64,000 nucleotides of DNA from an uncultured Litoreibacter sp. (GTDB lineage: Bacteria; Pseudomonadota; Alphaproteobacteria; Rhodobacterales; Rhodobacteraceae): NCBI RefSeq assembly GCF_947487515.1, contig NZ_CANKWO010000003.1, positions 451,103 through 515,102 of the forward strand, in the 5' to 3' direction. The position numbers and the translations under genes are program-made. Shown in pieces: positions 1-64,000 of this stretch. Under the pieces are notes generated by a model that was given only the letters and a program-made list of their open reading frames with translations, searched no databases and was not told the origin of the DNA. Position 1 is the first letter of the stretch; every line of letters starts with the position of its first letter.

Positions 1-702
1 CGCATGTTGTTTGGCCACGCTCCGCATGAGTTGAAGCCTGGCCAAAACGTTTTGATCTGGGGCGCCTCTGGGGGGCTTGGTTCTTTCGCGGTGCAGCTGG
101 CTAAAACGGCTGGGGCGAACGCAATTGGTGTGATCTCTGACGAAAGCAAGCGTGATTTCGTGATGGGACTGGGAGCCAAAGGTGTTCTGAACCGGAAGGA
201 TTTCAACTGTTGGGGTCAAATGCCGACGGTGAACACGCCGGAATACAAAGAATGGTTCGGAGAAGTTCGCAAGTTTGGTAAGGCGATCTGGGACATCACC
301 GGCAAAGGCAACAATGTCGACATGGTGTTCGAGCACCCCGGTGAGTCAACAATGCCAGTGTCTGTTTTTGTGGTTAAAAAGGGCGGCATGGTTGTCATCT
401 GCGCTGGCACCACTGGCTATAACCTGACGATGGACGCACGTTATTTGTGGATGCACCAGAAACGCGTGCAGGGGTCTCACTTCGCACATCTGAAGCAGGC
501 GTCAGCGGCAAACCAGTTGATGTGCGAGCGTCGCTTGGACCCTTGTATGTCCGAGGTGTTCCCTTGGAATGACATTCCACAGGCCCACACCAAGATGCTG
601 CGCAATGAGCATAAGCCCGGAAATATGGCCGTTTTGGTGACGGCACCGCGCAACGGACTAACAACTTTCAAAGATACTTTGGCCGCTAGCCGAGAAGCTT
701 GA
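1..702 (+). CDS. ccr: Crotonyl-CoA carboxylase/reductase, C-terminal part (5' end outside window)
   Basis: The frame is open from base 1 and ends with TGA at 700-702, giving the last 233 residues of a protein that begins upstream. It is a zinc-independent medium-chain dehydrogenase/reductase with the Rossmann motif WGASGGLGSFAVQLAK near residues 20-35 of the fragment and the family block FEHPGESTMPVSVFVVKKGG. Ccr reductively carboxylates crotonyl-CoA to ethylmalonyl-CoA with NADPH and CO2, the key step of the ethylmalonyl-CoA pathway for acetyl-CoA assimilation. The mce gene at 48582 encodes another enzyme of that pathway. An intrinsic terminator follows the stop codon closely. Confidence 0.93.
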   Translation, partial: RMLFGHAPHELKPGQNVLIWGASGGLGSFAVQLAKTAGANAIGVISDESKRDFVMGLGAKGVLNRKDFNCWGQMPTVNTPEYKEWFGEVRKFGKAIWDITGKGNNVDMVFEHPGESTMPVSVFVVKKGGMVVICAGTTGYNLTMDARYLWMHQKRVQGSHFAHLKQASAANQLMCERRLDPCMSEVFPWNDIPQAHTKMLRNEHKPGNMAVLVTAPRNGLTTFKDTLAASREA

Positions 703-728
703 CCTTCTCAAACTAGTTCTCGAAATTG

Positions 729-760
729 CCCGCGAATCTATCAGGTTCGCGGGTTTTCCT
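729..760 (+). terminator. Intrinsic terminator of ccr
   Basis: A perfect 8-bp stem (cccgcgaa at 729-736, ttcgcggg at 746-753) with a 9-nt loop is followed by ttttccttt. It begins 27 nt after the ccr stop codon. Confidence 0.85.
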
Positions 761-874
761 TTGTTTGGAAAACTCCATCTTAGCAAAAACAATAGGTTAC
801 AAATCGTTGCCTCGCTATTTTTGGGGAGGACCAATTGGTGAATTTTATCGGCAATTTTCCGCTGCTAAGCTCTT

Positions 875-892
875 GTTAACGGTTGGTTAACC
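875..892 (+). promoter_or_regulatory. Tandem GTTAAC palindromes upstream of the quorum-sensing cluster
   Basis: Two copies of the palindrome GTTAAC lie 11 bp apart (875-880 and 886-891), the second inside the 8-bp palindrome GGTTAACC (885-892). They sit 21-38 bases before the ATG at 913. One-turn spacing on one DNA face suggests an operator, but this is inference. The same spot could also be part of the promoter. Confidence 0.35.
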
Positions 893-912
893 CTTTGGAG
901 AGGATAGTGTAG

Positions 913-1125
913 ATGAAGAATGACTGGATTATCGACGTCTTAATGGATCTCAGAAAGTTCTCTGCCAAAAACGAGTTAAAGTATCTTGCAGAGCATCTTG
1001 ACGACACGATCATGGTTGCGACTTCCGAACTCGCAACACCGGTCCATTCCAGACGACGAATGACGGGTGCTTATGAACCGACTGGTAGATATGCAGGAAA
1101 TGCTTTCACAGGCGACAACGCTTGA
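913..1125 (+). CDS. Small 70-aa protein overlapping luxR
   Basis: A 70-codon frame starts with ATG after a purine-rich ggagagga stretch (11 nt spacing) and runs 53 bases into luxR in another frame. The N-terminal 45 residues look like a real folded or helical segment (MKNDWIIDVLMDLRKFSAKN, then LKYLAEHLDDTIMVATSELA). The C-terminal part overlapping luxR looks unconstrained. From memory, roseobacters often carry a similar short ORF ahead of an autoinducer-binding LuxR gene. Function is unknown. It may be translated to couple translation into luxR, or act as a small partner of the regulator. Confidence 0.6.
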   Translation: MKNDWIIDVLMDLRKFSAKNELKYLAEHLDDTIMVATSELATPVHSRRRMTGAYEPTGRYAGNAFTGDNA

Positions 1126-1783
1126 GGAACTGCAAACCTTTGTAGAGCAACTTAGGTCGACTTACGACCTAGAACATCTTGTCTATCATTCGGTGAACAG
1201 TACCGGCGATCAATATGCGGCCCTCACATATGACCCGAAGTGGGCAGAGCGCTATGTTGAAAAAGACTATGCCCGCATCGATCCGGTTGTTCAGGGCTGC
1301 TACCGGTTGTTTCACCCCATTGACTGGAAATCGCTAGACTGGTCCACTAAAACTGCGCGCTCCTTCATGGGGGAGGCAACGCAAGCGGGATTGGGAAATC
1401 AGGGATTTAGCGTGCCCATTCGCGGCCCCAGTGGTCAGTTCGCCTTGTTCTCGATAAACCATCGTTGCAGCGATGATACTTGGGCCACCTACACCAACGA
1501 GCGTGCAGCCGACCTTTTGCTTATTTCCCACTACATGAATGAGAAAGCGCTTCAGATCGAAGGGAACGCGAACCGTCCCGCCGCCCGCGCCCTTTCGCCC
1601 CGAGAAAGGGACACGCTAACTTTGTTGGCGACGGGGGCAAATCGCGCCAGCATTGCAGAAAGTTTAAACATTTCTGAGAGCACCTTGCGCGTCTACATCG
1701 AAAGCGCACGCCTGAAGCTTGGGGCTTCAAACACAACGCACGCAGTCGCTTTGGCCCTGTCACACGGTATGATCGTGGTTTGA
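1073..1783 (+). CDS. luxR: LuxR-family quorum-sensing transcriptional regulator
   Basis: The protein has 236 residues in two domains. The N-terminal autoinducer-binding domain keeps the signature residues at TraR-like positions when ATG 1073 is used (W57, Y61, D70, P71, W85, plus the GFSVP glycine near 111). The C-terminal GerE-type HTH (about 170-232) contains LSPRERDTLTLLATG and ISESTLRVYIESAR. It should bind an acyl-homoserine lactone and control transcription, probably including luxI next door. A GTG two codons earlier (1067) is the alternative start. The start lies inside the preceding small ORF, which suggests translational coupling. Confidence 0.9.
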   Translation: MNRLVDMQEMLSQATTLEELQTFVEQLRSTYDLEHLVYHSVNSTGDQYAALTYDPKWAERYVEKDYARIDPVVQGCYRLFHPIDWKSLDWSTKTARSFMGEATQAGLGNQGFSVPIRGPSGQFALFSINHRCSDDTWATYTNERAADLLLISHYMNEKALQIEGNANRPAARALSPRERDTLTLLATGANRASIAESLNISESTLRVYIESARLKLGASNTTHAVALALSHGMIVV

Positions 1784-1795
1784 AACCGTTGCCAT

Positions 1796-1816
1796 CGGTC
1801 GCTTGCTGCGGTCGCT
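1796..1816 (+). repeat. Direct repeat CGGTCGCT upstream of luxI
   Basis: CGGTCGCT occurs at 1796-1803 and again at 1809-1816, a 13-bp period, in the 95-base gap between luxR and luxI. It is a candidate binding site for a regulator of luxI. It does not match the classical dyad lux box, so LuxR binding is unproven. Confidence 0.35.
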
Positions 1817-1878
1817 ACTCTGAAAAATCATTAACCAAAACATGCGACTTCTCTGTCTCCTACAGAATGGGGATTCAG

Positions 1879-2523
1879 ATGATCAGATATATCAGTGCAG
1901 TTGAGTTAGTGACCTACCCAAAGCTGTTTGACAGCATGCTGAGAGATCGCGCCATTCAGTTCCACCAACGGTTGAACTGGGACGTCTCGGTTGATGACAA
2001 CGGGTTCGAGCGCGACGAATACGACATGCGCAATCCCCTCTACATTCTATGGGAAACCGCATCCGGCGAGCACGGAGGATCTATGCGGTTTATGCCAACG
2101 ACCGCCGCGACAATGGTGAATGATCACTTTTCGGACCTGGCGGGCAGAAAGATACGCGACCCGCACATCTGGGAAACAACGCGGTTCTGTGTATCCCCAT
2201 CCGCGCAAGATGGTGGGCGGATCGCGGCATTACTGATGTTGGCAGGGGCGCAATTTGGCGTGGGGCAGGGCCTTAGCCATGCCGTTGGGGTGTTTGACGC
2301 ACGGATGATCCGTATCTACCGCAAACTTGGCTGGCTCCCGCAGATATTGGGTACGCAAGGCCACGGGCGCGATGCGATCAGTACAGGGCTATGGGCGTTC
2401 GGGGCGACGCCACTGCGCAACTTGTCACAAAAGGCGGGCGTTTCGCTGGAGGTGTCGTCGCATTGGTACACCCGCGCATTCGGGCAGCGGGCGGGCGTGA
2501 ATAAGGACCTTGTTGCGGCCTGA
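1879..2523 (+). CDS. luxI: Acyl-homoserine-lactone synthase
   Basis: The 214-residue protein matches LuxI in length and invariant positions: R24, F28, W34, D46, D49, R70 (in GGSMRFMPT), E99 and R102 (in WETTRF). It makes the acyl-HSL signal from S-adenosylmethionine and acyl-ACP or acyl-CoA in the cytoplasm. ATG 1879 is chosen because gggga precedes it at suitable spacing. The frame stays open back to 1780, overlapping the luxR stop, and ATG 1867 is possible but has no better ribosome site. With luxR directly upstream it forms a complete signal and receiver pair. Confidence 0.92.
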   Translation: MIRYISAVELVTYPKLFDSMLRDRAIQFHQRLNWDVSVDDNGFERDEYDMRNPLYILWETASGEHGGSMRFMPTTAATMVNDHFSDLAGRKIRDPHIWETTRFCVSPSAQDGGRIAALLMLAGAQFGVGQGLSHAVGVFDARMIRIYRKLGWLPQILGTQGHGRDAISTGLWAFGATPLRNLSQKAGVSLEVSSHWYTRAFGQRAGVNKDLVAA

Positions 2524-2565
2524 TCTCGCTGGCAAACCACAGGGGCGCAAGGTAGGGTCCGCCCT

Positions 2566-4104
2566 ATGTCAAAGATCCCAACTGCAGTCACATTTTCTGA
2601 AGATCAGGCGGAAGCCTACGATGCCATAACGGAGCTTATGGCAAAGGCAGGCGTTGATCTTGTGGAGGGGCATACGACCCCTCTCAATGACGCAAAAAGT
2701 CAGGTTATGGCGGTCGTTGGGAAGGCGGGCTCGGGGAAGACTTTGCTGCTCGCCAAGATGGTTGACGCCGTCGTGGATGCGGGCGTGGACCTGATTTCCG
2801 GTGACTATGATGGAAAGCCGCGCAAGGACCGACGCACAATTGCCGTGTTGGCCCCGACCAACAAAGCGGCAAGTGTGCTGCGCAATCGAGGCGTTCCGGC
2901 CACAACCATTCACCGCATTCTATATACGCCAATGTATGATCCGGAATACGAAAAGGTTGCCGATTGGTTGGCAGGGCAAGGTGATCGCCCCGAGATCGAA
3001 GGCATCACGGATATCGCCCTTGATCGCGCTTTGGCGTTCTATGAGACGAATAAATCAATCCCGGGGGCGCTGGCGGCTGCGGGATTGAAGGGCTCTGACT
3101 TTATCCAAGGCTGGAAGCGACGCGAAGACCCGTTAGACATCGGCTTCATTGATGAATCTTCGATGCTCGACGAGAAGCAATACGAAGATCTGCGTGAAAT
3201 TTTTCCAACATTGATCTTGTTCGGTGACCCTGCGCAATTGGCGCCAGTCGGTCAATCTGGCGCTATGGTGTTCGACAAGCTCAAAGATGGCCGCAGGCTG
3301 GAACTGTCGCGCGTGCACCGTCAAACACAAGACAACCCCATCCTTGATCTGGCGCATGCGCTGGCAGACCCAAATGTGAACTTCAATGCGTTTGAGCAAT
3401 TGGTCCGTGACGCGGCGGCAAAAGACGACCGTGTAATCTATGCCGAACGGGTTGAGGCAGATCTGATGGCGCGCTCGCCGGTTTTGGTCTGGCGCAACGC
3501 CACGCGCATCCGCTTGATACAGGCCTTCAGAGGCGCATATGGGGCGACGGTCGATACGTTACTGCCTGGCGAGCCACTGATTTGCGACGGTATCGAGCTA
3601 CCCGCAAAGCACCGCAAAAAGCGGATCGACCTAGAAGCGCGTGGCCTGATCAAAGGGGCACAAGTGATTTACATGGGGCCGGGCAACAAGCCGGGGTTTT
3701 CGAAGTTGCATGTGTTGGGCGCGGAAGACCCGCAGGTTTCGGCCGCGTCGATCATCAAAATCGAAGCCCCGGGCGAGGAAGAGCCATTCATCCCCTTCGC
3801 GGCCCGTATGGGAGCTGCGTTCTTACATGGCTCCGCCGTTACGATACATAAAGCGCAGGGCTCACAGTGGGATACGGTGCAAGTCTTCGCACCTGATCTA
3901 TACGCCGCCGCCCGCGCAGGCCGCGAAGAGGCAGGGCAACCCTTGTGGAAACGTTTGGCCTATGTTGCGATTACGCGGGCAGAGAACCGGCTAATGTGGA
4001 TAACGCGCAATATGCTTGCACGCCCAACGGGGACCTTGCGAACGGACGATTTGCCGAAAACTGCAGCCAAGCTGGAGCTGAAATCGCTAGACGCGGAAGA
4101 CTGA
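2566..4104 (+). CDS. RecD-like superfamily 1 DNA helicase (AAA family ATPase)
   Basis: This is a 512-residue SF1 helicase. Walker A is VGKAGSGKT (51-59), Walker B/motif II is FIDESSM (194-200), motif III is GDPAQLAPVG (about 222), and the UvrD/RecD C-terminal motifs are TIHKAQGSQWDTV (from 426) and AITRAENRL (from 468). It resembles the RecD2/TraA helicase core without the long N-terminal RecD2 domains, so a single-subunit 5'-3' helicase in DNA repair is the likely role. The partner and exact pathway cannot be read from the sequence. It converges on the TIGR02186 gene with one base between the stop codons. Confidence 0.85.
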   Translation: MSKIPTAVTFSEDQAEAYDAITELMAKAGVDLVEGHTTPLNDAKSQVMAVVGKAGSGKTLLLAKMVDAVVDAGVDLISGDYDGKPRKDRRTIAVLAPTNKAASVLRNRGVPATTIHRILYTPMYDPEYEKVADWLAGQGDRPEIEGITDIALDRALAFYETNKSIPGALAAAGLKGSDFIQGWKRREDPLDIGFIDESSMLDEKQYEDLREIFPTLILFGDPAQLAPVGQSGAMVFDKLKDGRRLELSRVHRQTQDNPILDLAHALADPNVNFNAFEQLVRDAAAKDDRVIYAERVEADLMARSPVLVWRNATRIRLIQAFRGAYGATVDTLLPGEPLICDGIELPAKHRKKRIDLEARGLIKGAQVIYMGPGNKPGFSKLHVLGAEDPQVSAASIIKIEAPGEEEPFIPFAARMGAAFLHGSAVTIHKAQGSQWDTVQVFAPDLYAAARAGREEAGQPLWKRLAYVAITRAENRLMWITRNMLARPTGTLRTDDLPKTAAKLELKSLDAED

Positions 4105-4105
4105 T

Positions 4106-4861
4106 TTAGAAGCGAATGTAGCGGAAAACCGCGGAGGCCATCCAGCCCGCTGCAATCGCGATGAACAGCGAGAGCAGGCCGTAGATCAACGGCTTTTGAT
4201 GTGCCAAATCATAGATCCAACGCTCCAGCCCAACCTTGTTGACGTTTATTACCGTAGCATAATCGTCGACAATCACCCCGTTGCGCACGAGGAAGATATG
4301 GGTGTCATACGGGCCTTCCACCAAATTGGCCGGCAGGTCGATGGTGGTGGAAAACAGCGTCTCGTCGAACAAATTTACCGTGTTATCCAGCTGCTGATAC
4401 AGGTTCTTTTTGGTTCGAATGCGGATAAGGGCTTCGGTGAATTCTGTCGCGTTCTCAACATCCGAGGGGGCGCCCACCGAACGGATCGCGCGTGGAATGG
4501 AAATGCCGTGCCGCAAATCTTCGGTTTCGGTCAGTACGTCACTAAGTGCCCCGCTGGAGGCCACAGCATAGAAGCTGGGGGCGGCATCGACCTCGACGGC
4601 GCTGGTATTCACCCAAATGCCGTAACGCCAGTCTTTCTTGCGAACATTCACTTCCTGCTTTGGCCCTGCAACGGTGATGATCACCTGCATTGGGTCGGCT
4701 GCGGCAGGGGCATCGCGCTTGACTGCGCCGTAGATCAAAATGTCAGAGCCGTCGAAGTTCGCGGTAATCGCGACCTCGTCTTTTGACAGATCCGCCACGA
4801 CTTCTTCCGCCGCCAACGGGCTTGAAAGGAGGCAAAGGGCCAATGCAAGAGCACGCAACAT
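4106..4861 (-). CDS. TIGR02186/Alph_Pro_TM family membrane-anchored protein
   Basis: The 251-residue protein has a cleavable signal peptide (first 18 residues, ending LAA), a mostly beta periplasmic domain and one C-terminal transmembrane helix (about 224-246) with a short basic tail. Features such as FDGSDILIYGAVKRD and KKDWRYGIWVNT fit the alphaproteobacterial TIGR02186 family. Its start codon overlaps the stop of the TauE/SafE gene (TGATG). The two genes normally travel together, so it is probably an accessory periplasmic subunit for that transporter. The biochemical role is unknown. Confidence 0.8.
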   Translation of the reverse strand: MLRALALALCLLSSPLAAEEVVADLSKDEVAITANFDGSDILIYGAVKRDAPAAADPMQVIITVAGPKQEVNVRKKDWRYGIWVNTSAVEVDAAPSFYAVASSGALSDVLTETEDLRHGISIPRAIRSVGAPSDVENATEFTEALIRIRTKKNLYQQLDNTVNLFDETLFSTTIDLPANLVEGPYDTHIFLVRNGVIVDDYATVINVNKVGLERWIYDLAHQKPLIYGLLSLFIAIAAGWMASAVFRYIRF

Positions 4862-5775
4862 CAGTGGCCACCCGCCCCAAGAGAGAACAACTCGGACGGT
4901 TCAATCAACAAGTCCAAAGCAAGCTTGGCACAGACCCCGATAACCATCAAAGACAACAAGATGCGCAATTGCTCGGCCTTTAGTTTCACACCGATCCGCG
5001 TGCCGATTTGCGCCCCGACAACTCCACCGACCAACAGTAAGACTGCCAAGGCCATGTCGACGGTGTAGTTTGTGGTCGCATGCAGCAAGGTGGTAAAGGC
5101 CGTCACAAAAATGATCTGGAACAGCGATGTCCCGATCACAACTTTTGTGGGCATTCCCAGAATGTAGATCATGGCTGGCACCATGATGAAGCCGCCGCCA
5201 ACGCCCATAATCGCGGCCAATATCCCGACGAACAAACCAACCACCAGTGGCGGAATAACGGATATATACAGTCCGGATGTGCGGAATTTCACTTTGAAAG
5301 GCAGCGCGTGCACGAACCCGTGCTTCTTGCGAACAGGGACGGAGGTCGGGCTTTTGGACCGGCGAATGGCGCGCAGGCTTTCAAAGAACATCAGCCCGCC
5401 GATGATGCCAAGGAAGACAACGTAGCAAAGTTTTACCAGCAGGTCGACTTGGCCCATCTCGCGCAAGATGGTGAAAACCTGGACCCCGATTGCGGCCCCC
5501 GTCAGCCCCCCGATGAGCAACACAACACCCATCTTCAAATCAACCGTTCGGCGTTTAAAATGCGCCAGCACCCCCGAGAAGGACGAAGCCACAATTTGAT
5601 TGGCCTCCGTGGCCACCGCCACCGCGGGCGGGATGCCAATGAAGAACAACAATGGGGTCATCAAGAAACCGCCACCGACGCCAAACATTCCGGACAATAT
5701 CCCCACGATTCCGCCCAGCCCAAGGAGCAAGAACGCGTTAACCGAGACTTCGGCTATGGGGAGATATATTTGCAT
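4861..5775 (-). CDS. TauE/SafE family sulfite/organosulfonate exporter-like permease
   Basis: The 304-residue polytopic inner-membrane protein has two TauE repeats, each marked by a glycine-rich motif: GMFGVGGGFLMTP near residue 30 and AIMGVGGGFIMVP near 190. A cytoplasmic basic loop lies between them. Family members move sulfite, sulfonates or sulfoacetate outward, but the substrate here is not evident. It is the first gene of a two-gene unit with the overlapping TIGR02186 gene. The 112 bases upstream separate it from the ABC transporter operon. Confidence 0.85.
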   Translation of the reverse strand: MQIYLPIAEVSVNAFLLLGLGGIVGILSGMFGVGGGFLMTPLLFFIGIPPAVAVATEANQIVASSFSGVLAHFKRRTVDLKMGVVLLIGGLTGAAIGVQVFTILREMGQVDLLVKLCYVVFLGIIGGLMFFESLRAIRRSKSPTSVPVRKKHGFVHALPFKVKFRTSGLYISVIPPLVVGLFVGILAAIMGVGGGFIMVPAMIYILGMPTKVVIGTSLFQIIFVTAFTTLLHATTNYTVDMALAVLLLVGGVVGAQIGTRIGVKLKAEQLRILLSLMVIGVCAKLALDLLIEPSELFSLGAGGH

Positions 5776-5887
5776 GGGTGTTCCTTAGACCTGTCCAACT
5801 GGACTGGGCAATCTTAAAAGATAAGTCCAGATACAATAAATATCGATCTCACGCTTGAATTCGAGATATTGGGACTCTCCATGGAAT

Positions 5888-6853
5888 TTACCGCTCTTTG
5901 ACGTAGGGCTCTCCTCCCGCGCGAGGCGGAACAGCTTTGCCAACAAAACCGGCAAGGATCACCACTGTCAAAATATAGGGCAGCGCTTGCATGAATTGCG
6001 ACGGCAAGGTGACAACGCCCAAATCAAGGCTTGGGTAGCGGTTGGATATCGCCTCCAAAAGCCCGAACAGCAAAGTTGCATATAGTGCATACCATGGCCG
6101 CCACTTTGCAAAAATCAGCGCCGCCAGTGCGATAAACCCGCGCCCAGCGGTCATTTCTTTGACGAAACTCGCCCCAAGCCCAGTGGCCAGATAAGCCCCA
6201 GCCAAACCGCAAAGCACGCCGCAAATCGCGACCGCGGCATAGCGCAACGCGACCACGGAAATGCCGGCTGTGTCCACCGCCGCAGGATTTTCCCCGACCG
6301 CGCGCAAACGCAATCCGAACCGTGTGCGATAGAGTACATACCATGTCAAAGGCACACACAGCAGCGCGACGTAGACAAGGAAAGTGTGGCCGGACAAGAC
6401 CTCAGAATATAAAGGCCCGAAAATTGGAACCGCCGACAGGGTTTCGGCAAAGGGCAATTCGATACTTTGGAAACGTGCCGCGCCATTCAACGAGGGGGTT
6501 TGCCCCCCTAGATTGAACCAGCTCAACCCGATCAGCACCGTAAGGCCGGAGGCCAGAAAGTTGATCGCCACGCCGGAAATCAGCTGATTGCCGCGGAAGG
6601 TGATTGAGGCCAATCCATGGATGGCAGATAGGGCCAAAGAGGCCCCGACGCCCGCCAGCAGCCCCATCCAGACAGATCCTGTTGAATAGGCCGTCGCGGC
6701 CGAGAAAAACGCCGCAATCAGCATTTTGCCTTCAAGCCCGATGTCAAAAATGCCAGCGCGCTCTGAGAACAGACCGGCAAGGCAGGCAAACAACAAAGGG
6801 GTAGCAAGACGCAAGGCGCTGTCGAAAATCTGGATGATTGTGAGATAATCCAT
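5888..6853 (-). CDS. BMP-type nucleoside ABC transporter, permease 2
   Basis: The 321-residue inner-membrane permease of the BPD_transp_2 class contains LFSERAGIFDIGLEGKMLIAAF-like residues typical of NupQ/YufQ permeases and the EAA-like segment RAVGENPAAVDTAG. It pairs with the permease gene just upstream (3-base gap) to form the membrane channel for nucleosides or related purine compounds. It is the last gene of a five-gene minus-strand operon. Confidence 0.88.
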   Translation of the reverse strand: MDYLTIIQIFDSALRLATPLLFACLAGLFSERAGIFDIGLEGKMLIAAFFSAATAYSTGSVWMGLLAGVGASLALSAIHGLASITFRGNQLISGVAINFLASGLTVLIGLSWFNLGGQTPSLNGAARFQSIELPFAETLSAVPIFGPLYSEVLSGHTFLVYVALLCVPLTWYVLYRTRFGLRLRAVGENPAAVDTAGISVVALRYAAVAICGVLCGLAGAYLATGLGASFVKEMTAGRGFIALAALIFAKWRPWYALYATLLFGLLEAISNRYPSLDLGVVTLPSQFMQALPYILTVVILAGFVGKAVPPRAGGEPYVKER

Positions 6854-6856
6854 GAC

Positions 6857-7951
6857 TTACGCCTCCGCTTTCTTGGGCCGCAGCAAAACTTTGGCCACCA
6901 TCAGGCGCACCATATTGTCCAAAGCACCAGTGAACAGGATCACCAAAGCTTGGATGACGATCACCAATTCGCGCGGGATCGAAGTCCAAAGACCCAACTC
7001 CGCGCCACCTTGGTAAAGCGCGCCAAACAGCAACGCAGAAAACAAGATACCAACTGGATGAGATCGCCCCATCAAAGCCACCGCGATACCGATGAAGCCC
7101 GCGCCTTCTACCGATCCAAGGATCAGGCGCTCTGCCTCGCCCATAACGTTGTTTATCGCCATAAGACCAGCCAAAGCACCAGAGATCATCATGGTGACGA
7201 TGGTGATTTTAATAGGGCTGATGCCGGCATAGACCGCTGCAGGTTGTGACTTGCCGAATGCACGAAGCTGATAGCCCAAGCGGGTGCGCCAGATCAGATA
7301 GTAGACAAAAACACAGGCCAAAAGCGCCACGATCAAGGTCACATTCGCAGGCGTGCCTTTCGAGAAGGGAATGCCCACGGCGTTAAGGATGTCTCCCAAA
7401 GACGGCAGATGAGTCACTTCGGGGAACTTACCGGTCGCAGGGTCCATGGATCCGCTGGGACGCAGCTTATTGACGATAACATAGTTCAACAAAGACGCTG
7501 CGATGAAGTTGAACATGATTGTGGTAATCACAATGTGGCTGCCGCGTTTGGCTTGCAGATAGGCGGGGATCAAAGCCCACATCGCGCCAAACAAGCCCGC
7601 GAAGGCAATGGCCGCCAACAGGGCGATGCTCCAATGTGGCCAAGGGATGAACAGGCAAATCAACGCGACGCCCAAACCACCAAGAGCCGCCTGACCCTCG
7701 CCGCCAATGTTGAACAAAGACGCATGAAAGGCCACCGCAACGGCCAATCCGGTAAAGATAAAGTTGGTGGCGTAATACAGGGTATATCCCCAGCCATAAG
7801 TAGACCCGAGCGCACCCGATATCATCAGGCTCAACGCTTCCATCGGGTCATGGCCGGTGACCAAAACCATCAACATGGAAAGGAAAAAGGCGAGGATCAG
7901 CCCGACCAGCGGCACAATGACGAGGTCGACCCATTTTGGCAGTTGTTCCAT
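6857..7951 (-). CDS. BMP-type nucleoside ABC transporter, permease 1
   Basis: The 364-residue permease resembles NupP/YufP, with the hallmark FNIGGEGQAALGGLGVALI (about 80-98) and the coupling segment RAFGKSQPAAVYAGI. It forms a heterodimer with the next permease. Its ATG lies one base after the stop of the ATPase gene, so the genes are almost certainly cotranscribed and translationally coupled. Confidence 0.88.
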   Translation of the reverse strand: MEQLPKWVDLVIVPLVGLILAFFLSMLMVLVTGHDPMEALSLMISGALGSTYGWGYTLYYATNFIFTGLAVAVAFHASLFNIGGEGQAALGGLGVALICLFIPWPHWSIALLAAIAFAGLFGAMWALIPAYLQAKRGSHIVITTIMFNFIAASLLNYVIVNKLRPSGSMDPATGKFPEVTHLPSLGDILNAVGIPFSKGTPANVTLIVALLACVFVYYLIWRTRLGYQLRAFGKSQPAAVYAGISPIKITIVTMMISGALAGLMAINNVMGEAERLILGSVEGAGFIGIAVALMGRSHPVGILFSALLFGALYQGGAELGLWTSIPRELVIVIQALVILFTGALDNMVRLMVAKVLLRPKKAEA

Positions 7952-7952
7952 C

Positions 7953-9485
7953 TCAGGTGGTCTCCCCGGTCATGCCGGCCATCATCAGGCCAAGTTCTTT
8001 CTCATCGGTCTCGGACGGCAGACGTTCCCCCATCAATTGCCCGTCAAAGATCACCGCAACGCGATCCGCCAAAGACAAGATTTCCTCGAGTTCCACCGAA
8101 ACCAGCAAGATCGCCTTACCTTTGTCACGTAGGGCCACGATCTGTTGGTGGATGAATTCGATCGCGCCGATATCTACCCCGCGGGTCGGTTGCCCGATCA
8201 GCAAAAGGTCAGGGTCTCGTTCGATCTCGCGGGCCAACACGATCTTTTGCTGGTTTCCCCCCGAAAAGCTCTTGGCCTCCAGTTCAGCATTGGCTGGGCG
8301 CACGTCAAAGCGTTCGATTTTGCCTTGGGCGTCTTCACGAATGGCCGCGTTGTCCATCAGCAAACCCGCCTGATAGGCGTCATCGTCATCATATCCGAAG
8401 GCGGTGTTCTCCCACGCCTTGAAATCCATGATCAGGCCTTCGCGCTGGCGGTCCTCGGGGACATGGGCAATGCCGCGTTTACGGCGCGATCGGGCATCCG
8501 AAAACTTGCCTGTCAAGTCTAACTCTTGGCCATTCACCCGAATGGTGCCGGTGCCGTTCTCAATACCGCCCAAAACTTCCAGCAGTTCGGATTGCCCGTT
8601 TCCAGCAACCCCCGCGATGCCGAGGATTTCACCTGCACGCACCTCTAGTGAGATACCTTTTACGCGCTCGACGCCTGCCGCATCAACGACGCGCAAGTTT
8701 TCAACTTCCAGCACCTTTTCGCCCGGCGTCGCAGGTTCTTTATCTACGCGCAGCAGCACCTTACGTCCGACCATCAGCTCGGCCAGATGCTCTGGTGAGG
8801 TCTCGGATGTTTTCACTGTCGCGGTCATCTCGCCACGTCGCATCACAGACACCGTGTCGGTGGCCTCCATGATCTCACGCAGCTTGTGAGTGATTAAAAT
8901 GATTGTTTTGCCTTCTTCCTTCAGGCGGTGAAGGATGCGGAACAATTGGTCCGCCTCGGCAGGGGTCAGAACGCCAGTAGGTTCATCCAGAATGAGAATA
9001 TCCGCCCGCCGGTATAAAGCCTTCAAAATCTCGACGCGTTGCTGCATGCCCACGCCGATATCCTCGATCAAGGCATCTGGGTCTACGTTCAGTTCATATT
9101 CGGCTGCCAATGCCGTCAGCTCTTTGCGCGCCTTGCGTAAGGAGGGGGCCAGCATCGCACCGTCTTCAGCACCAAGAATCACGTTTTCCAGAACCGTGAA
9201 ATTTTCCACCAGTTTGAAATGCTGAAACACCATACCAATGCCCGCAGCAATGGCCGCTTGGCTATCGGGGATCATGGTTTTCTTGCCGGATATATAGACT
9301 TCGCCTTTGTCAGCTTTGTAGAACCCGTACAGGATCGACATCAGCGTGGACTTCCCCGCGCCGTTTTCGCCAATAATGCCGTGGATCGTGCCGGGCATGA
9401 CGCTGATTGAGATGTCTTTGTTTGCTTGAACGGGGCCGAAGGACTTCGAGATGCCTTTAAGTTCGATTGCCGGAGCGGTGCTCAC
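7953..9485 (-). CDS. BMP-type nucleoside ABC transporter, ATP-binding protein
   Basis: The 510-residue protein carries two ABC modules. The first has a complete Walker A (GENGAGKST) and Walker B (LILDEPTGVLTP), with the divergent signature VGMQQRVEIL. The second has a degenerate Walker A (GVAGNGQSE, no lysine) but a normal FSGGNQQKI signature. This asymmetry is usual for sugar- and nucleoside-type ATPases. The start is GTG at 9485, overlapping the NTF2-like gene stop by four bases (GTGA). The frame is open 34 codons further upstream, but that segment is arginine-rich and overlaps the neighbour. Confidence 0.9.
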   Translation of the reverse strand: MSTAPAIELKGISKSFGPVQANKDISISVMPGTIHGIIGENGAGKSTLMSILYGFYKADKGEVYISGKKTMIPDSQAAIAAGIGMVFQHFKLVENFTVLENVILGAEDGAMLAPSLRKARKELTALAAEYELNVDPDALIEDIGVGMQQRVEILKALYRRADILILDEPTGVLTPAEADQLFRILHRLKEEGKTIILITHKLREIMEATDTVSVMRRGEMTATVKTSETSPEHLAELMVGRKVLLRVDKEPATPGEKVLEVENLRVVDAAGVERVKGISLEVRAGEILGIAGVAGNGQSELLEVLGGIENGTGTIRVNGQELDLTGKFSDARSRRKRGIAHVPEDRQREGLIMDFKAWENTAFGYDDDDAYQAGLLMDNAAIREDAQGKIERFDVRPANAELEAKSFSGGNQQKIVLAREIERDPDLLLIGQPTRGVDIGAIEFIHQQIVALRDKGKAILLVSVELEEILSLADRVAVIFDGQLMGERLPSETDEKELGLMMAGMTGETT

Positions 9486-9835
9486 TCGGGTTCTCCCATG
9501 CCGGCAAACCCAATGAGACGGGTGATTTTTCCGTCTTTGATATCCGCGAAGTACTGGCCATGCTGCATCGCGACGCCGTCTTTGCAAAACGCAACAGTCG
9601 CGCGGGCGTGGCCGTTGTGTTGAGAGACATGCACCACCTTGGCCGAGCCGTCCGGCATCATGTCACCGAATATTTTCACATAGGCCAGATAGGCGTCACG
9701 CGTGGTGATCGGTTCCGGCGCATTTGGGTCTGCGTAGTAAAATGTAGTGGCAAGAGCCGCGTCGGTCTTTGCCGCGCGGCTCTCGTCTGATGGATCGCCC
9801 CAAGCTGAGAAGAATGTGTTGATGCAGTCTGTCAT
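9482..9835 (-). CDS. NTF2-like/SnoaL-type small protein
   Basis: The 117-residue protein has the layout of a cone-shaped NTF2-like fold: N-terminal helices with FFSAWGD, a strand with TFYYADPNAPEPITTRDAYL, and C-terminal strands (VSQHNGHARATVAF, GQYFADIKDGKITRLIGF). Such proteins bind or isomerise small ligands. It sits between the substrate-binding protein and the ATPase of the BMP transporter, overlapping the ATPase start. A role tied to the transported compound is therefore plausible. No catalytic set can be assigned. Confidence 0.7.
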   Translation of the reverse strand: MTDCINTFFSAWGDPSDESRAAKTDAALATTFYYADPNAPEPITTRDAYLAYVKIFGDMMPDGSAKVVHVSQHNGHARATVAFCKDGVAMQHGQYFADIKDGKITRLIGFAGMGEPE

Positions 9836-9851
9836 GCTTGGGACTCCTAAC

Positions 9852-10847
9852 TTAGAACGTCAGGGCTGGGCAGGTTTCGTCGGACATGTAGTCATGCACC
9901 GCAACGTCGCCAGCAATGATCTGGGCCGCAACCGCGTCCACTTCTGTTTTCAGTTCGTCAGAAACCAAGGACGCGTTGTTGTCGTCCATGGAGTAACCCA
10001 CGCCTTCATTGGCCAAGCCCATGACGTTGAAGCCAGTTGTCAGGCCGGGGCCGTCTTTCATGGCGTTGTAAACAGCGTTGTCGACGCGCTTCATCATGGA
10101 TGTCAGGACTTTGCCCGGGTGCAGGTGGTTTTGGTTGCTGTCGACGCCGATGGACAAGATGCCTTCGTCAGCGGCAGTTTGCAGAACACCCAAACCTGTG
10201 CCGCCAGCTGCTGCATAGACAACGTCAGCGCCTTGGCTGATTTGCGCGCGAGTCAGCTCGCCGCCTTTAACCGGATCGTTCCAAGCCGCACCTGTTGTGC
10301 CAGTCATGTTGGAGATTACTGTCGCATCTGCGTTCGCCGCTTTGGCGCCTTGGGCATAGCCACATGCAAACTTGCGGATCAGTGGGATGTCCATGCCGCC
10401 GATGAAGCCTACAGTGTTGGTTTTGGACGCTTTTGCCGCCATGTAGCCAACAAGGTAAGACCCTTCGTGCTCGTTAAAGACCACGGAGCGCACGTTTGGC
10501 GCGTCAACGACCATGTCGATGATAACGAAGGAGGTATCAGGATAATCACCTGCAACTTCGCCCAAAGCATTCCCAAAGGCAAAGCCAGCCATCACAATGG
10601 GATTGAAGCCTTTTTCAGCAAAGCGGCGCAGGGCTTGCTCGCGCTGTGCGTCGGATTGCAGTTCAACTTCCGCGAATTTCGCACCGGATTCTTCGGCCCA
10701 GCGTGTAGCGCCGTTAAATGCTGCTTCGTTGAAGGATTTGTCGAACTTGCCGCCGAGATCGAAAATGATCGCTGGATCAGCGGACGCGACACCAGCGCTC
10801 AGCGCCATAGTCGCAGCTGCGCCAAGGAATTTGTTCATGACTGTCAT
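9852..10847 (-). CDS. BMP family ABC transporter substrate-binding protein
   Basis: The 331-residue periplasmic protein has a signal peptide (MNKFLGAAATMALSAGVASA; ATG at 10847 or three codons later). It shows the BMP/Med pattern: DPAIIFDLGGKFDKSFNEAA at the mature N terminus, DMVVDAPNVRSVVFNEHEGSYLVG, and GGTGLGVLQTA. Relatives bind nucleosides or purine derivatives. It heads the operon: substrate-binding protein, NTF2-like protein, ATPase, two permeases. Confidence 0.9.
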   Translation of the reverse strand: MTVMNKFLGAAATMALSAGVASADPAIIFDLGGKFDKSFNEAAFNGATRWAEESGAKFAEVELQSDAQREQALRRFAEKGFNPIVMAGFAFGNALGEVAGDYPDTSFVIIDMVVDAPNVRSVVFNEHEGSYLVGYMAAKASKTNTVGFIGGMDIPLIRKFACGYAQGAKAANADATVISNMTGTTGAAWNDPVKGGELTRAQISQGADVVYAAAGGTGLGVLQTAADEGILSIGVDSNQNHLHPGKVLTSMMKRVDNAVYNAMKDGPGLTTGFNVMGLANEGVGYSMDDNNASLVSDELKTEVDAVAAQIIAGDVAVHDYMSDETCPALTF

Positions 10848-11010
10848 GGTGGTCTCCCAGTAGTTTTCTTTGTTTCAACCGAAGCAGTATCGGCGATTTT
10901 ATATGTGGTGATCAGGCAGGTCTCTGCCCGAAGATCATCGGGCATTAACGCCTAAGCAACGGTCGGGGGTCAACCGATTCTTGCTTAATTTTGGTCTGCT
11001 GCATGCAATT

Positions 11011-11442
11011 TCAGCCTCCAACGTCTGGGTGACGCCCGATAAGTGAACATCTAAGAACCAAGGCGTCCAATGCCGGAGCTTCTGCTTGCTTGTAGTAGCC
11101 GCGACGGCGGCCAACCTCTTCGAAGCCAGTGGCGAAATAAAGTGCGGTGGCCGGTGTGTTATCTGCGGCCACTTCGAGAAAGGCGTTTGCCGCGCCCGCG
11201 TCTGCGGCCCGCGCTTTGAATGTCTCCACCAATGCGCGCGCCACCCCATTTCGACGTTGGGCCGGTGCCACAGCAAGGGTTAGAAGTTCGGCTTCGTCGG
11301 CGAGGACACGCCCCATGAGAAAGGCGTTTTCTTGGGTTAACAGGAACGTGCTGTCTGCAAAGCTGGAGAACTCCTCTGCCGTCCAAGGACGCGGGGTCGT
11401 GAAGCATTGCGCATGCAAAGCGGCCAGTTCATCCGGTGTCAT
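11011..11442 (-). CDS. rimI: GNAT N-acetyltransferase, RimI-like
   Basis: The 143-residue GNAT protein has the acetyl-CoA motif A as LTLAVAPAQRRNGVARALVE and motif B as AFLEVAADNTPATALYFATGFEEVGRR. It is the usual pattern of RimI, the acetyltransferase for ribosomal protein S18. The ATG overlaps the tsaB stop by four bases, matching the widespread tsaB-rimI pairing. The C terminus lacks any extra domain. Confidence 0.85.
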   Translation of the reverse strand: MTPDELAALHAQCFTTPRPWTAEEFSSFADSTFLLTQENAFLMGRVLADEAELLTLAVAPAQRRNGVARALVETFKARAADAGAANAFLEVAADNTPATALYFATGFEEVGRRRGYYKQAEAPALDALVLRCSLIGRHPDVGG

Positions 11443-12098
11443 AGGATGACGGGGGCAGGGTCGCGAGGGGGGGCGGCATCCGCGGGGCGCAGATAAAGCG
11501 GGGCAGGGCGGCTGCCGTCCAACATACGGGTGCTGGCAATGCGGGCGGTGGCCTCTATCGCCGCGCGGGCGGTGGTTTCTACGTGATGACAGCCGAGGCG
11601 CAGAGCAAGGTTTGCGCTGTCGTGCCCGACGACCGTAAGACCCCCATCGGGGCTTTGAGACACATCTTGCAAAAGCGACAAGGTCGGAGGCGCCAACGCG
11701 ATCCCCCCTATGTCAAACAGCTGAGAATAAGCTTTGTTCTGACGCGCATCGATCACTGCCAAAGTTTTCCCAGTTATTGAGGGCGCATCCGCCATCGCCT
11801 CCAAGGCGCTGACCCCAATGGCCGGTACACCCAATGACACGGCCAAGCCCCGCGCGGCGCTGACCGAGACGCGGATGCCGGTAAAGTTGCCCGGACCAAT
11901 GCCCACTCCGATGCGGTCCAGATCAGACCAATTTTTGCCCGCCTCGGTCAAGACCTCCTCGAGGAGGGGCATCAGGCGCTCTGCTTGGCCTTTGGCCATG
12001 TCCTCGACACGGGTCGCGACAATCGTGTCGCCCAACAACAAAGCGGCCGCGCAATGCGCAGCCGATGTGTCAAATGCCAATGTAAGTTGATCAGCCAT
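11439..12098 (-). CDS. tsaB: tRNA threonylcarbamoyladenosine biosynthesis protein TsaB
   Basis: The 219-residue ASKHA-fold protein starts MADQLTLAFDTSAAHCAAAL and carries GIGPGNFTGIRVSVSAARGLA, the TsaB signature. TsaB dimerises with TsaD in the t6A37 tRNA modification complex. ATG 12098 is preferred to the in-frame ATG at 12134, which would add a 12-residue arginine/proline-rich leader. It overlaps rimI at its 3' end and follows the Nfu gene by 10 bases. Confidence 0.9.
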   Translation of the reverse strand: MADQLTLAFDTSAAHCAAALLLGDTIVATRVEDMAKGQAERLMPLLEEVLTEAGKNWSDLDRIGVGIGPGNFTGIRVSVSAARGLAVSLGVPAIGVSALEAMADAPSITGKTLAVIDARQNKAYSQLFDIGGIALAPPTLSLLQDVSQSPDGGLTVVGHDSANLALRLGCHHVETTARAAIEATARIASTRMLDGSRPAPLYLRPADAAPPRDPAPVIL

Positions 12099-12108
12099 AG
12101 CGTCAGAC

Positions 12109-12672
12109 TTAGGCCGCGACGGGGCGAACCTCAACCACTTCGGGGATGTAGTGGCGCAGCAGATTTTCGATCCCCATCTTCAGTGTCACTGTGGAGGACG
12201 GGCAGCCCGCGCAGGCCCCTTGCATATGCAGGTACACGATGCCCCGCTCAAAGCCGTGGAAGGTGATGTCGCCCCCATCTTGCGCCACTGCTGGGCGCAC
12301 GCGGGTATCTAGGAGCTCTTTGATTTGCTCGACAATTGCGCCGTCTTCGCCGCTGTGTTCTGCGTGGCCACCGCTTTCGGCGGTGTCACCGGCAAGGGCA
12401 GGTTGGCCGGATTGAAAATGCTCCATCACGGCCCCCAGAATGGCGGGTTTGACGTGATCCCATTCCACAGTGTCGGCCTTGGTCACGGTGACAAAGTCAT
12501 TTCCAAGGAACACGCCTGTGACGCCTTCCACAGCGAAAACGCGGCTCGCGAGGGGAGAGGTTCCGGCTGTGTCCGCCGACGGGAAATCCGCAGTTCCCAT
12601 TTCCAGCACTGTCTGTCCGGGTAGGAACTTTAGCGTAGCGGGGTTGGGAGTGGATTCTGTCTGGATAAACAT
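12109..12672 (-). CDS. NifU/Nfu family iron-sulfur cluster carrier
   Basis: The 187-residue protein has an Nfu N-terminal domain (MFIQTESTPNPATLKFLPG) and a C-terminal NifU domain with the cluster-binding CAGC motif near residue 154. Such Nfu proteins hold a 4Fe-4S cluster between two subunits and pass it to target enzymes. A short, acidic, histidine-containing linker joins the domains. It lies 10 bases upstream of tsaB and is probably cotranscribed with it. Confidence 0.92.
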   Translation of the reverse strand: MFIQTESTPNPATLKFLPGQTVLEMGTADFPSADTAGTSPLASRVFAVEGVTGVFLGNDFVTVTKADTVEWDHVKPAILGAVMEHFQSGQPALAGDTAESGGHAEHSGEDGAIVEQIKELLDTRVRPAVAQDGGDITFHGFERGIVYLHMQGACAGCPSSTVTLKMGIENLLRHYIPEVVEVRPVAA

Positions 12673-12764
12673 GGCGGGGCCTCTTTGATGTAGACTGTAG
12701 ATATGAGACTGCGCAGGCGCGAAGTCAATAGTTTGGAATTATTCTAAGGTGGCTGGGCGTGACC

Positions 12765-13226
12765 CTAGCTCACAGCTTCCAGCCGCTCTTTCGTCATTTC
12801 CCCTGGTACGATTGTGACAGGCATCGGCAGGGTACCAGACTGGCGCGTCAGCTCTGTAACGAGTGGGCCAGGGCCTTGCTTGCCAGTGCCTGCACCAAGA
12901 ACCAAAACGCCCACTTCGGGGTCGTCTTTCACCTGAGCCAGAATTTCGGGCACGGGTTCGCCTTCACGGATCACCAACTCGGGGTCGACCCCCTGCTTGT
13001 CGCGCATCCACTTTGCGAACACCTCGAAATGGGCGACGATGCGCTCCCGCGCCTCTTGGCGCATAATCTCGCCCACGCCAACCCAGTGGTTGAAATCCTC
13101 GGGCGGAATGACCGCCAGAATTTCAACGCCGCCACCCGTGCGCGCAGCACGCATCGCCGCAAACCGCATGGCGTTGAGGCATTCACGACTATCATCGAGT
13201 ACAACAAGAAACTTACGCATGGCCAA
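12765..13226 (-). CDS. Universal stress protein (UspA family)
   Basis: The 153-residue single Usp domain begins FLVVLDDSRECLNAMRFA and has the nucleotide-binding loop VLGAGTGKQGPGPLVTEL near 115-135, close to the G-2x-G-9x-G(S/T) pattern of ATP-binding Usp proteins, then the final strand PVTIVPG. It appears to be monocistronic. The triggering stress cannot be inferred from the sequence. Confidence 0.85.
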   Translation of the reverse strand: MAMRKFLVVLDDSRECLNAMRFAAMRAARTGGGVEILAVIPPEDFNHWVGVGEIMRQEARERIVAHFEVFAKWMRDKQGVDPELVIREGEPVPEILAQVKDDPEVGVLVLGAGTGKQGPGPLVTELTRQSGTLPMPVTIVPGEMTKERLEAVS

Positions 13227-13307
13227 AGCCCTCCCGAGTGCGGATCATGCTTGATGCGCACGCGCCGTGCAATACATGGTTTGCCCTGCCTGTATATTCT
13301 TCGCGGA

Positions 13308-14168
13308 TTATTCTGACAGCGCCCAGTCCCAATACATCTCGCGCACCCGTTTGGTCACGGGGCCAGACTGGTAGGAGGTGCCATCGAATTCCTTCACCGG
13401 TGTGACTTTCATCATATTGCCGGACAAGAAGACCTCGTCGGCCTCGCGGAAATCTTGGAACGTCAAAACCGCCTCACGCACCGATACCCCATCATGGGCG
13501 AGGTTGGTCATATGTCGCGCGCGCGTGATGCCAGACAAAAAGCACCCATTTGGGATTGGCGTCAGTATTTCGCCGTCACGAACCATGAAAACATTGGCCG
13601 TCGCGGTTTCGGCTACATTGCCCAATGCATCTGCGACCAAGGCGTTGCCGAAGCCTTTGGCACGCGCTTCCGACAACATGCGGGCGTTGTTCGGGTAGAG
13701 ACATCCGGCCTTGGCATTTACAACACTTGAGTCAAGCGTGGGCCTGCAAAACTGGGTTGTCGTCAAAGTTGTGGACGCCCCCTGCGGAGCCATGGGAATT
13801 TCTTCCAAGCAGATCGCAAAGCCGGTTTCATCCGGCTTCGGGACGATCCCCAGATCGTCACCGGCAATGGCCCAATACATTGGCCGAATGTAGACCGCGG
13901 CGGTCTTCGGGTAGGCGGACAGGCCTTCGCGCACGATGTCGACCATCTGCTCGGCGGTATGTGTCGGGGTGATCATCAGCGCAGCGGCGGAGCGGTTCAC
14001 CCTTTCGCAATGGGCCAACAAGTCGGGCGCCACACCTTCAAAGTAGCGGGCCCCGTCAAACACCGAGGTTCCAAGCCACATGGCATGATCTGCCGCGCGC
14101 ATAACGGCGAGGTCGCTCGCGTGCCAACTGCCATTGAAGTATGTGCGGATGTTGATGCCAGTTGCCAC
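13308..14168 (-). CDS. ilvE: Branched-chain amino acid aminotransferase (class IV PLP enzyme)
   Basis: The 286-residue fold-type IV aminotransferase has the probable PLP lysine in VNAKAGCLYPNNARMLSEA, a glutamate in LGNVAETATANVFMV, and the phosphate-binding GITR motif. It would transaminate branched-chain 2-oxo acids with glutamate. The sequence around the lysine differs from the most common BCAT form, and D-amino-acid transaminase or a broader specificity cannot be excluded, so the gene symbol is provisional. Confidence 0.8.
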   Translation of the reverse strand: MATGINIRTYFNGSWHASDLAVMRAADHAMWLGTSVFDGARYFEGVAPDLLAHCERVNRSAAALMITPTHTAEQMVDIVREGLSAYPKTAAVYIRPMYWAIAGDDLGIVPKPDETGFAICLEEIPMAPQGASTTLTTTQFCRPTLDSSVVNAKAGCLYPNNARMLSEARAKGFGNALVADALGNVAETATANVFMVRDGEILTPIPNGCFLSGITRARHMTNLAHDGVSVREAVLTFQDFREADEVFLSGNMMKVTPVKEFDGTSYQSGPVTKRVREMYWDWALSE

Positions 14169-14212
14169 GGGTTTGCCCTTCCTAAAGTTGACTCACGCTA
14201 GGAGCAATTAGG

Positions 14213-14701
14213 TCAGGCGTCCAGACCTTTTCGCCCCGCCGCCATCAAAGCCGGAATATCCAGCGGTTCATTGGTCATCGCAAGGCTGCCGTCCTTGGCG
14301 CGCGGCCAGTCACTTGGCGGGCGATCTCGGTAAAGCTCGACGCCATTGCCATCTGGGTCGTTGAAATAGACCGCTTCGCTAGCTCCGTGATCCGCGGCTC
14401 CTTGCAATTTGCAGCAGTGCTCAAACGCGCGAATGACGGCTTGGCCCAAGGCTGCGCGATCAGGATAGAGGAACGCAGAGTGATACAAACCAGGTTCCTT
14501 GTTGGTCAGGCGGGACGTCCCTTTGGAGCGCCAAGTATTCAACCCAAGATGATGGTGATACCCACCAAAGGACATAAATGCTGCGCTGTTGCTGGATTGC
14601 TGAACTTCAAGGCCAACCACATCACGGTAAAACGCGATAGATTTCTCAAGGTCAGAGACCTGTAGGTGAACATGGCCAAGTGTTGGGGTTATATGTGTCA
14701 T
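14213..14701 (-). CDS. VOC family protein (glyoxalase/dioxygenase superfamily)
   Basis: The 162-residue protein begins with a vicinal-oxygen-chelate module (LGHVHLQVSDLEKSIAFYRDV), contains GGYHHHLGLNTW, and ends the module with YFNDPDGNGVELYRDRP, so metal-binding histidine and glutamate are present. The length and HHLGLN motif recall catechol-2,3-dioxygenase-like CatE proteins, but the substrate is unknown. ATG 14701 is chosen because aggag lies six bases upstream; the frame is open to 14779 without a better site. Confidence 0.8.
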   Translation of the reverse strand: MTHITPTLGHVHLQVSDLEKSIAFYRDVVGLEVQQSSNSAAFMSFGGYHHHLGLNTWRSKGTSRLTNKEPGLYHSAFLYPDRAALGQAVIRAFEHCCKLQGAADHGASEAVYFNDPDGNGVELYRDRPPSDWPRAKDGSLAMTNEPLDIPALMAAGRKGLDA

Positions 14702-14788
14702 AGCGAACTCCTTTGCATCGAAGTTAGCCAAGATTTTCTGGTTGGGTAGGCCTGTGGGCGCATGGTGTCTGTGCGCCAAAGAACAAAT

Positions 14789-14820
14789 GCCTCCGGTCTC
14801 GGGGGAGCGGGACCGGAGGC
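14789..14820 (-). terminator. Candidate terminator of trpS
   Basis: A perfect 10-bp stem (gcctccggtc at 14789-14798, gaccggaggc at 14811-14820) lies about 100 bases downstream of trpS. In the minus direction it is followed by atttgttcttt, a weak U-tract, so termination is plausible but not certain. The remaining 200 bases between trpS and the VOC gene hold no further ORF. Confidence 0.5.
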
Positions 14821-14918
14821 AAGTTAGATAACCGCCCCCTATGCCGGGACAGGGCGAGGGGCATTGCGGCTGGTGCTCTTACAGTGCCGCGAATCTGAAT
14901 CGATTTTGTGACAGGGCC

Positions 14919-15938
14919 TTACCGCACCATCCCGACGATATCGTAGGTTTTTGCGAGGATCGGCTCGGTGATTTCGCGCGCGCGTTCAGCGCCACGGCTT
15001 AGAATTTTGTCGATCTCGCCTTGGTCCTGCATCAAGCGCGACATCTCGGATGAAATCGGGGACAGTTTGGAGACCGCCAATTCCGCCAGCATCGGCTTGA
15101 ACTCCGAGAACTGCTTGCCGCCAACATCTGCCAGAACCTGCTCCGGTGTCATGTCAGAGAAGGCCGCATAGATGTTGATCAGATTGCGGGCCTCTGGGCG
15201 CTCTGCCAAACCTGCGACCTCGGAGGGCAGGGCGTCTGGGTCGGTGCGGGCTTTGCGCAGTTTGGCGGCAATCGTGTCCGCGTCATCCGTCATGTTGATC
15301 CGGCTCATGTCCGAGGCGTCGGATTTCGACATTTTCTTGGACCCGTCGCGCAACGACATCACCCGCGTCGCCGCCCCCTCAATCACTGGCTCGGTGATCG
15401 GGAAGAAGTCCACGCCGTAGTCATGGTTGAACTTGGCCGCGATGTCGCGGGTCAATTCCAGGTGCTGCTTTTGGTCGTCGCCCACGGGCACATGCGTGGC
15501 GTGGTAGATCAAGATGTCAGCGGCCATAAGCGAAGGGTAGGCGAAGAGGCCCACGGATGCGTTCTCGCGGTTTTTGCCAGCCTTGTCTTTGAACTGCGTC
15601 ATGCGGTTCAACCAACCCATGCGGGCCACAGTGTTGAAAACCCACGCCAGCTGCGCGTGTTCGGGCACCTGAGATTGGTTGAACAGGATCGATTTTTCAG
15701 GATCAACGCCGGAGGCAATGAAGCCCGCGCATAGCTCACGGGTGTTGCGCTTTAGCGTTTCGGGGTCTTGCCAGACGGTGATGGCGTGCAGATCCACCAT
15801 GCAGTAGATCGTCTCGAAATTTCCCTCGTTTTGCATCGTGGTAAAGCGTTTGAGCGCCCCGAGGTAGTTGCCAAGGGTCAGGCCGCCGGAAGGCTGGATG
15901 CCTGAGAACACGCGCGGTTGGAAGGCCGTGTTTGCCAT
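14919..15938 (-). CDS. trpS: Tryptophanyl-tRNA synthetase
   Basis: The 339-residue class Ic synthetase has the HIGH-equivalent in [19 protein letters not shown] and the KMSKS loop as [12 protein letters not shown] near residue 200. It charges tRNA-Trp. Length and motif order are normal for bacterial TrpS. It is transcribed away from the divergent rhomboid-like gene; murJ lies beyond that. Confidence 0.95.
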
Positions 15939-16016
15939 GGTCAGTATCTCCGTCTGGATTTATCGGTCCTTGTCGCTTACCCATGGGCCAACAAGAGGTC
16001 AACCAGAGCAGGTTCC

Positions 16017-16724
16017 ATGTATAACGAAAACGCTGATGAATCCCCATTTAACGCCTTGCCGCCAGTGGTTGTCGCCTTGGCCATCCTTCTGGCTGGGGTT
16101 GAGGTTATTTTCCAAGCTGGCGCCAGCGGGCTTGTGGGGGGCGCGCAGGGCATCGGCTGGCGGTTGTCTGCCGTGGAGGATTACGGATTTTCGGGCTACA
16201 TTTGGGATCAGATGTTTGCGCAAAGCTACTATCCCCTTGAGTATATGCAACGCTTTGTGACCTATCCCTTCGTGCACGGAAATTTCACCCATGCGGCCTT
16301 CGCAGTGGTGATTGTGCTGGCTATGGGGAAGGCGGTGGGCGAGGTGTTTTCCGCGCTTTCCTTTATCAGTGTCTTTGTGGTTTCATCTGTTTTTGGGGCG
16401 CTGATGTATGCGGTGCTGACCAATGACCAAGCGCCCTTGTTTGGGGCCTATCCTGGGGCCTATGGGTTGATTGGGGCATTCACATTTTTGCTTTGGGTGA
16501 AGCTTGCGGCCGTGGGTGCGAACTCGATGCGGGCCTTTACGTTGATCGGCGTCCTGATGGGGTTGCGATTGGTGTTTGGTCTGACCGCTCAGTTGCTTGG
16601 ACAGCATGGTTTCGGGTTGGACTGGGTCGCCGAGTTGTCAGGCTTTGGGGCGGGGTTTTTGATGTCGTTTCTTGTCAGCCCCGGTGGCTGGGGGCGGGTG
16701 CTGGCGAAGATGCGCCAGCGTTAA
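16017..16724 (+). CDS. Rhomboid-like membrane protein lacking catalytic residues
   Basis: The 235-residue polytopic protein has the rhomboid layout: an HGNFTHAAF helix, a GAYPGAYGLIGAF helix where active rhomboids have GxSG, and a final AELSGFGAGFL helix where active ones have the catalytic histidine. The serine position is tyrosine, and the histidine position is not His. It should therefore be a non-protease rhomboid family member, perhaps binding membrane clients. ATG 16017 is used; the open frame continues upstream to 15918 into the trpS promoter area. It overlaps the murJ stop by four bases. Confidence 0.75.
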   Translation: MYNENADESPFNALPPVVVALAILLAGVEVIFQAGASGLVGGAQGIGWRLSAVEDYGFSGYIWDQMFAQSYYPLEYMQRFVTYPFVHGNFTHAAFAVVIVLAMGKAVGEVFSALSFISVFVVSSVFGALMYAVLTNDQAPLFGAYPGAYGLIGAFTFLLWVKLAAVGANSMRAFTLIGVLMGLRLVFGLTAQLLGQHGFGLDWVAELSGFGAGFLMSFLVSPGGWGRVLAKMRQR

Positions 16725-18286
16725 CGCTTTAGGGAGCTTTTCAGCTCTGCCGGAGTGAAGGCGCCAAACAATCGTCCTGCGACTGCGTAGAATCCCCCGC
16801 CAGCGATCAGCAATATAGCCAGCGCTAGATAGCGCCAAGCGCCCGCATCAAACATCGGCGCAAGCAGCATATGCCCGCCATAAAGGAAACCGCCCATCGC
16901 GAAAGACGCCGCAATGATGCGTGGTGCGCGCGCGCGAAAACGATCATCGAACCGCGCAGCTTGGCCGAAGCCACGCGAATAGCGCCATAACAGCCACGCC
17001 ATGCCCCATCCCGCCAGCGACGTGGCTAAAGCCGCCGCCAAGTAGTCAAGCCACGCCCAAAGGCCCACAGCCACAACGACGTTGATGACCATCGCCGCGA
17101 GGGCGAAGTAGAACGGGCGTTTGGTGTCCTCGCGAGCAAAATACAATGGCTGGAAGATTTTTTGCAGCACGAACGCAGGCAGCCCCAGCCCGTAGATCGC
17201 GACGGCCAAGGCGGTCGCGGCGGTGTCTTCTGCGGTGAAGCGACCGCGCTCAAACAGAACAGATATCAGCGGTGACGGAATGACCATCAAGGCCACCGCG
17301 CATGGCACGGTTAGGGCCAGCGCCACTTCTCCCGCACGGCTGATCGCATCTTGCCCACCGGCCGCATCATCCGCTTGTAGGCGGCGCGACAACTCTGGCA
17401 ACAGCACAACGCCGATGGCAATGGCGACCACGCCCAAGGGCAATTGATACAGCCGGTCCGCATAGTTGACCCAAGCGATGGCACCTTCGGTCCAGCTGGC
17501 CACATTGCGCCCAACCAATAGGTTTACCTGCACCACCCCTCCGGCCAAGGCCGCGGGGGCTGCAATGATGGCGAGGCGCTTCAACTCTGGCGTCATGCGT
17601 GGCATGCGCGGAATAAGGCGGTAGCCAGCACGTGACGCGGCCCACCAAACCAGCGCCAATTGCGCGATACCTGCCACAGGGACAGCCCACGCAAGGAATG
17701 TACCGGTGAGGACCTGCAATTCTTGCGGGGTGCATTTGCACCCCACGGCGCTGAGCCCAAGGGCAGCAATGAAAATGACATTTAGCAACACGGGCGCGGC
17801 AGCCGCGGCAACGAAGCGACCGGTGGAGTTCAGAACCCCAGACAGCAATGCGGCCAGTGAGATGAACAAGATATATGGAAATGCTATGCGCCCGAAGAGG
17901 GTGGCCAGCTCCAACCGGTCATCGGCCGCGAAACCGGAGGCCATGAGCAACACCAAGGCGGGCATAAATATTTGGGCGATAAGGGTGAAAACAATCAGCA
18001 AGGTGCCCAAACCCGTGAAGGCATCACGGGCGAAGGTCAGCGGGTCGTCGCCGGATTCCACCTTCTTTGAAAACATCGGCACGAAGGCCATGTTGAACGC
18101 GCCTTCGGCAAAAAACCGGCGAAACATATTGGGCAGCGAAAAGGCGATCAAGAAGGCCTCTGCCACCGGCCCCGCGCCCAAGAACCCCGCAATCAAAACG
18201 TCACGCACAAACCCCAAGATGCGTGACAGCAGCGTCCACATACCCACGGTGGCAAAGCCGCGCATCAGTTTGCTCGGCTGGCTCAT
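16721..18286 (-). CDS. murJ: Lipid II flippase MurJ (MviN)
   Basis: The 521-residue MOP-superfamily protein with about 14 helices starts with the family signature (TLLSRILGFVRDVLIAGFLG) and NMFRRFFAEGAFNMAFVPMF. It flips lipid-linked peptidoglycan precursor across the inner membrane. Its ATG overlaps the glnD stop by four bases, a common alphaproteobacterial glnD-murJ arrangement. Confidence 0.95.
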   Translation of the reverse strand: MSQPSKLMRGFATVGMWTLLSRILGFVRDVLIAGFLGAGPVAEAFLIAFSLPNMFRRFFAEGAFNMAFVPMFSKKVESGDDPLTFARDAFTGLGTLLIVFTLIAQIFMPALVLLMASGFAADDRLELATLFGRIAFPYILFISLAALLSGVLNSTGRFVAAAAAPVLLNVIFIAALGLSAVGCKCTPQELQVLTGTFLAWAVPVAGIAQLALVWWAASRAGYRLIPRMPRMTPELKRLAIIAAPAALAGGVVQVNLLVGRNVASWTEGAIAWVNYADRLYQLPLGVVAIAIGVVLLPELSRRLQADDAAGGQDAISRAGEVALALTVPCAVALMVIPSPLISVLFERGRFTAEDTAATALAVAIYGLGLPAFVLQKIFQPLYFAREDTKRPFYFALAAMVINVVVAVGLWAWLDYLAAALATSLAGWGMAWLLWRYSRGFGQAARFDDRFRARAPRIIAASFAMGGFLYGGHMLLAPMFDAGAWRYLALAILLIAGGGFYAVAGRLFGAFTPAELKSSLKR

Positions 18287-21102
18287 GCGCGCGCGCGCTC
18301 CGAGCCACGGGTGATGGCCTCGCGCAATTTGCGTTCAATCAGGGCCTGCTTTGAAGTGGCGTGGAACTTTAACCCGAATGTATCCTTCACATAGAAGGTG
18401 TCGACCACCTGCGCGCCATAGGTTGCAATCACGGCTGATGAAATCTGGATATTGGTCTCCGACAAAGTGCGCGCCAGATCATATAACAAGCCGGGCCGAT
18501 CGCGGGTGTCGACTTCAATGATCGTGTAAATCTCGGAGCCCTCATTGTCGAAGGTAACCGATGTGGGGACCACGAAAGAGCGTTCGCGCTTTTTGATCTT
18601 GTCGCGCGGGGCCAAGGCCTCGCGGGCCAACACCTTACCCATAAGCGTTTTGTAGATCATGGTTTTCAAGCGGGGCAGGCGGCCAATGTCATAGGGGTGC
18701 CCGTCACCGTCTTGGATCCAAAAGGCTGCTGTCGCGAAGCCGTCTTTGCTGGTGTAAGTGCGTGCATCCACGACATTCGCCCCAACCAAGGCCAATGCCC
18801 CGCACATCCGCGAAAAGATACCTGGATGATCCGCCATGGCAAAACACGCACGTGTGGCGTCACGGTCTTCATCGGGGGTCAGCTCAATGCGGATTTCATC
18901 CGTCGGAATGTCCCGCAGCAGGTTGGCGAAATCCGAATGTGCTGTGACATGAAGCCCTTGCCAATAGGGCGGGTAGTGACGCGCCACCTCTCGGTTGAGG
19001 GCCTTTTTGTCCCACTCTGGCAAGGCCGCCCGCAGGTTTTTCTTTGCTTCCGATCCGCGCTCGTTGCGGTTCAAATCTTCCATGCCGTCTTCCAACCCGC
19101 GCCGCGTCTGGCGATAGAGCGCACGGATCAAAGAGGCCTTCCAGTTGTTCCAAACATCGGGCCCGACGCCACGAATGTCGCATACTGTCAGCACGCAAAG
19201 CAGGTTCAAGCGCTTGACCGACTTCACCGCCTTGGCAAAATCTCGCACGGTGCGCGGGTCGGCAATGTCGCGTTTTTGGGCCATGTCAGACATCAACAGG
19301 TGGTAGCGCACCAGCCATTCGACGGTGTCGCACTCCTCCCTGTTTAGCCCCAAACGAGGCGCGATGTAGCGGGCCATTTTCGCCCCCAATATGGCGTGAT
19401 CCTCGGCGCGACCTTTGCCGATGTCATGCAACAACAGTGCTACGTAAAGAACCTTGCGGTTCAGCCCTTCGTTGAGAATGCTGGAGGCGACGGGAAGCTC
19501 TTCGATCAGCTCCTCGCGTTCGATCTGCGCGAGGTGGGAAATCGTTTGGATCGTGTGTTCGTCCACAGTGTAGGAATGGTACATGTTGAACTGCATCATC
19601 GCCACGATGGTTTGAAAGTCTGGGATGATCGCCCCAAGCACGCCCAATTCATTCATCCGGCGCAAGGCGCGTTCGGGATTGCCGTGTTTCAAAAGCGTAT
19701 CAAGAAAGATGCGCGCGGCCACCTTATTGCCTTCCAACTCTCGGACCATGTCAATATTGGCCGCAATCAGCCGCATGGCGTCGGGGTGGATGAAATAGCC
19801 GGTGCGCAAGGCCTCTTCGAAGATGCGCAGCAAATTCAGCGGGTCGCTTAGAAACGCTTGGGTATCCGCCACATCCAACCTGTTTTTGCGGCGCACATAT
19901 CCCTTCTTGAGGCGTTTGCGGCGGGCATTGCGCAAGAAGCCGATGATCGCTGGCTCTTGTTTGACATGCCGTTCCTCAAGATCCGTCAGCAAGATGCGGG
20001 TCAGCTCACCGACACGGGTTGCGTGCCGAAAATAGTCTTGCATGAAGTGCTCGACCGCGCGCCGTCCGGCCGTGTCCCGATAGCCCATCCGTTCGGCCAC
20101 ATCGACTTGCAGGTCGAAGGTCAATTGCTCCGTCGCGCGTTTCGCGATCAGGTGCATATGCGAGCGGGTCGCCCAGAGGAACCGGTCAGCTTGGCGGAAG
20201 TTCTGCAACTCGTCTTGCGTGAAAACATCCAGCTCGACCAACTCGTCCACTGTTTTGACGCCGCTGACGTATTTGGCGATCCAGTAGAGCGATTGCAGGT
20301 CACGCAACCCGCCTTTGCCTTCTTTGACATTCGGCTCCACGATGTAGCGCTGGCCGCCGTTCTTCTTCAACCGCTCCGCGCGTTCTTCCAGTTTGGCTTC
20401 GACAAACTCGGCGGCAGTGTTGTGAAACAGCTTGCCCCAAAGCTGGGCGTCAAGATCTTCGGCCAAAGGGGCGTGACCATCCACCATCCGGTGCTCCAAA
20501 AGTGCGGTGCGGATGGTGAAATCCTCGCGGCCCAAACGCAGGCAATCCTTCACGGTGCGAGAGGAATGGCCGACTTTTAGCTTCAAATCCCACAGGATAT
20601 ACAGCATCGATTCAATGATGCTTTCGGCCCATGGGGTGACTTTATAGGGCGTCAGAAACAGCAGATCCACGTCGGAGTAGGGCGCCATCTCCCCGCGGCC
20701 GTACCCGCCGACGGCCATGACCGCCAAACGCTCCGATTCTGTGGGATTAGAGATCGGATGAAGGTACTTTTGCGCGACATAGAATGTGGCGCGCACCAAA
20801 CAATCTGTCAGATAGCTGTAGGAGCGAGTGACCCGTCGCGCCGCGAGCGGGTTGTCTTCAAAGAACGCGGATATGATGCCGCGCGCCGTGACTTGAGCTT
20901 CCGACAGGGTCGCGACCGTGGCTGCGCGCATGGATTTGGCGTCGGAACAGGCCGACATGGCCGCGTCAAGCTGCGCATGGAGTGCGTCCACGTCCAAGAT
21001 TTGATGCGCTGGGCAAATAAGTTCGCCCGGCGCTGAAAGTTCTATATCGAAGCTTTTGGGCTTAGAAGCCGCCGAAGCCGAAGGATTTTGGTGCGGGATC
21101 AA
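18283..21102 (-). CDS. glnD: [Protein-PII] uridylyltransferase/uridylyl-removing enzyme GlnD
   Basis: The 939-residue protein has an N-terminal nucleotidyltransferase domain (GGYGRGEMAPYSDVDLLFL near 150), an HD hydrolase domain (LLHDIGKGRAEDHA near 530) and two C-terminal ACT domains. It uridylylates PII when nitrogen is scarce and removes the group when glutamine is high. The ATG chosen lies 41 bases inside the 3' end of the LpoA-like gene. I see no clear ribosome site there, and the N-terminal 20 residues look unconserved, so the start may lie further in. Confidence 0.93.
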   Translation of the reverse strand: MIPHQNPSASAASKPKSFDIELSAPGELICPAHQILDVDALHAQLDAAMSACSDAKSMRAATVATLSEAQVTARGIISAFFEDNPLAARRVTRSYSYLTDCLVRATFYVAQKYLHPISNPTESERLAVMAVGGYGRGEMAPYSDVDLLFLTPYKVTPWAESIIESMLYILWDLKLKVGHSSRTVKDCLRLGREDFTIRTALLEHRMVDGHAPLAEDLDAQLWGKLFHNTAAEFVEAKLEERAERLKKNGGQRYIVEPNVKEGKGGLRDLQSLYWIAKYVSGVKTVDELVELDVFTQDELQNFRQADRFLWATRSHMHLIAKRATEQLTFDLQVDVAERMGYRDTAGRRAVEHFMQDYFRHATRVGELTRILLTDLEERHVKQEPAIIGFLRNARRKRLKKGYVRRKNRLDVADTQAFLSDPLNLLRIFEEALRTGYFIHPDAMRLIAANIDMVRELEGNKVAARIFLDTLLKHGNPERALRRMNELGVLGAIIPDFQTIVAMMQFNMYHSYTVDEHTIQTISHLAQIEREELIEELPVASSILNEGLNRKVLYVALLLHDIGKGRAEDHAILGAKMARYIAPRLGLNREECDTVEWLVRYHLLMSDMAQKRDIADPRTVRDFAKAVKSVKRLNLLCVLTVCDIRGVGPDVWNNWKASLIRALYRQTRRGLEDGMEDLNRNERGSEAKKNLRAALPEWDKKALNREVARHYPPYWQGLHVTAHSDFANLLRDIPTDEIRIELTPDEDRDATRACFAMADHPGIFSRMCGALALVGANVVDARTYTSKDGFATAAFWIQDGDGHPYDIGRLPRLKTMIYKTLMGKVLAREALAPRDKIKKRERSFVVPTSVTFDNEGSEIYTIIEVDTRDRPGLLYDLARTLSETNIQISSAVIATYGAQVVDTFYVKDTFGLKFHATSKQALIERKLREAITRGSERARA

Positions 21103-22234
21103 TAATCTGGACCTGATTGTTCGTCACTTGAGCGATCGCCATAGCACGTTGATTTGTGCCATCGGCTTTGAACCGGAATACCCCGTTTACCCCTTTGAAG
21201 CCAGAGGATTGCGTCAAGTTGCCCTTTGTCATGGCCAGCTTCTTGGACGCAAGGGCTCCGATTGCCGCTACCCCGTCATATGCCAAGCCGGCCAGAGGGT
21301 GCGCGGACGCTCCATGCGTCGCAGAATACCGCTGCTTGAACTTCGCCACAGGCGCGGGGTCCGGCAATGCGAACCAACCGCCTTGAAGACCTGCAAGAGA
21401 CAGCGTTTGCGCAGGGACATCCCAACGGGTCAGGCCAATGTATTTGGTGACGGAAGGGCTGACGCCCTGTTCCGGCAACATCTGGGCCAGAAGCGGCAGC
21501 GCGCCCGTGCTGTCGGAGGTCATCATCAGCGCCGTAGCACCGGACTCTTTTACAGTTTGTGCAATCTTGGGGACCGCAGCAACAATACCCTCTTGGCTAA
21601 ACTCAAACGAGCCGTCGCCGACGATTTGAACATTGGTGCCAGAGGTGGCCTTCACAATTGCGGAACGCCCGATCTGACCAACGGGCGTATTCGGGTAAAC
21701 CACGACAACACGGTTGCGCCCCTGAGCGCTGGCATAGCCCATCAGGCGGGATGCAATGCTGTCGTAGGTGTTTCCAAGGACAAAAAGATTACCCCCCGCA
21801 ATGGAGGTGTTGTTGGAGAACGAAATGATGTTGATGTCCGCTCCCGACACCGCCACGGCTGCGGCATTCGCCGCGTCAGAGCGCAATGGCCCCAAAATGA
21901 TGTCGGCCCCAGCGGCGACAGCGTTGGTCGCGGCGGTTGCGGCCGTTCCGGCCTGTCCTGCAGTTTTGTAGACGGTGATATTTACTTTTTCGCCACCCAA
22001 ATCTGCTGCAGCCATACGGGCGGCGTTTTCCAGCGCGCGGGCAAGGCCGTCATCGCCCGGTGTGGCAGAGCCGTAAGGTACAAGCAGTGCGACCTCGACA
22101 GCGCCGCCATTTGATTTTGCACCGCCGCCACTCACTTGGCTTAGGTCTATGTCACAGGCCGACACGACGGCCGCAGCGGCCATTGCTAAAACGATCCTCG
22201 CGCCCTTGCGAGCACTTCCCAAAAGGTTGAACAT
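21062..22234 (-). CDS. Penicillin-binding protein activator, LpoA-like lipoprotein
   Basis: The 390-residue protein starts at ATG 22234 with ggag seven bases upstream. A signal peptide with lipobox VVSAC is followed by a periplasmic type I binding-protein fold (VALLVPYG, ADIILGPLRSDAANA, NIISFSNNTSIAGGNLFVLG). This is the LppC/LpoA class, which in other bacteria activates a peptidoglycan synthase from the outer membrane. An amino-acid-binding role is the alternative. It is divergent from rsmI, as is typical for lpoA-rsmI-yraN loci. The open frame upstream of 22234 is spurious. Confidence 0.85.
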   Translation of the reverse strand: MFNLLGSARKGARIVLAMAAAAVVSACDIDLSQVSGGGAKSNGGAVEVALLVPYGSATPGDDGLARALENAARMAAADLGGEKVNITVYKTAGQAGTAATAATNAVAAGADIILGPLRSDAANAAAVAVSGADINIISFSNNTSIAGGNLFVLGNTYDSIASRLMGYASAQGRNRVVVVYPNTPVGQIGRSAIVKATSGTNVQIVGDGSFEFSQEGIVAAVPKIAQTVKESGATALMMTSDSTGALPLLAQMLPEQGVSPSVTKYIGLTRWDVPAQTLSLAGLQGGWFALPDPAPVAKFKQRYSATHGASAHPLAGLAYDGVAAIGALASKKLAMTKGNLTQSSGFKGVNGVFRFKADGTNQRAMAIAQVTNNQVQIIDPAPKSFGFGGF

Positions 22235-22345
22235 GTTATTACTCCAATAGTCCCCACCAAATGGCCGCCGGCACAGCCACACTTGTAGCTGCCTGAATAC
22301 GAGGTATGGAGGGTCAAGTAAACGTGAAGACGAAGGGTATCGCAA

Positions 22346-23212
22346 ATGACGGCTGCAAATCGCGTAAATTTGGCTTCGGCCCTGTATTTCATTGCTACGC
22401 CTATCGGTACCGCACGCGATATCACGTTGCGAGCACTCGATATTCTGGCGTCGGCAGATGTCTTGGCGGCGGAAGATACTCGGACTTTGCGCCGGTTGAT
22501 GGATATTCATGGAATCGCTTTGGAGGGACGGCCGATGGTGGCCTACCATGACCACAATGGCGCCTCCGCACGGCCAAAGCTTCTGAAGGCCTTGGCCGAG
22601 GGTAAATCGGTGGCCTATGCGTCGGAGGCTGGAACGCCATTGGTGGCGGACCCCGGCTATCAGTTGGGGCGATCCGTGACGGAGGCGGGTTTCATGGTGA
22701 CTGCGGCGCCCGGGCCATCAGCGGTGTTGACCGCCTTGTCGGTGAGTGGTCTTGCGACGGATGCGTTCTTCTTCGCTGGATTTGCGCCGACTTCCAAAGG
22801 TCAGCGCCAAAGCTTTTTGCGCGGGCTGGCAGAGGTTCCTGGAACTTTGGTCTTTTACGAAAGCCCAAAGCGTGTTCACAAAATGTTAGCTGATTTGTTG
22901 GATGTTTACGGGGAGACACGTGACGCCGTCGTCGCGCGGGAACTCACCAAGAAGTTTGAAGAAGTCCGCCGCGGAACGATTTCGGAACTGGTCGCGGAAT
23001 TGGATGGGGTAACTTTGAAAGGCGAAGTAGTCGTGTTGGTGGCGCGAGGCGAAGCCAGCAGTTTCGACGAAAGTGATATCGATATTATGCTCAAAGATGC
23101 TTTGGGAACAGTGTCATTGAAAGACGCGGTGGCGCAGGTTGTAGCCACAACTGGCCAGCCGCGAAGGCAAGTTTACCAAGCGGCCTTGCGGTTGGAAAAG
23201 GAAGGAAAATAG
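22346..23212 (+). CDS. rsmI: 16S rRNA (cytidine(1402)-2'-O)-methyltransferase
   Basis: The 288-residue tetrapyrrole-methylase fold protein shows the RsmI motifs LYFIATPIGTARDITLRA, AAEDTRTLRRLMDIHGI, and FAGFAP followed by FYESPKRV. It methylates the 2'-O of C1402 in 16S rRNA using SAM. A partial rare-lipobox-like N terminus is absent. The gene is followed after two bases by yraN. Confidence 0.93.
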   Translation: MTAANRVNLASALYFIATPIGTARDITLRALDILASADVLAAEDTRTLRRLMDIHGIALEGRPMVAYHDHNGASARPKLLKALAEGKSVAYASEAGTPLVADPGYQLGRSVTEAGFMVTAAPGPSAVLTALSVSGLATDAFFFAGFAPTSKGQRQSFLRGLAEVPGTLVFYESPKRVHKMLADLLDVYGETRDAVVARELTKKFEEVRRGTISELVAELDGVTLKGEVVVLVARGEASSFDESDIDIMLKDALGTVSLKDAVAQVVATTGQPRRQVYQAALRLEKEGK

Positions 23213-23214
23213 TC

Positions 23215-23580
23215 ATGTCACGAGTGGAGCGCGGGCGTACGGGATACCATGCGGGCCTTGAGGCTGAGCGCAGCGTTGCCCGTGATTACCTTCGCCGCGG
23301 ATATAAGTTTGCGGCCCATCGATTTCGCGGAAGCAAGGGCGAAGTTGATCTGATCATGCGCAATGGTGATCAAGTTATTTTTATTGAAGTGAAGCAAAGC
23401 CGAACCCATGCCCGCGCTGCAGAACGATTGGTGCACCGGCAGGTTTTGCGATTGTTTGATACGGCCAGTGAATTTGTCGCCAATGAACCTGCGGGACAGG
23501 ATACAAACATGCGCATGGACGTAGCTTTTGTAGATGGCACCGGCATGGTTGAGATTATCGAAAACGCCCTTGCGGCCTAG
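23215..23580 (+). CDS. yraN: YraN family (UPF0102) endonuclease-like protein
   Basis: The 121-residue protein has the PD-(D/E)XK-like pattern of YraN: G-x-x-AE-x-x-VARDYL, FRGSKGEVDLIM, then VIFIEVKQSRTHARAAE. The ATG is two bases after the rsmI stop, with gaagga in the end of rsmI as ribosome site. Function is unknown in most bacteria. The conserved fold suggests nucleic-acid cleavage or processing. Confidence 0.9.
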   Translation: MSRVERGRTGYHAGLEAERSVARDYLRRGYKFAAHRFRGSKGEVDLIMRNGDQVIFIEVKQSRTHARAAERLVHRQVLRLFDTASEFVANEPAGQDTNMRMDVAFVDGTGMVEIIENALAA

Positions 23581-23696
23581 AGTGTGCGAAAATGCGACAT
23601 CTGCAGTTCGTATGTAGTGGATTGAAAGACGCGCGCTGCTGGCCCATTTAGGTGCAAAGGGCGAAAGTTGCGCCCACTGCAGCAAAAGGACAGCGC

Positions 23697-24641
23697 ATGG
23701 GCCTAAAAGTCGCCATTCAAATGGACCCGATCGACAATATCGACATTGACGGAGATTCGAGTTTTCGCATTGCCGAAGAAGCACAAGCGCGCGGGCACGA
23801 GCTGTTCTACTATACACCGAACGCCTTGTCGTATGAAGAAGGCGAGGTTTTCGCCGATGGCTGGCCATTGACCCTACGCCGCGAGAAGGGCAATCATTTT
23901 GAATTGGGGCCCCGTCAGAAGGTTAACTTAGCGGATTGGGATGTCGTCTGGCTTCGCCAAGATCCACCGTTTGACATGGGCTACATTACCACGACACATA
24001 TTCTGGATCGCATTCACCCGGATACCTTGGTCGTGAATGATCCGACTTGGGTTCGCAACTGGCCTGAAAAGCTGAAGGTTTTGGACTATCCGGATTTGAC
24101 GCCTCCAACCGCTATTGCACGCGACTTGCCGACGTTGAAGGCTTTCAAGGAGCGCCATGGCGACGTCATCTTGAAGCCTTTGTATGGCAACGGGGGCGCC
24201 GGAGTGTTTCGCCTTACGCCGGATGACCGCAACCTCAATTCGTTGCATGAGCTTTTCGCGGGGATCAACCGTGAGCCATTGATTATGCAAAAGTTCTTGC
24301 CGGATGTGGCGAAGGGCGACAAGCGGATCATCCTCGTAGATGGAGAACCCGTCGGCGCCATTAACCGCGTTCCAGCAAAGGGGGAGACGCGATCCAATAT
24401 GCACGTCGGCGGGCGGCCAGAGAAGATCGGGCTCACAGAACGCGACTTGGAGATTTGCCGCAGGATCGGCGCGGACCTGAAAGACCACGGCCAAGTGTTT
24501 GTTGGCATTGATGTGATTGGTGGCTGGCTGACTGAAATTAACGTGACCTCACCTACAGGCATTCAAGAACTTGAACGCTTTGACAATGTGAACATTACCG
24601 CAAAAATTTGGGAAGTGATCGAAGCCAAGAGGGCGCGCTAA
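23697..24641 (+). CDS. gshB: Glutathione synthetase
   Basis: The 314-residue ATP-grasp enzyme starts MGLKVAIQMDPIDNIDIDGDS, has VVNDPTWVRNWPEKL and VILKPLYGNGGAGVFRL, and ends with EINVTSPTGIQEL. It joins gamma-glutamylcysteine and glycine with ATP. ATG 23697 follows aaaagga by six bases; the frame is open 15 codons further upstream but lacks a site. It converges on comM with a four-base overlap (ctaa). Confidence 0.95.
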   Translation: MGLKVAIQMDPIDNIDIDGDSSFRIAEEAQARGHELFYYTPNALSYEEGEVFADGWPLTLRREKGNHFELGPRQKVNLADWDVVWLRQDPPFDMGYITTTHILDRIHPDTLVVNDPTWVRNWPEKLKVLDYPDLTPPTAIARDLPTLKAFKERHGDVILKPLYGNGGAGVFRLTPDDRNLNSLHELFAGINREPLIMQKFLPDVAKGDKRIILVDGEPVGAINRVPAKGETRSNMHVGGRPEKIGLTERDLEICRRIGADLKDHGQVFVGIDVIGGWLTEINVTSPTGIQELERFDNVNITAKIWEVIEAKRAR

Positions 24642-26140
24642 AACGCCACGCGGTAACTCACGGCTTCCGCAATATGTGAGGCGCGAACGGTCGGGCTTGC
24701 CTCCAAGTCCGCGATCGTGCGCGCCACGCGCAATACGCGGTGATAGCTGCGCGCTGACAGGCGGTAATGGTCTGCCGCGCGGGTTAGAAGTGCGGCGCCT
24801 TCGGCGTCTGGAGAGGCGACCTCCTTGAGCAACTCACCTTCCGCATCTGCGTTCACACGTACGCCAGCATGCGCCCCAAACCGCCTTTCCTGTAGGCGCC
24901 GAGCGGCTTCCACGCGGGCGGCCACTTGAGCAGTGGTGTCGCCAGAGGCAGGGAGATCCAGATCGGTAAAAGCCACCGGTGGTACGTCCAGACGCAAATC
25001 GAATCGATCCATCAGCGGCCCCGAGATGCGCCCCATATAGTCTTCGCCACAAACCGGAGCCCGAGAACAGGCCTGAGCCGCATCCGTCATAAATCCGCAT
25101 TTGCAAGGATTAGCCGCCGCCACCAACATGAATTTGCAAGGATATCGGACATGCGCATTGGCGCGGGCGACAACGACATCACCTGTTTCAATCGGTTGCC
25201 TTAGGGTTTCCAGCACCGCACGCGGGTATTCTGGGAATTCGTCCATGAACAGCACGCCGTTATGGGCCAGCGAAATTTCCCCCGGTTTTGCACCTCGTCC
25301 CCCCCCCACGATTGCCGCCATAGAGGCCGTGTGATGCGGGGTTCTGAACGGGCGTTCACGGGAAATTCCGCCGTCTTTCAATAACCCCGCGAGGGAGTGA
25401 ATCATCGAAGTCTCTAAGGCCTCTTCCGGCGATAACGGGGGCAAAATGCCAGCAAGTCGGGCCGCCAACATCGATTTCCCTGACCCCGGTGTTCCGACCA
25501 AAAGCAAATGATGGCGACCGGCCGCAGCAATTTCCAGCGCACGTTTGGCGCGTTCCTGTCCCTTGACGTCACGCAGGTCCTTCACGTGATTTGGGCGTTT
25601 CACTTCGCCCGGCTGCGCAATGGAAAGGGGCTTTTGGCCCGTGTAATGCTGTACAACTTCCAGCAAGGACGCAGCCCCATAGACACGAGCGGCATCGACC
25701 CAAGCGGCCTCGGCGCCACATTGCTCGGGGCACAATAGGCTGCAATCTTGCTCGGCGGCGGTCAGCGCTGCGGGCAAGGTGCCGATCACTGGCACCAATG
25801 ATCCATCAAGTGACAACTCGCCTAGGGCCACGGTGTTTTGGACGTCATCTGCGGGGAGAATGTCCAATGCTGCCAGCAGGGCCAACGCGATGGGCAGATC
25901 GAAATGCGAGCCCTCTTTTGGCAGATCGGCGGGGGACAGGTTTACTGTGACACGTTTGGACGGCATGGCGATCGACATCGCGGTCAGGGCGGCGCGAACC
26001 CTGTCGCGGGCTTCGCTCACTGCCTTATCGGCCAAACCGACGATAGAAAAGGAAGGCAGCCCAGCGGTCACAGCGCATTGCACTTCGACCAACCGAGCCT
26101 CTATGCCCTCAAAGGCGACCGTATATGTGCGCGTAACCAA
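24638..26140 (-). CDS. comM: YifB/ComM family Mg chelatase-like AAA+ ATPase
   Basis: The 500-residue protein has an N-terminal ChlI-like domain (VEVQCAVTAGLPSFSIVGLADKA-type start, split over residues 17-39), Walker A VGTPGSGKSMLAARL, Walker B GVLFMDEFPE, and a zinc-like cysteine group (CKCGFM...CSRAPVCGEDY). ComM-type helicases promote branch migration during natural transformation. The proposed start is TTG at 26140, because gagggtcag precedes it and LVTRTYTVAFEGIEA aligns with the usual MVSRAYTVAF start. ATG 26170 is the alternative. Confidence 0.88.
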   Translation of the reverse strand: MVTRTYTVAFEGIEARLVEVQCAVTAGLPSFSIVGLADKAVSEARDRVRAALTAMSIAMPSKRVTVNLSPADLPKEGSHFDLPIALALLAALDILPADDVQNTVALGELSLDGSLVPVIGTLPAALTAAEQDCSLLCPEQCGAEAAWVDAARVYGAASLLEVVQHYTGQKPLSIAQPGEVKRPNHVKDLRDVKGQERAKRALEIAAAGRHHLLLVGTPGSGKSMLAARLAGILPPLSPEEALETSMIHSLAGLLKDGGISRERPFRTPHHTASMAAIVGGGRGAKPGEISLAHNGVLFMDEFPEYPRAVLETLRQPIETGDVVVARANAHVRYPCKFMLVAAANPCKCGFMTDAAQACSRAPVCGEDYMGRISGPLMDRFDLRLDVPPVAFTDLDLPASGDTTAQVAARVEAARRLQERRFGAHAGVRVNADAEGELLKEVASPDAEGAALLTRAADHYRLSARSYHRVLRVARTIADLEASPTVRASHIAEAVSYRVAF

Positions 26141-26202
26141 ACTGACCCTCAATGCCGCCCTTCGGTGCACTGTGGCCAGTTGTTGGTTAACGCGAGGTTT
26201 AC

Positions 26203-26883
26203 TTAGTCAGGTCCGGGCCATTTTCCGGCCTCATAAGGCAGATCGTAAGTGGACTGAGGATCGTCCTTCAGCCCGCGCCTGCGCCAGTCAAGAAATGTCG
26301 GGTCGGAAATTGTATGGGAAATGTAGCGCTTGGATACATCATTCACAGGCAAGTTGTAGCCGGCCAATCGTGCAGCAATAGGGGCGAAAAATGCATCGAC
26401 GATGGAATATTCCCCAAACAGCCACGGCCCATCCGTGGCGTGATCACGTGCCAGCCCCCAAAGCTGCTCAATGCGCGCGACATCAGCTGCGATGTCGTCG
26501 CTCAGCGGGAAATCCACGAAGCTTTGCCGCAAATTCATCGGGCAGGCACTACGCAGCGCCCCATACCCACTGTGCATTTCGGCGACCATGCCACGGGCCA
26601 AGGCACGGGCCTTGGTCTCCTTGGGCCAGTAGGTCTTGTCGGGATGACGCTCTGCCAGCGTTTCAGCCATGGCTAGGCTGTCCATCACCACGCCACCTTC
26701 AGGCAAACGCATGACCGGCACAGTGCGCGCTGGCGCAAAGGGCTTCAGGTCCTCTTGGAACTGGGGGATATAAAACCGCGTGTCATGCACGGTCACGTCG
26801 ATGTCGAACTTCGCGAACAGAAGCCAACCCCGCAACGACCAGCTGGAATAAGAGCGGTCGCCTATAAGTAAATCATAAGTCAT
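26203..26883 (-). CDS. Glutathione S-transferase family protein
   Basis: The 226-residue protein has a thioredoxin-like N-terminal domain (YDLLIGDRSYSSWSLRGWLL, with serines at the usual catalytic position) containing TVPVMRLPEGGVVMDSLAMAE, where the cis-proline and the glutathione-binding S residue lie. An all-helical domain follows. The RSYSSWSLR start is typical of a bacterial zeta/GstB-like branch, but the substrate is unknown. It stands alone, downstream of the CobC-like gene. Confidence 0.85.
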   Translation of the reverse strand: MTYDLLIGDRSYSSWSLRGWLLFAKFDIDVTVHDTRFYIPQFQEDLKPFAPARTVPVMRLPEGGVVMDSLAMAETLAERHPDKTYWPKETKARALARGMVAEMHSGYGALRSACPMNLRQSFVDFPLSDDIAADVARIEQLWGLARDHATDGPWLFGEYSIVDAFFAPIAARLAGYNLPVNDVSKRYISHTISDPTFLDWRRRGLKDDPQSTYDLPYEAGKWPGPD

Positions 26884-26943
26884 GTGGTGAAGTTAGCCCG
26901 ATATAATCTGCCGATGGAAATGAAAGTTTGTGCGCTAAACGCA

Positions 26944-27525
26944 TCACGGTTGGTGATTGATTGCGCCTGCTGTCCAGCCAGCGGGGCTGATATCGATGCG
27001 GGTGACCGACAGGGGCTCGATTGAGTGTGACATGGCTTCATAGGCGGAAACGCCAAGCGCGCGCTCAATTTGTGACAAAATGACCCCCATGTGGGCGACG
27101 ATCACCACATCTGTATGGTCACTTGCATGTAAGGCGTCGATTTTTGGGGCAAGCCGAGTGTGCAAATCGTTCCAGCTTTCGCCCTCTGGGGGCCTCACAT
27201 CGCCAGGAGTTTCCCAATAGGCGCGGGACAATTCAGGGTGCATTTCCGACACCTTCGAGAAATGCAGCCCGTCCCACACCCCAAAATGTAACTCGCGCAG
27301 CGCCGCGTCATGGGGCAAGCGATGTCTCCCCTTTTCAATCGCATCAGCCGTTGCGCGTGCGCGAAGCAGGTCAGAAGAGACCAGCGCACAGGCCGCAGGC
27401 AGGTGGTCATTCAGGCGCGCAATTTTGCCCGCATCCGACAAATCCGCAGGGACATCGCGCCAACCGGTAAAGGTTTTTTGATGCGTTGGACCATGACGCA
27501 CCCACCAGAAACGGGTGGTTTTCAT
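26944..27525 (-). CDS. Histidine phosphatase family protein, probable alpha-ribazole phosphatase
   Basis: The 193-residue phosphoglycerate-mutase-fold protein has the catalytic RHG in WWVRHGPTHQKTFTGWRD, an acid residue in LRELHFGVWDGL, and the second histidine in VIVAHMGVILSQ. Its ATG overlaps the cobU stop by four bases. This supports a CobC-like role, dephosphorylating alpha-ribazole phosphate in cobalamin nucleotide-loop assembly. A general sugar-phosphate phosphatase cannot be excluded. Confidence 0.75.
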   Translation of the reverse strand: MKTTRFWWVRHGPTHQKTFTGWRDVPADLSDAGKIARLNDHLPAACALVSSDLLRARATADAIEKGRHRLPHDAALRELHFGVWDGLHFSKVSEMHPELSRAYWETPGDVRPPEGESWNDLHTRLAPKIDALHASDHTDVVIVAHMGVILSQIERALGVSAYEAMSHSIEPLSVTRIDISPAGWTAGAINHQP

Positions 27526-28073
27526 GAGACACCATCGGGCATGTTGCCCTTCAAAAGCTGTGGCAAGCCCGCGATCACCTGCACGACCAATTGCGCCTCG
27601 GCTGCAAGATGTTGGTTCAGACGGCCCTGCGCTTCCCTGAAGTGCCGCGACATTGCGTGTTCGGGCACGATGCCTTGCCCGACCTCATTTGTGACAACAA
27701 CGACTGTTGCGGCGCAGTCCCGCAAGGCGCGGGTAAGTTTTGAACATTCTTGGGTCAACTCGGCGCGCGCCATGACTTGGTTTGTTAACCACAAGGTCGC
27801 GCAATCCAGCAAGATGATCTGGTCGCGCGTTGCCATGTTCAATCTGCTGGCGACCTCAATGGGGTCTTCATGGGTGATCCACCCGTCGGAAGCGCGCATC
27901 TCTTGATGGCGGTCGATCTTCGCGCGCATCTCGTCATCGAAGGGCTGGGCGGTGGCGACATAGACCCTTTGCGCATCGCTGTTGCGCGAGACGATAAGCC
28001 GTTCGGCAAAACCGGATTTGCCCGAGGCCGCGCCACCAAGCACCAGTGTCAAAGGGGGAAGGTTGGCCATCAT
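27522..28073 (-). CDS. cobU: Adenosylcobinamide kinase/adenosylcobinamide-phosphate guanylyltransferase
   Basis: The 183-residue protein has the P-loop LVLGGAASGKSGFAERL, the RVYVATAQPFDDEM segment with following R-x-x-H-Q nucleotide-binding residues, LLDCATLWLTNQV, and VVVTNEVGQGIVPEHAMSR. These match CobU/CobP of the cobalamin nucleotide-loop pathway. The ATG is preceded by cagga. With the overlapping phosphatase it forms a two-gene cobalamin unit separated from any other cob genes in this window. Confidence 0.92.
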   Translation of the reverse strand: MMANLPPLTLVLGGAASGKSGFAERLIVSRNSDAQRVYVATAQPFDDEMRAKIDRHQEMRASDGWITHEDPIEVASRLNMATRDQIILLDCATLWLTNQVMARAELTQECSKLTRALRDCAATVVVVTNEVGQGIVPEHAMSRHFREAQGRLNQHLAAEAQLVVQVIAGLPQLLKGNMPDGVS

Positions 28074-28201
28074 GATGTCCTGCAGTTGGTCCGGTTAGTG
28101 CCACGCGCAACATTGCGGTTGATCGAAAGGTTTCGCAAGCAACTGATTGCTCCCTGCGCTGCGCTGTCCTAACACTTAAGTAACACAATGTGAGGTGCAA
28201 C

Positions 28202-29398
28202 ATGCTTGCAGGGAAACGAATACTTTTGATCGTTGGGGGGGGAATAGCCGCCTTCAAGTCACTGGACCTGATCCGGCGTCTGCGTGAACGAGGGGCCACG
28301 GTGGTGCCTGTTCTGACCAAAGCCTCTGAGGAATTCGTCACCCCGTTGAGCACCTCAGCCTTGGCAGGGCAAAAGGTTTACCGCGATTTGTTCGACCTGA
28401 CCGACGAGGCAGAAATGGGCCACATCGAGCTGTCACGGGCGGCAGATTTGGTGGTCGTGGCCCCCGCTACGGCGGATTTGATGGCCAAGATGGCGGCTGG
28501 GCTGGCGAATGATCTGGCCTCTACCTTGCTGATGGCAACGGACAAACGGGTTCTGATCGCGCCTGCAATGAATGTGCGCATGTGGGAGCATCCGGCGACG
28601 CAGCGCAATTTGGCGACTTTGCTTGGAGATGGAATTCTCACCGTTGGCCCCGATGTTGGTGACATGGCCTGCGGCGAGCATGGGCCAGGTCGCATGTCAG
28701 AACCTTTGGCAATCGTGGACGCCGTTGAGGCCGCATTGAACGACGGGCCGTTGAAGGGCAAACATGTGCTGGTGACCTCTGGCCCGACACATGAACCGAT
28801 TGACCCCGTGCGCTACATCGCGAACCGCTCCTCGGGCGCACAAGGAACGGCGGTCGCACGGGCGTTAAGCGCGTTGGGGGCTGATGTTACTTTCGTGACA
28901 GGCCCTGCAGATGTGCCGCCGCCGGCGGGCGTCAAAGTGGTCAAGGTGCAAACCGCCCGCGAAATGAAGGACGCCGTGGAGGCAGCCTTACCGGCAGATG
29001 CTGCAGTGTTCGCCGCAGCCGTGGCCGATTGGCGCGTCGAGAACGCCTCCGGTTCCAAAATGAAGAAAGACGGATCAGGCAATGCACCCGCGTTAGAATT
29101 CGCAGAGAACCCCGATATTTTGGCAGCAGTGTCGCAATCAAAGACCAACCGCCCGCAATTGGTGGTGGGCTTTGCGGCGGAAACCGATGACGTGATCGCC
29201 AATGCAACCGCCAAGCGCAAGCGCAAGGGCTGCGACTGGATCGTGGCCAATGATGTCAGCCCCGAGACCGGCATCATGGGGGGTACGGAAAATGCGGTGA
29301 CGGTGATATCGGATCGCGAGGCCGAGACTTGGCCGCGGTTGAGCAAAGAGCAAACTGCCGCAAAAATCGCCGCCAAGATTGCAGAAGTGCTGCAATGA
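28202..29398 (+). CDS. coaBC: Bifunctional phosphopantothenoylcysteine decarboxylase/synthetase CoaBC
   Basis: The 398-residue protein has an N-terminal flavin-dependent decarboxylase ([20 protein letters not shown]; the [14 protein letters not shown] substrate clamp) and a C-terminal synthetase ([20 protein letters not shown]). It carries out two steps of coenzyme A biosynthesis. ATG 28202 is taken because gtgagg precedes it; the GTG at 28190 is an alternative. The gene overlaps dut by four bases (ATGA). Confidence 0.93.
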
Positions 29399-29862
29399 CG
29401 CCAGTTTTGCAGGTCACTTGGACGCCAGACGCAGACCCCACATTGGGCCTGCCATCCTACGAGACAGACGGGGCAGCGGGCGCAGATTTGCGTGCCAATT
29501 TGAACCAAGCTGACCGCGCGTCTGGCTTGTTGCTGGCCCCAATGGCGCGGATATTGGTTCCGACAGGGCTGCGTTTGGAAATCCCGAACGGATTTGAGGT
29601 GCAAATTCGCCCAAGGTCGGGTTTGGCGCTGAAGCATGGGATCAGCTTGCCCAATTCACCTGGAACGATTGACAGCGACTACCGTGGCCCGCTGGGGGTG
29701 ATCTTGATCAACCTTGGTGAGCAGCCGTTTGAAATATCGCACGGCGACCGGATTGCCCAAATGGTCGTAGCGCCCGTGGTGCAGGCCAAATTCGCTCTGG
29801 CGCAAAACCTGTCCGATACGGCTCGGGGCGCGGGCGGCTTCGGGTCAACTGGGCGCGGTTGA
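29395..29862 (+). CDS. dut: Deoxyuridine 5'-triphosphate nucleotidohydrolase
   Basis: The 155-residue trimeric dUTPase has all five motifs: [50 protein letters not shown] and [12 protein letters not shown]. It hydrolyses dUTP to dUMP. The ATG overlaps the coaBC stop, so the two are translationally coupled, as seen widely in alphaproteobacteria. The ThiF-like gene starts one base after its stop. Confidence 0.96.
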
Positions 29863-29863
29863 T

Positions 29864-30904
29864 ATGGTTCTTGTTCTTGCCCTTGCCGGTGTGGCCATTT
29901 TGATTGGGCGACGTATGGGCGTGAGGGGACAATACTTGTGGGGGGCGGCTTTGGCGTTTCTTGCTTTGGTGCTTTTGCTTCAGCTGTTTTTGCCCGACGC
30001 ACATCCTGTGAAAGAGGCAACCGGAACGCTGTCGGGCTGGCTGATCTTCATCGGGGTGGGCGGCGTGGGGCTTGCCTATCTATGTGCGTTGCGGGTGTTG
30101 AAGCGCCACGCGCAGAGCGAGGAGCCTGCCTCTGCCCCTTCCGACAAATTCACCGATGCGGAGCTGAACCGCTATGCCCGCCACATCGTTTTGCGCGAAA
30201 TTGGTGGGCAGGGGCAGAAGAAAATGAAGAAAGCCCGCGTGCTGGTCATTGGGGCCGGAGGGCTAGGGGCACCTGTGTTGCAATATTTGGCCGCTGCAGG
30301 GGTTGGCACCATCGGGGTGATCGATGAGGATGTGGTCGACAGCAGCAACCTGCAACGTCAAGTTATTCACACGGATGCGCGGATCGGGATGCCCAAAGTT
30401 TTTTCGGCCCAAGCCGCCCTGCAGGCACAAAACCCGCTGATCACCGTGCTGCCTTACAACCGCAGGCTGGAAGCTGACATGGCAGCAGACCTGTTTGCGG
30501 ACTATGATCTGGTCCTAGACGGGTCTGACAATGCGCAGACACGGTATCTGGTGAACCGTGTCGCCGTGAAACTTGGCAAGCCTTTGATTTCCGGAGCGAT
30601 TACGCAATGGGAAGGGCAGTTGAGCCTGTTCCACCCTGCGAGTGGCAGCCCTTGCTATGCCTGCATCTTTCCCCATGAAGCTGCCGCGGGTTTGGCCCCG
30701 TCCTGCGCCGAAGTTGGAGTGGTTGGGGCTTTGCCTGGGGTGATCGGCTCGATGATGGCCGTAGAGGCGATCAAGCTGATTGCGGAAGCAGGGGCCCCGC
30801 TGAAGGGGCAGATGTTGATCTATGACGCGCTTTACTCCGAAACGCGGTTGATTAACTTGAAACGTGACCCGCAGTGCTCTGTCTGTGGACAACCCGCCAA
30901 ATAG
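29864..30904 (+). CDS. ThiF/MoeB/HesA family adenylyltransferase with N-terminal membrane region
   Basis: The 346-residue protein starts with two or three hydrophobic helices (about 1-15, 22-43 and 57-80), then a full MoeB-like domain: ELNRYARHIVLREIGGQGQ, nucleotide-binding VIGAGGLGAPVLQYLAAAG, DLVLDGSDNAQTRYLVN, a cysteine in APSCAEVGVVGALPGVIG, and two zinc CxxC pairs (CYAC, CSVC). Such enzymes adenylate the C terminus of ThiS or MoaD. The membrane front end is unusual. No sulfur-carrier gene is adjacent, so the partner is unknown. Confidence 0.85.
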   Translation: MVLVLALAGVAILIGRRMGVRGQYLWGAALAFLALVLLLQLFLPDAHPVKEATGTLSGWLIFIGVGGVGLAYLCALRVLKRHAQSEEPASAPSDKFTDAELNRYARHIVLREIGGQGQKKMKKARVLVIGAGGLGAPVLQYLAAAGVGTIGVIDEDVVDSSNLQRQVIHTDARIGMPKVFSAQAALQAQNPLITVLPYNRRLEADMAADLFADYDLVLDGSDNAQTRYLVNRVAVKLGKPLISGAITQWEGQLSLFHPASGSPCYACIFPHEAAAGLAPSCAEVGVVGALPGVIGSMMAVEAIKLIAEAGAPLKGQMLIYDALYSETRLINLKRDPQCSVCGQPAK

Positions 30905-31085
30905 TAGGATTCACCCACAGGTCACACAAAGTGTTGTGGGTAAGACTAAATAAAGCCTTTACAGAAACTCCTCGAAACCCCAACATCTAGACAAGGGTCG
31001 TAGTGAAAAACGACCTGTAGTGTAGAACCCAGCTATTTGGGGGGCAGGCAACCCCAATAGGCACGATCTGGAAAAGGGGCCACGC

Positions 31086-31589
31086 ATGTCGAGCTTAGAG
31101 CATTACATCGAAACCGAAGATCTTCACCCGATTGATTTGGTCGAGACCCTAGCAGCCCACCACGAGTGGGAATTTGACCGCATCGCGGAAGACCAGATTG
31201 CAATGGCCATAGAAGGGCAGTGGCGGACATATTCGATCACCCTCGCGTGGTCTGACTACGACGAAACGCTTCGGCTGGTTTCAACCTTCGAGATGGAGCC
31301 GCCCTCGGACAAATTGCCGGCCCTCTATGAGGTGATCAACCGCGCAAACGACACCTGCTGGACCGGCGCATTCACCTATTGGGAAGCGCAACGACTGATG
31401 GTGTACCGCTATGGCTTGGTGCTGTCCGGTGGCCGTGACGCGGGGCCTGATCAGGTCGACAAGATGTTGTCCGCAGCCGTACAGGCATCCGAACGGTTCT
31501 ACCCCGCTTTCCAACTTGTGTGCTGGGGCGACCGTAGCCCGCAAGATGCGATGAATGTAGCCATTGCGGAAGCCTACGGGCGGGCATAA
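31086..31589 (+). CDS. YbjN domain-containing protein
   Basis: The 167-residue acidic protein matches the YbjN layout: an N-terminal HPIDLVETLAAHHEWEFDRI segment, a central GQWRTYSITLAWSDYDETL beta region, and a LPALYEVINRANDTCWTGAF helix. YbjN proteins resemble secretion chaperones, but their molecular role is not established. It precedes proC by 41 bases on the same strand. Confidence 0.85.
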   Translation: MSSLEHYIETEDLHPIDLVETLAAHHEWEFDRIAEDQIAMAIEGQWRTYSITLAWSDYDETLRLVSTFEMEPPSDKLPALYEVINRANDTCWTGAFTYWEAQRLMVYRYGLVLSGGRDAGPDQVDKMLSAAVQASERFYPAFQLVCWGDRSPQDAMNVAIAEAYGRA

Positions 31590-31630
31590 CCTTCCCCCCT
31601 GACATATAGTGACGACATTGCAGGGGCTTC

Positions 31631-32443
31631 ATGGATTTCACCGAAATAAACACGCGCGGGCTGGTTCTGCTGGGCTGCGGAAAGATGGGATCGGCTTTGC
31701 TGGAAGGCTGGCTGAAGGGCGGGATCAACGCAGGCGCGGTTCATGTCATCGACCCTAACCCGTCGGATTGGCTGAAGGCGCAAGGCGTCCACATCAACGA
31801 AGCATTGCCACAGGATCCGGCGATTGCGCTTCTGGCGGTTAAACCGCAGATGATGGGCGACGCGCTGCCGCGAATGGTTGCTTTGGGCAACGGGAAAACA
31901 GTGTTCCTTTCCATTGCTGCGGGCACATCAATCGCCCAATTTGAGGCGGCGTTGGGGGCTGACACGCCAATCGTGCGCTCCATGCCGAATACGCCAGCCG
32001 CCATCGGCAAAGGCATCACAGCAATCGTTGGAAACGACAATGTGACAGCCGAACACCTTGATATGGCCGAAGGGCTGCTGCTTGCTGTCGGAGAGGTGGT
32101 CCGCTTGACCGGCGAGGCGCAGATTGACGCGGTGACAGCCGTCTCGGGGTCCGGCCCCGCCTATGTGTTCCACTTGATCGAGACGATGGCCGCCGCGGGC
32201 GAAGCGCAGGGTCTGCCTGCCGATATGGCGATGCAACTGGCCAAAGCCACGGTGGCTGGGGCGGGGGCTTTGGCCAAAGATGCCGCTGAAGCCCCTGCGC
32301 AATTGCGCGTCAATGTCACAAGCCCCGGCGGAACAACGGCGGCGGCATTGAACGTGTTGATGGACGAGAGCAATGGCTTTCCAAAGTTGCTGGATGAGGC
32401 GGTGAAAGCCGCAACTCTGCGCGGTCAAGAGTTGGGGAAGTAG
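31631..32443 (+). CDS. proC: Pyrroline-5-carboxylate reductase
   Basis: The 270-residue protein has an NAD(P)-binding start ([19 protein letters not shown]), [20 protein letters not shown], and the C-terminal family signature [17 protein letters not shown] and [15 protein letters not shown]. It makes proline from pyrroline-5-carboxylate. It is followed after two bases by csaA. Confidence 0.95.
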
Positions 32444-32445
32444 CG

Positions 32446-32784
32446 ATGTCGGATCTGTCATTCGATGACTTCATGAAGGTGGACGTGCGCGTCGGTGTTA
32501 TTGTGAAAGCAGAACCATATCCGGAGGCGCGCAAACCGGCGATCAAACTATGGGTGGACTTCGGGCCAGAGCTGGGAGAGCGGAAAAGCTCGGCCCAAAT
32601 AACCAAGCATTATTCGCCTGAGGAACTCTTCGGCAAAAAGGTGATGGCTGTGGTGAATTTTCCGCCACGCCAAATCGGTAAATTCATGTCCGAGATATTG
32701 GTTCTGGGGGTGCCGGATGAGAATGATGAAGTGGTGTTGGTGACGCCGGACAAAGATGTGCCAATCGGCGGAAGGCTGTATTGA
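32446..32784 (+). CDS. csaA: tRNA-binding domain protein, CsaA-like
   Basis: The 112-residue protein is a single EMAP-II/OB-fold tRNA-binding domain ([59 protein letters not shown]), the size and pattern of CsaA, an export-related chaperone in Bacillus. Its stop overlaps the next ATG by one base. Confidence 0.9.
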
Positions 32785-33728
32785 TGAAGCTGCTCATTTC
32801 GCGCCTGTTGCCGCCTGCCGTGATGGAACGGGCACGTGCAGAATTCGACGTCACGCTTCGCGATACATCGGACCCAATGACTCAGGCAGAAGCCACACAA
32901 GCGATTGAGGAATTTGACGCGATATTGCCAACCCTTGGGGATCAGTTCACGGCCCAATCCATATTGGCAGCCAAGCCGCGCGCCAAACTGTTGGCCAACT
33001 TCGGGGTGGGGTACAACCATATTGACGTCGATGCAGCGCACGAACAGGGCATAGCGGTCACCAACACTCCTGGGGCTGTGACCGATGCGACGGCAGATGT
33101 CGCGCTAACCTTGATGCTGATGACCGCGCGCCGCGCGGGCGAAGGCGAACGGCTGGTGCGTGCTGGCAAATGGACAGGTTGGCAGCCAACGCAAATGCTC
33201 GGGCTGCACCTGACTGGAAAAACCATCGGTATCATCGGCATGGGGCGCATCGGGCAGGCGATTGCGGACAGGTGCAGGCACGGATTTGGATGCAAGATTG
33301 TTTACGCCAACCGCTCGGTGAAAGACATCGACGGGGCGACGCAATTGGGCAATGTGGAAGAAGTGGCCGCAGTGGCGGATGTGGTCGTCGCCGCCACGCC
33401 GGGTGGTGCGGAGACGCGGCATTTGATCGGGGCGGATGTGTTCAGCGCGATGCAATCGCACGCCATTTTCGTCAATATCTCGCGCGGGGATGTGGTGGAC
33501 GAAGCCGCGCTGATCTTTGCACTTCAGGACGGGCAGATCGGTGGTGCGGGTCTAGACGTTTATGAGCAAGAGCCCAGAGTGCCAAAGGCCCTGACGGACA
33601 TGGAGAACGTCGTGTTGCTGCCGCATCTGGGCACCAACACGTTGGAGGTGCGCACCAGCATGGGGATGATGGCGCTTGATAATCTGGCGGCCTTTGTGGC
33701 GGGTAAGGATTTGCCGAACCCCGTTTAA
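32784..33728 (+). CDS. D-2-hydroxyacid dehydrogenase (glycerate/glyoxylate/hydroxypyruvate reductase-like)
   Basis: The 314-residue protein has an NAD-binding motif (GIIGMGRIGQAIADRC), and catalytic Arg, Glu and His in NISRGDVVDE, GLDVYEQEP and LLPHLGTNT. Closest by pattern to GyaR/GrhA glyoxylate-hydroxypyruvate reductases or D-glycerate dehydrogenase. It uses ATG 32784, overlapping the csaA stop, rather than the TTG one codon earlier. It converges on a small membrane protein gene with a four-base overlap (ttaa). Confidence 0.85.
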   Translation: MKLLISRLLPPAVMERARAEFDVTLRDTSDPMTQAEATQAIEEFDAILPTLGDQFTAQSILAAKPRAKLLANFGVGYNHIDVDAAHEQGIAVTNTPGAVTDATADVALTLMLMTARRAGEGERLVRAGKWTGWQPTQMLGLHLTGKTIGIIGMGRIGQAIADRCRHGFGCKIVYANRSVKDIDGATQLGNVEEVAAVADVVVAATPGGAETRHLIGADVFSAMQSHAIFVNISRGDVVDEAALIFALQDGQIGGAGLDVYEQEPRVPKALTDMENVVLLPHLGTNTLEVRTSMGMMALDNLAAFVAGKDLPNPV

Positions 33729-34081
33729 GGGAGCAAGCAGCCTTGGGCGTCAAATCCAAATGGATCGCGGTCCCATTTGGAAAATGGCAGGCCAGGGCGA
33801 ATATCGACCCATAAGACCTCCGCCGCATCGTCGAACGGGACAATGCCGAGGGCTGTGTCTGGTACCACCTCCCAACCGCGCGTGGCCGCGACGGCCCGCA
33901 GATCGGCGGTCGTGGCGCAGGCAGAGGCTGCCATGGCCTCCAAGAAGCCCATACGCGCGTCTTGCCATTCACTGACGCCAGCGGAGTTCATGTCCAGAAC
34001 AAAGGTCTGAAGGTTGCGTGCCACGTAGCCGGTTATGCCGCCGATACCCAACAACATGACCCCCAGCAGCAGTCGTTTCAT
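33725..34081 (-). CDS. Hypothetical membrane-anchored protein
   Basis: The 118-residue protein has a basic N terminus and one hydrophobic helix (about 4-22, KRLLLGVMLLGIGGITGYVA), so it is anchored with the rest exported, or it is secreted. The remainder has CATTADLRAVAATRGWEVVP and DDAAEVLWVDIRPGLPF and only two cysteines. I do not recognise a family. Its ATG overlaps the tdk stop by one base, so it is cotranscribed with tdk. ATG 34120 lies inside tdk and is less likely. Confidence 0.6.
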   Translation of the reverse strand: MKRLLLGVMLLGIGGITGYVARNLQTFVLDMNSAGVSEWQDARMGFLEAMAASACATTADLRAVAATRGWEVVPDTALGIVPFDDAAEVLWVDIRPGLPFSKWDRDPFGFDAQGCLLP

Positions 34082-34662
34082 CAGGTGTCTCCGGTTGCTT
34101 CGCGGAAATGCTTTCGGCATAGCGACACATAGGTTTCATTCCCTCCGACTTGAACTTGATCGCCGTCTGTCGCAGCGGAGCCGTCGGTGCCTTTGCGAAT
34201 AACCATCGTCGCCTTCTTACCGCAGTGGCAGATCGTGCGGACTTCGCGCATCTCGTCGGCAAGGGCCAGCAGGCCAGCGGAGCCGGGAAACAGCTCCCCT
34301 CGGAAGTCGACGCGCAACCCGTAGCACATCACGGGGACTTTTAAGTCATCCACGGCACGGGCAAGTTGCCAAACTTGATCTTTCGACAACCACTGAGCCT
34401 CATCCACCATCACGCAGGCAATTGGGCCCTTTTTCAGACGCGCCGAGATCATGGCAAATAAATCGTGGCCTTTGCCATAAATATCCGCCTCACGGGTCAG
34501 CCCGATGCGCGACCCGATTTTTCCAGTGCCGGCGCGATCGTCAAAATCTGCGGTCAACAGGTAGGTTTCCATACCCATTTCTTGATAGTTATGCGCTGCT
34601 TGCAAAAGGAGCGTCGACTTTCCCGCGTTCATAGTGGAATAATGAAAATATAGTTTTGCCAT
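34081..34662 (-). CDS. tdk: Thymidine kinase (type II)
   Basis: The 193-residue enzyme has Walker A (STMNAGKSTLLLQAAHNYQE), the DEAQWL active-site block with catalytic glutamate, and zinc-coordinating cysteines (CHCGKKA and a late CRKH). It salvages thymidine with ATP. ATG 34662 gives the normal TK1-like length; the frame remains open to 34731. It is divergent from the structured region at 34702. Confidence 0.93.
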   Translation of the reverse strand: MAKLYFHYSTMNAGKSTLLLQAAHNYQEMGMETYLLTADFDDRAGTGKIGSRIGLTREADIYGKGHDLFAMISARLKKGPIACVMVDEAQWLSKDQVWQLARAVDDLKVPVMCYGLRVDFRGELFPGSAGLLALADEMREVRTICHCGKKATMVIRKGTDGSAATDGDQVQVGGNETYVSLCRKHFREATGDT

Positions 34663-34701
34663 GGCGTCCCCGTAGCAAAGCCGGCCATCAGGAGCAAGGT
34701 C

Positions 34702-34834
34702 GGTGAGGGGCGCGCTAGGGAAAGCAAACAAGACACGCGCTGATTACCCGGCAGCGCGTGTAATGACGCCCCTCACCTAAAGGGTGTGTTCAGCACAACA
34801 CGCCCCCCATAGCCCCCATACCCTAGGGGCTATG
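34702..34834. other. Densely structured intergenic region (nested and tandem hairpins)
   Basis: Three perfect stems lie here. An 11-bp outer stem joins 34702-34712 (ggtgaggggcg) to 34767-34777. Inside it a 10-bp stem joins 34733-34742 (acacgcgctg) to 34752-34761 with a 9-nt loop. A 9-bp stem joins 34808-34816 (catagcccc) to 34826-34834 with a 9-nt loop. There is no ORF of its own. It lies between the divergent tdk and the HTH-like gene at 34925. It could be a structured 5' leader, small RNA or recognition site. It lacks a T-loop and an acceptor end, so it is not a tRNA. Confidence 0.6.
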
Positions 34835-34924
34835 AATACCTACCGTGAGGGAAAACAATTGCGCAGGGGAAAGGCTTTAGGCTATTCCCCGATAAGGCCA
34901 AACCGGCTGAGGGAAGACACGACG

Positions 34925-35386
34925 ATGACGAAGATGAACAGATACCTGAAGAAACATACCGAAGCCTTGGTGAAGGATGTAGGTGTTGAGGCGGCCTGTA
35001 AGCTGACGGGGCGCTCTAAGGCCACGTTGGGTCGTTACTATTCCGAATCCGATGAACACGCCGATCGCTACATGCCTTTGGATGCTGTCGCCGCACTTGA
35101 GGCCGCCGCAAGTTTTCCCCATGTGACGCAGGCCTTGGCCGAAATTAACGGCAATGGCTTGGAAGTCGACTCTGGTCGCAAAAGCAATGACAAAAGCGCC
35201 AGTTCGGTTAACAGCAACGTCGTCGCCTTGGCGCAGCGCTTTGCCATGTTGATGTCAGAGTACAACCAGTCGATCTCGGACGGGATTATCACCGTGACCG
35301 AGGCGAAGCGGATGTTGTCCGAGACGCTGGAGCTGCAAAAAGTGCTGGTCGAGATGAAGCTGCACCTCGAAGACGAAACTATCTGA
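34925..35386 (+). CDS. Hypothetical protein with HTH-like N terminus
   Basis: The 153-residue protein has an N-terminal segment shaped like a helix-turn-helix (VGVEAACKLTGRSKATLGRYYS, split at residues 19-40), a charged DEHADRYMPLDAVAALEAAA helix and a C-terminal helical region that may dimerise. It resembles phage-type or plasmid-type repressors in layout, but I do not recognise the family. The start is ATG 34925 with gagggaa ten bases upstream; the earlier ATG 34832 falls inside a hairpin. The structured leader at 34702-34834 is directly upstream. Confidence 0.65.
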   Translation: MTKMNRYLKKHTEALVKDVGVEAACKLTGRSKATLGRYYSESDEHADRYMPLDAVAALEAAASFPHVTQALAEINGNGLEVDSGRKSNDKSASSVNSNVVALAQRFAMLMSEYNQSISDGIITVTEAKRMLSETLELQKVLVEMKLHLEDETI

Positions 35387-35454
35387 ATTTGGACGTTAAA
35401 ACCGACGACTGCATTTGGTCGGCAAAGCGAATGGCAGCGTTTCGGCGCGCTGAC

Positions 35455-35757
35455 CTAGCGCGTCGGTACGGAATATAGAACGTAGCCGTCCTTGCGCGCG
35501 ACCTCAGTGGCGCCTGTGTCGGTGACAAACACCCCTAGATTTTCCATGCCTTCGGGGCAGCCCACTAGATCCGCGGCATCGTCGAGGAACTGATTTGTAA
35601 ACGCATCCTCGCCAATCCGGCGACATTGGTCGCCATCGGCACGGTAGCCACCCCCGAAGAAGGGAAGGGTGGTGCTAGTGGATGTCGGGGCAGGGGCGCA
35701 AGCCGCGAGGGCGAGGGCCGTGGCGGTTAAGGATGCGGTCAGAATGATAGGATGCAT
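35455..35757 (-). CDS. Hypothetical small lipoprotein
   Basis: The 100-residue protein has a signal peptide with lipobox LAAC (Cys20), followed by a threonine/serine/proline linker and a short domain with two further cysteines (DQCRRIGEDAF and DLVGCPEGMENLG) that could form a disulfide. It ends VLYSVPTR. No family recognised. A good aggag sequence precedes the ATG. Confidence 0.65.
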   Translation of the reverse strand: MHPIILTASLTATALALAACAPAPTSTSTTLPFFGGGYRADGDQCRRIGEDAFTNQFLDDAADLVGCPEGMENLGVFVTDTGATEVARKDGYVLYSVPTR

Positions 35758-35869
35758 GATGAAACTCCTTTTGGGGTAATGGGGCGGAGTTTAGCATGGA
35801 AGTTGGGATTTACGGATGTTGGAAGAGGGAGGCATGTGCCGACGACATGACGGGCTTTACTGTTGCTAG

Positions 35870-36508
35870 CTATTGTTTACCACCATGGCCGTGTTGGAAC
35901 TCAAAACCTCGGCCGTCAACTTCTTTTCCCGGTGATAACTTGACGAATTCCTCATACTTCGCATCTAAACTGGCTTTGAAACATAAGCATACGCAAATTC
36001 CGGCAACGCAAATTCCGACTGGAAGCCAATCAGTAAAATTGAGCTCTGTGGAGGCTGATATCTTAACGGCTATCGATGATTGTAAGTGAAAAATAATAAA
36101 TAATATGGCAACAGAAATTCCGAGCCAAAGCTGTATGCGCAGGTGTGAAATTAGCTTGTTTTCGGGTCGGTGTTTTGAAAAATATGCATGGATTTCTTTG
36201 AGGTCAGTTTGTTTGAGAAACTGGCGCTCAATGTTGGCGATCATTACCAAATTTCGATTGTACCAATGTCCAGCGTCTAACACGTGCGCAATGAGCCAAA
36301 AGCATACTAGCAGCACTATGGATGTAGCAACTCCCGCACTAACAATGTTTTTTTCCACTAGGCTGAACGATGCTATCGCTGCAACAAGTGTGGCGACGGA
36401 TTGCCAAACCACCACAATGTGGCGGTTTATATCGTTCAATAGTTGGTTGTACATCGCGATCAGAAAGCCCGATCTGGGATCCGATTCAATTTCTAGTTTA
36501 GCTACCAT
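35870..36508 (-). CDS. Hypothetical four-helix membrane protein in AT-rich insert
   Basis: The 212-residue protein has predicted transmembrane helices at about 31-50, 55-76, 124-143 and 160-178, with a cytoplasmic helical hairpin (HWYNRNLVMIANIERQFLKQ onward) between helices 2 and 3 and a hydrophilic His/Gly-rich C terminus. The two-helices, linker, two-helices layout recalls SLATT-type or other nucleotide-sensing defence membrane effectors, but I cannot assign it. GC is far below flanking core genes. It follows the 209-aa gene by 27 bases and is probably in one operon with it. Confidence 0.6.
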   Translation of the reverse strand: MVAKLEIESDPRSGFLIAMYNQLLNDINRHIVVVWQSVATLVAAIASFSLVEKNIVSAGVATSIVLLVCFWLIAHVLDAGHWYNRNLVMIANIERQFLKQTDLKEIHAYFSKHRPENKLISHLRIQLWLGISVAILFIIFHLQSSIAVKISASTELNFTDWLPVGICVAGICVCLCFKASLDAKYEEFVKLSPGKEVDGRGFEFQHGHGGKQ

Positions 36509-36535
36509 TCTTCATGCCCTCCTCGTGGTGTGCCT

Positions 36536-37165
36536 CTAGGATGTCCATAGTTTGTTCATATTTTCTAACGAACTACGCAAACAGGTTTCATAACCACCTA
36601 TAGGGTGAGGTCGGAATGTTTCTCCGTCGAAATGATCCCCAAACGATGCGTCGAGCGTGAACCTGTTGGTGTCAATGCTTACAACATTGAGCGTTCTAGA
36701 TAACTTGGCTTGAACGTCGGGACGACCGCCAAGGAGATGAACATGCCTATCTCCAAATGACTCCAATGGTATTTCAGTTCCGCCGTATTTGGTTGGCACA
36801 CTAAAGGCCAAGCGAAACTCAACTGGTATCAGCTCATCAATGCGATCGACTAGCTTTAGATCCTTGGGAACAATCGCCACCGCTTCCGAATGTTGAAGTA
36901 GTTTTTCAGCTTGCGAAAGAGTTTCAGATAGTTCCTCGATATTGTCTACATCTCGAGCGATAGTTAATTGGGGCTTCAATTCCTTGGAGATTTCCAAGTG
37001 CTTTTCGAAGTTGTAGTTTTTCCAGTCAATGTCGAGAAACCCACAGTAATCAAAATCGCGAATGTCGCGGGTGTTAGTGTACCGCGCGCCGTTCTTCCAA
37101 CCGTATTCGTGAGCAATCTTTAAAACACGTTTGCTATGACAAACGTATCGAACAACCTTTTCCAA
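36536..37165 (-). CDS. Hypothetical beta/alpha-repeat protein in AT-rich insert
   Basis: The 209-residue protein has regularly spaced hydrophobic strands ending in polar residues (TIARDV 68-73, AVAIVPKD 95-102, FRLAFSVPTKYGG 117-129, HVHLLGG 141-147, VVSIDTN 161-167), as in part of a TIM barrel. It vaguely resembles tRNA-guanine-transglycosylase-like phage or archaeal proteins (DUF6610 comes to mind), at low certainty. The start is TTG at 37165, directly after an in-frame TAA, without a ribosome site. AT-rich codon use and location suggest acquisition by transfer, together with the downstream membrane protein. Confidence 0.6.
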   Translation of the reverse strand: MEKVVRYVCHSKRVLKIAHEYGWKNGARYTNTRDIRDFDYCGFLDIDWKNYNFEKHLEISKELKPQLTIARDVDNIEELSETLSQAEKLLQHSEAVAIVPKDLKLVDRIDELIPVEFRLAFSVPTKYGGTEIPLESFGDRHVHLLGGRPDVQAKLSRTLNVVSIDTNRFTLDASFGDHFDGETFRPHPIGGYETCLRSSLENMNKLWTS

Positions 37166-37206
37166 TTAATGTGTCCATTTATTTAACTTGATGCGGGCAC
37201 ATTAAT
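37165..37206. repeat. Inverted repeat at edge of AT-rich insert, beside carB
   Basis: A perfect 9-bp inverted repeat (attaatgtg at 37165-37173, cacattaat at 37198-37206) extends to 12 bp as RNA with one G-U pair (tcc with ggg). It touches the TTG start of the 209-aa gene and ends nine bases before the carB stop. No U-tract follows on the minus strand, so it is not a typical terminator. It could be an operator or an insertion boundary. Confidence 0.5.
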
Positions 37207-37214
37207 GAGGAAAT

Positions 37215-40200
37215 TTATGTTTGCAACGCCAATACCCCGATTTCACCCTCAACCCGTGCCTTCATGGCCAGCGCACACGCGTGGGCTGCGGCGGCGGTCG
37301 TAAAGTAGGGGATTTTGTCGTAGAGGGCGATGGAGCGGATATCGCGTGAGTCCTCGACGGCCTGCGCGCCCTCGGTCGTGTTGAGGACCAGCGACACCAG
37401 ACCGTCTTTCATCTGATCGACGATGTTCGGGCGACCTTCATAGACCTTGTTGACCGTCTCGCAGTCCAGACCTTGCTCGACCAGCCAGGCCGCCGTGCCG
37501 CGGGTGGCGATCAGCGCGTGGCCGAGGGCTGAGAGCGCGGAGGCGGCCTCGAACATTGCAGGGGTTTTGTCCTCGTTGCGGATAGAGATGAACACCTTGC
37601 CAGTGCCGTCCAACGGCAGCTCGGTGCCCGCGCCCATTTGCGCCTTGAGGAAGGCCATGTGGAAGTTCTTGTCGGAGCCCATAACCTCACCCGTAGAGCG
37701 CATTTCCGGCCCGAGGATTGTATCCACACCGGGGAAGCGGGCGAAGGGCAACACGGCCTCTTTGACCGCATATGTATCGATGATCGGGTCGATCAGGTCG
37801 AAGTCGCCCAGCTTGGCGCCCGCCATAACCTGCGCAGCGATAGACGCGATGGGCGAGCCGATGGCCTTAGCCACAAATGGTACGGTGCGCGAGGCGCGCG
37901 GGTTGACCTCGATCAGGTAGATCACATCGTCCTTGATCGCGAATTGCACGTTCATCAGGCCGACCACGTTCAGGGCAAGGGCCAAGGCCTTCGTCTGGTC
38001 GCGAAGCTGCTGGATGATGTCGTCGGACAAGGAGTATGGCGGCAAGGAACAGGCACTGTCACCGGAGTGCACTCCGGCCTCTTCGATGTGCTGCATGATG
38101 CCCGCGACATGGACGTTTTCGCCGTCGCAAAGTGCGTCGACATCAACCTCGACCGCGCCGGACAGATAGCTGTCGAGCAGAACGGGGCTGTCGCCGGAAA
38201 CCACCACGGCCTCGGAGATGTAGCGTTCCAACTGCGCCTGATCGCGCACGATTTCCATCGCACGGCCACCGAGGACGTAGGAGGGGCGGATCACCAGTGG
38301 GAAACCGATCTCGGCGGCTTTCTCGAAGGCTTCGGCGTCGGAGTGAGCCAGACCATTGTGCGGCTGCTTGAGGCCAAGATTTTGCACCAACTGCTGGAAG
38401 CGTTCGCGGTCTTCTGCCAGATCAATGGCGTCAGGGGATGTGCCGAGGATCGGGATGCCTTCGTCTTGCAGGGCTTGCGCGATTTTCAGCGGAGTTTGGC
38501 CGCCGAATTGCACGATGACACCGTGCAGGGAGCCGTTGTCTTGCTCCACACGCAGGATTTCCATGACGTGCTCAAAGGTAAGCGGCTCGAAGTACAAGCG
38601 GTCAGAGGTGTCGTAGTCGGTCGACACGGTCTCGGGGTTGCAGTTGATCATGATCGTCTCGTAGCCCTGCTTGGTCAGCGCGTAGCAGGCGTGCACACAG
38701 CAGTAGTCGAATTCGATCCCTTGGCCGATGCGGTTCGGGCCGCCCCCCAAGATGACAACCTTTTTGGCATCCGATGGGCGCGCCTCGCATTCGACCTCGC
38801 CCATCATTGGGCTCTCATAGGTGGAATACATGTAGGGGGTTTGCGCCTCGAACTCGGCGGCGCAGGTGTCGATGCGTTTGAACACAGCATTGACGCCAAG
38901 GTTCTGGCGGGCTTTGCGCACGTCGTTTTCGGTGCGACCGGTCAGAATGGCCAAGCGCGCGTCAGAGAAACCGAGCATCTTGAGGTCGCGCAGGGCGTCC
39001 TCGGTCATGGGCAGGCCGTCCTTGCGGATCACGGCTTCGGCTTCGATGATTTCGCGGATACGGTCAAGGAACCACGGGTCAAAGGCCGTGATCTGCTGGA
39101 TTTCGGAATTGGAGAACCCGTAGCGCATGGCGTGGGCGATGACGCGAATGCGGTCTGGGGTTTGCTTGGCCAACTCGCGGGTCAGGGCCTTGTCGATGGC
39201 TTCTTGGGCCAATGCGGTTTTGCCAAACAGAACACCATCACGGAGCTCTTCTTGATCGGCTGCCGGCATGCCGTCCACTTCCGGCTCGTCAAAGCCGGTT
39301 AAGCCGGTTTCCATAGACGCCAGCGCTTTTTGCAGGGATTCGTGGATCGTGCGGCCAATTGCCATGACTTCGCCCACGGATTTCATCGCGGTGGTCAGGT
39401 AGGGCTCGGAGCCCGGGAATTTCTCAAAGGCGAAGCGCGGGATTTTGGTGACAACATAGTCGATGCTTGGCTCAAAGGAGGCAGGCGTCACACCTGTGAT
39501 GTCATTGTCCAACTCGTCCAGCGTGAAACCCACAGCCAGCTTCGCCGCGATCTTGGCAATCGGGAAGCCCGTCGCCTTGGACGCCAAAGCGGAGGAGCGC
39601 GACACGCGTGGGTTCATCTCGATGACGACCATGCGGCCATCGGCTGGGTTCACCGCCCATTGCACGTTGGAGCCGCCGGTCTCGACGCCGATTTCGCGCA
39701 GAACCGCGATCGATGCGTTGCGCATCACTTGGTATTCTTTGTCGGTCAGCGTCAGGGCAGGGGCGACGGTGATACTGTCGCCCGTGTGCACGCCCATCGG
39801 ATCGACGTTTTCAATGGCACATACGATGATGGCGTTGTCGGCGTGGTCGCGCACGACTTCCATCTCGTACTCTTTCCAACCCAGTAGGGATTCGTCGATC
39901 AGGATTTGATTCACTGGGGACGCATCAAGGCCGGTTTTGCAGAAGTGTTCGTAGTCATCACGGTTGTACGCGACGCCGCCGCCTGTGCCACCCAAGGTGA
40001 ACGCGGGGCGGATAATGGCTGGCAGGCCGACGTATTCGATCGCGTCCATGCATTCTTCCATCGTGTTGGCGATGGTGGCTTTCGGATTCTCAAGGCCAAG
40101 GCGGTCCATGGCTTCGCGGAACAATTTGCGGTCCTCGGCCATCTCGATGGCGTCGCGTTTGGCGCCGATCATCTCGACGTTGAACTTGTCGAGGACACCC

Positions 40201-40514
40201 ATTTCTTCCAATGCCAACGAGGTGTTAAGCCCTGTTTGGCCCCCCATTGTGGGCAGCAAGGCGTCGGGGCGTTCTTTCTCGATGATCTTGGCGACAACTT
40301 CTGGGGTGATCGGCTCGATGTAAGTCGCGTCGGCCATATCGGGATCGGTCATGATCGTGGCGGGGTTCGAGTTCACCAGGATGACGCGGTAGCCTTCTTC
40401 GCGAAGCGCTTTACAGGCTTGTGCGCCGGAATAGTCAAACTCGCAGGCCTGCCCGATAACGATGGGGCCTGCGCCGATGATCATGATGGATTTGATATCG
40501 GTTCTTTTTGGCAT
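37215..40514 (-). CDS. carB: Carbamoyl-phosphate synthase large subunit
   Basis: The 1099-residue protein has two homologous ATP-grasp halves (first starts [20 protein letters not shown]; second has [20 protein letters not shown]), an oligomerisation domain between them and a C-terminal MGS allosteric domain. It makes carbamoyl phosphate for arginine and pyrimidine synthesis with the CarA glutaminase subunit, which is not in this window. Length is typical. An AT-rich insert follows its 3' end. Confidence 0.97.
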
Positions 40515-40632
40515 GTTCCGGTCCCCAGTTTGCGCAAATTATCGTGGGTTTAAGGAGTCCACCAAGTGGGCGCAAGGGCATGTAGGGAAGGGATTTGAGA
40601 TTCTTTGTGTGCTTTGTGGCCCCAGTAGAGCT

Positions 40633-40665
40633 GCGCCCCATTTCTTGAAGCCGAAAATGGGGCGC
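40633..40665. repeat. 11-bp hairpin between carB and cfa, U-tract on the plus strand
   Basis: Gcgccccattt (40633-40643) pairs perfectly with aaatggggcgc (40655-40665), with an 11-nt loop. On the plus strand it is followed by tttt, the layout of an intrinsic terminator, but both flanking genes are on the minus strand, where no U-tract follows. It lies 15 bases after the cfa stop and 119 bases before the carB start codon. Confidence 0.55.
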
Positions 40666-40680
40666 TTTTGACCGTTTGGA

Positions 40681-41934
40681 TCATTTTTTGGGAACGAAGC
40701 CCTCGGGAAATGACGAATGCGGCTGGGAAGCGCCATCGACATAGAGGTAATCGCGGGTGATCGGCACCGTGGTTTGATGTTTGTGCAACTGCACATGGTA
40801 CAAAACATGTGGCATGTCAGACAGGCTGAGCTCAGAGGCGATCAGGTAGTAGCGCCACATGCGGATGAAGCGCTCGTCGTAGCCCATCTCGCGAACCTTA
40901 TCGAGTTGATCCTCGAAGCGGATCAACCACTCATAGAGGGTTCTGTCGTAATGGGTCCGCCACACCTCAATGTCGGCGGCTTCCAGCGAGGACTTCTCCA
41001 CGACGCTGACAACCTCGGACAAAGACGGAGTGTAGCCGCCCGGAAAGATGTATTTCTGAAACCACGGGGACAGATTACCCGGCGGGCCAGTGCGTCCGAT
41101 GAAATGGATCAAGGCCACGCCGTCTTCCTTCAGGTTCTTTTCGATCTGACGGAAATAGGTTGGATATTGCGGCTGGCCCACATGCTCCAGCATCCCGACC
41201 GACACGATGCGGTCGAATTGTTCGGTATTGTCGCGGTAGTCTTGCAAGCGGAACTCAACCAAATCGGCCACACCCGCTTCTTTGGCGCGAAGAGTGGCAG
41301 CCTTGCGTTGCTCGTCCGACAGGGTGAGCCCTACAACCTTGGCGCCGTAATCCTTGGCCAATGTGATCGCTAAGCCCCCCCAGCCAGAGCCAATGTCGAG
41401 CACCTTCATCCCGGGCTCGATCAGCAGTTTTCCTGCGATATGGGCTTTTTTGGCGGCTTGGGCCTCCTCCAGCGTAAATGAGGGGTCTTTGAAGTAGGCG
41501 CAAGTGTATTGTTTGTCGTCGTCTAGGAACAGATAATAGAATGGGGTTGAAATGTCGTAATGATGCTCGGCGTTTTTCTTGGCTGTAGCATGGGGAATCC
41601 ACTGATCCCATTTGCGTTTGGCGATGCGTAATTTGCGCGCAATGGATTGCGAAAGCGGTAGGTTTCCGCCCTGGAAATTCTGAACAACAAGGGTCAAAAG
41701 GCCCCGCACGTCGTCATTGTCGATGGTTAGGGTCTCGTCCATATAGGCCTCGCCCATCGCGAGTTCGGGATTGCGAATAAGCTTTCCGGCCAGCCCGTCA
41801 TGCTTGAGCCGCACTGTGACATTTGGTGCGGCGCCATTGCCAACAGTAAAAATCGTGCCAGAATTTAGGTGAACCGTTAGGCTTCCTTCTTTGATGAGCT
41901 GCTTGAGCAAAGTGCCAAGTAGTTTATCCCACAT
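40681..41934 (-). CDS. cfa: Cyclopropane-fatty-acyl-phospholipid synthase
   Basis: The 417-residue SAM-dependent methyltransferase has LDIGSGWGGLAITLAKDYG (motif I), an earlier HYDISTPFYYLFLDDDKQYTCAYF-type block (residues about 145-168), and FIGRTGPPGNLSPWFQKYIF. It adds a methylene bridge to unsaturated membrane lipids. ATG 41934 with gggaag upstream gives the usual start MWDKLLG; an ATG at 41991 adds 19 residues. Confidence 0.92.
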   Translation of the reverse strand: MWDKLLGTLLKQLIKEGSLTVHLNSGTIFTVGNGAAPNVTVRLKHDGLAGKLIRNPELAMGEAYMDETLTIDNDDVRGLLTLVVQNFQGGNLPLSQSIARKLRIAKRKWDQWIPHATAKKNAEHHYDISTPFYYLFLDDDKQYTCAYFKDPSFTLEEAQAAKKAHIAGKLLIEPGMKVLDIGSGWGGLAITLAKDYGAKVVGLTLSDEQRKAATLRAKEAGVADLVEFRLQDYRDNTEQFDRIVSVGMLEHVGQPQYPTYFRQIEKNLKEDGVALIHFIGRTGPPGNLSPWFQKYIFPGGYTPSLSEVVSVVEKSSLEAADIEVWRTHYDRTLYEWLIRFEDQLDKVREMGYDERFIRMWRYYLIASELSLSDMPHVLYHVQLHKHQTTVPITRDYLYVDGASQPHSSFPEGFVPKK

Positions 41935-42123
41935 AAGTATTGCTTCCCCGTTTGTGTTGTAGCGTTCGGCCACTATTATTCGCGCAGGCAAAGGGCCGGA
42001 TTCTTAACAAGTTGTCAATTAATTCACGAGTAAGGCGAAATTGCGCCTCGTTTGCTTGACTTTGGGGCGGATGGCATGTGTATCGGGCCGACACCGATTA
42101 TCGCCAAAGAGGGCCTATATATC

Positions 42124-43899
42124 ATGCACGCTTACCGCAGCCATTCCTGTGCCGACCTGACCGCCGCCAATGTGGGCGATAATGTTCGCCTTTCTGGCTG
42201 GGTTCACCGTGTCCGTGACCACGGCGGCATCCTGTTTATCGACCTTCGCGACCACTACGGTGTGACGCAAGTTTTGGCCGACCCTGACAGCCCTGTGTTC
42301 AAGGACGTCGAAAAAGTCCGCTCCGAGTGGTGTATCCGCATCGACGGCAACGTCATGGCCCGCGCACCGGAACTGGTGAACGAGAAACTGCCAACCGGCG
42401 AAGTCGAGGTTTTCATCCGCGACATCGAGGTTTTGGGCGCATCCGATGAGTTGCCGCTGATGGTGTTCGGCGACCAAGAATACCCAGAAGAAACCCGTTT
42501 GAAGTATCGCTTCTTGGATCTGCGCCGCGAGAAGTTGCAGCGCAACATGATCCTGCGCTCGGATGTTGTCTCCTCCATGCGTCAACGTATGTGGGACATG
42601 AAGTTCAAAGAATTTCAGACGCCAATCATCACGGCCTCCAGCCCTGAAGGTGCGCGCGACTTCCTTGTGCCGTCCCGCCTGCACCCGGGCAAGTTCTACG
42701 CGTTGCCGCAAGCCCCGCAGCAGTTCAAACAACTGTTGATGGTATCTGGCTTCGACAAATATTTCCAGATTGCCCCGTGTTTCCGCGACGAAGACCCACG
42801 CGCCGACCGCTCCCCCACCGATTTCTACCAGCTTGACCTAGAGATGAGCTTTGTGGAGCAAGAGGACGTCTTCAACACCATTCAGCCGGTTGTCCAAGGC
42901 ATCTTTGAAGAGTTCGGCGGCGGGCGCAAAGTTGACAGCGAGTGGGAGCAGATTTCCTACAAGGACGCGGCCCTTTGGTATGGCACCGACAAGCCTGATT
43001 TGCGTAACCCGATTAAGATGCAGGTCGTGTCAGAGCACTTCAAGGAATCCGGCTTCGCCATCTTCGCGAAAATCCTTGAGCAAGACGGCACCGAAATCCG
43101 CGCCATTCCTGCGCCAAAAGGCGGGTCGCGTAAATTTTGTGACCGCATGAATGCGTTTGCACAAAAAGAAGGCCTGCCTGGCATGGGCTACATCTTCTGG
43201 CGTGATCAAGGTGAAGGCATGGAAGCCGCCGGCCCGTTGGCCAAAAACATCGGGCCAGAGCGCACTGAAGCGATCCGCCAGCAACTGGGCCTTGAAGTGG
43301 GCGACGCGGCCTTCTTCTTGGGCGGCAAGCCGTCGTCCTTTGAAGGTGTCGCGGGGCGTGCACGTGTCGAGATCGGCAATGAGCTGGGGCTGACCGACCT
43401 GAACCGCTTTGCCTTCGCATGGATCGTCGACTTCCCGATGTATGAGGCAGATGAGGAAACCGGTAAGATCGATTTCTCGCACAACCCGTTCTCCATGCCA
43501 CAAGGTGGGATGGAAGCGCTGCAAGGTGACCCGCTGGATGTGCTGGGCTACCAATATGATTTAGCGTGTAACGGCTACGAGTTGATTTCGGGCGCGATCC
43601 GGAACCACCGCCCTGAGATCATGTTCAAGGCGTTCGAGCTGGCAGGCTACGGCGAAGAGGAAGTGCGCAAGCGCTTTGGCGGCATGGTCAACGCGTTCAA
43701 ATACGGCGCACCGCCCCACGGTGGCTGTGCAGCAGGCATCGACCGCATCGTGATGTTGTTGGCGGATGAGGCCAACATTCGTGAAGTGATCCTATTCCCG
43801 ATGAACCAACGCGCTGAAGATCTCATGATGGACGCGCCGAACGAGCCAATGGCTGATCAGTTGATGGAATTGGGTCTGCGGGTCATTCCGCAAGACTAA
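42124..43899 (+). CDS. aspS: Aspartyl-tRNA synthetase
   Basis: The 591-residue class IIb synthetase has an OB-fold anticodon domain, motif 2 in [20 protein letters not shown], a GAD insertion domain, and motif 3 [14 protein letters not shown]. It charges tRNA-Asp. ATG 42124 is the normal start ([19 protein letters not shown]); the frame is open 24 codons upstream without a conserved sequence. Whether it also charges tRNA-Asn cannot be judged by eye. Confidence 0.96.
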
Positions 43900-44002
43900 A
43901 GCAAGAACCTGCCAAAAGGGGCGGCGCTCAATCATTTTTCAACGGAAATATGCCACGGATACGTTACACTAGCGTTATCCGAGTTGAAGAAAGAGCCGCC
44001 CC

Positions 44003-45379
44003 ATGGCGTTCACGCCTGAAATTGCTGCCATTCGCTTTGGCGAAGGATTGTCTCCGAGCATCGCGCCTGCGAAATCTGTCGCGGAAGTGATGGCGCAGCT
44101 GCGGGGGGATGATCTCGCGGCCGCTGCCTTTCCCATCCCGCCTTTGTCAGATTTATATGGTGATTTCGCAAAGGTGAACGCACTGAAAAAGGCCGCGCGG
44201 CGGGGGCGGAAAGGCCCCGATGCGGATGATCTGTCTCGCTCCTACAAGCAGGCCAGACGGGGATTTAACTCACGCTTGCAAGGGGTTTTCGCGCCATTGG
44301 TGTCGCGGTCAATCACAAGCCCGCAGCCGTTTCGCGAAAGGCTGACTCGTTTTTGGGCGGATCACTTCACGGTGGTGGGCAAAACCAATCTCACGCGCAG
44401 CGCCGTGCCATTTTATATCGAAGAATCCATCCGGCCACATATCGCAGGAAGATTTGTGGACATGTTGAAGGCAGTGATGGTGAGCCCGATGATGCTGGAG
44501 TATTTGGACCAAAACACCTCCGTTGGGCCAAATTCGCGCGGGGCGCGCGGGCGGCGCGGATTGAATGAGAACTTGGCGCGAGAGCTTCTAGAATTGCACA
44601 CGTTGGGCGTTGGGGGCGCCTATAACCAGACCGATGTCCGCCAATTGGCGGAGCTGTTGACTGGCATGAGTACGGACCTCAGCAAGGGGTTCGTGTTTCG
44701 CGCAAAAATCGCAGAGCCGGGTGCGGAAAATGTTCTGGGGCAGGCTTATGGCGGGGGCGCGCCAGCGGTTGAAGATGTCATGGCGTTCTTGGACGACGTG
44801 GCTCGGCATCCCGATACGGCACGACATATTGCGCGCAAGATCGCGGTTCACTTCACCTCTGATACTCCTGATGCGGGGATGGTTGCCGACATGACGCAGC
44901 GGTTTCGTGAAACCGACGGCGATCTATCGGCAGTCTATCAGGTGATGTTGGATCACCCGTTTGCGTGGTCCAGTTTCGGAGAAAAGATCAAGCAGCCGGT
45001 AGATTTCATGCTCTCGGCGATGCGCGTTTTGGAGGTGCCAGCCGTTTCCTTGCGCAAAATGAACCGAACCAAACGTGCGGCCTATGTTTTGACGCCCATG
45101 ACAGCGATGGGGCAGCATTGGTTCAGGCCGGCGGGGCCGGACGGTTGGCCTGAAGAAGCGGCTGCATGGGTGACACCTCAGGGATTGGCGGCGCGAATAC
45201 AGTGGGCGATGTCCGCGCCCTCGGCATTCTACAGAAGCCTGCCTGATCCGCGTGACTTCGCAGAAGTCGCGTTGGGGGGCGCATTGGACAAGAAGGTGGA
45301 ATTCGCGGCCCGCGCTGCGGAGACACGCCGCGAAGGCGTGGGCTTGGTCCTTGCGTCACCAGCATTTCAAAGGAGATAG
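44003..45379 (+). CDS. DUF1800 family protein
   Basis: The 458-residue protein has the DUF1800 core: RFWADHFTVVGKTNLTRSAV, GRRGLNENLARELLELHTLG, QTDVRQLAELLTGMS, and RHIARKIAVHFTSD. The family nearly always pairs with a DUF1501 gene, as here with a two-base gap. I see no N-terminal signal peptide, although the partner has a Tat signal. The molecular role is unknown. A sequence just before the ATG (gccgcccc) can pair with ggggcggc upstream. Confidence 0.85.
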   Translation: MAFTPEIAAIRFGEGLSPSIAPAKSVAEVMAQLRGDDLAAAAFPIPPLSDLYGDFAKVNALKKAARRGRKGPDADDLSRSYKQARRGFNSRLQGVFAPLVSRSITSPQPFRERLTRFWADHFTVVGKTNLTRSAVPFYIEESIRPHIAGRFVDMLKAVMVSPMMLEYLDQNTSVGPNSRGARGRRGLNENLARELLELHTLGVGGAYNQTDVRQLAELLTGMSTDLSKGFVFRAKIAEPGAENVLGQAYGGGAPAVEDVMAFLDDVARHPDTARHIARKIAVHFTSDTPDAGMVADMTQRFRETDGDLSAVYQVMLDHPFAWSSFGEKIKQPVDFMLSAMRVLEVPAVSLRKMNRTKRAAYVLTPMTAMGQHWFRPAGPDGWPEEAAAWVTPQGLAARIQWAMSAPSAFYRSLPDPRDFAEVALGGALDKKVEFAARAAETRREGVGLVLASPAFQRR

Positions 45380-45381
45380 CA

Positions 45382-46611
45382 ATGAGTGGCTCTCTGTCGC
45401 GGCGAAAGTTCTTGATGAAGGCAACGGCCTTAGGGTGCTCGGCGGCGGCAAGCCCGTTACTGACCCCCATGACCTTCGCGCAGGCCCCCGGTGAAAACCG
45501 GTTGGTGGTGATAATCCTGCGCGGGGCTATGGATGGGCTGGACGCTATCCGCCCGTTGGGGGATCCGCTGATACATCGCTATCGCGCGGGCTTGGGGATA
45601 TCTCGAGAGAGCGCCGCCATGGATTTGGATGGGTTCTTCGCGCTCCATCCGGCGATGGCCGATCTTCTGCCGCTTTGGAGGCAGGGAGAGTTGGCGGCGG
45701 TGCATGCGGTGTCCACACCTTACCGCGATAAACGCAGCCATTTTGACGGGCAAGATCTGCTGGAGGCCGGAACCGGAATAGATGTGAGCGGTGCGCAGGC
45801 GCGTGAAGGTTGGCTGAACCGCCTGTTGCAAATTCTGCCGGGGGCAGGATCGGAGACGGCATTTGCGATCGGTCGGTCGGATATGAAATTGGTCGCGGGG
45901 CGCGCGCCCGTGTCGAGTTGGTCACCGGATGGGCGGTTGGATATGTCGCCGCAAGCTCGGCTGCTTCTGGAGGAAATCTACCACGATGACGCATTGTTTC
46001 ACGACACCAGCACCGATGCCATCGCGATTGCCGATAGCTTGGGGCTTGCGAGTACAGACAGCTTTGGGATGTCGAGCAAGGATATGCGGGCAGCGGTGAA
46101 ATCTGCGCGGGCTGCCGGAGATGCAGGAGTGTTGGCCGGTTTTGCTGCGCGCCGCTTGAACGAAGAATCGCGAATTGCGGCTTTCTCTCTTGGCGGATGG
46201 GATACGCACCGCGGCCAAACACGCGGCATCAGCAGAGCTTTGGGCGGGCTTCAGGACGCGATTTTGACACTGAAGCGTGATCTCGGCCCCAAATGGCAGA
46301 AAACCGCAGTGGTCGCAGTTACCGAATTTGGACGAACCGCCCGCGCAAACGGCACAAATGGAACCGATCATGGCACGGGGGGCGCGATGATAATGGCCGG
46401 AGGGGCTATTCGCGGTGGTCGCGTCTATGGCGATTGGCCAGGGTTGGACGAGGCCTCACTTTATGCGCGGCGCGACTTAATGCCGACGCGCGATGTGCGA
46501 TCCTACATTGGATGGTTGATGCATGGGCTCTACGGAATTGAGCGGAGCAGCTTGGAAACGCTGGTGTTTCCGGGTCTGCAGCTCGGACGTGATCCCGGGC
46601 TTTTGGCTTAG
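45382..46611 (+). CDS. DUF1501 family protein with twin-arginine signal
   Basis: The 409-residue protein starts with a Tat signal (SRRKFLMKATALGCSAAAS, cleavage after TFAQA). The mature part resembles sulfatase/alkaline-phosphatase-like proteins: VVIILRGAMDGLDAIRP, SHFDGQDLLEAGTG, LGGWDTHRGQTRG, and VTEFGRTARANGTNGTDHGT. It is exported folded, possibly with the DUF1800 protein. It ends in a four-base overlap (ttag) with the convergent pilin-like gene. Confidence 0.88.
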   Translation: MSGSLSRRKFLMKATALGCSAAASPLLTPMTFAQAPGENRLVVIILRGAMDGLDAIRPLGDPLIHRYRAGLGISRESAAMDLDGFFALHPAMADLLPLWRQGELAAVHAVSTPYRDKRSHFDGQDLLEAGTGIDVSGAQAREGWLNRLLQILPGAGSETAFAIGRSDMKLVAGRAPVSSWSPDGRLDMSPQARLLLEEIYHDDALFHDTSTDAIAIADSLGLASTDSFGMSSKDMRAAVKSARAAGDAGVLAGFAARRLNEESRIAAFSLGGWDTHRGQTRGISRALGGLQDAILTLKRDLGPKWQKTAVVAVTEFGRTARANGTNGTDHGTGGAMIMAGGAIRGGRVYGDWPGLDEASLYARRDLMPTRDVRSYIGWLMHGLYGIERSSLETLVFPGLQLGRDPGLLA

Positions 46612-46790
46612 AGTACGGCTGCCTGTGCGATCGCAGGGGCAGGTTGATCGCTGGTCAAATCTTCATTGCCAATGGACATTGTTGTTGTCACGGCAAGGGC
46701 CAGACCAGCGATGGCGGCCATCAGCATGGTCATGTCGACCAATGTTGCCCCCTCTTCGGAGCGCAGAAAGCTGTGGAGTGTCTTCGTCAT
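46608..46790 (-). CDS. Flp/Fap-type pilin-like small protein (orphan)
   Basis: The 60-residue protein has a class IVb prepilin-like start: a short basic leader ending EEG, then a hydrophobic helix (ATLVDMTMLMAAIAGLALAV). Position +5 is aspartate and +6 methionine, where Flp pilins usually have E and Y. No tad or cpaA assembly genes are in the window. It may be a pseudopilin, or be processed by a distant prepilin peptidase. ATG 46790 is used; ATG 46802 would lengthen the leader by four residues. Confidence 0.7.
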   Translation of the reverse strand: MTKTLHSFLRSEEGATLVDMTMLMAAIAGLALAVTTTMSIGNEDLTSDQPAPAIAQAAVL

Positions 46791-46992
46791 TCGGTATCTC
46801 AACTATATGCATGGCCACGACGATTTTCGCCTTGGTCCTGTCGTGAACAAATCTGGCGACAAAACATGGCAACTTTGCGTCGCAAGGCAGGTTTCTACGG
46901 GGTTACTTTGGGAAGCGTAGCGGCGGAATTGAGCCATTGCACTTTATACAGAACGTCCTAGGGTTCCCAAAAAACCTACCGAGGTCGAGAAG

Positions 46993-47706
46993 ATGACTCC
47001 TGAGAAACCGATAGACCGCCCGATCCTTGATTGGCGCGCGCCAGAGCGCCCAAACCTAGATGCAATGGAGGGGAGATATGTGCGGTTGGAGCGGCTTCAA
47101 CCGGATCTTCACGCTGCTGATTTGCATCGGGCAAACTCCGCGAATACCGACATTTGGAACTTCCTCTCCTACGGACCATTCACCTCGGCTGCCACTTATC
47201 ACCGTTGGGTGCGCGAGATCACCGAAGGGAATGACCCGCTCTTCTACGCCATCAAGCCGCATGCCACCGGAAATTTCAGCGGGGTCGCCAGCTATCTGAG
47301 AATATCTCCAGAGGTAGGGTCAATAGAAGTGGGGCATGTCAACTTTTCGCAAGAGTTGCAGCGCACCCCAGCCGCCACCGAAGCCATTTTCTTGATGATG
47401 AGTTGGGCGTTTGAAGCTGGATACAGGCGGTTTGAATGGAAATGCGATGCTGGCAACATAGGATCGCGCCGCGCCGCGCAACGGTTTGGATTTAGTTATG
47501 AAGGTTTGTTTCGCCAAGCCACTATAGTGAGAGGGCGAAACAGGGATACGGCTTGGTTTGCTTGCATTGACGCTGATTGGCCAGCGCTCAAAGAAGCCTT
47601 TACCGCTTGGTTGGACCCATCCAATTTTGACGCGGAAGGGAGACAAATTGAATCCCTGAAATCCCTCACAGGATTGGTGCGCGTCACAAGTGATCCGGCG
47701 CTTTAG
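46993..47706 (+). CDS. GNAT N-acetyltransferase, RimJ/RimL-like
   Basis: The 237-residue protein is a RimJ/RimL-type acetyltransferase with EGRYVRLERLQPDLHAADLH, VASYLRISPEVGSIEVGHVN, FEWKCDAGNIGSRRAAQRFG and FSYEGLFRQATIVRGRNRDT. Members acetylate protein N termini or small molecules; the substrate is unknown. It ends in a four-base overlap (ttag) with the convergent response regulator gene. The 200 bases upstream to the pilin-like gene hold no other ORF. Confidence 0.85.
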   Translation: MTPEKPIDRPILDWRAPERPNLDAMEGRYVRLERLQPDLHAADLHRANSANTDIWNFLSYGPFTSAATYHRWVREITEGNDPLFYAIKPHATGNFSGVASYLRISPEVGSIEVGHVNFSQELQRTPAATEAIFLMMSWAFEAGYRRFEWKCDAGNIGSRRAAQRFGFSYEGLFRQATIVRGRNRDTAWFACIDADWPALKEAFTAWLDPSNFDAEGRQIESLKSLTGLVRVTSDPAL

Positions 47707-48419
47707 ACAAGTTCACGAACGCTAAGGCGCTTTTGAATAAGGTTTCGCGTAGCCTGAATTGCAAGGCGGCGACCTTCGCCGTCTGCTTCAGCGCGGCTAA
47801 GTTTGCGCGAAACCGTTTCAAGCTCATCATCATTGGCCAACCGCGAAAGTCCTTGAAGAAACGGCGCGACATAGGGCAAAGCATCCACCCCGCTGCCAAG
47901 CAATTCGTCCAAGTGGTGCAGATCTTCATTCAAAGCGATCGGATCGGGCGATACGATTTCATGGCTTAGCAGGCGCGGGCCTGTTGGTCGCATATCCGCA
48001 GGCAGATGTTTGAGGATGATCTGTTGAAAGTCGCAAACGGAGGAAAACGGCTTGGCAATGAAGTCATTGGCCCCCGATGCCAGCGCGGCCTCTGCCTGCC
48101 CATCGGCCCCGCTGGTGGCAATAATAACCGGTCGTCCGCTGGGGTCTTCGGTTGCCAGTTCCGCGATAAGGTCTGTGCCTGATCCATCGGGAAGCCCCAA
48201 ATCTACAATCACCACTGAGGGTCGGTACACTTGCAAATGGCGATGCGCCGAGGTCAACGTATCGGCCCTGCGAATGCGGGCGCCGGACCGGATGCAAAGC
48301 AATCGGACGGCTTCGGATGCGTATCGGCTGTCTTCGACCACCAAGACGGTCAAGCCGAGCAAAGGACGTTGTGCAGTTGCGTGTGATGCGAATGTCATGA
48401 ATGCAGTATCATCGGGCAT
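47703..48419 (-). CDS. Response regulator with non-DNA-binding helical C terminus
   Basis: The 238-residue protein has a receiver domain with the acidic pair in VLVVEDSRYASEAV, the phosphorylation aspartate in VVIVDLGLPDGSG and the lysine in FIAKPFSS. About 90 helical residues follow (LNEDLHHLDELLGSGVDALP onward) with no recognisable HTH or enzyme domain. No histidine kinase is adjacent. It could act by protein binding or be part of a phosphorelay. Confidence 0.85.
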   Translation of the reverse strand: MPDDTAFMTFASHATAQRPLLGLTVLVVEDSRYASEAVRLLCIRSGARIRRADTLTSAHRHLQVYRPSVVIVDLGLPDGSGTDLIAELATEDPSGRPVIIATSGADGQAEAALASGANDFIAKPFSSVCDFQQIILKHLPADMRPTGPRLLSHEIVSPDPIALNEDLHHLDELLGSGVDALPYVAPFLQGLSRLANDDELETVSRKLSRAEADGEGRRLAIQATRNLIQKRLSVRELV

Positions 48420-48581
48420 ATGAGCCTCCGGGCAGCTAGAGGGTGAGTCGGGTTCTGCCTCTATGCTGACTCCTCATACCTAACAGGAGATGAATAGCGC
48501 GGATTTTACGCACCTCAAAAGCTTGCAGCAGCTTAAACAGACCGCCATAACCGCCCAAATTACACGTTAAGGGAGACAATC

Positions 48582-48986
48582 ATGATTGGCAGACTGAACC
48601 ACGTGGCCATCGCCGTGCCGGATTTAGACGCAGCTTGCGCGCAATACAAAAACACATTGGGTGCGAAAGTCGGCGCCCCTCAGGACGAGCCGGACCACGG
48701 CGTAACCGTTGTCTTTGTGGAATTGCCCAACACCAAGATCGAGTTTCTGTACCCATTGGGAGAGAACAGCCCCATCCAAGGGTTTCTGGACAAGAACCCA
48801 TCTGGCGGCATTCACCACATCTGCTACGAGGTCGATGACATCATTGTGGCCCGCGATCATTTGAAGGCAAGCGGTGCGCGGGTTTTGGGAACCGGCGAGC
48901 CGAAGATCGGGGCCCATGGCAAACCGGTCCTGTTCCTGCATCCAAAAGATTTTACCGGCACTTTAGTTGAGTTGGAACAAGCCTGA
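48582..48986 (+). CDS. mce: Methylmalonyl-CoA/ethylmalonyl-CoA epimerase
   Basis: The 134-residue VOC protein has metal-binding histidines in GRLNHVAIAVPDLDAAC and GGIHHICYEVDDI, and the final glutamate in GTLVELEQA. It interconverts the 2R and 2S forms of methylmalonyl-CoA (and ethylmalonyl-CoA) and functions in the pathway that uses Ccr, encoded at the left edge. A gggag site precedes the ATG. It overlaps the DUF1467 gene by one base. Confidence 0.93.
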   Translation: MIGRLNHVAIAVPDLDAACAQYKNTLGAKVGAPQDEPDHGVTVVFVELPNTKIEFLYPLGENSPIQGFLDKNPSGGIHHICYEVDDIIVARDHLKASGARVLGTGEPKIGAHGKPVLFLHPKDFTGTLVELEQA

Positions 48987-49261
48987 TGGCCGTTACCTCT
49001 GCATTTGTGGTCTTTGCCGTTGTTTGGTTTCTGGTGCTGTTTTGCGTGCTGCCTTTCGGGACACCCAGCCAAAGCGAAATGGGCGAGGTAGCCCGCGGAA
49101 CCCCGCGCTCAGCGCCTGCGAACCCGCGCATGAAGCGCAAGTTTGCAATTACGACAGTTGTGGCATTCATCATTTGGGGGCCGCTGTGTTTGGCCATTAT
49201 CTATGGCTACCTCAATGCGGACACGATAAACCTGTACAAACGCTTCGGGCCGGATAGCTAA
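48986..49261 (+). CDS. DUF1467 family membrane protein
   Basis: The 91-residue protein has two transmembrane helices (about 5-24 and 55-77) separated by a short loop with LPFGTPSQSEMGEVARGTP. The family is found beside mce in many alphaproteobacteria, as here with a TGATG overlap. Function is unknown. It ends in a four-base overlap (ctaa) with the convergent EI24 gene. Confidence 0.88.
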   Translation: MAVTSAFVVFAVVWFLVLFCVLPFGTPSQSEMGEVARGTPRSAPANPRMKRKFAITTVVAFIIWGPLCLAIIYGYLNADTINLYKRFGPDS

Positions 49262-49944
49262 CGTGCCAACCGGTGGTACAGATGTGCAAAGGTGGCCACT
49301 CCCAAAATAGGGATAAGCAGGTTCACAAACGGGATCGTCAGGGGCACTGCCATAAGTGTGCCGGCGAACCAGATTTGCCATCGGTGTTTTTTGCGAAACA
49401 CGGCGGCCCCTTCGGACCCTAGTCTGCGCTGTGCGACCATTGTCGCGTATTCGCGCCCCAACAGCAGCCCGTTTACGGCCCAGAAAATCAACGGTGCGGC
49501 AGGGGGCAAGATGAAGCACAGCACCAAGGCCACAAGGTTGGCAATCAACATCAATCCCAAAAATCTGGAAGTTTCCACCATTACCTCGCTCAACGGAAGC
49601 GGGGTCACAGGGGCCAATCCAGGGTAGTGCTCTGCCTCTACGGCGTCGACGACACGGTCGAGGAAAAGGCCGGTAAACGCCGAGGCCACAGGAACCATCA
49701 AGAAAACCGACGCGCCAAACATCACAGGAACCACCGCCCACGACAGGGCATTGTCGATCCATGTGATTTCCCCGATCCACGGCAAGGAAAACGTATCCGG
49801 CACCACCAACCCGATGATCCAAGCGAAAACGACCGTAAAGCCAAACAACAAGGCGAGGGTCAGACCGACCCCCATCAAGAGCACTTTCAAAAAGCGCCGG
49901 TCGCCTATTTGGCCCAATGCTTTGAAGAAATCGGAAAAGATCAT
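49258..49944 (-). CDS. EI24 domain-containing (CysZ-like) membrane protein
   Basis: The 228-residue protein has about four hydrophobic helices and the EI24/CysZ pattern (LMGVGLTLALLFGFTVVFAW, then a long helical region with AEHYPG and LLLGREYATMVAQRRLG). CysZ is a sulfate channel, but this branch is not clearly a sulfate transporter. ATG 49944 overlaps the nitroreductase stop by four bases (ATGA); ATG 49956 would extend into that gene. Confidence 0.8.
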   Translation of the reverse strand: MIFSDFFKALGQIGDRRFLKVLLMGVGLTLALLFGFTVVFAWIIGLVVPDTFSLPWIGEITWIDNALSWAVVPVMFGASVFLMVPVASAFTGLFLDRVVDAVEAEHYPGLAPVTPLPLSEVMVETSRFLGLMLIANLVALVLCFILPPAAPLIFWAVNGLLLGREYATMVAQRRLGSEGAAVFRKKHRWQIWFAGTLMAVPLTIPFVNLLIPILGVATFAHLYHRLAR

Positions 49945-50519
49945 GTGTTCATCCAAGTTGTAATGGCAGCCAAATCTGGGCGCGGGCGGTCTGGTGGGGT
50001 GGTGGTCTGCGTCCCGAGGTGGATGAACCCAGCCACGAACTCATGCGACTTCAGGTCAAGGCCTTGGGTCAGGAAGGGGCGGTCATGGGCCGTCCACCCC
50101 GTGAGCCAATTGGCCCCCCAGCCGGCGGCCAATGCGGCGTTTAACAGGGCAAGGGACGCTGCGCCCGCACTCAAGATTTGCTCCATCTGCGGGATTTTGG
50201 GCGAGTCCTTTGGGGATGCAATCACGGCGACAGACAGGGGGGCGGTCAGGAACATGGCCGCGATTTTGTCGATCTGGTCATCGGCGTGACCCAATTCGCC
50301 CCCGCGCGTGCGTGCGAGTTCAGACAATCGAAGCAAGGCGGGTTGGGTCAAGACGATGAAGCGCCATGGCTCCAGCTTGCCGTGGTCGGGCGTGCGCGCT
50401 GCTGCGGTGAGCAATGGAAGCAGGTCCGCTTTGTCTGGGGCAGGGGTCGTCAGGGTCTTGTAAGGGCGCGAGCGGCGCGTCAGCAAGAAGTCGAGCGCGG
50501 CTTGATTCAAGTTGTTCAT
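49941..50519 (-). CDS. Nitroreductase family protein
   Basis: The 192-residue FMN-binding protein matches a YdjA-like nitroreductase: DFLLTRRSRPYKTL, AARTPDHGKLEPWRFIVL, and C-terminal GAASLALLNAALAAGWGANW. It probably reduces quinones or nitro compounds with NAD(P)H; the natural substrate is unknown. The start is ATG 50519, at the foot of an extended RNA stem (50526-50583) with no clear Shine-Dalgarno sequence outside the stem. Confidence 0.87.
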   Translation of the reverse strand: MNNLNQAALDFLLTRRSRPYKTLTTPAPDKADLLPLLTAAARTPDHGKLEPWRFIVLTQPALLRLSELARTRGGELGHADDQIDKIAAMFLTAPLSVAVIASPKDSPKIPQMEQILSAGAASLALLNAALAAGWGANWLTGWTAHDRPFLTQGLDLKSHEFVAGFIHLGTQTTTPPDRPRPDLAAITTWMNT

Positions 50520-50525
50520 GGAAAG

Positions 50526-50583
50526 TCTGGCCCCCAAAAGGCAGAGTTGCGTTGCCCTTCTATGTCGGGCAGTGGGGGCCAGA
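50526..50583. other. Long stem-loop directly upstream of nitroreductase start
   Basis: Tctggccccc (50526-50535) pairs perfectly with gggggccaga (50574-50583), and a G-U plus two A-U pairs extend the stem outward. A smaller 5-bp hairpin (gcccttctatgtcgggc region) lies within. In the minus-strand mRNA from the GDPD gene, the stem covers the bases immediately before the nitroreductase ATG. It could act as terminator, processing site or translational control. Confidence 0.55.
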
Positions 50584-50593
50584 TTTCAAGGCG

Positions 50594-51796
50594 TTATGGC
50601 AGTTTCATGCAGCTTGCGTAGTAGCTAACGGTCGCAGGCCAATCAGAAAACAGCCCAACGACGCCCACATCTTGGGCAAGGGTGTCGATCACCTCGTATA
50701 GGTCGCCATCAGAGGTAATCAGATCGTTTACCGATTTGTAATACCACCCGCCGCCAGTGTGCAGCGGGCCGGAGCGCTCCAACGACCAGCTGATAAGCAA
50801 CAGCCCAGCTTCACGCGCGGCTTTTGCGTAGTTGGAAGCAGCAAGTTCCCCATCCGCGTTGGTCATCAACATGTTCATTGAGGGGGCGAGATAGTTGACC
50901 CCTTGGCTCTTCAGCGAGGCGAAGTCTTCTTTCCATGTTGTGTGGTCTTGCTCGTCGAACCCGTCGTGCCATTGCACAAGATAGACGGCCTGCGCACCAA
51001 ACTCCGGCTCTGCTTTGATCCAGTACAGGATGTCATCAAGGTTGAAGCTTTGTGCCCAAACATCTGTCGCGGGGATGCCCGCGGCTTTGTATTCGTCGAT
51101 CATCATCTGCGCATAGGCCTCTTGGGTGAAGCCATTGAAGGGCATTGTGACCGCTGGGGATTTGAGTTCTGGCGTGAACTTGCCACCGGCGGATTTGATC
51201 AAGGCAATGCTTTGGGCGTGGGTCATCAAGCTGCCTTGGTGGGCATAGAGATCTGTGCGCCAATCCGCAGTGGCGTTCATGTAGCCCTCCAAGGTGGTGG
51301 CGGAGGAGTCTGCGGCGTCCATTTTGCCAATCAGGGTTTGAAACTCCGCCAGTGTCAGATCAGAGGTGCGGCACTCCGCGCTGGCCGGTGCGCCATCTTT
51401 GGCTGGCGAGAAAGGGGTCGTGCATTTGTTGGCCAGCTCAGTGGCCAGAATGTTGGTGGTGGTGTGCAGATCGTTTTGTGCGTGGCGGCAAACCAGTTTC
51501 TTGTCGGAGGTAAAAGTGACGTCGCACTCGATGATTCCTGCCCCCATGCGGGACGCGGCTGTGTAGCTTTGGGCGGTGTGTTCCGGAAACTGCAACGCAG
51601 CGCCGCGGTGGCCGATTGAGAAGGCTGTGCGGGTGACGGGGTCGTTTGCGCAGGACAGCAGCTTGTCCTTAAGTGCGCCATCATCCATCCGGTCGACCAG
51701 ATACAGCGGGCGAGGCCCGACTTGCGTGTCTTGGCTGATCGCCGGAGAGGTCAATAGCGCGCAAAGCGTGGCGAGCAAATATTTGGAGTGGGTCAT
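50594..51796 (-). CDS. glpQ: Glycerophosphodiester phosphodiesterase, periplasmic
   Basis: The 400-residue exported protein has a signal peptide (MTHSKYLLATLCALLTSPAI, cleaved before QDTQ) and the GDPD catalytic residues in FSIGHRGAALQFPEHTAQSY and GAGIIECDVTFTSDKKLVCRH. It hydrolyses glycerophosphodiesters to glycerol-3-phosphate and an alcohol for phosphate and carbon salvage. The long N-terminal segment and GlpQ-like length suggest the periplasmic form. It follows the 43-aa gene after 42 bases. Confidence 0.88.
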   Translation of the reverse strand: MTHSKYLLATLCALLTSPAISQDTQVGPRPLYLVDRMDDGALKDKLLSCANDPVTRTAFSIGHRGAALQFPEHTAQSYTAASRMGAGIIECDVTFTSDKKLVCRHAQNDLHTTTNILATELANKCTTPFSPAKDGAPASAECRTSDLTLAEFQTLIGKMDAADSSATTLEGYMNATADWRTDLYAHQGSLMTHAQSIALIKSAGGKFTPELKSPAVTMPFNGFTQEAYAQMMIDEYKAAGIPATDVWAQSFNLDDILYWIKAEPEFGAQAVYLVQWHDGFDEQDHTTWKEDFASLKSQGVNYLAPSMNMLMTNADGELAASNYAKAAREAGLLLISWSLERSGPLHTGGGWYYKSVNDLITSDGDLYEVIDTLAQDVGVVGLFSDWPATVSYYASCMKLP

Positions 51797-51838
51797 TGAG
51801 ATGCCTTTGTAGAAGCTTGGTTTCGTCCTCGCATCTAC

Positions 51839-51970
51839 TCAGGGTTCGGTGACAGTTTGATGACTGGCTGGCACGATTTGTGCTGAGGCTGGTCGCGACT
51901 TGGCAAAGACCAAAAGCGCGACCAGCGTGCAAAAGACTGCCAGTAAAACCAGCAGCCCTTTGACGATCAT
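51839..51970 (-). CDS. 43-aa single-pass membrane peptide coupled to topA
   Basis: A 43-codon frame starts with ATG at 51970, overlapping the topA stop by four bases (ATGA), and ends with TGA at 51841-51839. It encodes one strongly hydrophobic helix (KGLLVLLAVFCTLVALLVFA) and a short polar tail (SRPASAQIVPASHQ). The overlap and spacing to the GDPD gene (42 bases) suggest real translation within the topA operon. No family is recognised. Confidence 0.55.
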   Translation of the reverse strand: MIVKGLLVLLAVFCTLVALLVFAKSRPASAQIVPASHQTVTEP

Positions 51971-54723
51971 TCCTCAGCGTCCGTTTTCTTTTTGGCGGGC
52001 GCTTTTTTCTTCGCAGCAGGCTTTTTCGCCGCTGGTTTCTTCTTGGGGGCGGCCTTCTTCTTGGCTGGTGCCTTACGCTTGGTGCCGCCTTTGGATTGCT
52101 TCTCGACAATCAGCTGCATGGCTTGATCCAAAGTCAGATCATCCGGCGAAACCTCCTTGGGGATCGTGGCATTGACCTTTTCCCATTTCACATAGGGGCC
52201 GTATTTGCCTTCCATAATCGAGATGTTGCCGCCGTCATCGGGATGATCGCCCATGTCGCGCAGGGTTTTGGCTGCAGCCCCGCGCCCGCCGCGAGACGCG
52301 ACTTTTTCTGCGAGCAGTTGCACCGCGTGGTTCATGCCCACAGTGAACACATCCTCAAGGCTTTCGAGGTTGGCGTTGGTGCCACCTCGGTTCGAAGTGG
52401 TGTCCGCATGTTTCAGATAGGGGCCGTACCGTCCGATGTTGGACCAGACGTTCACGCCGTCCTCTGGGTGTGGGCCCAAAAGACGCGGCAAGGACAACAG
52501 GCGTACTGCCTGAGGCAGGTCAATGTCCTCCGGCGGCCATTCCTTCGGGATCGACTGACGGTTCGGCTTTTTGTTTTCCTCGGTCACTTCACCACGCTGG
52601 GCGTAGGGGCCAAAGCGGCCTTTGTGAATCCAGATATTGTCGCCATCATCTTCGCCCAAAAGTTTACCTTCTGGCGGGATGGCGCTGGCTTCGAGTTCGG
52701 GGTTTGGCGGGCCGAAGGGGCGCGTGTATTTGCAATCTGGGTAGCGCGAGCAACCGATGAAAGCCCCGCCTGAACGCGCGGTGCGCATGGACAAGCGCCC
52801 TTCACCACAATTGGGGCAAAGACGCGGGTCCGTGCCTTCTTCGTTGTCGGGGAAGATATGTGGTGTCAGCACGTCGTTCAATTTTTCGAGCACCTCGGTG
52901 ATCGACAAATCCAAGGCCTCGGCAATTGCCACTGAGAAGTCACGCCAAAAGCGATCCAGTACGTTTTTGTAGTTCCGCTCCCCTGCGGAGACGTCATCCA
53001 GTTCCCCTTCCAACGCGGCGGTGAAGTCATATTCCACGTAGCGCGAGAAGAAGTTGGACAGGAAGACCGTCACAAGGCGGCCTTTGTCTTCCGGAATAAG
53101 GCGGTTCTTTTCTTTGACCACATAGCTGCGGTCTTGAATGGTGGTTACGATCGACGCGTAGGTGGAGGGGCGACCAATGCCCAGCTCTTCCATGCGCTTG
53201 ACCAATGTCGCCTCGGTGTAACGGGGGGGGGGCTGGGTGAAATGCTGTGTGCCAAGGATGGCTTCATTCGCTGAGATAACTGCAGCACCATTGGATTGCA
53301 CCGAAGCCGTGGATTTGACATCTTCGACCACGTCATCCGAAGACTTTGCGGCCTTCTTGAACTCTTCGAAATACGATGTCTTTGCCAGATTGGCGGTCTC
53401 GCCTTGGCTGATTTGCGGCAGGGATTTGTCGTCATCATCAAGAACGGCGTCGTCGTCTTTGCCTTCTTCATAGACGCGCAAGAAGCCGTCAAACATCATC
53501 ACTTGGCCGGATGCGCGCAGCTCGACCTGTTGGTCATCAGAGCCGATCAGGACCGTTGTGCGCTCCAGCTTGGCCGCAGCCATTTGCGAGGCCACGGTGC
53601 GCTTGTAGATAAGGTCGTAAAGCTTTCGTTGATCCGCATCGATGATCGACAGGTCCTCGACGCCTTTGGCCAATTCTGTCGGGCGGATACATTCGTGCGC
53701 TTCTTGGGCATTCTTTGCTTTGTTTTTGTAGATGCGCGGCTCGCCGGGGACATATTGATCGCCGAATTTGTCTTTGATCGCGTCTCGCGCGGCGGCGATG
53801 GCCTCTGGCGCCATGTCGATGCCATCGGTTCGCATGTATGTGATGTGACCGGCTTCATAGAGGCGTTGCGCGGCGCTCATGGTTTGGCGGGCACCCATGC
53901 CGAATTTGCGGCTGGCCTCTTGTTGCAGGGTCGAGGTCATGAAAGGGGCAGAAGGATTGCGAGAGCCTGGTTTGGCCTCAACGCTGGTGACCTTGAGATT
54001 GCGCGAGTTGATCGCAGCCACGGCCAATTCGGCAGCGGTGTCATTGGCGATGTCGAATTTATCAAGCTTTTTGCCGGCCAATGTGGTCAGCCGTGCCTCG
54101 TAATTCTGGCCACGAGAGTTCGACAACATGGCCTTTACGGTCCAGTATTCTTTGTTGTTGAACTTCTCGATTTCCATTTCGCGGTCAACGATCAGACGCA
54201 AGCAAACTGATTGCACACGGCCCGCAGATTTCGCACCCGGCAGGCGGCGCCACAAAACCGGTGAAAGCTTGAAGCCCACGAGATAGTCCAACGCGCGGCG
54301 TGCCAGATAGGCGTCCACCAGCGGTTGGTCCACTTTGCGCGGGTTTTTCATCGCCTCGGTGACGGCGGTCTTTGTAATGGCGTTAAACACAACGCGGCTG
54401 ACGGGGGTATCCTTTTTGATGACCTTCCGTTTGCGCAGGGTCTCCTCAAGGTGCCACGAGATGGCTTCACCTTCGCGGTCGGGGTCGGTCGCGAGAATGA
54501 GGTTGTTATCTTCTTTCAGGGCGTCCGCGATGGCCTTGACGTGCTTCTTGGAGTCGCTGCCAACTTCCCACAACATGTCAAAATCATTCTCCGGATCCAC
54601 CGATCCGTCTTTTGGCGGCAGGTCCCGAACGTGCCCGTAAGAGGCAAGCACAGTGTAGTCTGATCCGAGATATTTGTTAATTGTCTTGGCCTTTGCGGGC
54701 GACTCGACGACAACTACGGGCAT
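51967..54723 (-). CDS. topA: DNA topoisomerase I
   Basis: The 918-residue type IA topoisomerase has the Toprim start (VVVESPAKAKTINKYLG, ATDPDREGEAI), the catalytic tyrosine in GHITYMRTDGI, a C-terminal C4 zinc ribbon (CPNCGEGRL to CSRYPDC) and several repeat domains. A lysine/alanine/proline-rich tail of about 40 residues ends the protein. It relaxes negative supercoils. A small membrane peptide gene overlaps its stop. Confidence 0.95.
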   Translation of the reverse strand: MPVVVVESPAKAKTINKYLGSDYTVLASYGHVRDLPPKDGSVDPENDFDMLWEVGSDSKKHVKAIADALKEDNNLILATDPDREGEAISWHLEETLRKRKVIKKDTPVSRVVFNAITKTAVTEAMKNPRKVDQPLVDAYLARRALDYLVGFKLSPVLWRRLPGAKSAGRVQSVCLRLIVDREMEIEKFNNKEYWTVKAMLSNSRGQNYEARLTTLAGKKLDKFDIANDTAAELAVAAINSRNLKVTSVEAKPGSRNPSAPFMTSTLQQEASRKFGMGARQTMSAAQRLYEAGHITYMRTDGIDMAPEAIAAARDAIKDKFGDQYVPGEPRIYKNKAKNAQEAHECIRPTELAKGVEDLSIIDADQRKLYDLIYKRTVASQMAAAKLERTTVLIGSDDQQVELRASGQVMMFDGFLRVYEEGKDDDAVLDDDDKSLPQISQGETANLAKTSYFEEFKKAAKSSDDVVEDVKSTASVQSNGAAVISANEAILGTQHFTQPPPRYTEATLVKRMEELGIGRPSTYASIVTTIQDRSYVVKEKNRLIPEDKGRLVTVFLSNFFSRYVEYDFTAALEGELDDVSAGERNYKNVLDRFWRDFSVAIAEALDLSITEVLEKLNDVLTPHIFPDNEEGTDPRLCPNCGEGRLSMRTARSGGAFIGCSRYPDCKYTRPFGPPNPELEASAIPPEGKLLGEDDGDNIWIHKGRFGPYAQRGEVTEENKKPNRQSIPKEWPPEDIDLPQAVRLLSLPRLLGPHPEDGVNVWSNIGRYGPYLKHADTTSNRGGTNANLESLEDVFTVGMNHAVQLLAEKVASRGGRGAAAKTLRDMGDHPDDGGNISIMEGKYGPYVKWEKVNATIPKEVSPDDLTLDQAMQLIVEKQSKGGTKRKAPAKKKAAPKKKPAAKKPAAKKKAPAKKKTDAEE

Positions 54724-54930
54724 AACTGCCTCTCCTTAAACGACTACAATATTGAGCGGTTACATGTGGCCGCGGCATATGTGTTGTCAACAGGGGTGTG
54801 ATCAAATGCCCGTTGAGGTGTCGGGTTTCACGCCTCTATCACGGGGAAAATGGGTCTACGCGGCTCAAATGTCGCAAGTTTCGACAGCGAGGTGGGTGAA
54901 ACTTTGAATCTAAGGGTCTATGTGGGGCGT

Positions 54931-55737
54931 ATGAAATATTTAGTCTTTCCATTTTTGTTTGTGCCCACGATGGCCACCGCTGATTGCGTTGTGTTGTTGC
55001 ACGGGCTGGCGCGCAGTAGTTTTTCGCTCTCGGTGATGGAGCAAACATTGCAAAGCAATGGCTACCAAACCGTAAATCCATCCTACCCCTCAACGACCGA
55101 AACCATCGGCGCCTTGTCCAACGCGACAATCCCCGCAGCAGTTGCCGAATGCGACGCCAATACCCCCATCCATTTCGTCACACATTCGATGGGGGGAATC
55201 TTGGTGCGCGACTGGCTGGAGGGGAATGAATTACCAAATTTAGGACGAGTGGTAATGTTGTCGCCTCCCAACAAAGGGTCCGAGCTGGTCGACGAGCTAA
55301 GCGCTTGGGAGCCCTTCGAGTGGGTTAACGGGCCAGCAGGGGCGCAGTTGCACACAGGGCCTGATTCCGTCCCGAATGTGTTGGGTCCGGTGGATTTTCC
55401 GTTGGGCGTAATTGCGGGGACGAAGTCAATGAACCCGCTCTATTCAATGCTGATTACCGGCCCTGATGACGGGAAAGTCTCGGTAGAGCGAACCAAAGTG
55501 GACGGGATGACTGACCACCTGGCGCTACCGGTGACCCATACCTTCATGATGAACGCCCCCTTGGTCGTAGCGCAGACCATGGAGTTTTTAGAGCAAGGCG
55601 CATTCGACCACGAACTGACATTGACGGAGGTCGCGGCTCAAGTCGCCGATGTCGCAGGGGAGGCGGTCTCGGAGGCCGCAGCCGAAGTCAGTGAAGCGGT
55701 CGGAGAAACTGTCGAGCAAGCTCTAAGCAGCGACTGA
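54931..55737 (+). CDS. Exported alpha/beta hydrolase (triacylglycerol lipase-like)
   Basis: The 268-residue protein has a signal peptide ([17 protein letters not shown]) followed by [20 protein letters not shown] (oxyanion region) and the nucleophile elbow [12 protein letters not shown]. The acid residue and the late histidine cannot be placed with certainty. The tail after residue 235 is alanine/glutamate-rich and probably amphipathic-helical ([20 protein letters not shown]). ATG 54931 is used because it begins the signal peptide; the frame is open to 54850. Confidence 0.8.
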
Positions 55738-55741
55738 CGGA

Positions 55742-56815
55742 TCAGCCCTTTGGGGTGATCCGGTTCAGGTGCCCCATTTTTCGGCCTGCTTTGGCGTCCA
55801 GTTTGCCATACAGATGCAGGGCCACGTTTGGCTCGGTTGCAAGAGAAGGCACCTTGTCCATATCCGCCCCGATCAGATTTTCCATGACTACGTTTGAATG
55901 GCGGCTGCCATCCCCCAGCGGCCAACCTGCGACTGCGCGGATGTGTTGCTCAAATTGGTCGATCACACAGCCGTTCTGGGTCCAGTGACCTGAATTATGC
56001 ACGCGTGGCGCGATCTCGTTGACGATAAGGCCCGCCGGAGTCACGAAAAGCTCTACGCCCAGCACGCCGATGTAATCCAGCGCATTGAGAACGCGGCCAG
56101 CCATCAGTACCGCGTCCAACCCAAGTGACGCGGGAATGGCGGCGGGAACCGTGGTGGTGTCGAGAATGCCGTCGCGGTGAACGTTCTGACCTGGGTCAAA
56201 ACAGGCAACTTGGCCGTCTGCCGAACGCGCAGCGATGATCGAAATCTCGCAGGTGAAATCGACGAAGCCTTCAAGCACGGCCTTCGCCCCGTCCATGGCG
56301 TTGAACGCGGCTTCGGCGTCGCTGGCTTGGCGCAGGCGAGCTTGCCCTTTGCCGTCGTATCCCAACGTGCGTGTCTTTAGGATGGAGGGCGCGCCGACTT
56401 CGGCGACAGCTTTGTGCATGTCCTCCAAGGTTTCAACCGGTGCAAACGGGGCCACAGACAGACCAAGGTCTTGCAAAAAGGCCTTCTCGTTCATGCGGTC
56501 TTGGCTGATGGTTAAGGCGCGGCGGTTCGGCCGGACGTCCCGCAGAGTTTCCAGCAAGTCCAAGGCCGAGGCAGGAATATTCTCGAATTCATAGGTGATA
56601 ACATCGACGCTTTCGCCGAACGCGCGCAGGGCAGAAGTGTCGTCATAAGACGCTTGGATATGGCGGTCTGCAACATGAGAGGCAGGGCAGTTCGCGCTTG
56701 GCTCAAACACGCAAGTCTTGAACCCCAGTCGAGAGGCGGCAACAGACAGCATACGCCCCAATTGGCCGCCCCCCAGAATGCCGATGGTCGCATTGGTTGG
56801 CAGCGGATTAGACAT
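55742..56815 (-). CDS. purK: N5-carboxyaminoimidazole ribonucleotide synthase
   Basis: The 357-residue ATP-grasp protein starts at ATG 56815 with [20 protein letters not shown] and has [15 protein letters not shown] and the C-terminal [20 protein letters not shown] signature. It carboxylates AIR with bicarbonate and ATP. It overlaps the purE stop by eight bases. The open frame continues 76 codons upstream inside purE on the same strand and is not expected to be used. Confidence 0.93.
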
Positions 56816-57302
56816 CTGTGGGCTCCTGCGGGATCGAAGCCGCGAGGTCGGCGCGCCATGTGTCCAGTCGCACAGCCAATTCCGCGTCTTGCAACGCCAA
56901 GATGCCTGCCGCCATGAGGCCCGCATTGGCCGCACCAGCGGCACCGATTGCCATGGTCGCAACAGGGAAACCCTTCGGCATCTGCACGATCGAGTAGAGG
57001 CTATCGACGCCGGACAAAGCTTTGGTTTGAACCGGCACGCCAACTACAGGCACGCGGGTTTTGGAGGCCATCATTCCAGGCAGATGGGCCGCGCCGCCTG
57101 CACCGGCGATAATCACCTGAAGCCCGCGATCTGCAGCGGTTTTGCCGTAGTCCCAAAGGCGATCTGGGGTGCGATGGGCGGATACGATCTTGGCCTCATA
57201 GGCAATGCCAAGAGCGTCGAGAATATCGGCGGCTTCTTTCATCGTGGGCCAGTCGGACTGGCTGCCCATAATAATACCTACGGGGACAGATGGATTGCTC
57301 AT
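56808..57302 (-). CDS. purE: N5-carboxyaminoimidazole ribonucleotide mutase
   Basis: The 164-residue class I PurE has the signature [20 protein letters not shown], the catalytic [16 protein letters not shown] region and [20 protein letters not shown]. It moves the carboxyl group from N5 to C4 of the imidazole. It lies upstream of and overlaps purK, the usual two-gene unit. Confidence 0.95.
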
Positions 57303-57359
57303 GATAGGGCCGCTTTCAGGATACTGAATTGAAGTCGTCCTTATAGCGGCTCGGAACGA

Positions 57360-57560
57360 TCACGCAATAATATCTGGGACAAGCTGGTCTTCAAGGGCGG
57401 TAATACGGTCCTTGAGGGACAGTTTTTGCTTTTTCAGGCGACGTAAGGTCAGCTGATCAGGCGCGGCCTTCTCTTGCAAGGCGGCGATGGCTTCGTCCAA
57501 ATCACGGTGCTCGCGCTTGAGGACTTCAAGCTTGACGCGAAGAACATCGTTCTTGGACAT
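57360..57560 (-). CDS. YdcH/DUF465 family small coiled-coil protein
   Basis: The 66-residue helical protein (VLKREHRDLDEAIAAL, then LTLRRLKKQKLSLKDRITALE) fits the YdcH/DUF465 pattern, a short helical hairpin of unknown function common in alphaproteobacteria. ATG 57560 is used; an in-frame GTG at 57578 would add six residues, and neither has a strong ribosome site. Confidence 0.8.
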   Translation of the reverse strand: MSKNDVLRVKLEVLKREHRDLDEAIAALQEKAAPDQLTLRRLKKQKLSLKDRITALEDQLVPDIIA

Positions 57561-57656
57561 GTTTTCAGATGACTTCACGGGGATAGGCTCTTTCCTGCGG
57601 GTGGCTGTAATGTGGGGGGGCGAATGCGTTCTGTCTAGTGATTCACTGATCTTGCC

Positions 57657-57683
57657 CTTGATTCATTTCTCCTCACCCCCCAT
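57657..57683 (+). promoter_or_regulatory. Sigma-32 (RpoH) promoter of hsp20
   Basis: CTTGATT (-35, 57657-57663) and CCCCAT followed by TT (-10, 57678-57685) with a 14-base spacer match the heat-shock consensus CTTGAAA-N14-CCCCATnT with two -35 mismatches. Transcription should start near 57691, leaving a leader of about 60 bases before the hsp20 ATG. Confidence 0.8.
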
Positions 57684-57748
57684 TTTCTAAGGACGGCTGC
57701 CTTCGGGGGCCAAATTTGCAAAGTCGCTAGAACCAACAGGACTGTGCC

Positions 57749-58159
57749 ATGACAAAACTTACCTTGGGGTCACACCCCTTCTTGCTGGGGTTCGACCAGT
57801 TGGAGCGATTGGTGGAACGCACCGCCAAATCCGAAAACGGGTATCCGCCGTTTAACATCGAACAATCCGCCAAGAACGCGTATCGCATCACGCTGGCCGT
57901 GGCCGGTTTTGGTGAAGACGACTTGTCGATAACGGTCGAGGATCGCCAGCTGATCGTGCGCGGCAAGCAAGCCGATCCTGATGAGGACCGTATATTCTTG
58001 CATCGTGGCATCGCTGCGCGCCAATTCCAAAAGGCCTTCGTGCTGGCGGACGGGGTGGAAGTTGCAGGGGCGGAAACCGAAAACGGCTTGCTGCATGTCG
58101 ACCTGAGGCGCGCGGTGCCCGATACGATTGTGCAAACAATTAAGATCAACAAAGGATAA
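57749..58159 (+). CDS. Small heat-shock protein Hsp20 (IbpA-like)
   Basis: The 136-residue alpha-crystallin-domain protein has YPPFNIEQSAKNAYRITLAV, the GFGEDDLSITVEDRQLIVRG strand region, and RGIAARQFQKAFVLADGV. It holds unfolded proteins for refolding. A sigma-32 promoter lies 66 bases upstream, and the AGGA ribosome site (57738-57741) lies 10 bases downstream of UCGCU (57724-57728), which could pair with it as in ROSE elements. DUF1150 follows after four bases. Confidence 0.92.
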   Translation: MTKLTLGSHPFLLGFDQLERLVERTAKSENGYPPFNIEQSAKNAYRITLAVAGFGEDDLSITVEDRQLIVRGKQADPDEDRIFLHRGIAARQFQKAFVLADGVEVAGAETENGLLHVDLRRAVPDTIVQTIKINKG

Positions 58160-58163
58160 ACTC

Positions 58164-58394
58164 ATGGACACACCTGTAGATCTGAAAACCTTGGGCGGGG
58201 ACGCCCGTATCGCCTATGTCCGCGCCGTTGATGCAACTGAGTTGCCAGAAGACCTGCGCCAAGAATTGGGCGGCATTGATCAGCTTTATGCGGTGCATGG
58301 GGCCGACGGGGAGCGGCTGGCTTTGGTGAAGGACCGAGAAATGGCTTTCATGCTGGCGCGCCAAAATGACTATGCACCTGTGACAGTACATTGA
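58164..58394 (+). CDS. DUF1150 family small protein
   Basis: The 76-residue protein (LKTLGGDARIAYVRAVDATE, HGADGERLALVKDREMAF, ARQNDYAPVTVH) is a DUF1150 member, often encoded beside Hsp20 in alphaproteobacteria. ATG 58164 follows aaagga. Its stop overlaps the TTG start of phzF. The link to Hsp20 suggests a chaperone-related or heat-induced role, not demonstrated. Confidence 0.85.
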   Translation: MDTPVDLKTLGGDARIAYVRAVDATELPEDLRQELGGIDQLYAVHGADGERLALVKDREMAFMLARQNDYAPVTVH

Positions 58395-59266
58395 GCGGGT
58401 TCGCATTTGACTGGGTTGATGCCTTTACGAATGACGCATTCGGGGGCAACGGCTGCGCGGTGGTGTATGACGATGGGAACCTGCCCGTTGAGACATGTTT
58501 GAAGTTCACAAAAGAGACCGGTCTGGTGGAATGCACCTTCATTGGCCCTTCGGATGTGGCCGACATGAAAGTACGCTATTTCTTCCCCACACATGAAATA
58601 CCCTTCGCAGGGCATCCGACGATCGCTTCGGTGCATTCGGCCTTGTCGCGCGGGCTGATTTCGGGGCCGAATCTGACATTGGAGACCGGCGCTGGGATCA
58701 TCGCTGTTGAGGTTTCTGACGACGGCTGGATCACAATGACCCAAAACGCACCAATCTTTGGAGATGAGGTGCCGGCTGAGAAAGTAGCCAGATGCGTTGG
58801 GTTGACCAAAGAGGATATCGTGGGGCAGCCGCAGATCGTGTCGACTGGGTTGCCATTCGTGATCACGGTCTTGCGCGATCATGATGCGCTGAGGCGTGCC
58901 CAGATCGATGTCGCGGAACTCAGGGAATTTCAAAAGACCGTGCGGCTAGATGGCGCTCCGGTCATGGAGCCCTATCTGGTGGCTTTAGGTGGGGCAACTG
59001 ATGCGGGGGCCACATTTGGCCGCCTTTTGCTATTGCCGCCTAGCCCCGCAGAGGATCCGTTTACGGGGTCGGCCACCGGCTGTGCTGCGGCGTATTTGTG
59101 GCGTCATGGGATGATCGAGGCCCCGAATTACATTGCGCAGCAAGGCCATGATATGGGGCGGCCAGGCAATGCGCGCGTCGAGCTATTAGGCCCACGCGAC
59201 GCGATTGCGGGCGTGAAAGTCTCCGGTCAGGGGCGCATTGTGATGTCAGGCGAGATGCGGCCCTAG
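58391..59266 (+). CDS. PhzF family isomerase/epimerase-like protein
   Basis: The 291-residue protein matches the PhzF fold: FAFDWVDAFTNDAFGGNGCA at the start, with the catalytic glutamate in GLVECTFIG, HEIPFAGHPTIASVH, and PFTGSATGCAAAYLW near the C terminus. The substrate is unknown. The start is TTG at 58391, overlapping the DUF1150 stop (TTGA), because SGFAFDWVDAF is the usual N terminus. It ends in a four-base overlap (ctag) with the convergent gene. Confidence 0.85.
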   Translation: MSGFAFDWVDAFTNDAFGGNGCAVVYDDGNLPVETCLKFTKETGLVECTFIGPSDVADMKVRYFFPTHEIPFAGHPTIASVHSALSRGLISGPNLTLETGAGIIAVEVSDDGWITMTQNAPIFGDEVPAEKVARCVGLTKEDIVGQPQIVSTGLPFVITVLRDHDALRRAQIDVAELREFQKTVRLDGAPVMEPYLVALGGATDAGATFGRLLLLPPSPAEDPFTGSATGCAAAYLWRHGMIEAPNYIAQQGHDMGRPGNARVELLGPRDAIAGVKVSGQGRIVMSGEMRP

Positions 59267-59811
59267 TCTTCAAAAAGGCCGGTGTCGAAGCCATCAATTG
59301 TGGTGGTATTCTTCTTGCGCCAGTAAGCGTCCACGCCCTCAGGGCCCATATCGGCGTAATATGGCAGCAGCTCATCGTCGACGCGATCTTCTTGAAACGG
59401 CATCAGGGGGACACCTGTGCCGCATGAGGTCTGAAGACGGTCAATTTTGAATTCGAAAATTTGCCGTGACCCTGCCATTTCGGGAAATGCTTCGGCCGCT
59501 GCATCCCACTGTGCATCACGCGGATGCAAGGTGTTGACCGTGCCGTACAGCCGCAGAATTAGGGCGTCGCCCTCAAAGGCACAAAACATCAATGTCATGC
59601 GGTTTTGGCGCTGCACATGCCCCGCGGTTTCATTGCCGCTGCCCGTAAGGTTGAGCCACATAATGCGGGTGTCGTCCAAGATGCGCAGGCTGTCAGCCCC
59701 TTTGGGCGATAGATTAACAGTGCCAGTTTCTGCGGCCGTCGCAACAAAGAAGACTTTTTGTCGTTCGATGAAGCTGCGCAGACTGCCGTTGAGCTTGGTT
59801 CCATGTGCCAT
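59263..59811 (-). CDS. Pyridoxamine 5'-phosphate oxidase family protein
   Basis: The 182-residue FMN-binding split-barrel protein has SLRSFIERQKVFFVATAAET, GTVNLSPKGADSLRILDDT, and MTLMFCAFEGDALILRLYGT. It resembles a Pnp_oxidase-family flavoprotein rather than PdxH itself, since the PdxH C-terminal domain is absent. ATG 59811 is used because caggag lies nine bases upstream. Confidence 0.83.
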   Translation of the reverse strand: MAHGTKLNGSLRSFIERQKVFFVATAAETGTVNLSPKGADSLRILDDTRIMWLNLTGSGNETAGHVQRQNRMTLMFCAFEGDALILRLYGTVNTLHPRDAQWDAAAEAFPEMAGSRQIFEFKIDRLQTSCGTGVPLMPFQEDRVDDELLPYYADMGPEGVDAYWRKKNTTTIDGFDTGLFED

Positions 59812-59865
59812 AGGTGATGCTCCTGTCTGCATGAGAACGTAAGTGGAACATTTAATTGGGTCAAC

Positions 59866-59896
59866 AAAAAAGGCCTTCCCGTTGAAGGAAGGCCTT
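59866..59896 (-). terminator. Intrinsic terminator of the sat-cysC gene
   Basis: A perfect 10-bp stem (aaggccttcc at 59870-59879, ggaaggcctt at 59887-59896) with a 7-nt loop is followed on the minus strand by tttttt. It begins 27 bases after the stop codon. Confidence 0.9.
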
Positions 59897-59922
59897 ACTG
59901 TCGTTCTTTTTTGGGGAGGTGA

Positions 59923-61983
59923 TTAGCCTTTGATCAGGCCCATCGACTCCAGTTTCAAAATCACCTGATGTGCGCAGTTGTCGACTTCAACATTCTCGGT
60001 TTCGACCGACAGCTCTGGGTTCTCGGGGACGTCATAGGGATCAGAAATCCCTGTGAATTCTTTGATCTTTCCTTCCCGAGCAAGCTTGTAGAGGCCCTTG
60101 CGGTCGCGACGCTCGCATTCCTCGATGCTGGTCGCAACATGGACTTCGATGAAGGCCCCAAAGGCTTCGATGTCCTCGCGTACTGCGCGACGCGTGGTGG
60201 CGTAGGGGGCAATCGGTGCACAGATGGCGATGCCACCGTTTTTGGTGATCTCGGAAGCCACGTAGCCGATACGACGGATGTTGAGGTCGCGGTGCTCTTT
60301 TGAGAAGCCCAGCTCGGAGCTGAGATTCTTACGCACGATGTCACCATCCAGCAAAGTAACCGGACGCCCGCCCATTTCCATCAATTTCACCATCAAGGCG
60401 TTCGCAATTGTGGATTTGCCAGAGCCGGAAAAACCAGTGAAGAACACCGTAAAGCCTTGGTTTGCACGCGGAGGACGTGACTTGCGCAGTTCTGTGACCA
60501 CTTGCGGGAAGGAGAACCATTCAGGGATTTCCAAGCCTTCGGCCAAACGGCGGCGCAACTCGGTGCCAGAAATATTCAGGACAGTAACGTTTTCGCGGTC
60601 TTTGATCTCATCCGCGGGTTCGTATTGGGCCCGCTCTTGCACATAGACCATGTGCTTGAAGTCGACCATTTCGATGCCCATTTCTTCTTGGTGCTCGCGG
60701 AACAAATCCTGTGCATCATACGGCCCGTAGAAGTCCTCTCCCGCAGAGTTGGAGCCAGGGCCGGCATGATCACGACCCACGATGAAGTGCGTGCAGCCGT
60801 GGTTCTTACGGATCAGGCCGTGCCAAACAGCCTCGCGTGGGCCTGCCATGCGCATGGCCAAGTTTAACAGGCTCATGGACGTGGTGGAGGAGGGGTATTG
60901 GTCCAACACCGCCTCGTAGCAGCGCACCCGTGTGAAGTGATCGATGTCGCCCGGTTTGGTCATGCCCACAACTGGGTGGATCAATAGGTTGGCCTGCGCT
61001 TCTTTGGCGGCGCGGAACGTCAGTTCTTGGTGCGCGCGGTGCAATGGGTTGCGGGTCTGGAAGGCCACAACTTTGCGCCAGCCCATTTTGCGGAAGTAGG
61101 CGCGCATCTCGTTTGGTGTGTCGCGACGGGCGCGGAAATCATAATGCACCGGCTGCTGAATGCCGGTAATCGGGCCGCCAAGGTAGATTTTGCCCGCTTG
61201 GTTGTGCAGGTAGTTCACCGCAGGGTGGGCGGTGTCATCCGCGCCGAAGACTTTTTCAGCCTCAAGGGCTTTGTTCGGCTCCCATTTGTCGGTCACAGAC
61301 ATCATCGCCAAAATCACGCCTTCTTGGTCGCGCAAGGCAATGTCTTGGCCGACTTCGATGGACTGTGCGAATTCGTCACCCACGTCCAAGGTGATTGGCA
61401 TTGGCCAAAGCTCACCCGTGGTCAGGCGCATGGTTTCAACGACGCTGTCGTAGTCGGCCTCGGACAGGAACCCTTTGAGGGGGTTGAAGCCGCCGTTCAT
61501 CAACAGTTCTAGGTCGCAGATTTGGCGTGGGGTCAGGTCCCAAGATGTCAGTTCTGCGGCTTCCAGCTTCATTTTCTGGGCGCTGTCGTATGACACATAG
61601 AGTTCTGGGATTGGCGTTAAGGCGTTGTTCATTAGTCTTGTCCTGTCACTGAGTGGGGAGAGGCTTGCGTGAGTGCCGGTTAATTCGGCGTGAAGAGCGT
61701 CGTATTCTTCGAACTTTCGTTTGAGAAACGCGTTGGTGAGTTGGTTTTTTGTGGAGCCGCCGCGCGCCGTTAAGGCGTATTCAAAGCGTTGGCGTTTGTC
61801 TGGCCCTGCGCGGTTGCTGATCTTGACCAAACCGGCCTCGGTCGCCGCGCGCAAAAGGGAGTTGAGCCGCCCAAGCGACACCCCCAAAGCGGTGGCGGTC
61901 GCCCGTTGCGACGCCTCTGGCGTCAGATCCAGCTGGCGCAAAAGCCGGAAAAGCAGGTCTTCATTGTCCAAAGCGGGTTTCAT
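59923..61983 (-). CDS. Bifunctional sulfate adenylyltransferase/APS kinase with N-terminal MarR-like winged helix
   Basis: The 686-residue protein has three parts in one uninterrupted frame. Residues 1-110 form a winged-helix domain (ASQRATATALGVSLGRLNSL; AGLVKISNRA), like MarR-type EPS-associated regulators. From residue 118 (MNNALTPIPELYVSYDSAQK) follow ATP sulfurylase (TRNPLHRAHQELTFRAAKEA, GRDHAGPG) and APS kinase (GFSGSGKST, LLDGDIVRKNLSSELGFSKE). Together the enzymes make PAPS from sulfate. An internal ATG at 61632 with agga eight bases before it could yield the enzyme alone (569 residues). Which form is made is not known. Confidence 0.9.
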   Translation of the reverse strand: MKPALDNEDLLFRLLRQLDLTPEASQRATATALGVSLGRLNSLLRAATEAGLVKISNRAGPDKRQRFEYALTARGGSTKNQLTNAFLKRKFEEYDALHAELTGTHASLSPLSDRTRLMNNALTPIPELYVSYDSAQKMKLEAAELTSWDLTPRQICDLELLMNGGFNPLKGFLSEADYDSVVETMRLTTGELWPMPITLDVGDEFAQSIEVGQDIALRDQEGVILAMMSVTDKWEPNKALEAEKVFGADDTAHPAVNYLHNQAGKIYLGGPITGIQQPVHYDFRARRDTPNEMRAYFRKMGWRKVVAFQTRNPLHRAHQELTFRAAKEAQANLLIHPVVGMTKPGDIDHFTRVRCYEAVLDQYPSSTTSMSLLNLAMRMAGPREAVWHGLIRKNHGCTHFIVGRDHAGPGSNSAGEDFYGPYDAQDLFREHQEEMGIEMVDFKHMVYVQERAQYEPADEIKDRENVTVLNISGTELRRRLAEGLEIPEWFSFPQVVTELRKSRPPRANQGFTVFFTGFSGSGKSTIANALMVKLMEMGGRPVTLLDGDIVRKNLSSELGFSKEHRDLNIRRIGYVASEITKNGGIAICAPIAPYATTRRAVREDIEAFGAFIEVHVATSIEECERRDRKGLYKLAREGKIKEFTGISDPYDVPENPELSVETENVEVDNCAHQVILKLESMGLIKG

Positions 61984-62109
61984 CGGCGAGGTCGTATTTT
62001 TGGTTCAGGTGTGTTCACGGGTGAACGCATCGCAGATTTCACGACAAAAACAAGAGGGGATTTGCGGGGAAAGCAATGCAGCATTTGTCGAAGCAAAATA
62101 GCCACAGTC

Positions 62110-62145
62110 AAAAAGAGCGCCTGCCGATGTCTCGGAGGCGCTCTT
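62110..62145 (-). terminator. Intrinsic terminator of trxB
   Basis: A 9-bp stem (aagagcgcc at 62113-62121, ggcgctctt at 62137-62145), with a 15-nt loop that can add a short inner ccga/tcgg stem, is followed on the minus strand by tttttg. It starts 36 bases past the trxB stop. Confidence 0.88.
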
Positions 62146-62181
62146 GAAACCATGTGGTGCAGGCCGAAGGATTTCGGTGGA

Positions 62182-63123
62182 TTAGTCTTCTTCGGACAAG
62201 AAGCGCTCGGCCTCAAGTGCTGCCATACAGCCCATGCCAGCACTTGTGACGGCTTGCCGATACTTGTGATCGGTCAAATCGCCAGCAGCAAAAATACCTG
62301 GGATTGAGGTTTCAGTGCTGTCGGGTTTGGTCACTACATATCCGCCCATATGAGTTTCCAGCACGTCTTTGACCAACTCGTTTGAAGGGGCGTGGCCAAT
62401 GGCCACGAAGACGCCTTTGCACGGGATATCGGTGATTTCGCCGGTTTTCGTGTGCTTTACCTTAATCCCCTCGACGCTGAGAGGGGCCTCGGTGCCTGTG
62501 ACTTCGACCAGCTCGTGGAACCACAAAGGCTCAATCTTCGGGTTCTTTTCCAAGCGATCGATGAGGATCTTCTCGGCCCGCAACTCATCGCGGCGATGGA
62601 CCAATGTCACCTTGGAGGCGAACTTAGTCAGGAACAGCGCTTCCTCAACGGCTGTGTTGCCCCCACCGATGACGACGATTTCTTGGTTCCGGTAGAAGAA
62701 ACCGTCGCATGTGGCACATGCGGACACGCCGAAGCCTTTGAATTTCTCTTCGGTCTCCAGACCCAACCATTTGGCGCGCGCGCCGGTGGCCAAAATCACC
62801 GCGTCGGCGGTGTAGATGGTGCCGCTGTCGCCTTTCGCCTTGAACGGGCGGGATGTGGTGTCGAGGTCAGTGATAATATCGCCGATAATCTCGCAGCCCA
62901 TGGCCTTTGCATGATCTTGCATGCGCACCATCAAGTCTGGGCCTTGCACCTCGGTGTCACCCGGCCAGTTTTCAACTTCGGTGGTGGTGGTCAATTGGCC
63001 GCCAGGCTCGATGCCTTGCACCAAGATCGGGTCGAGCAAGGCCCGCGAGGCGTAGACGCCAGCGGTATACCCTGCGGGGCCCGAGCCGATGATCAAAACT
63101 TTGGTGTGGCGCGTGTCTGACAT
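62182..63123 (-). CDS. trxB: Thioredoxin reductase
   Basis: The 313-residue flavoenzyme has the FAD motif KVLIIGSGPAGYTAGVYASR, the redox pair CATC in SACATCDGFFYRN, the NADPH motif GGGNTAVEEALFL, and a C-terminal IFAAGDLTDHKYRQAVTSAG block. It reduces thioredoxin with NADPH. ATG 63123 gives the usual length; an earlier ATG (63159) would add 12 residues lying in the promoter region. Confidence 0.95.
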   Translation of the reverse strand: MSDTRHTKVLIIGSGPAGYTAGVYASRALLDPILVQGIEPGGQLTTTTEVENWPGDTEVQGPDLMVRMQDHAKAMGCEIIGDIITDLDTTSRPFKAKGDSGTIYTADAVILATGARAKWLGLETEEKFKGFGVSACATCDGFFYRNQEIVVIGGGNTAVEEALFLTKFASKVTLVHRRDELRAEKILIDRLEKNPKIEPLWFHELVEVTGTEAPLSVEGIKVKHTKTGEITDIPCKGVFVAIGHAPSNELVKDVLETHMGGYVVTKPDSTETSIPGIFAAGDLTDHKYRQAVTSAGMGCMAALEAERFLSEED

Positions 63124-63214
63124 AGCGGATTCCCATCGGCGATTTTTGAAGTCCGACACATATAATTGCGCTGTGGCCCAAGCGAAAGGGGGCAGCGAAC
63201 AATTTGCAGATCAT

Positions 63215-63250
63215 TTGAAATATTGCGCAAGCTTGAAATATTATTGCGCA
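63215..63250 (+). promoter_or_regulatory. Promoter and direct repeats of the Lrp gene
   Basis: TTGAAATATTGCGCA (63215-63229) is repeated as TTGAAATATTATTGCGCA (63233-63250), the second with three extra bases. A sigma-70-like promoter can be read as TTGAAA (63215) with TATTAT (63239), 18-base spacing. The repeats overlapping the promoter suggest autoregulation by the Lrp protein. Confidence 0.6.
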
Positions 63251-63295
63251 TTAGGTGCCTCTGGCGTAAGACGTTTGGAAGTTAAGGAGTCCGCA

Positions 63296-63796
63296 ATGGC
63301 CATGTCAAAACTCGACGAGATCGACCGCAAAATTCTTTCTGAGTTACAAACTGACGGGCGAATGACCAACGTAGAGCTGGCGAAACGCGTGGGTATTTCT
63401 GCGCCGCCGTGTTTGCGCCGTGTGCGGACACTCGAAGAATCGGGCTACATTCGGGGGTATCATGCCGATGTGGAGGGCAGGGCGCTTGGCTTCGAGGTGA
63501 AGGTCTTCGCGATGGTGGGGCTGCAAAGTCAGGCCGAAGCCGATCTATCTGCCTTTGAAGCGCGATGCGCAGAATGGCCCTTGGTCCGCGAGTGCCACAT
63601 GTTGAATGGTGAAGTCGACTTTATCTTGAAATGCGTGGCCCCCGACCTAAGCGGCTTCCAGCGGTTTTTGACCGAAGAGCTGACTTCGGCCGAAAACGTG
63701 GCAAGTGTGAAGACGTCGCTGGTGATCCGCGTGGCCAAAGACGACCCCGGTGTTCCGTTTGAAGTCGTCGAAGAACGGCTGTCCCAGATAGACTAG
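63296..63796 (+). CDS. Lrp/AsnC family transcriptional regulator
   Basis: The 166-residue protein has an N-terminal HTH (LDEIDRKILSELQTDGRMTN, VELAKRVGISAPPCLRRVRT) and a C-terminal RAM/AsnC ligand-binding domain (VECHMLNGEVDFILKCVAPD-like, with VRECHMLNGEVDFILK at about 100). Such regulators respond to amino acids. ATG 63296 has aaggag upstream; ATG 63302 is possible. It is divergent from trxB and ends in a four-base overlap (ctag) with the Hint-domain gene. Confidence 0.93.
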   Translation: MAMSKLDEIDRKILSELQTDGRMTNVELAKRVGISAPPCLRRVRTLEESGYIRGYHADVEGRALGFEVKVFAMVGLQSQAEADLSAFEARCAEWPLVRECHMLNGEVDFILKCVAPDLSGFQRFLTEELTSAENVASVKTSLVIRVAKDDPGVPFEVVEERLSQID

Positions 63797-64000
63797 GACC
63801 CGTCGCGGATTGCGTGCATTTCAAACGCGGTCATGCGGTTTGTCGTCTGCGGGCCAAAAAATTCCAACCCGCGGGCTTGTGGAAACAGGCGCAGCAATGC
63901 CTCGCGCATTTCGTCGTCGATCAAGGCGGCTGTATGCGGGCCGGGGTGAAAGCTTTCGACCTCCAACCCGTTTACCTTGATTGTCGCTTGCCTGTCGAAG
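63793..64000 (-). CDS. Hint-domain protein, C-terminal part (5' end outside window)
   Basis: The open frame runs in from the right edge and ends with TAG at 63795-63793, giving about 68 C-terminal residues. FDRQATIKVNGLEVESFHPG, followed by ALLRLFPQARGLEFFGPQ, resembles the end of Hint_2 (hedgehog/intein-like) domains found in roseobacter secreted or cell-surface proteins. The rest of the protein and its N-terminal domains lie outside. The stop lies inside the lrp stop (ctag). Confidence 0.6.
   Translation of the reverse strand, partial: FDRQATIKVNGLEVESFHPGPHTAALIDDEMREALLRLFPQARGLEFFGPQTTNRMTAFEMHAIRDGS

Follow-up and report, generated by a model that had tools for sequence, protein, structure and literature searches.

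Does a bacterial enzyme that activates sulfate also regulate transcription, and if so, of which genes? The window analysed here, a stretch of 64,000 nucleotides from an uncultured Litoreibacter sp., raises this question through a gene in which a winged helix of the EPS-associated MarR type is joined to ATP sulfurylase-APS kinase (Sat-CysC). The initial annotation, made from the letters alone, proposed that an internal ATG yields a second product lacking the DNA-binding domain, and that the fusion acts as a trigger enzyme controlling genes of sulfur assimilation or polysaccharide sulfation. The features on which we base our answer are collected in Table 1.

Table 1. Positions in the window of the fused gene, its parts and its surroundings.
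Feature	Position	Strand	Basis or remark
Fused gene, long form: winged helix + ATP sulfurylase + APS kinase, 686 aa (76.9 kDa)	59923..61983	-	ORF, profile matches, orthologous fusions
MarR_EPS-type winged helix, residues 7-104	61672..61965	-	TIGR04176 match and predicted fold
Short form, Sat-CysC, 569 aa (64.0 kDa), from internal ATG	59923..61632	-	Predicted from conserved start codon
Internal Shine-Dalgarno-like AGGA	61641..61644	-	12 to 9 nt before internal ATG
Candidate operator GTTCA-N4-TGAAC (GTTCACCCGTGAAC on minus strand)	62013..62026	.	Near end 30 nt upstream of long start
Intrinsic-terminator-like hairpin 3' of fused gene	59870..59896	-	Fold -18.2 kcal/mol, z -3.0; terminator scan
Terminator-like hairpin with T tail, interval between trxB and fused gene	62110..62145	-	Fold -24.5 kcal/mol, z -6.6; not in terminator scan
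trxB, thioredoxin reductase, upstream neighbour	62182..63159	-	TIGR01292, 393.6 bits

The fused gene and its distribution

The minus-strand frame is uninterrupted from an ATG at 61983 to a stop at 59923 (686 codons), and the nearest in-frame upstream stop lies 8 codons before that ATG. Residues 117-685 match the bifunctional Sat/CysC model NF004040 at 1042 bits (cut-off 669; profile positions 5-571 of 572), making the enzyme part a full-length member by score and coverage. Three sequences that we take to be the Sat/CysC catalytic motifs recur in 34/34 aligned fusions: RNPLHRAH and GRDHAGPG are invariant, as is GFSGSGKST bar its F. The catalytic-motif residues are thus intact in the aligned fusions, and both domains are predicted to be active. 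Ahead of the enzyme, residues 1-117 taken alone score 90.0 bits against the MarR_EPS model TIGR04176 (cut-off 88; 85.1, below cut-off, within the whole protein), and the domain's Pfam HTH_24 match exceeds its own cut-off, in agreement with the EPS-MarR kinship originally proposed. Helices are found at residues 7-20, 26-33 and 37-49, the last taken as the recognition helix, followed by wing strands at 53-56 and 68-71 and a long helix at 73-102. An AlphaFold2 model of the full-length protein was poor (mean pLDDT 65) and too weak for use. Genome searches returned one APS kinase match and one MarR_EPS match in the window genome, in both cases the fused gene. Judged by sequence and predicted fold, the protein is an enzyme with its own DNA-binding domain.

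To establish how far this arrangement extends, we sampled 394 Rhodobacteraceae genomes from 393 genera, the window genome included. A match to the fused protein was found in 375/394 and, among the matches listed, at least 88 genomes, again counting that of the window, carry a complete in-frame fusion. A domain-profile search detected the domain in 135/394 genomes. The 90 rows at E 4.3e-49 or better comprise the 88 fusions, G381, which runs in frame into Sat-CysC as far as the contig end, and G032, a domain frame of 267 codons close to a contig start; weaker rows, among the matches listed, are mostly frames of 119-225 codons, and one of 713 codons (G296) is a divergent fusion. Domain matches in G241 and G286 were discarded, as they contain internal stops and no real domain, and a TAG flagged in G237 was dismissed because the frame is open across the domain junction. 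In a class-wide sample the domain matched at E 1e-6 in 62/289 genomes, and the matches listed from outside the family lie in frames of 80-343 codons, none Sat-CysC-sized, with the four best at 122-173 codons. A further named set comprised the best 80 of 294 related loci, retrieved with a peptide characteristic of the fused domain, hence biased to fusions; after 19 loci were dropped whose gene end was identical to that of a first-set member, 61/61 non-duplicate genomes were fused. Cultured strains with the fusion include Phaeobacter italicus CECT 7645 (L169) and Shimia marina CECT 7688 (L195). The two fusion sets (88 and 61) share genera, and we count their sequences as related rather than independent.

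The N-terminal domains of the other 87 fusions are 52-73% identical to that of the window, the median dN/dS over 42 close pairs is 0.11, and 22 domain columns, situated in the helices and the wing, are invariant in 34/34 aligned fusions. Such purifying selection indicates that the long form is translated. Together, the at least 88 in-frame fusions, the low dN/dS and the 61 additional named genomes argue that the frame is neither chance nor sequencing error. The concerns raised at the outset, that resequencing might place a stop codon between the domains or that the upstream region might be unconserved, are contradicted by the open frame, its recurrence in 149 fusions across the two sets, and the conservation of the domain. 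The comparison of fused and separate forms suggested then has found both, with at least 88 fusions in the family sample and 19 free-standing family relatives chosen for study. Whether the fusion is lineage-wide had been left open; G171, the other sampled genome of the window's genus, is unfused, and by these genome comparisons the fusion is widespread in Rhodobacteraceae, spanning many genera, but not universal.

Among the nearest neighbours scanned (trxB, a weakly PPOX-like protein and an Lrp-like gene) no EPS gene was identified, and we class the domain as a fused relative of TIGR04176 rather than as an EPS regulator. trxB lies directly upstream in 49/84 fused, 38/59 named fused and 20/40 unfused loci (4 and 2 loci were skipped for short sequence), so fused and unfused forms often share the same place. 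As a terminator-like hairpin separates trxB from the fused gene, the fusion probably has its own promoter; a sigma-70 consensus scan of the region found 0 promoters, against 0.9 in shuffles. The CysH of the window genome is encoded on another contig, beside sulfite-reductase-like genes (L269, own genome C4). It contains two Cys-pair motifs, which we take to be typical of APS reductases, and its match to CysH family models does not separate APS from PAPS reductase. If CysH uses APS, PAPS would be a side branch.

A second start codon under selection

The internal ATG (61632-61630) corresponds to residue 118 of the long form and, as the initial annotation had it, is preceded by AGGA (61644-61641). 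In the first set the internal start, at the expected place or a few codons away, is ATG in 83, GTG in 4 and TTG in 1 (n=88), and AGGA occupies -12 in 85/88, the other 3 having no exact AGGA before the start scored. The named set has ATG in 50 and GTG in 11 (n=61), with AGGA no more than 16 nt before the start in 61/61 and AGG as the Arg codon in 61/61. Across the 149 fusions, the Arg codon bearing the AGGA is AGG in 146 of the 147 Arg-bearing sequences; among 45 columns with Arg in 90% or more of sequences, AGG reaches no more than 5.5% in any other, and it accounts for 0.9% of other Arg codons in the fused ORFs. Given the free codon variation at other Arg positions of these proteins, inheritance alone is an unlikely cause of this AGG. 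The start codon itself follows a similar rule. Its Met is replaced by Val in 15 sequences, all with GTG (15/15), a codon that makes up approximately 41% of Val codons in these ORFs, and once by Leu, encoded by TTG; in L052 and L084 the alignment shifted the start column and an ATG lies close by. Replacements in other mostly-Met columns are chiefly Leu, Ile and Gln.

Unfused orthologues have an ATG at, or near, the same residue in 40/40 cases, but AGGA at -12 in 1/40, the decayed G157, and at -11 in one more; the AGGA is therefore not simply inherited from the unfused gene. The divergent fusion (L100) retains an AGGA just ahead of the enzyme start in a different reading frame. On this codon-level evidence, the internal ribosome site and start codon are under selection at the nucleotide level, and their conservation over 149 genomes supports the earlier proposal that one gene makes two products.

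The candidate operator and its reach

A palindrome, GTTCA-N4-TGAAC, lies in the 90 nt that precede the long start in 86/88 first-set fusions and in the searched upstream stretch of 60/61 named fusions, and was absent from the 400 nt upstream of all 40 unfused genes, decayed G157 included. At one exceptional locus (L021) the upstream region is cut by the contig end and an overlapping contig has the palindrome, and two others (L024 and L222) have the operator with one mismatch only. In the 146/149 promoters that could be aligned on the operator, CTTT and TGnnAT elements are conserved directly upstream. The same 146 promoters also share TTTGAGTC just downstream, a TTGAGTC-like element at operator +19 to +25 that is absent from the window. 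Placed between the operator and the long start, it may be the ribosome site of the long form; in the window genome no obvious Shine-Dalgarno site for that start was seen by eye. In four promoters (G154, G159, G235 and G369) the operator is duplicated in tandem, the extra copy lying 47-49 nt further upstream; a looser palindrome count over the 146 promoters gave 25 second sites, for the most part at a distance of 32 or 49 nt upstream.

Relatives of the domain that are not fused to Sat-CysC carry similar sites. Outside the family we examined the 300 nt upstream of 28 of 61 domain matches, those with loci (L138-L165). A perfect GTTCA-N5-TGAAC was present in 21/28, and in 25/28 with one mismatch allowed (7/28 lack a perfect copy), against approximately none (0.15) expected from base shuffles; many of these relatives are frames of approximately 200-260 codons. 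Among other spacers from 2 to 8, N4 alone matched, in 2/28 with one mismatch, among the closest relatives. Inside the family, 19 free-standing relatives (L249-L267) were chosen by the analyst and counted without shuffle control: 9/19 have a perfect GTTCA-N4-TGAAC upstream, 12/19 with one mismatch, and 10/19 lack a perfect copy. Upstream of 15/19 there is also a GCGGTAG element, which we presume to be ops-like, and by eye the next gene after 15/19 is of polysaccharide type. Because palindromes stand upstream of 21/28 outside and 9/19 family relatives, the MarR_EPS-like domain family appears to recognise the TGAAC half-site and to share a conserved operator, spaced by N5 in distant and N4 in close relatives. 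This suggests a binding motif for MarR_EPS regulators. The fused form appears to have retained N4, as in its close relatives, but with changed flanks, TGYGTTCA..TGAACRCA at the fusion versus mostly CGTTCA..TGAACG at free-standing relatives.

We then asked whether the site marks a regulon, scanning the strict extended operator pattern, TNYGTTCANNNNTGAACRNA, in the 87 fused genomes other than that of the window. It occurs 82 times in 78/87 genomes (9/87 have no strict site), and 81/82 sites are at the fusion gene's own promoter: for 80 the distance to the 5' end of the fusion match is 17-115 nt, and one more (G190) is on an overlapping contig. The sole site elsewhere (G372) is within a sugar-transferase-like coding frame. 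Among 42 unfused, decayed or divergent genomes, one has a strict site, away from sat-cysC. In the window genome the core palindrome occurs in 3 places, versus 1 for the reversed pattern, namely the fusion promoter, an ABC-transporter-like coding frame and an intergenic position ahead of an AraC-type gene; GTTCA-N5-TGAAC occurs in 2 places versus 3 for its reverse, and the 3.5 kb around cysH contain no GTTCA-N4-TGAAC palindrome. The AraC-associated site (L133, own genome C1:852860) reads GTTCAGATATGAAC, lies approximately 35 nt ahead of the gene and has flanks unlike those of the fusion site; it is either chance or a weak second target.

Operator and domain, by these scans, co-occur, nearly always at one promoter per genome. 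A regulon beyond that promoter is unsupported by the distribution of strict sites and the scarcity of core sites in the window genome, and neither the 87 fused genomes nor the cysH region gave good evidence for control of other sulfur or sulfation genes. Of the original trigger-enzyme idea, the part that stands is thus a conserved candidate operator at the gene's own promoter; the part concerning other genes of sulfur assimilation or polysaccharide sulfation finds no support in these scans. The best reading of the site distribution is a regulator that is essentially single-target.

Mechanism, history and relation to known systems

We consider it probable that the fusion is an autoregulatory trigger enzyme, whose long form acts on the palindrome at its own promoter while a second, selected start makes the enzyme alone. 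Full-length wHTH-Sat-CysC would bind the GTTCA-N4-TGAAC site that directly precedes its own long start, presumably as a dimer formed through the enzyme or the long helix, and most likely repress rather than activate its own transcription, to a degree probably set by Sat or CysC active-site occupancy with ATP, sulfate, APS or PAPS. Initiation at residue 118 would give an enzyme without the DNA-binding domain, and one mRNA may serve both products. More tentatively, and as a conjecture we would not favour, the gene may form a self-tuning circuit on one transcript, in which the long form senses sulfate activation and represses, the short form is both bulk enzyme and mixed-dimer titrator, and the ratio of starts sets APS/PAPS supply.

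The history of the fusion bears on how these features arose. A tree built from 67 domains unites the 19 main-type fused rows in a single group (97/90; recovered in 99% of 200 bootstrap trees) and places the divergent L100 beside it as a long-branch sister (97/78), such that an independent second origin of the fusion is not borne out. In L100 (G296) itself the MarR_EPS-like domain joined to Sat-CysC is divergent, at 44% identity, and the locus has two N4 palindromes and an AGGA of its own; it may stem from a second fusion event or be a copy that evolves fast. Resolution is poor in the enzyme tree, where fused and unfused rows are intermixed; the tree would fit either an early fusion that was lost repeatedly or transfer, and its unfused rows are mostly those nearest the window's enzyme, not a random draw. 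No separate MarR gene was found beside unfused sat-cysC in a tblastn search with the window's domain at E up to 1e-3 (L092-L132), in which L100 alone matched. In G157 (L094) the domain lies in fragments in two frames and the operator is missing, with the enzyme frame, AGGA and internal ATG intact, an apparent joint loss of domain and operator.

Two simpler accounts would each discard one of the two products, and we regard both as very improbable. Were the 569-aa enzyme all that matters, with the upstream domain a relic or annotation artefact, one would point to the unfused orthologues, which begin at or near the same residue in 40/40, and to G157, where AGGA and internal ATG outlive a fragmented domain and a vanished operator; yet a dN/dS of approximately 0.11, 22 invariant columns in 34/34 sequences and an operator conserved together with the domain are at odds with a relic. 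The converse account, in which the long form alone is made and the ancestral enzyme start survives incidentally as the internal ATG and AGGA, gains from the fused Met being the unfused gene's start, whose descent could explain the Met. Descent fits poorly, however, with a synonymous AGG kept against codon bias (AGG being 0.9% of other Arg codons), with a Met replaced by start codons only once the two shifted rows are set aside, and with an AGGA at -12 in just the decayed G157 among 40 unfused genes.

Two further alternatives accept both the domain and its site. Full-length MarR proteins have extra helices that commonly form the ligand site; the domain here is shorter and no sensing site is visible, so it is conceivable, if not what we would expect, that it is an activator or a repressor indifferent to enzyme state, that is, a fixed autoregulator without metabolite sensing. 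Against this, the domain has stayed attached, in many genera, to an enzyme whose motifs are intact, which suggests that the enzyme supplies the signal. Wider control, in which the operator core that it has in common with free-standing MarR_EPS-like genes lets the fusion also govern genes of EPS, sulfation or other kinds, seems unlikely to us. That core does recur upstream of free-standing family relatives, mostly preceding polysaccharide-type genes, some fused genomes (e.g. G161, G202, G392) also have a free-standing MarR_EPS-like gene, and the window genome has its core site ahead of the AraC-type gene; but the operator flanks differ, strict sites are confined to the fusion promoter bar one in a coding frame, and the window genome has no other MarR_EPS match. 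Under autoregulation by a trigger enzyme, the operator and the regulator are both specified, and a single gene is predicted to give two protein forms; if true, this would be a case of programmed dual initiation in a trigger enzyme, and one conserved over many genera.

Our literature search found no description of a Sat-CysC/MarR_EPS fusion (subscription literature mostly lay outside its range) and no paper on sulfate-assimilation control in Rhodobacteraceae or Roseobacter. The MarR_EPS model names returned no match in the literature searched, and the descriptive name occurs in one listed paper (PMC10599003). For the few terms checked, a Proteobacteria regulon survey makes no mention of sulfate assimilation or cysteine (PMC5343134). 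The closest known systems each share part of the arrangement. Free-standing MarR_EPS regulators (TIGR04176) belong to the same winged-helix family, and many of those examined have TGAAC half-site palindromes upstream; they are separate proteins, which within the family mostly precede polysaccharide-type genes, frequently with GCGGTAG, whereas here the domain is enzyme-fused and its site has other flanks. With bifunctional Sat-CysC (NF004040; solved relatives include 2gks and 3cr8) the fusion shares its complete enzyme part, but in none of the 36 solved sequences matched at E 1e-5 does the best-scoring stretch cover the N-terminal DNA-binding domain. We take PutA and the fusion to differ in domain, pathway and operator. 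PutA, the proline trigger enzyme of E. coli, nevertheless resembles the fusion as an enzyme with its own DNA-binding function that is a single-target regulator at its own promoter; a dual start is absent from the parts of the PutA description consulted (PMC8249747). In BzdR, according to the sections consulted, an N-terminal DNA-binding domain precedes a shikimate-kinase-like domain and enzyme activity was lost in the BzdR line, whereas the fusion has a different enzyme and has kept its catalytic motifs (PMC3602430). The dual start, in turn, resembles that of AerR from Rhodobacter capsulatus, in which, in the part of the account consulted, an internal start with a putative ribosome site gives long and short isoforms with different regulatory roles, although AerR is a photoreceptor co-regulator, not a biosynthetic enzyme, and its expression also involves offset promoters and a CTG start (PMC6199135).
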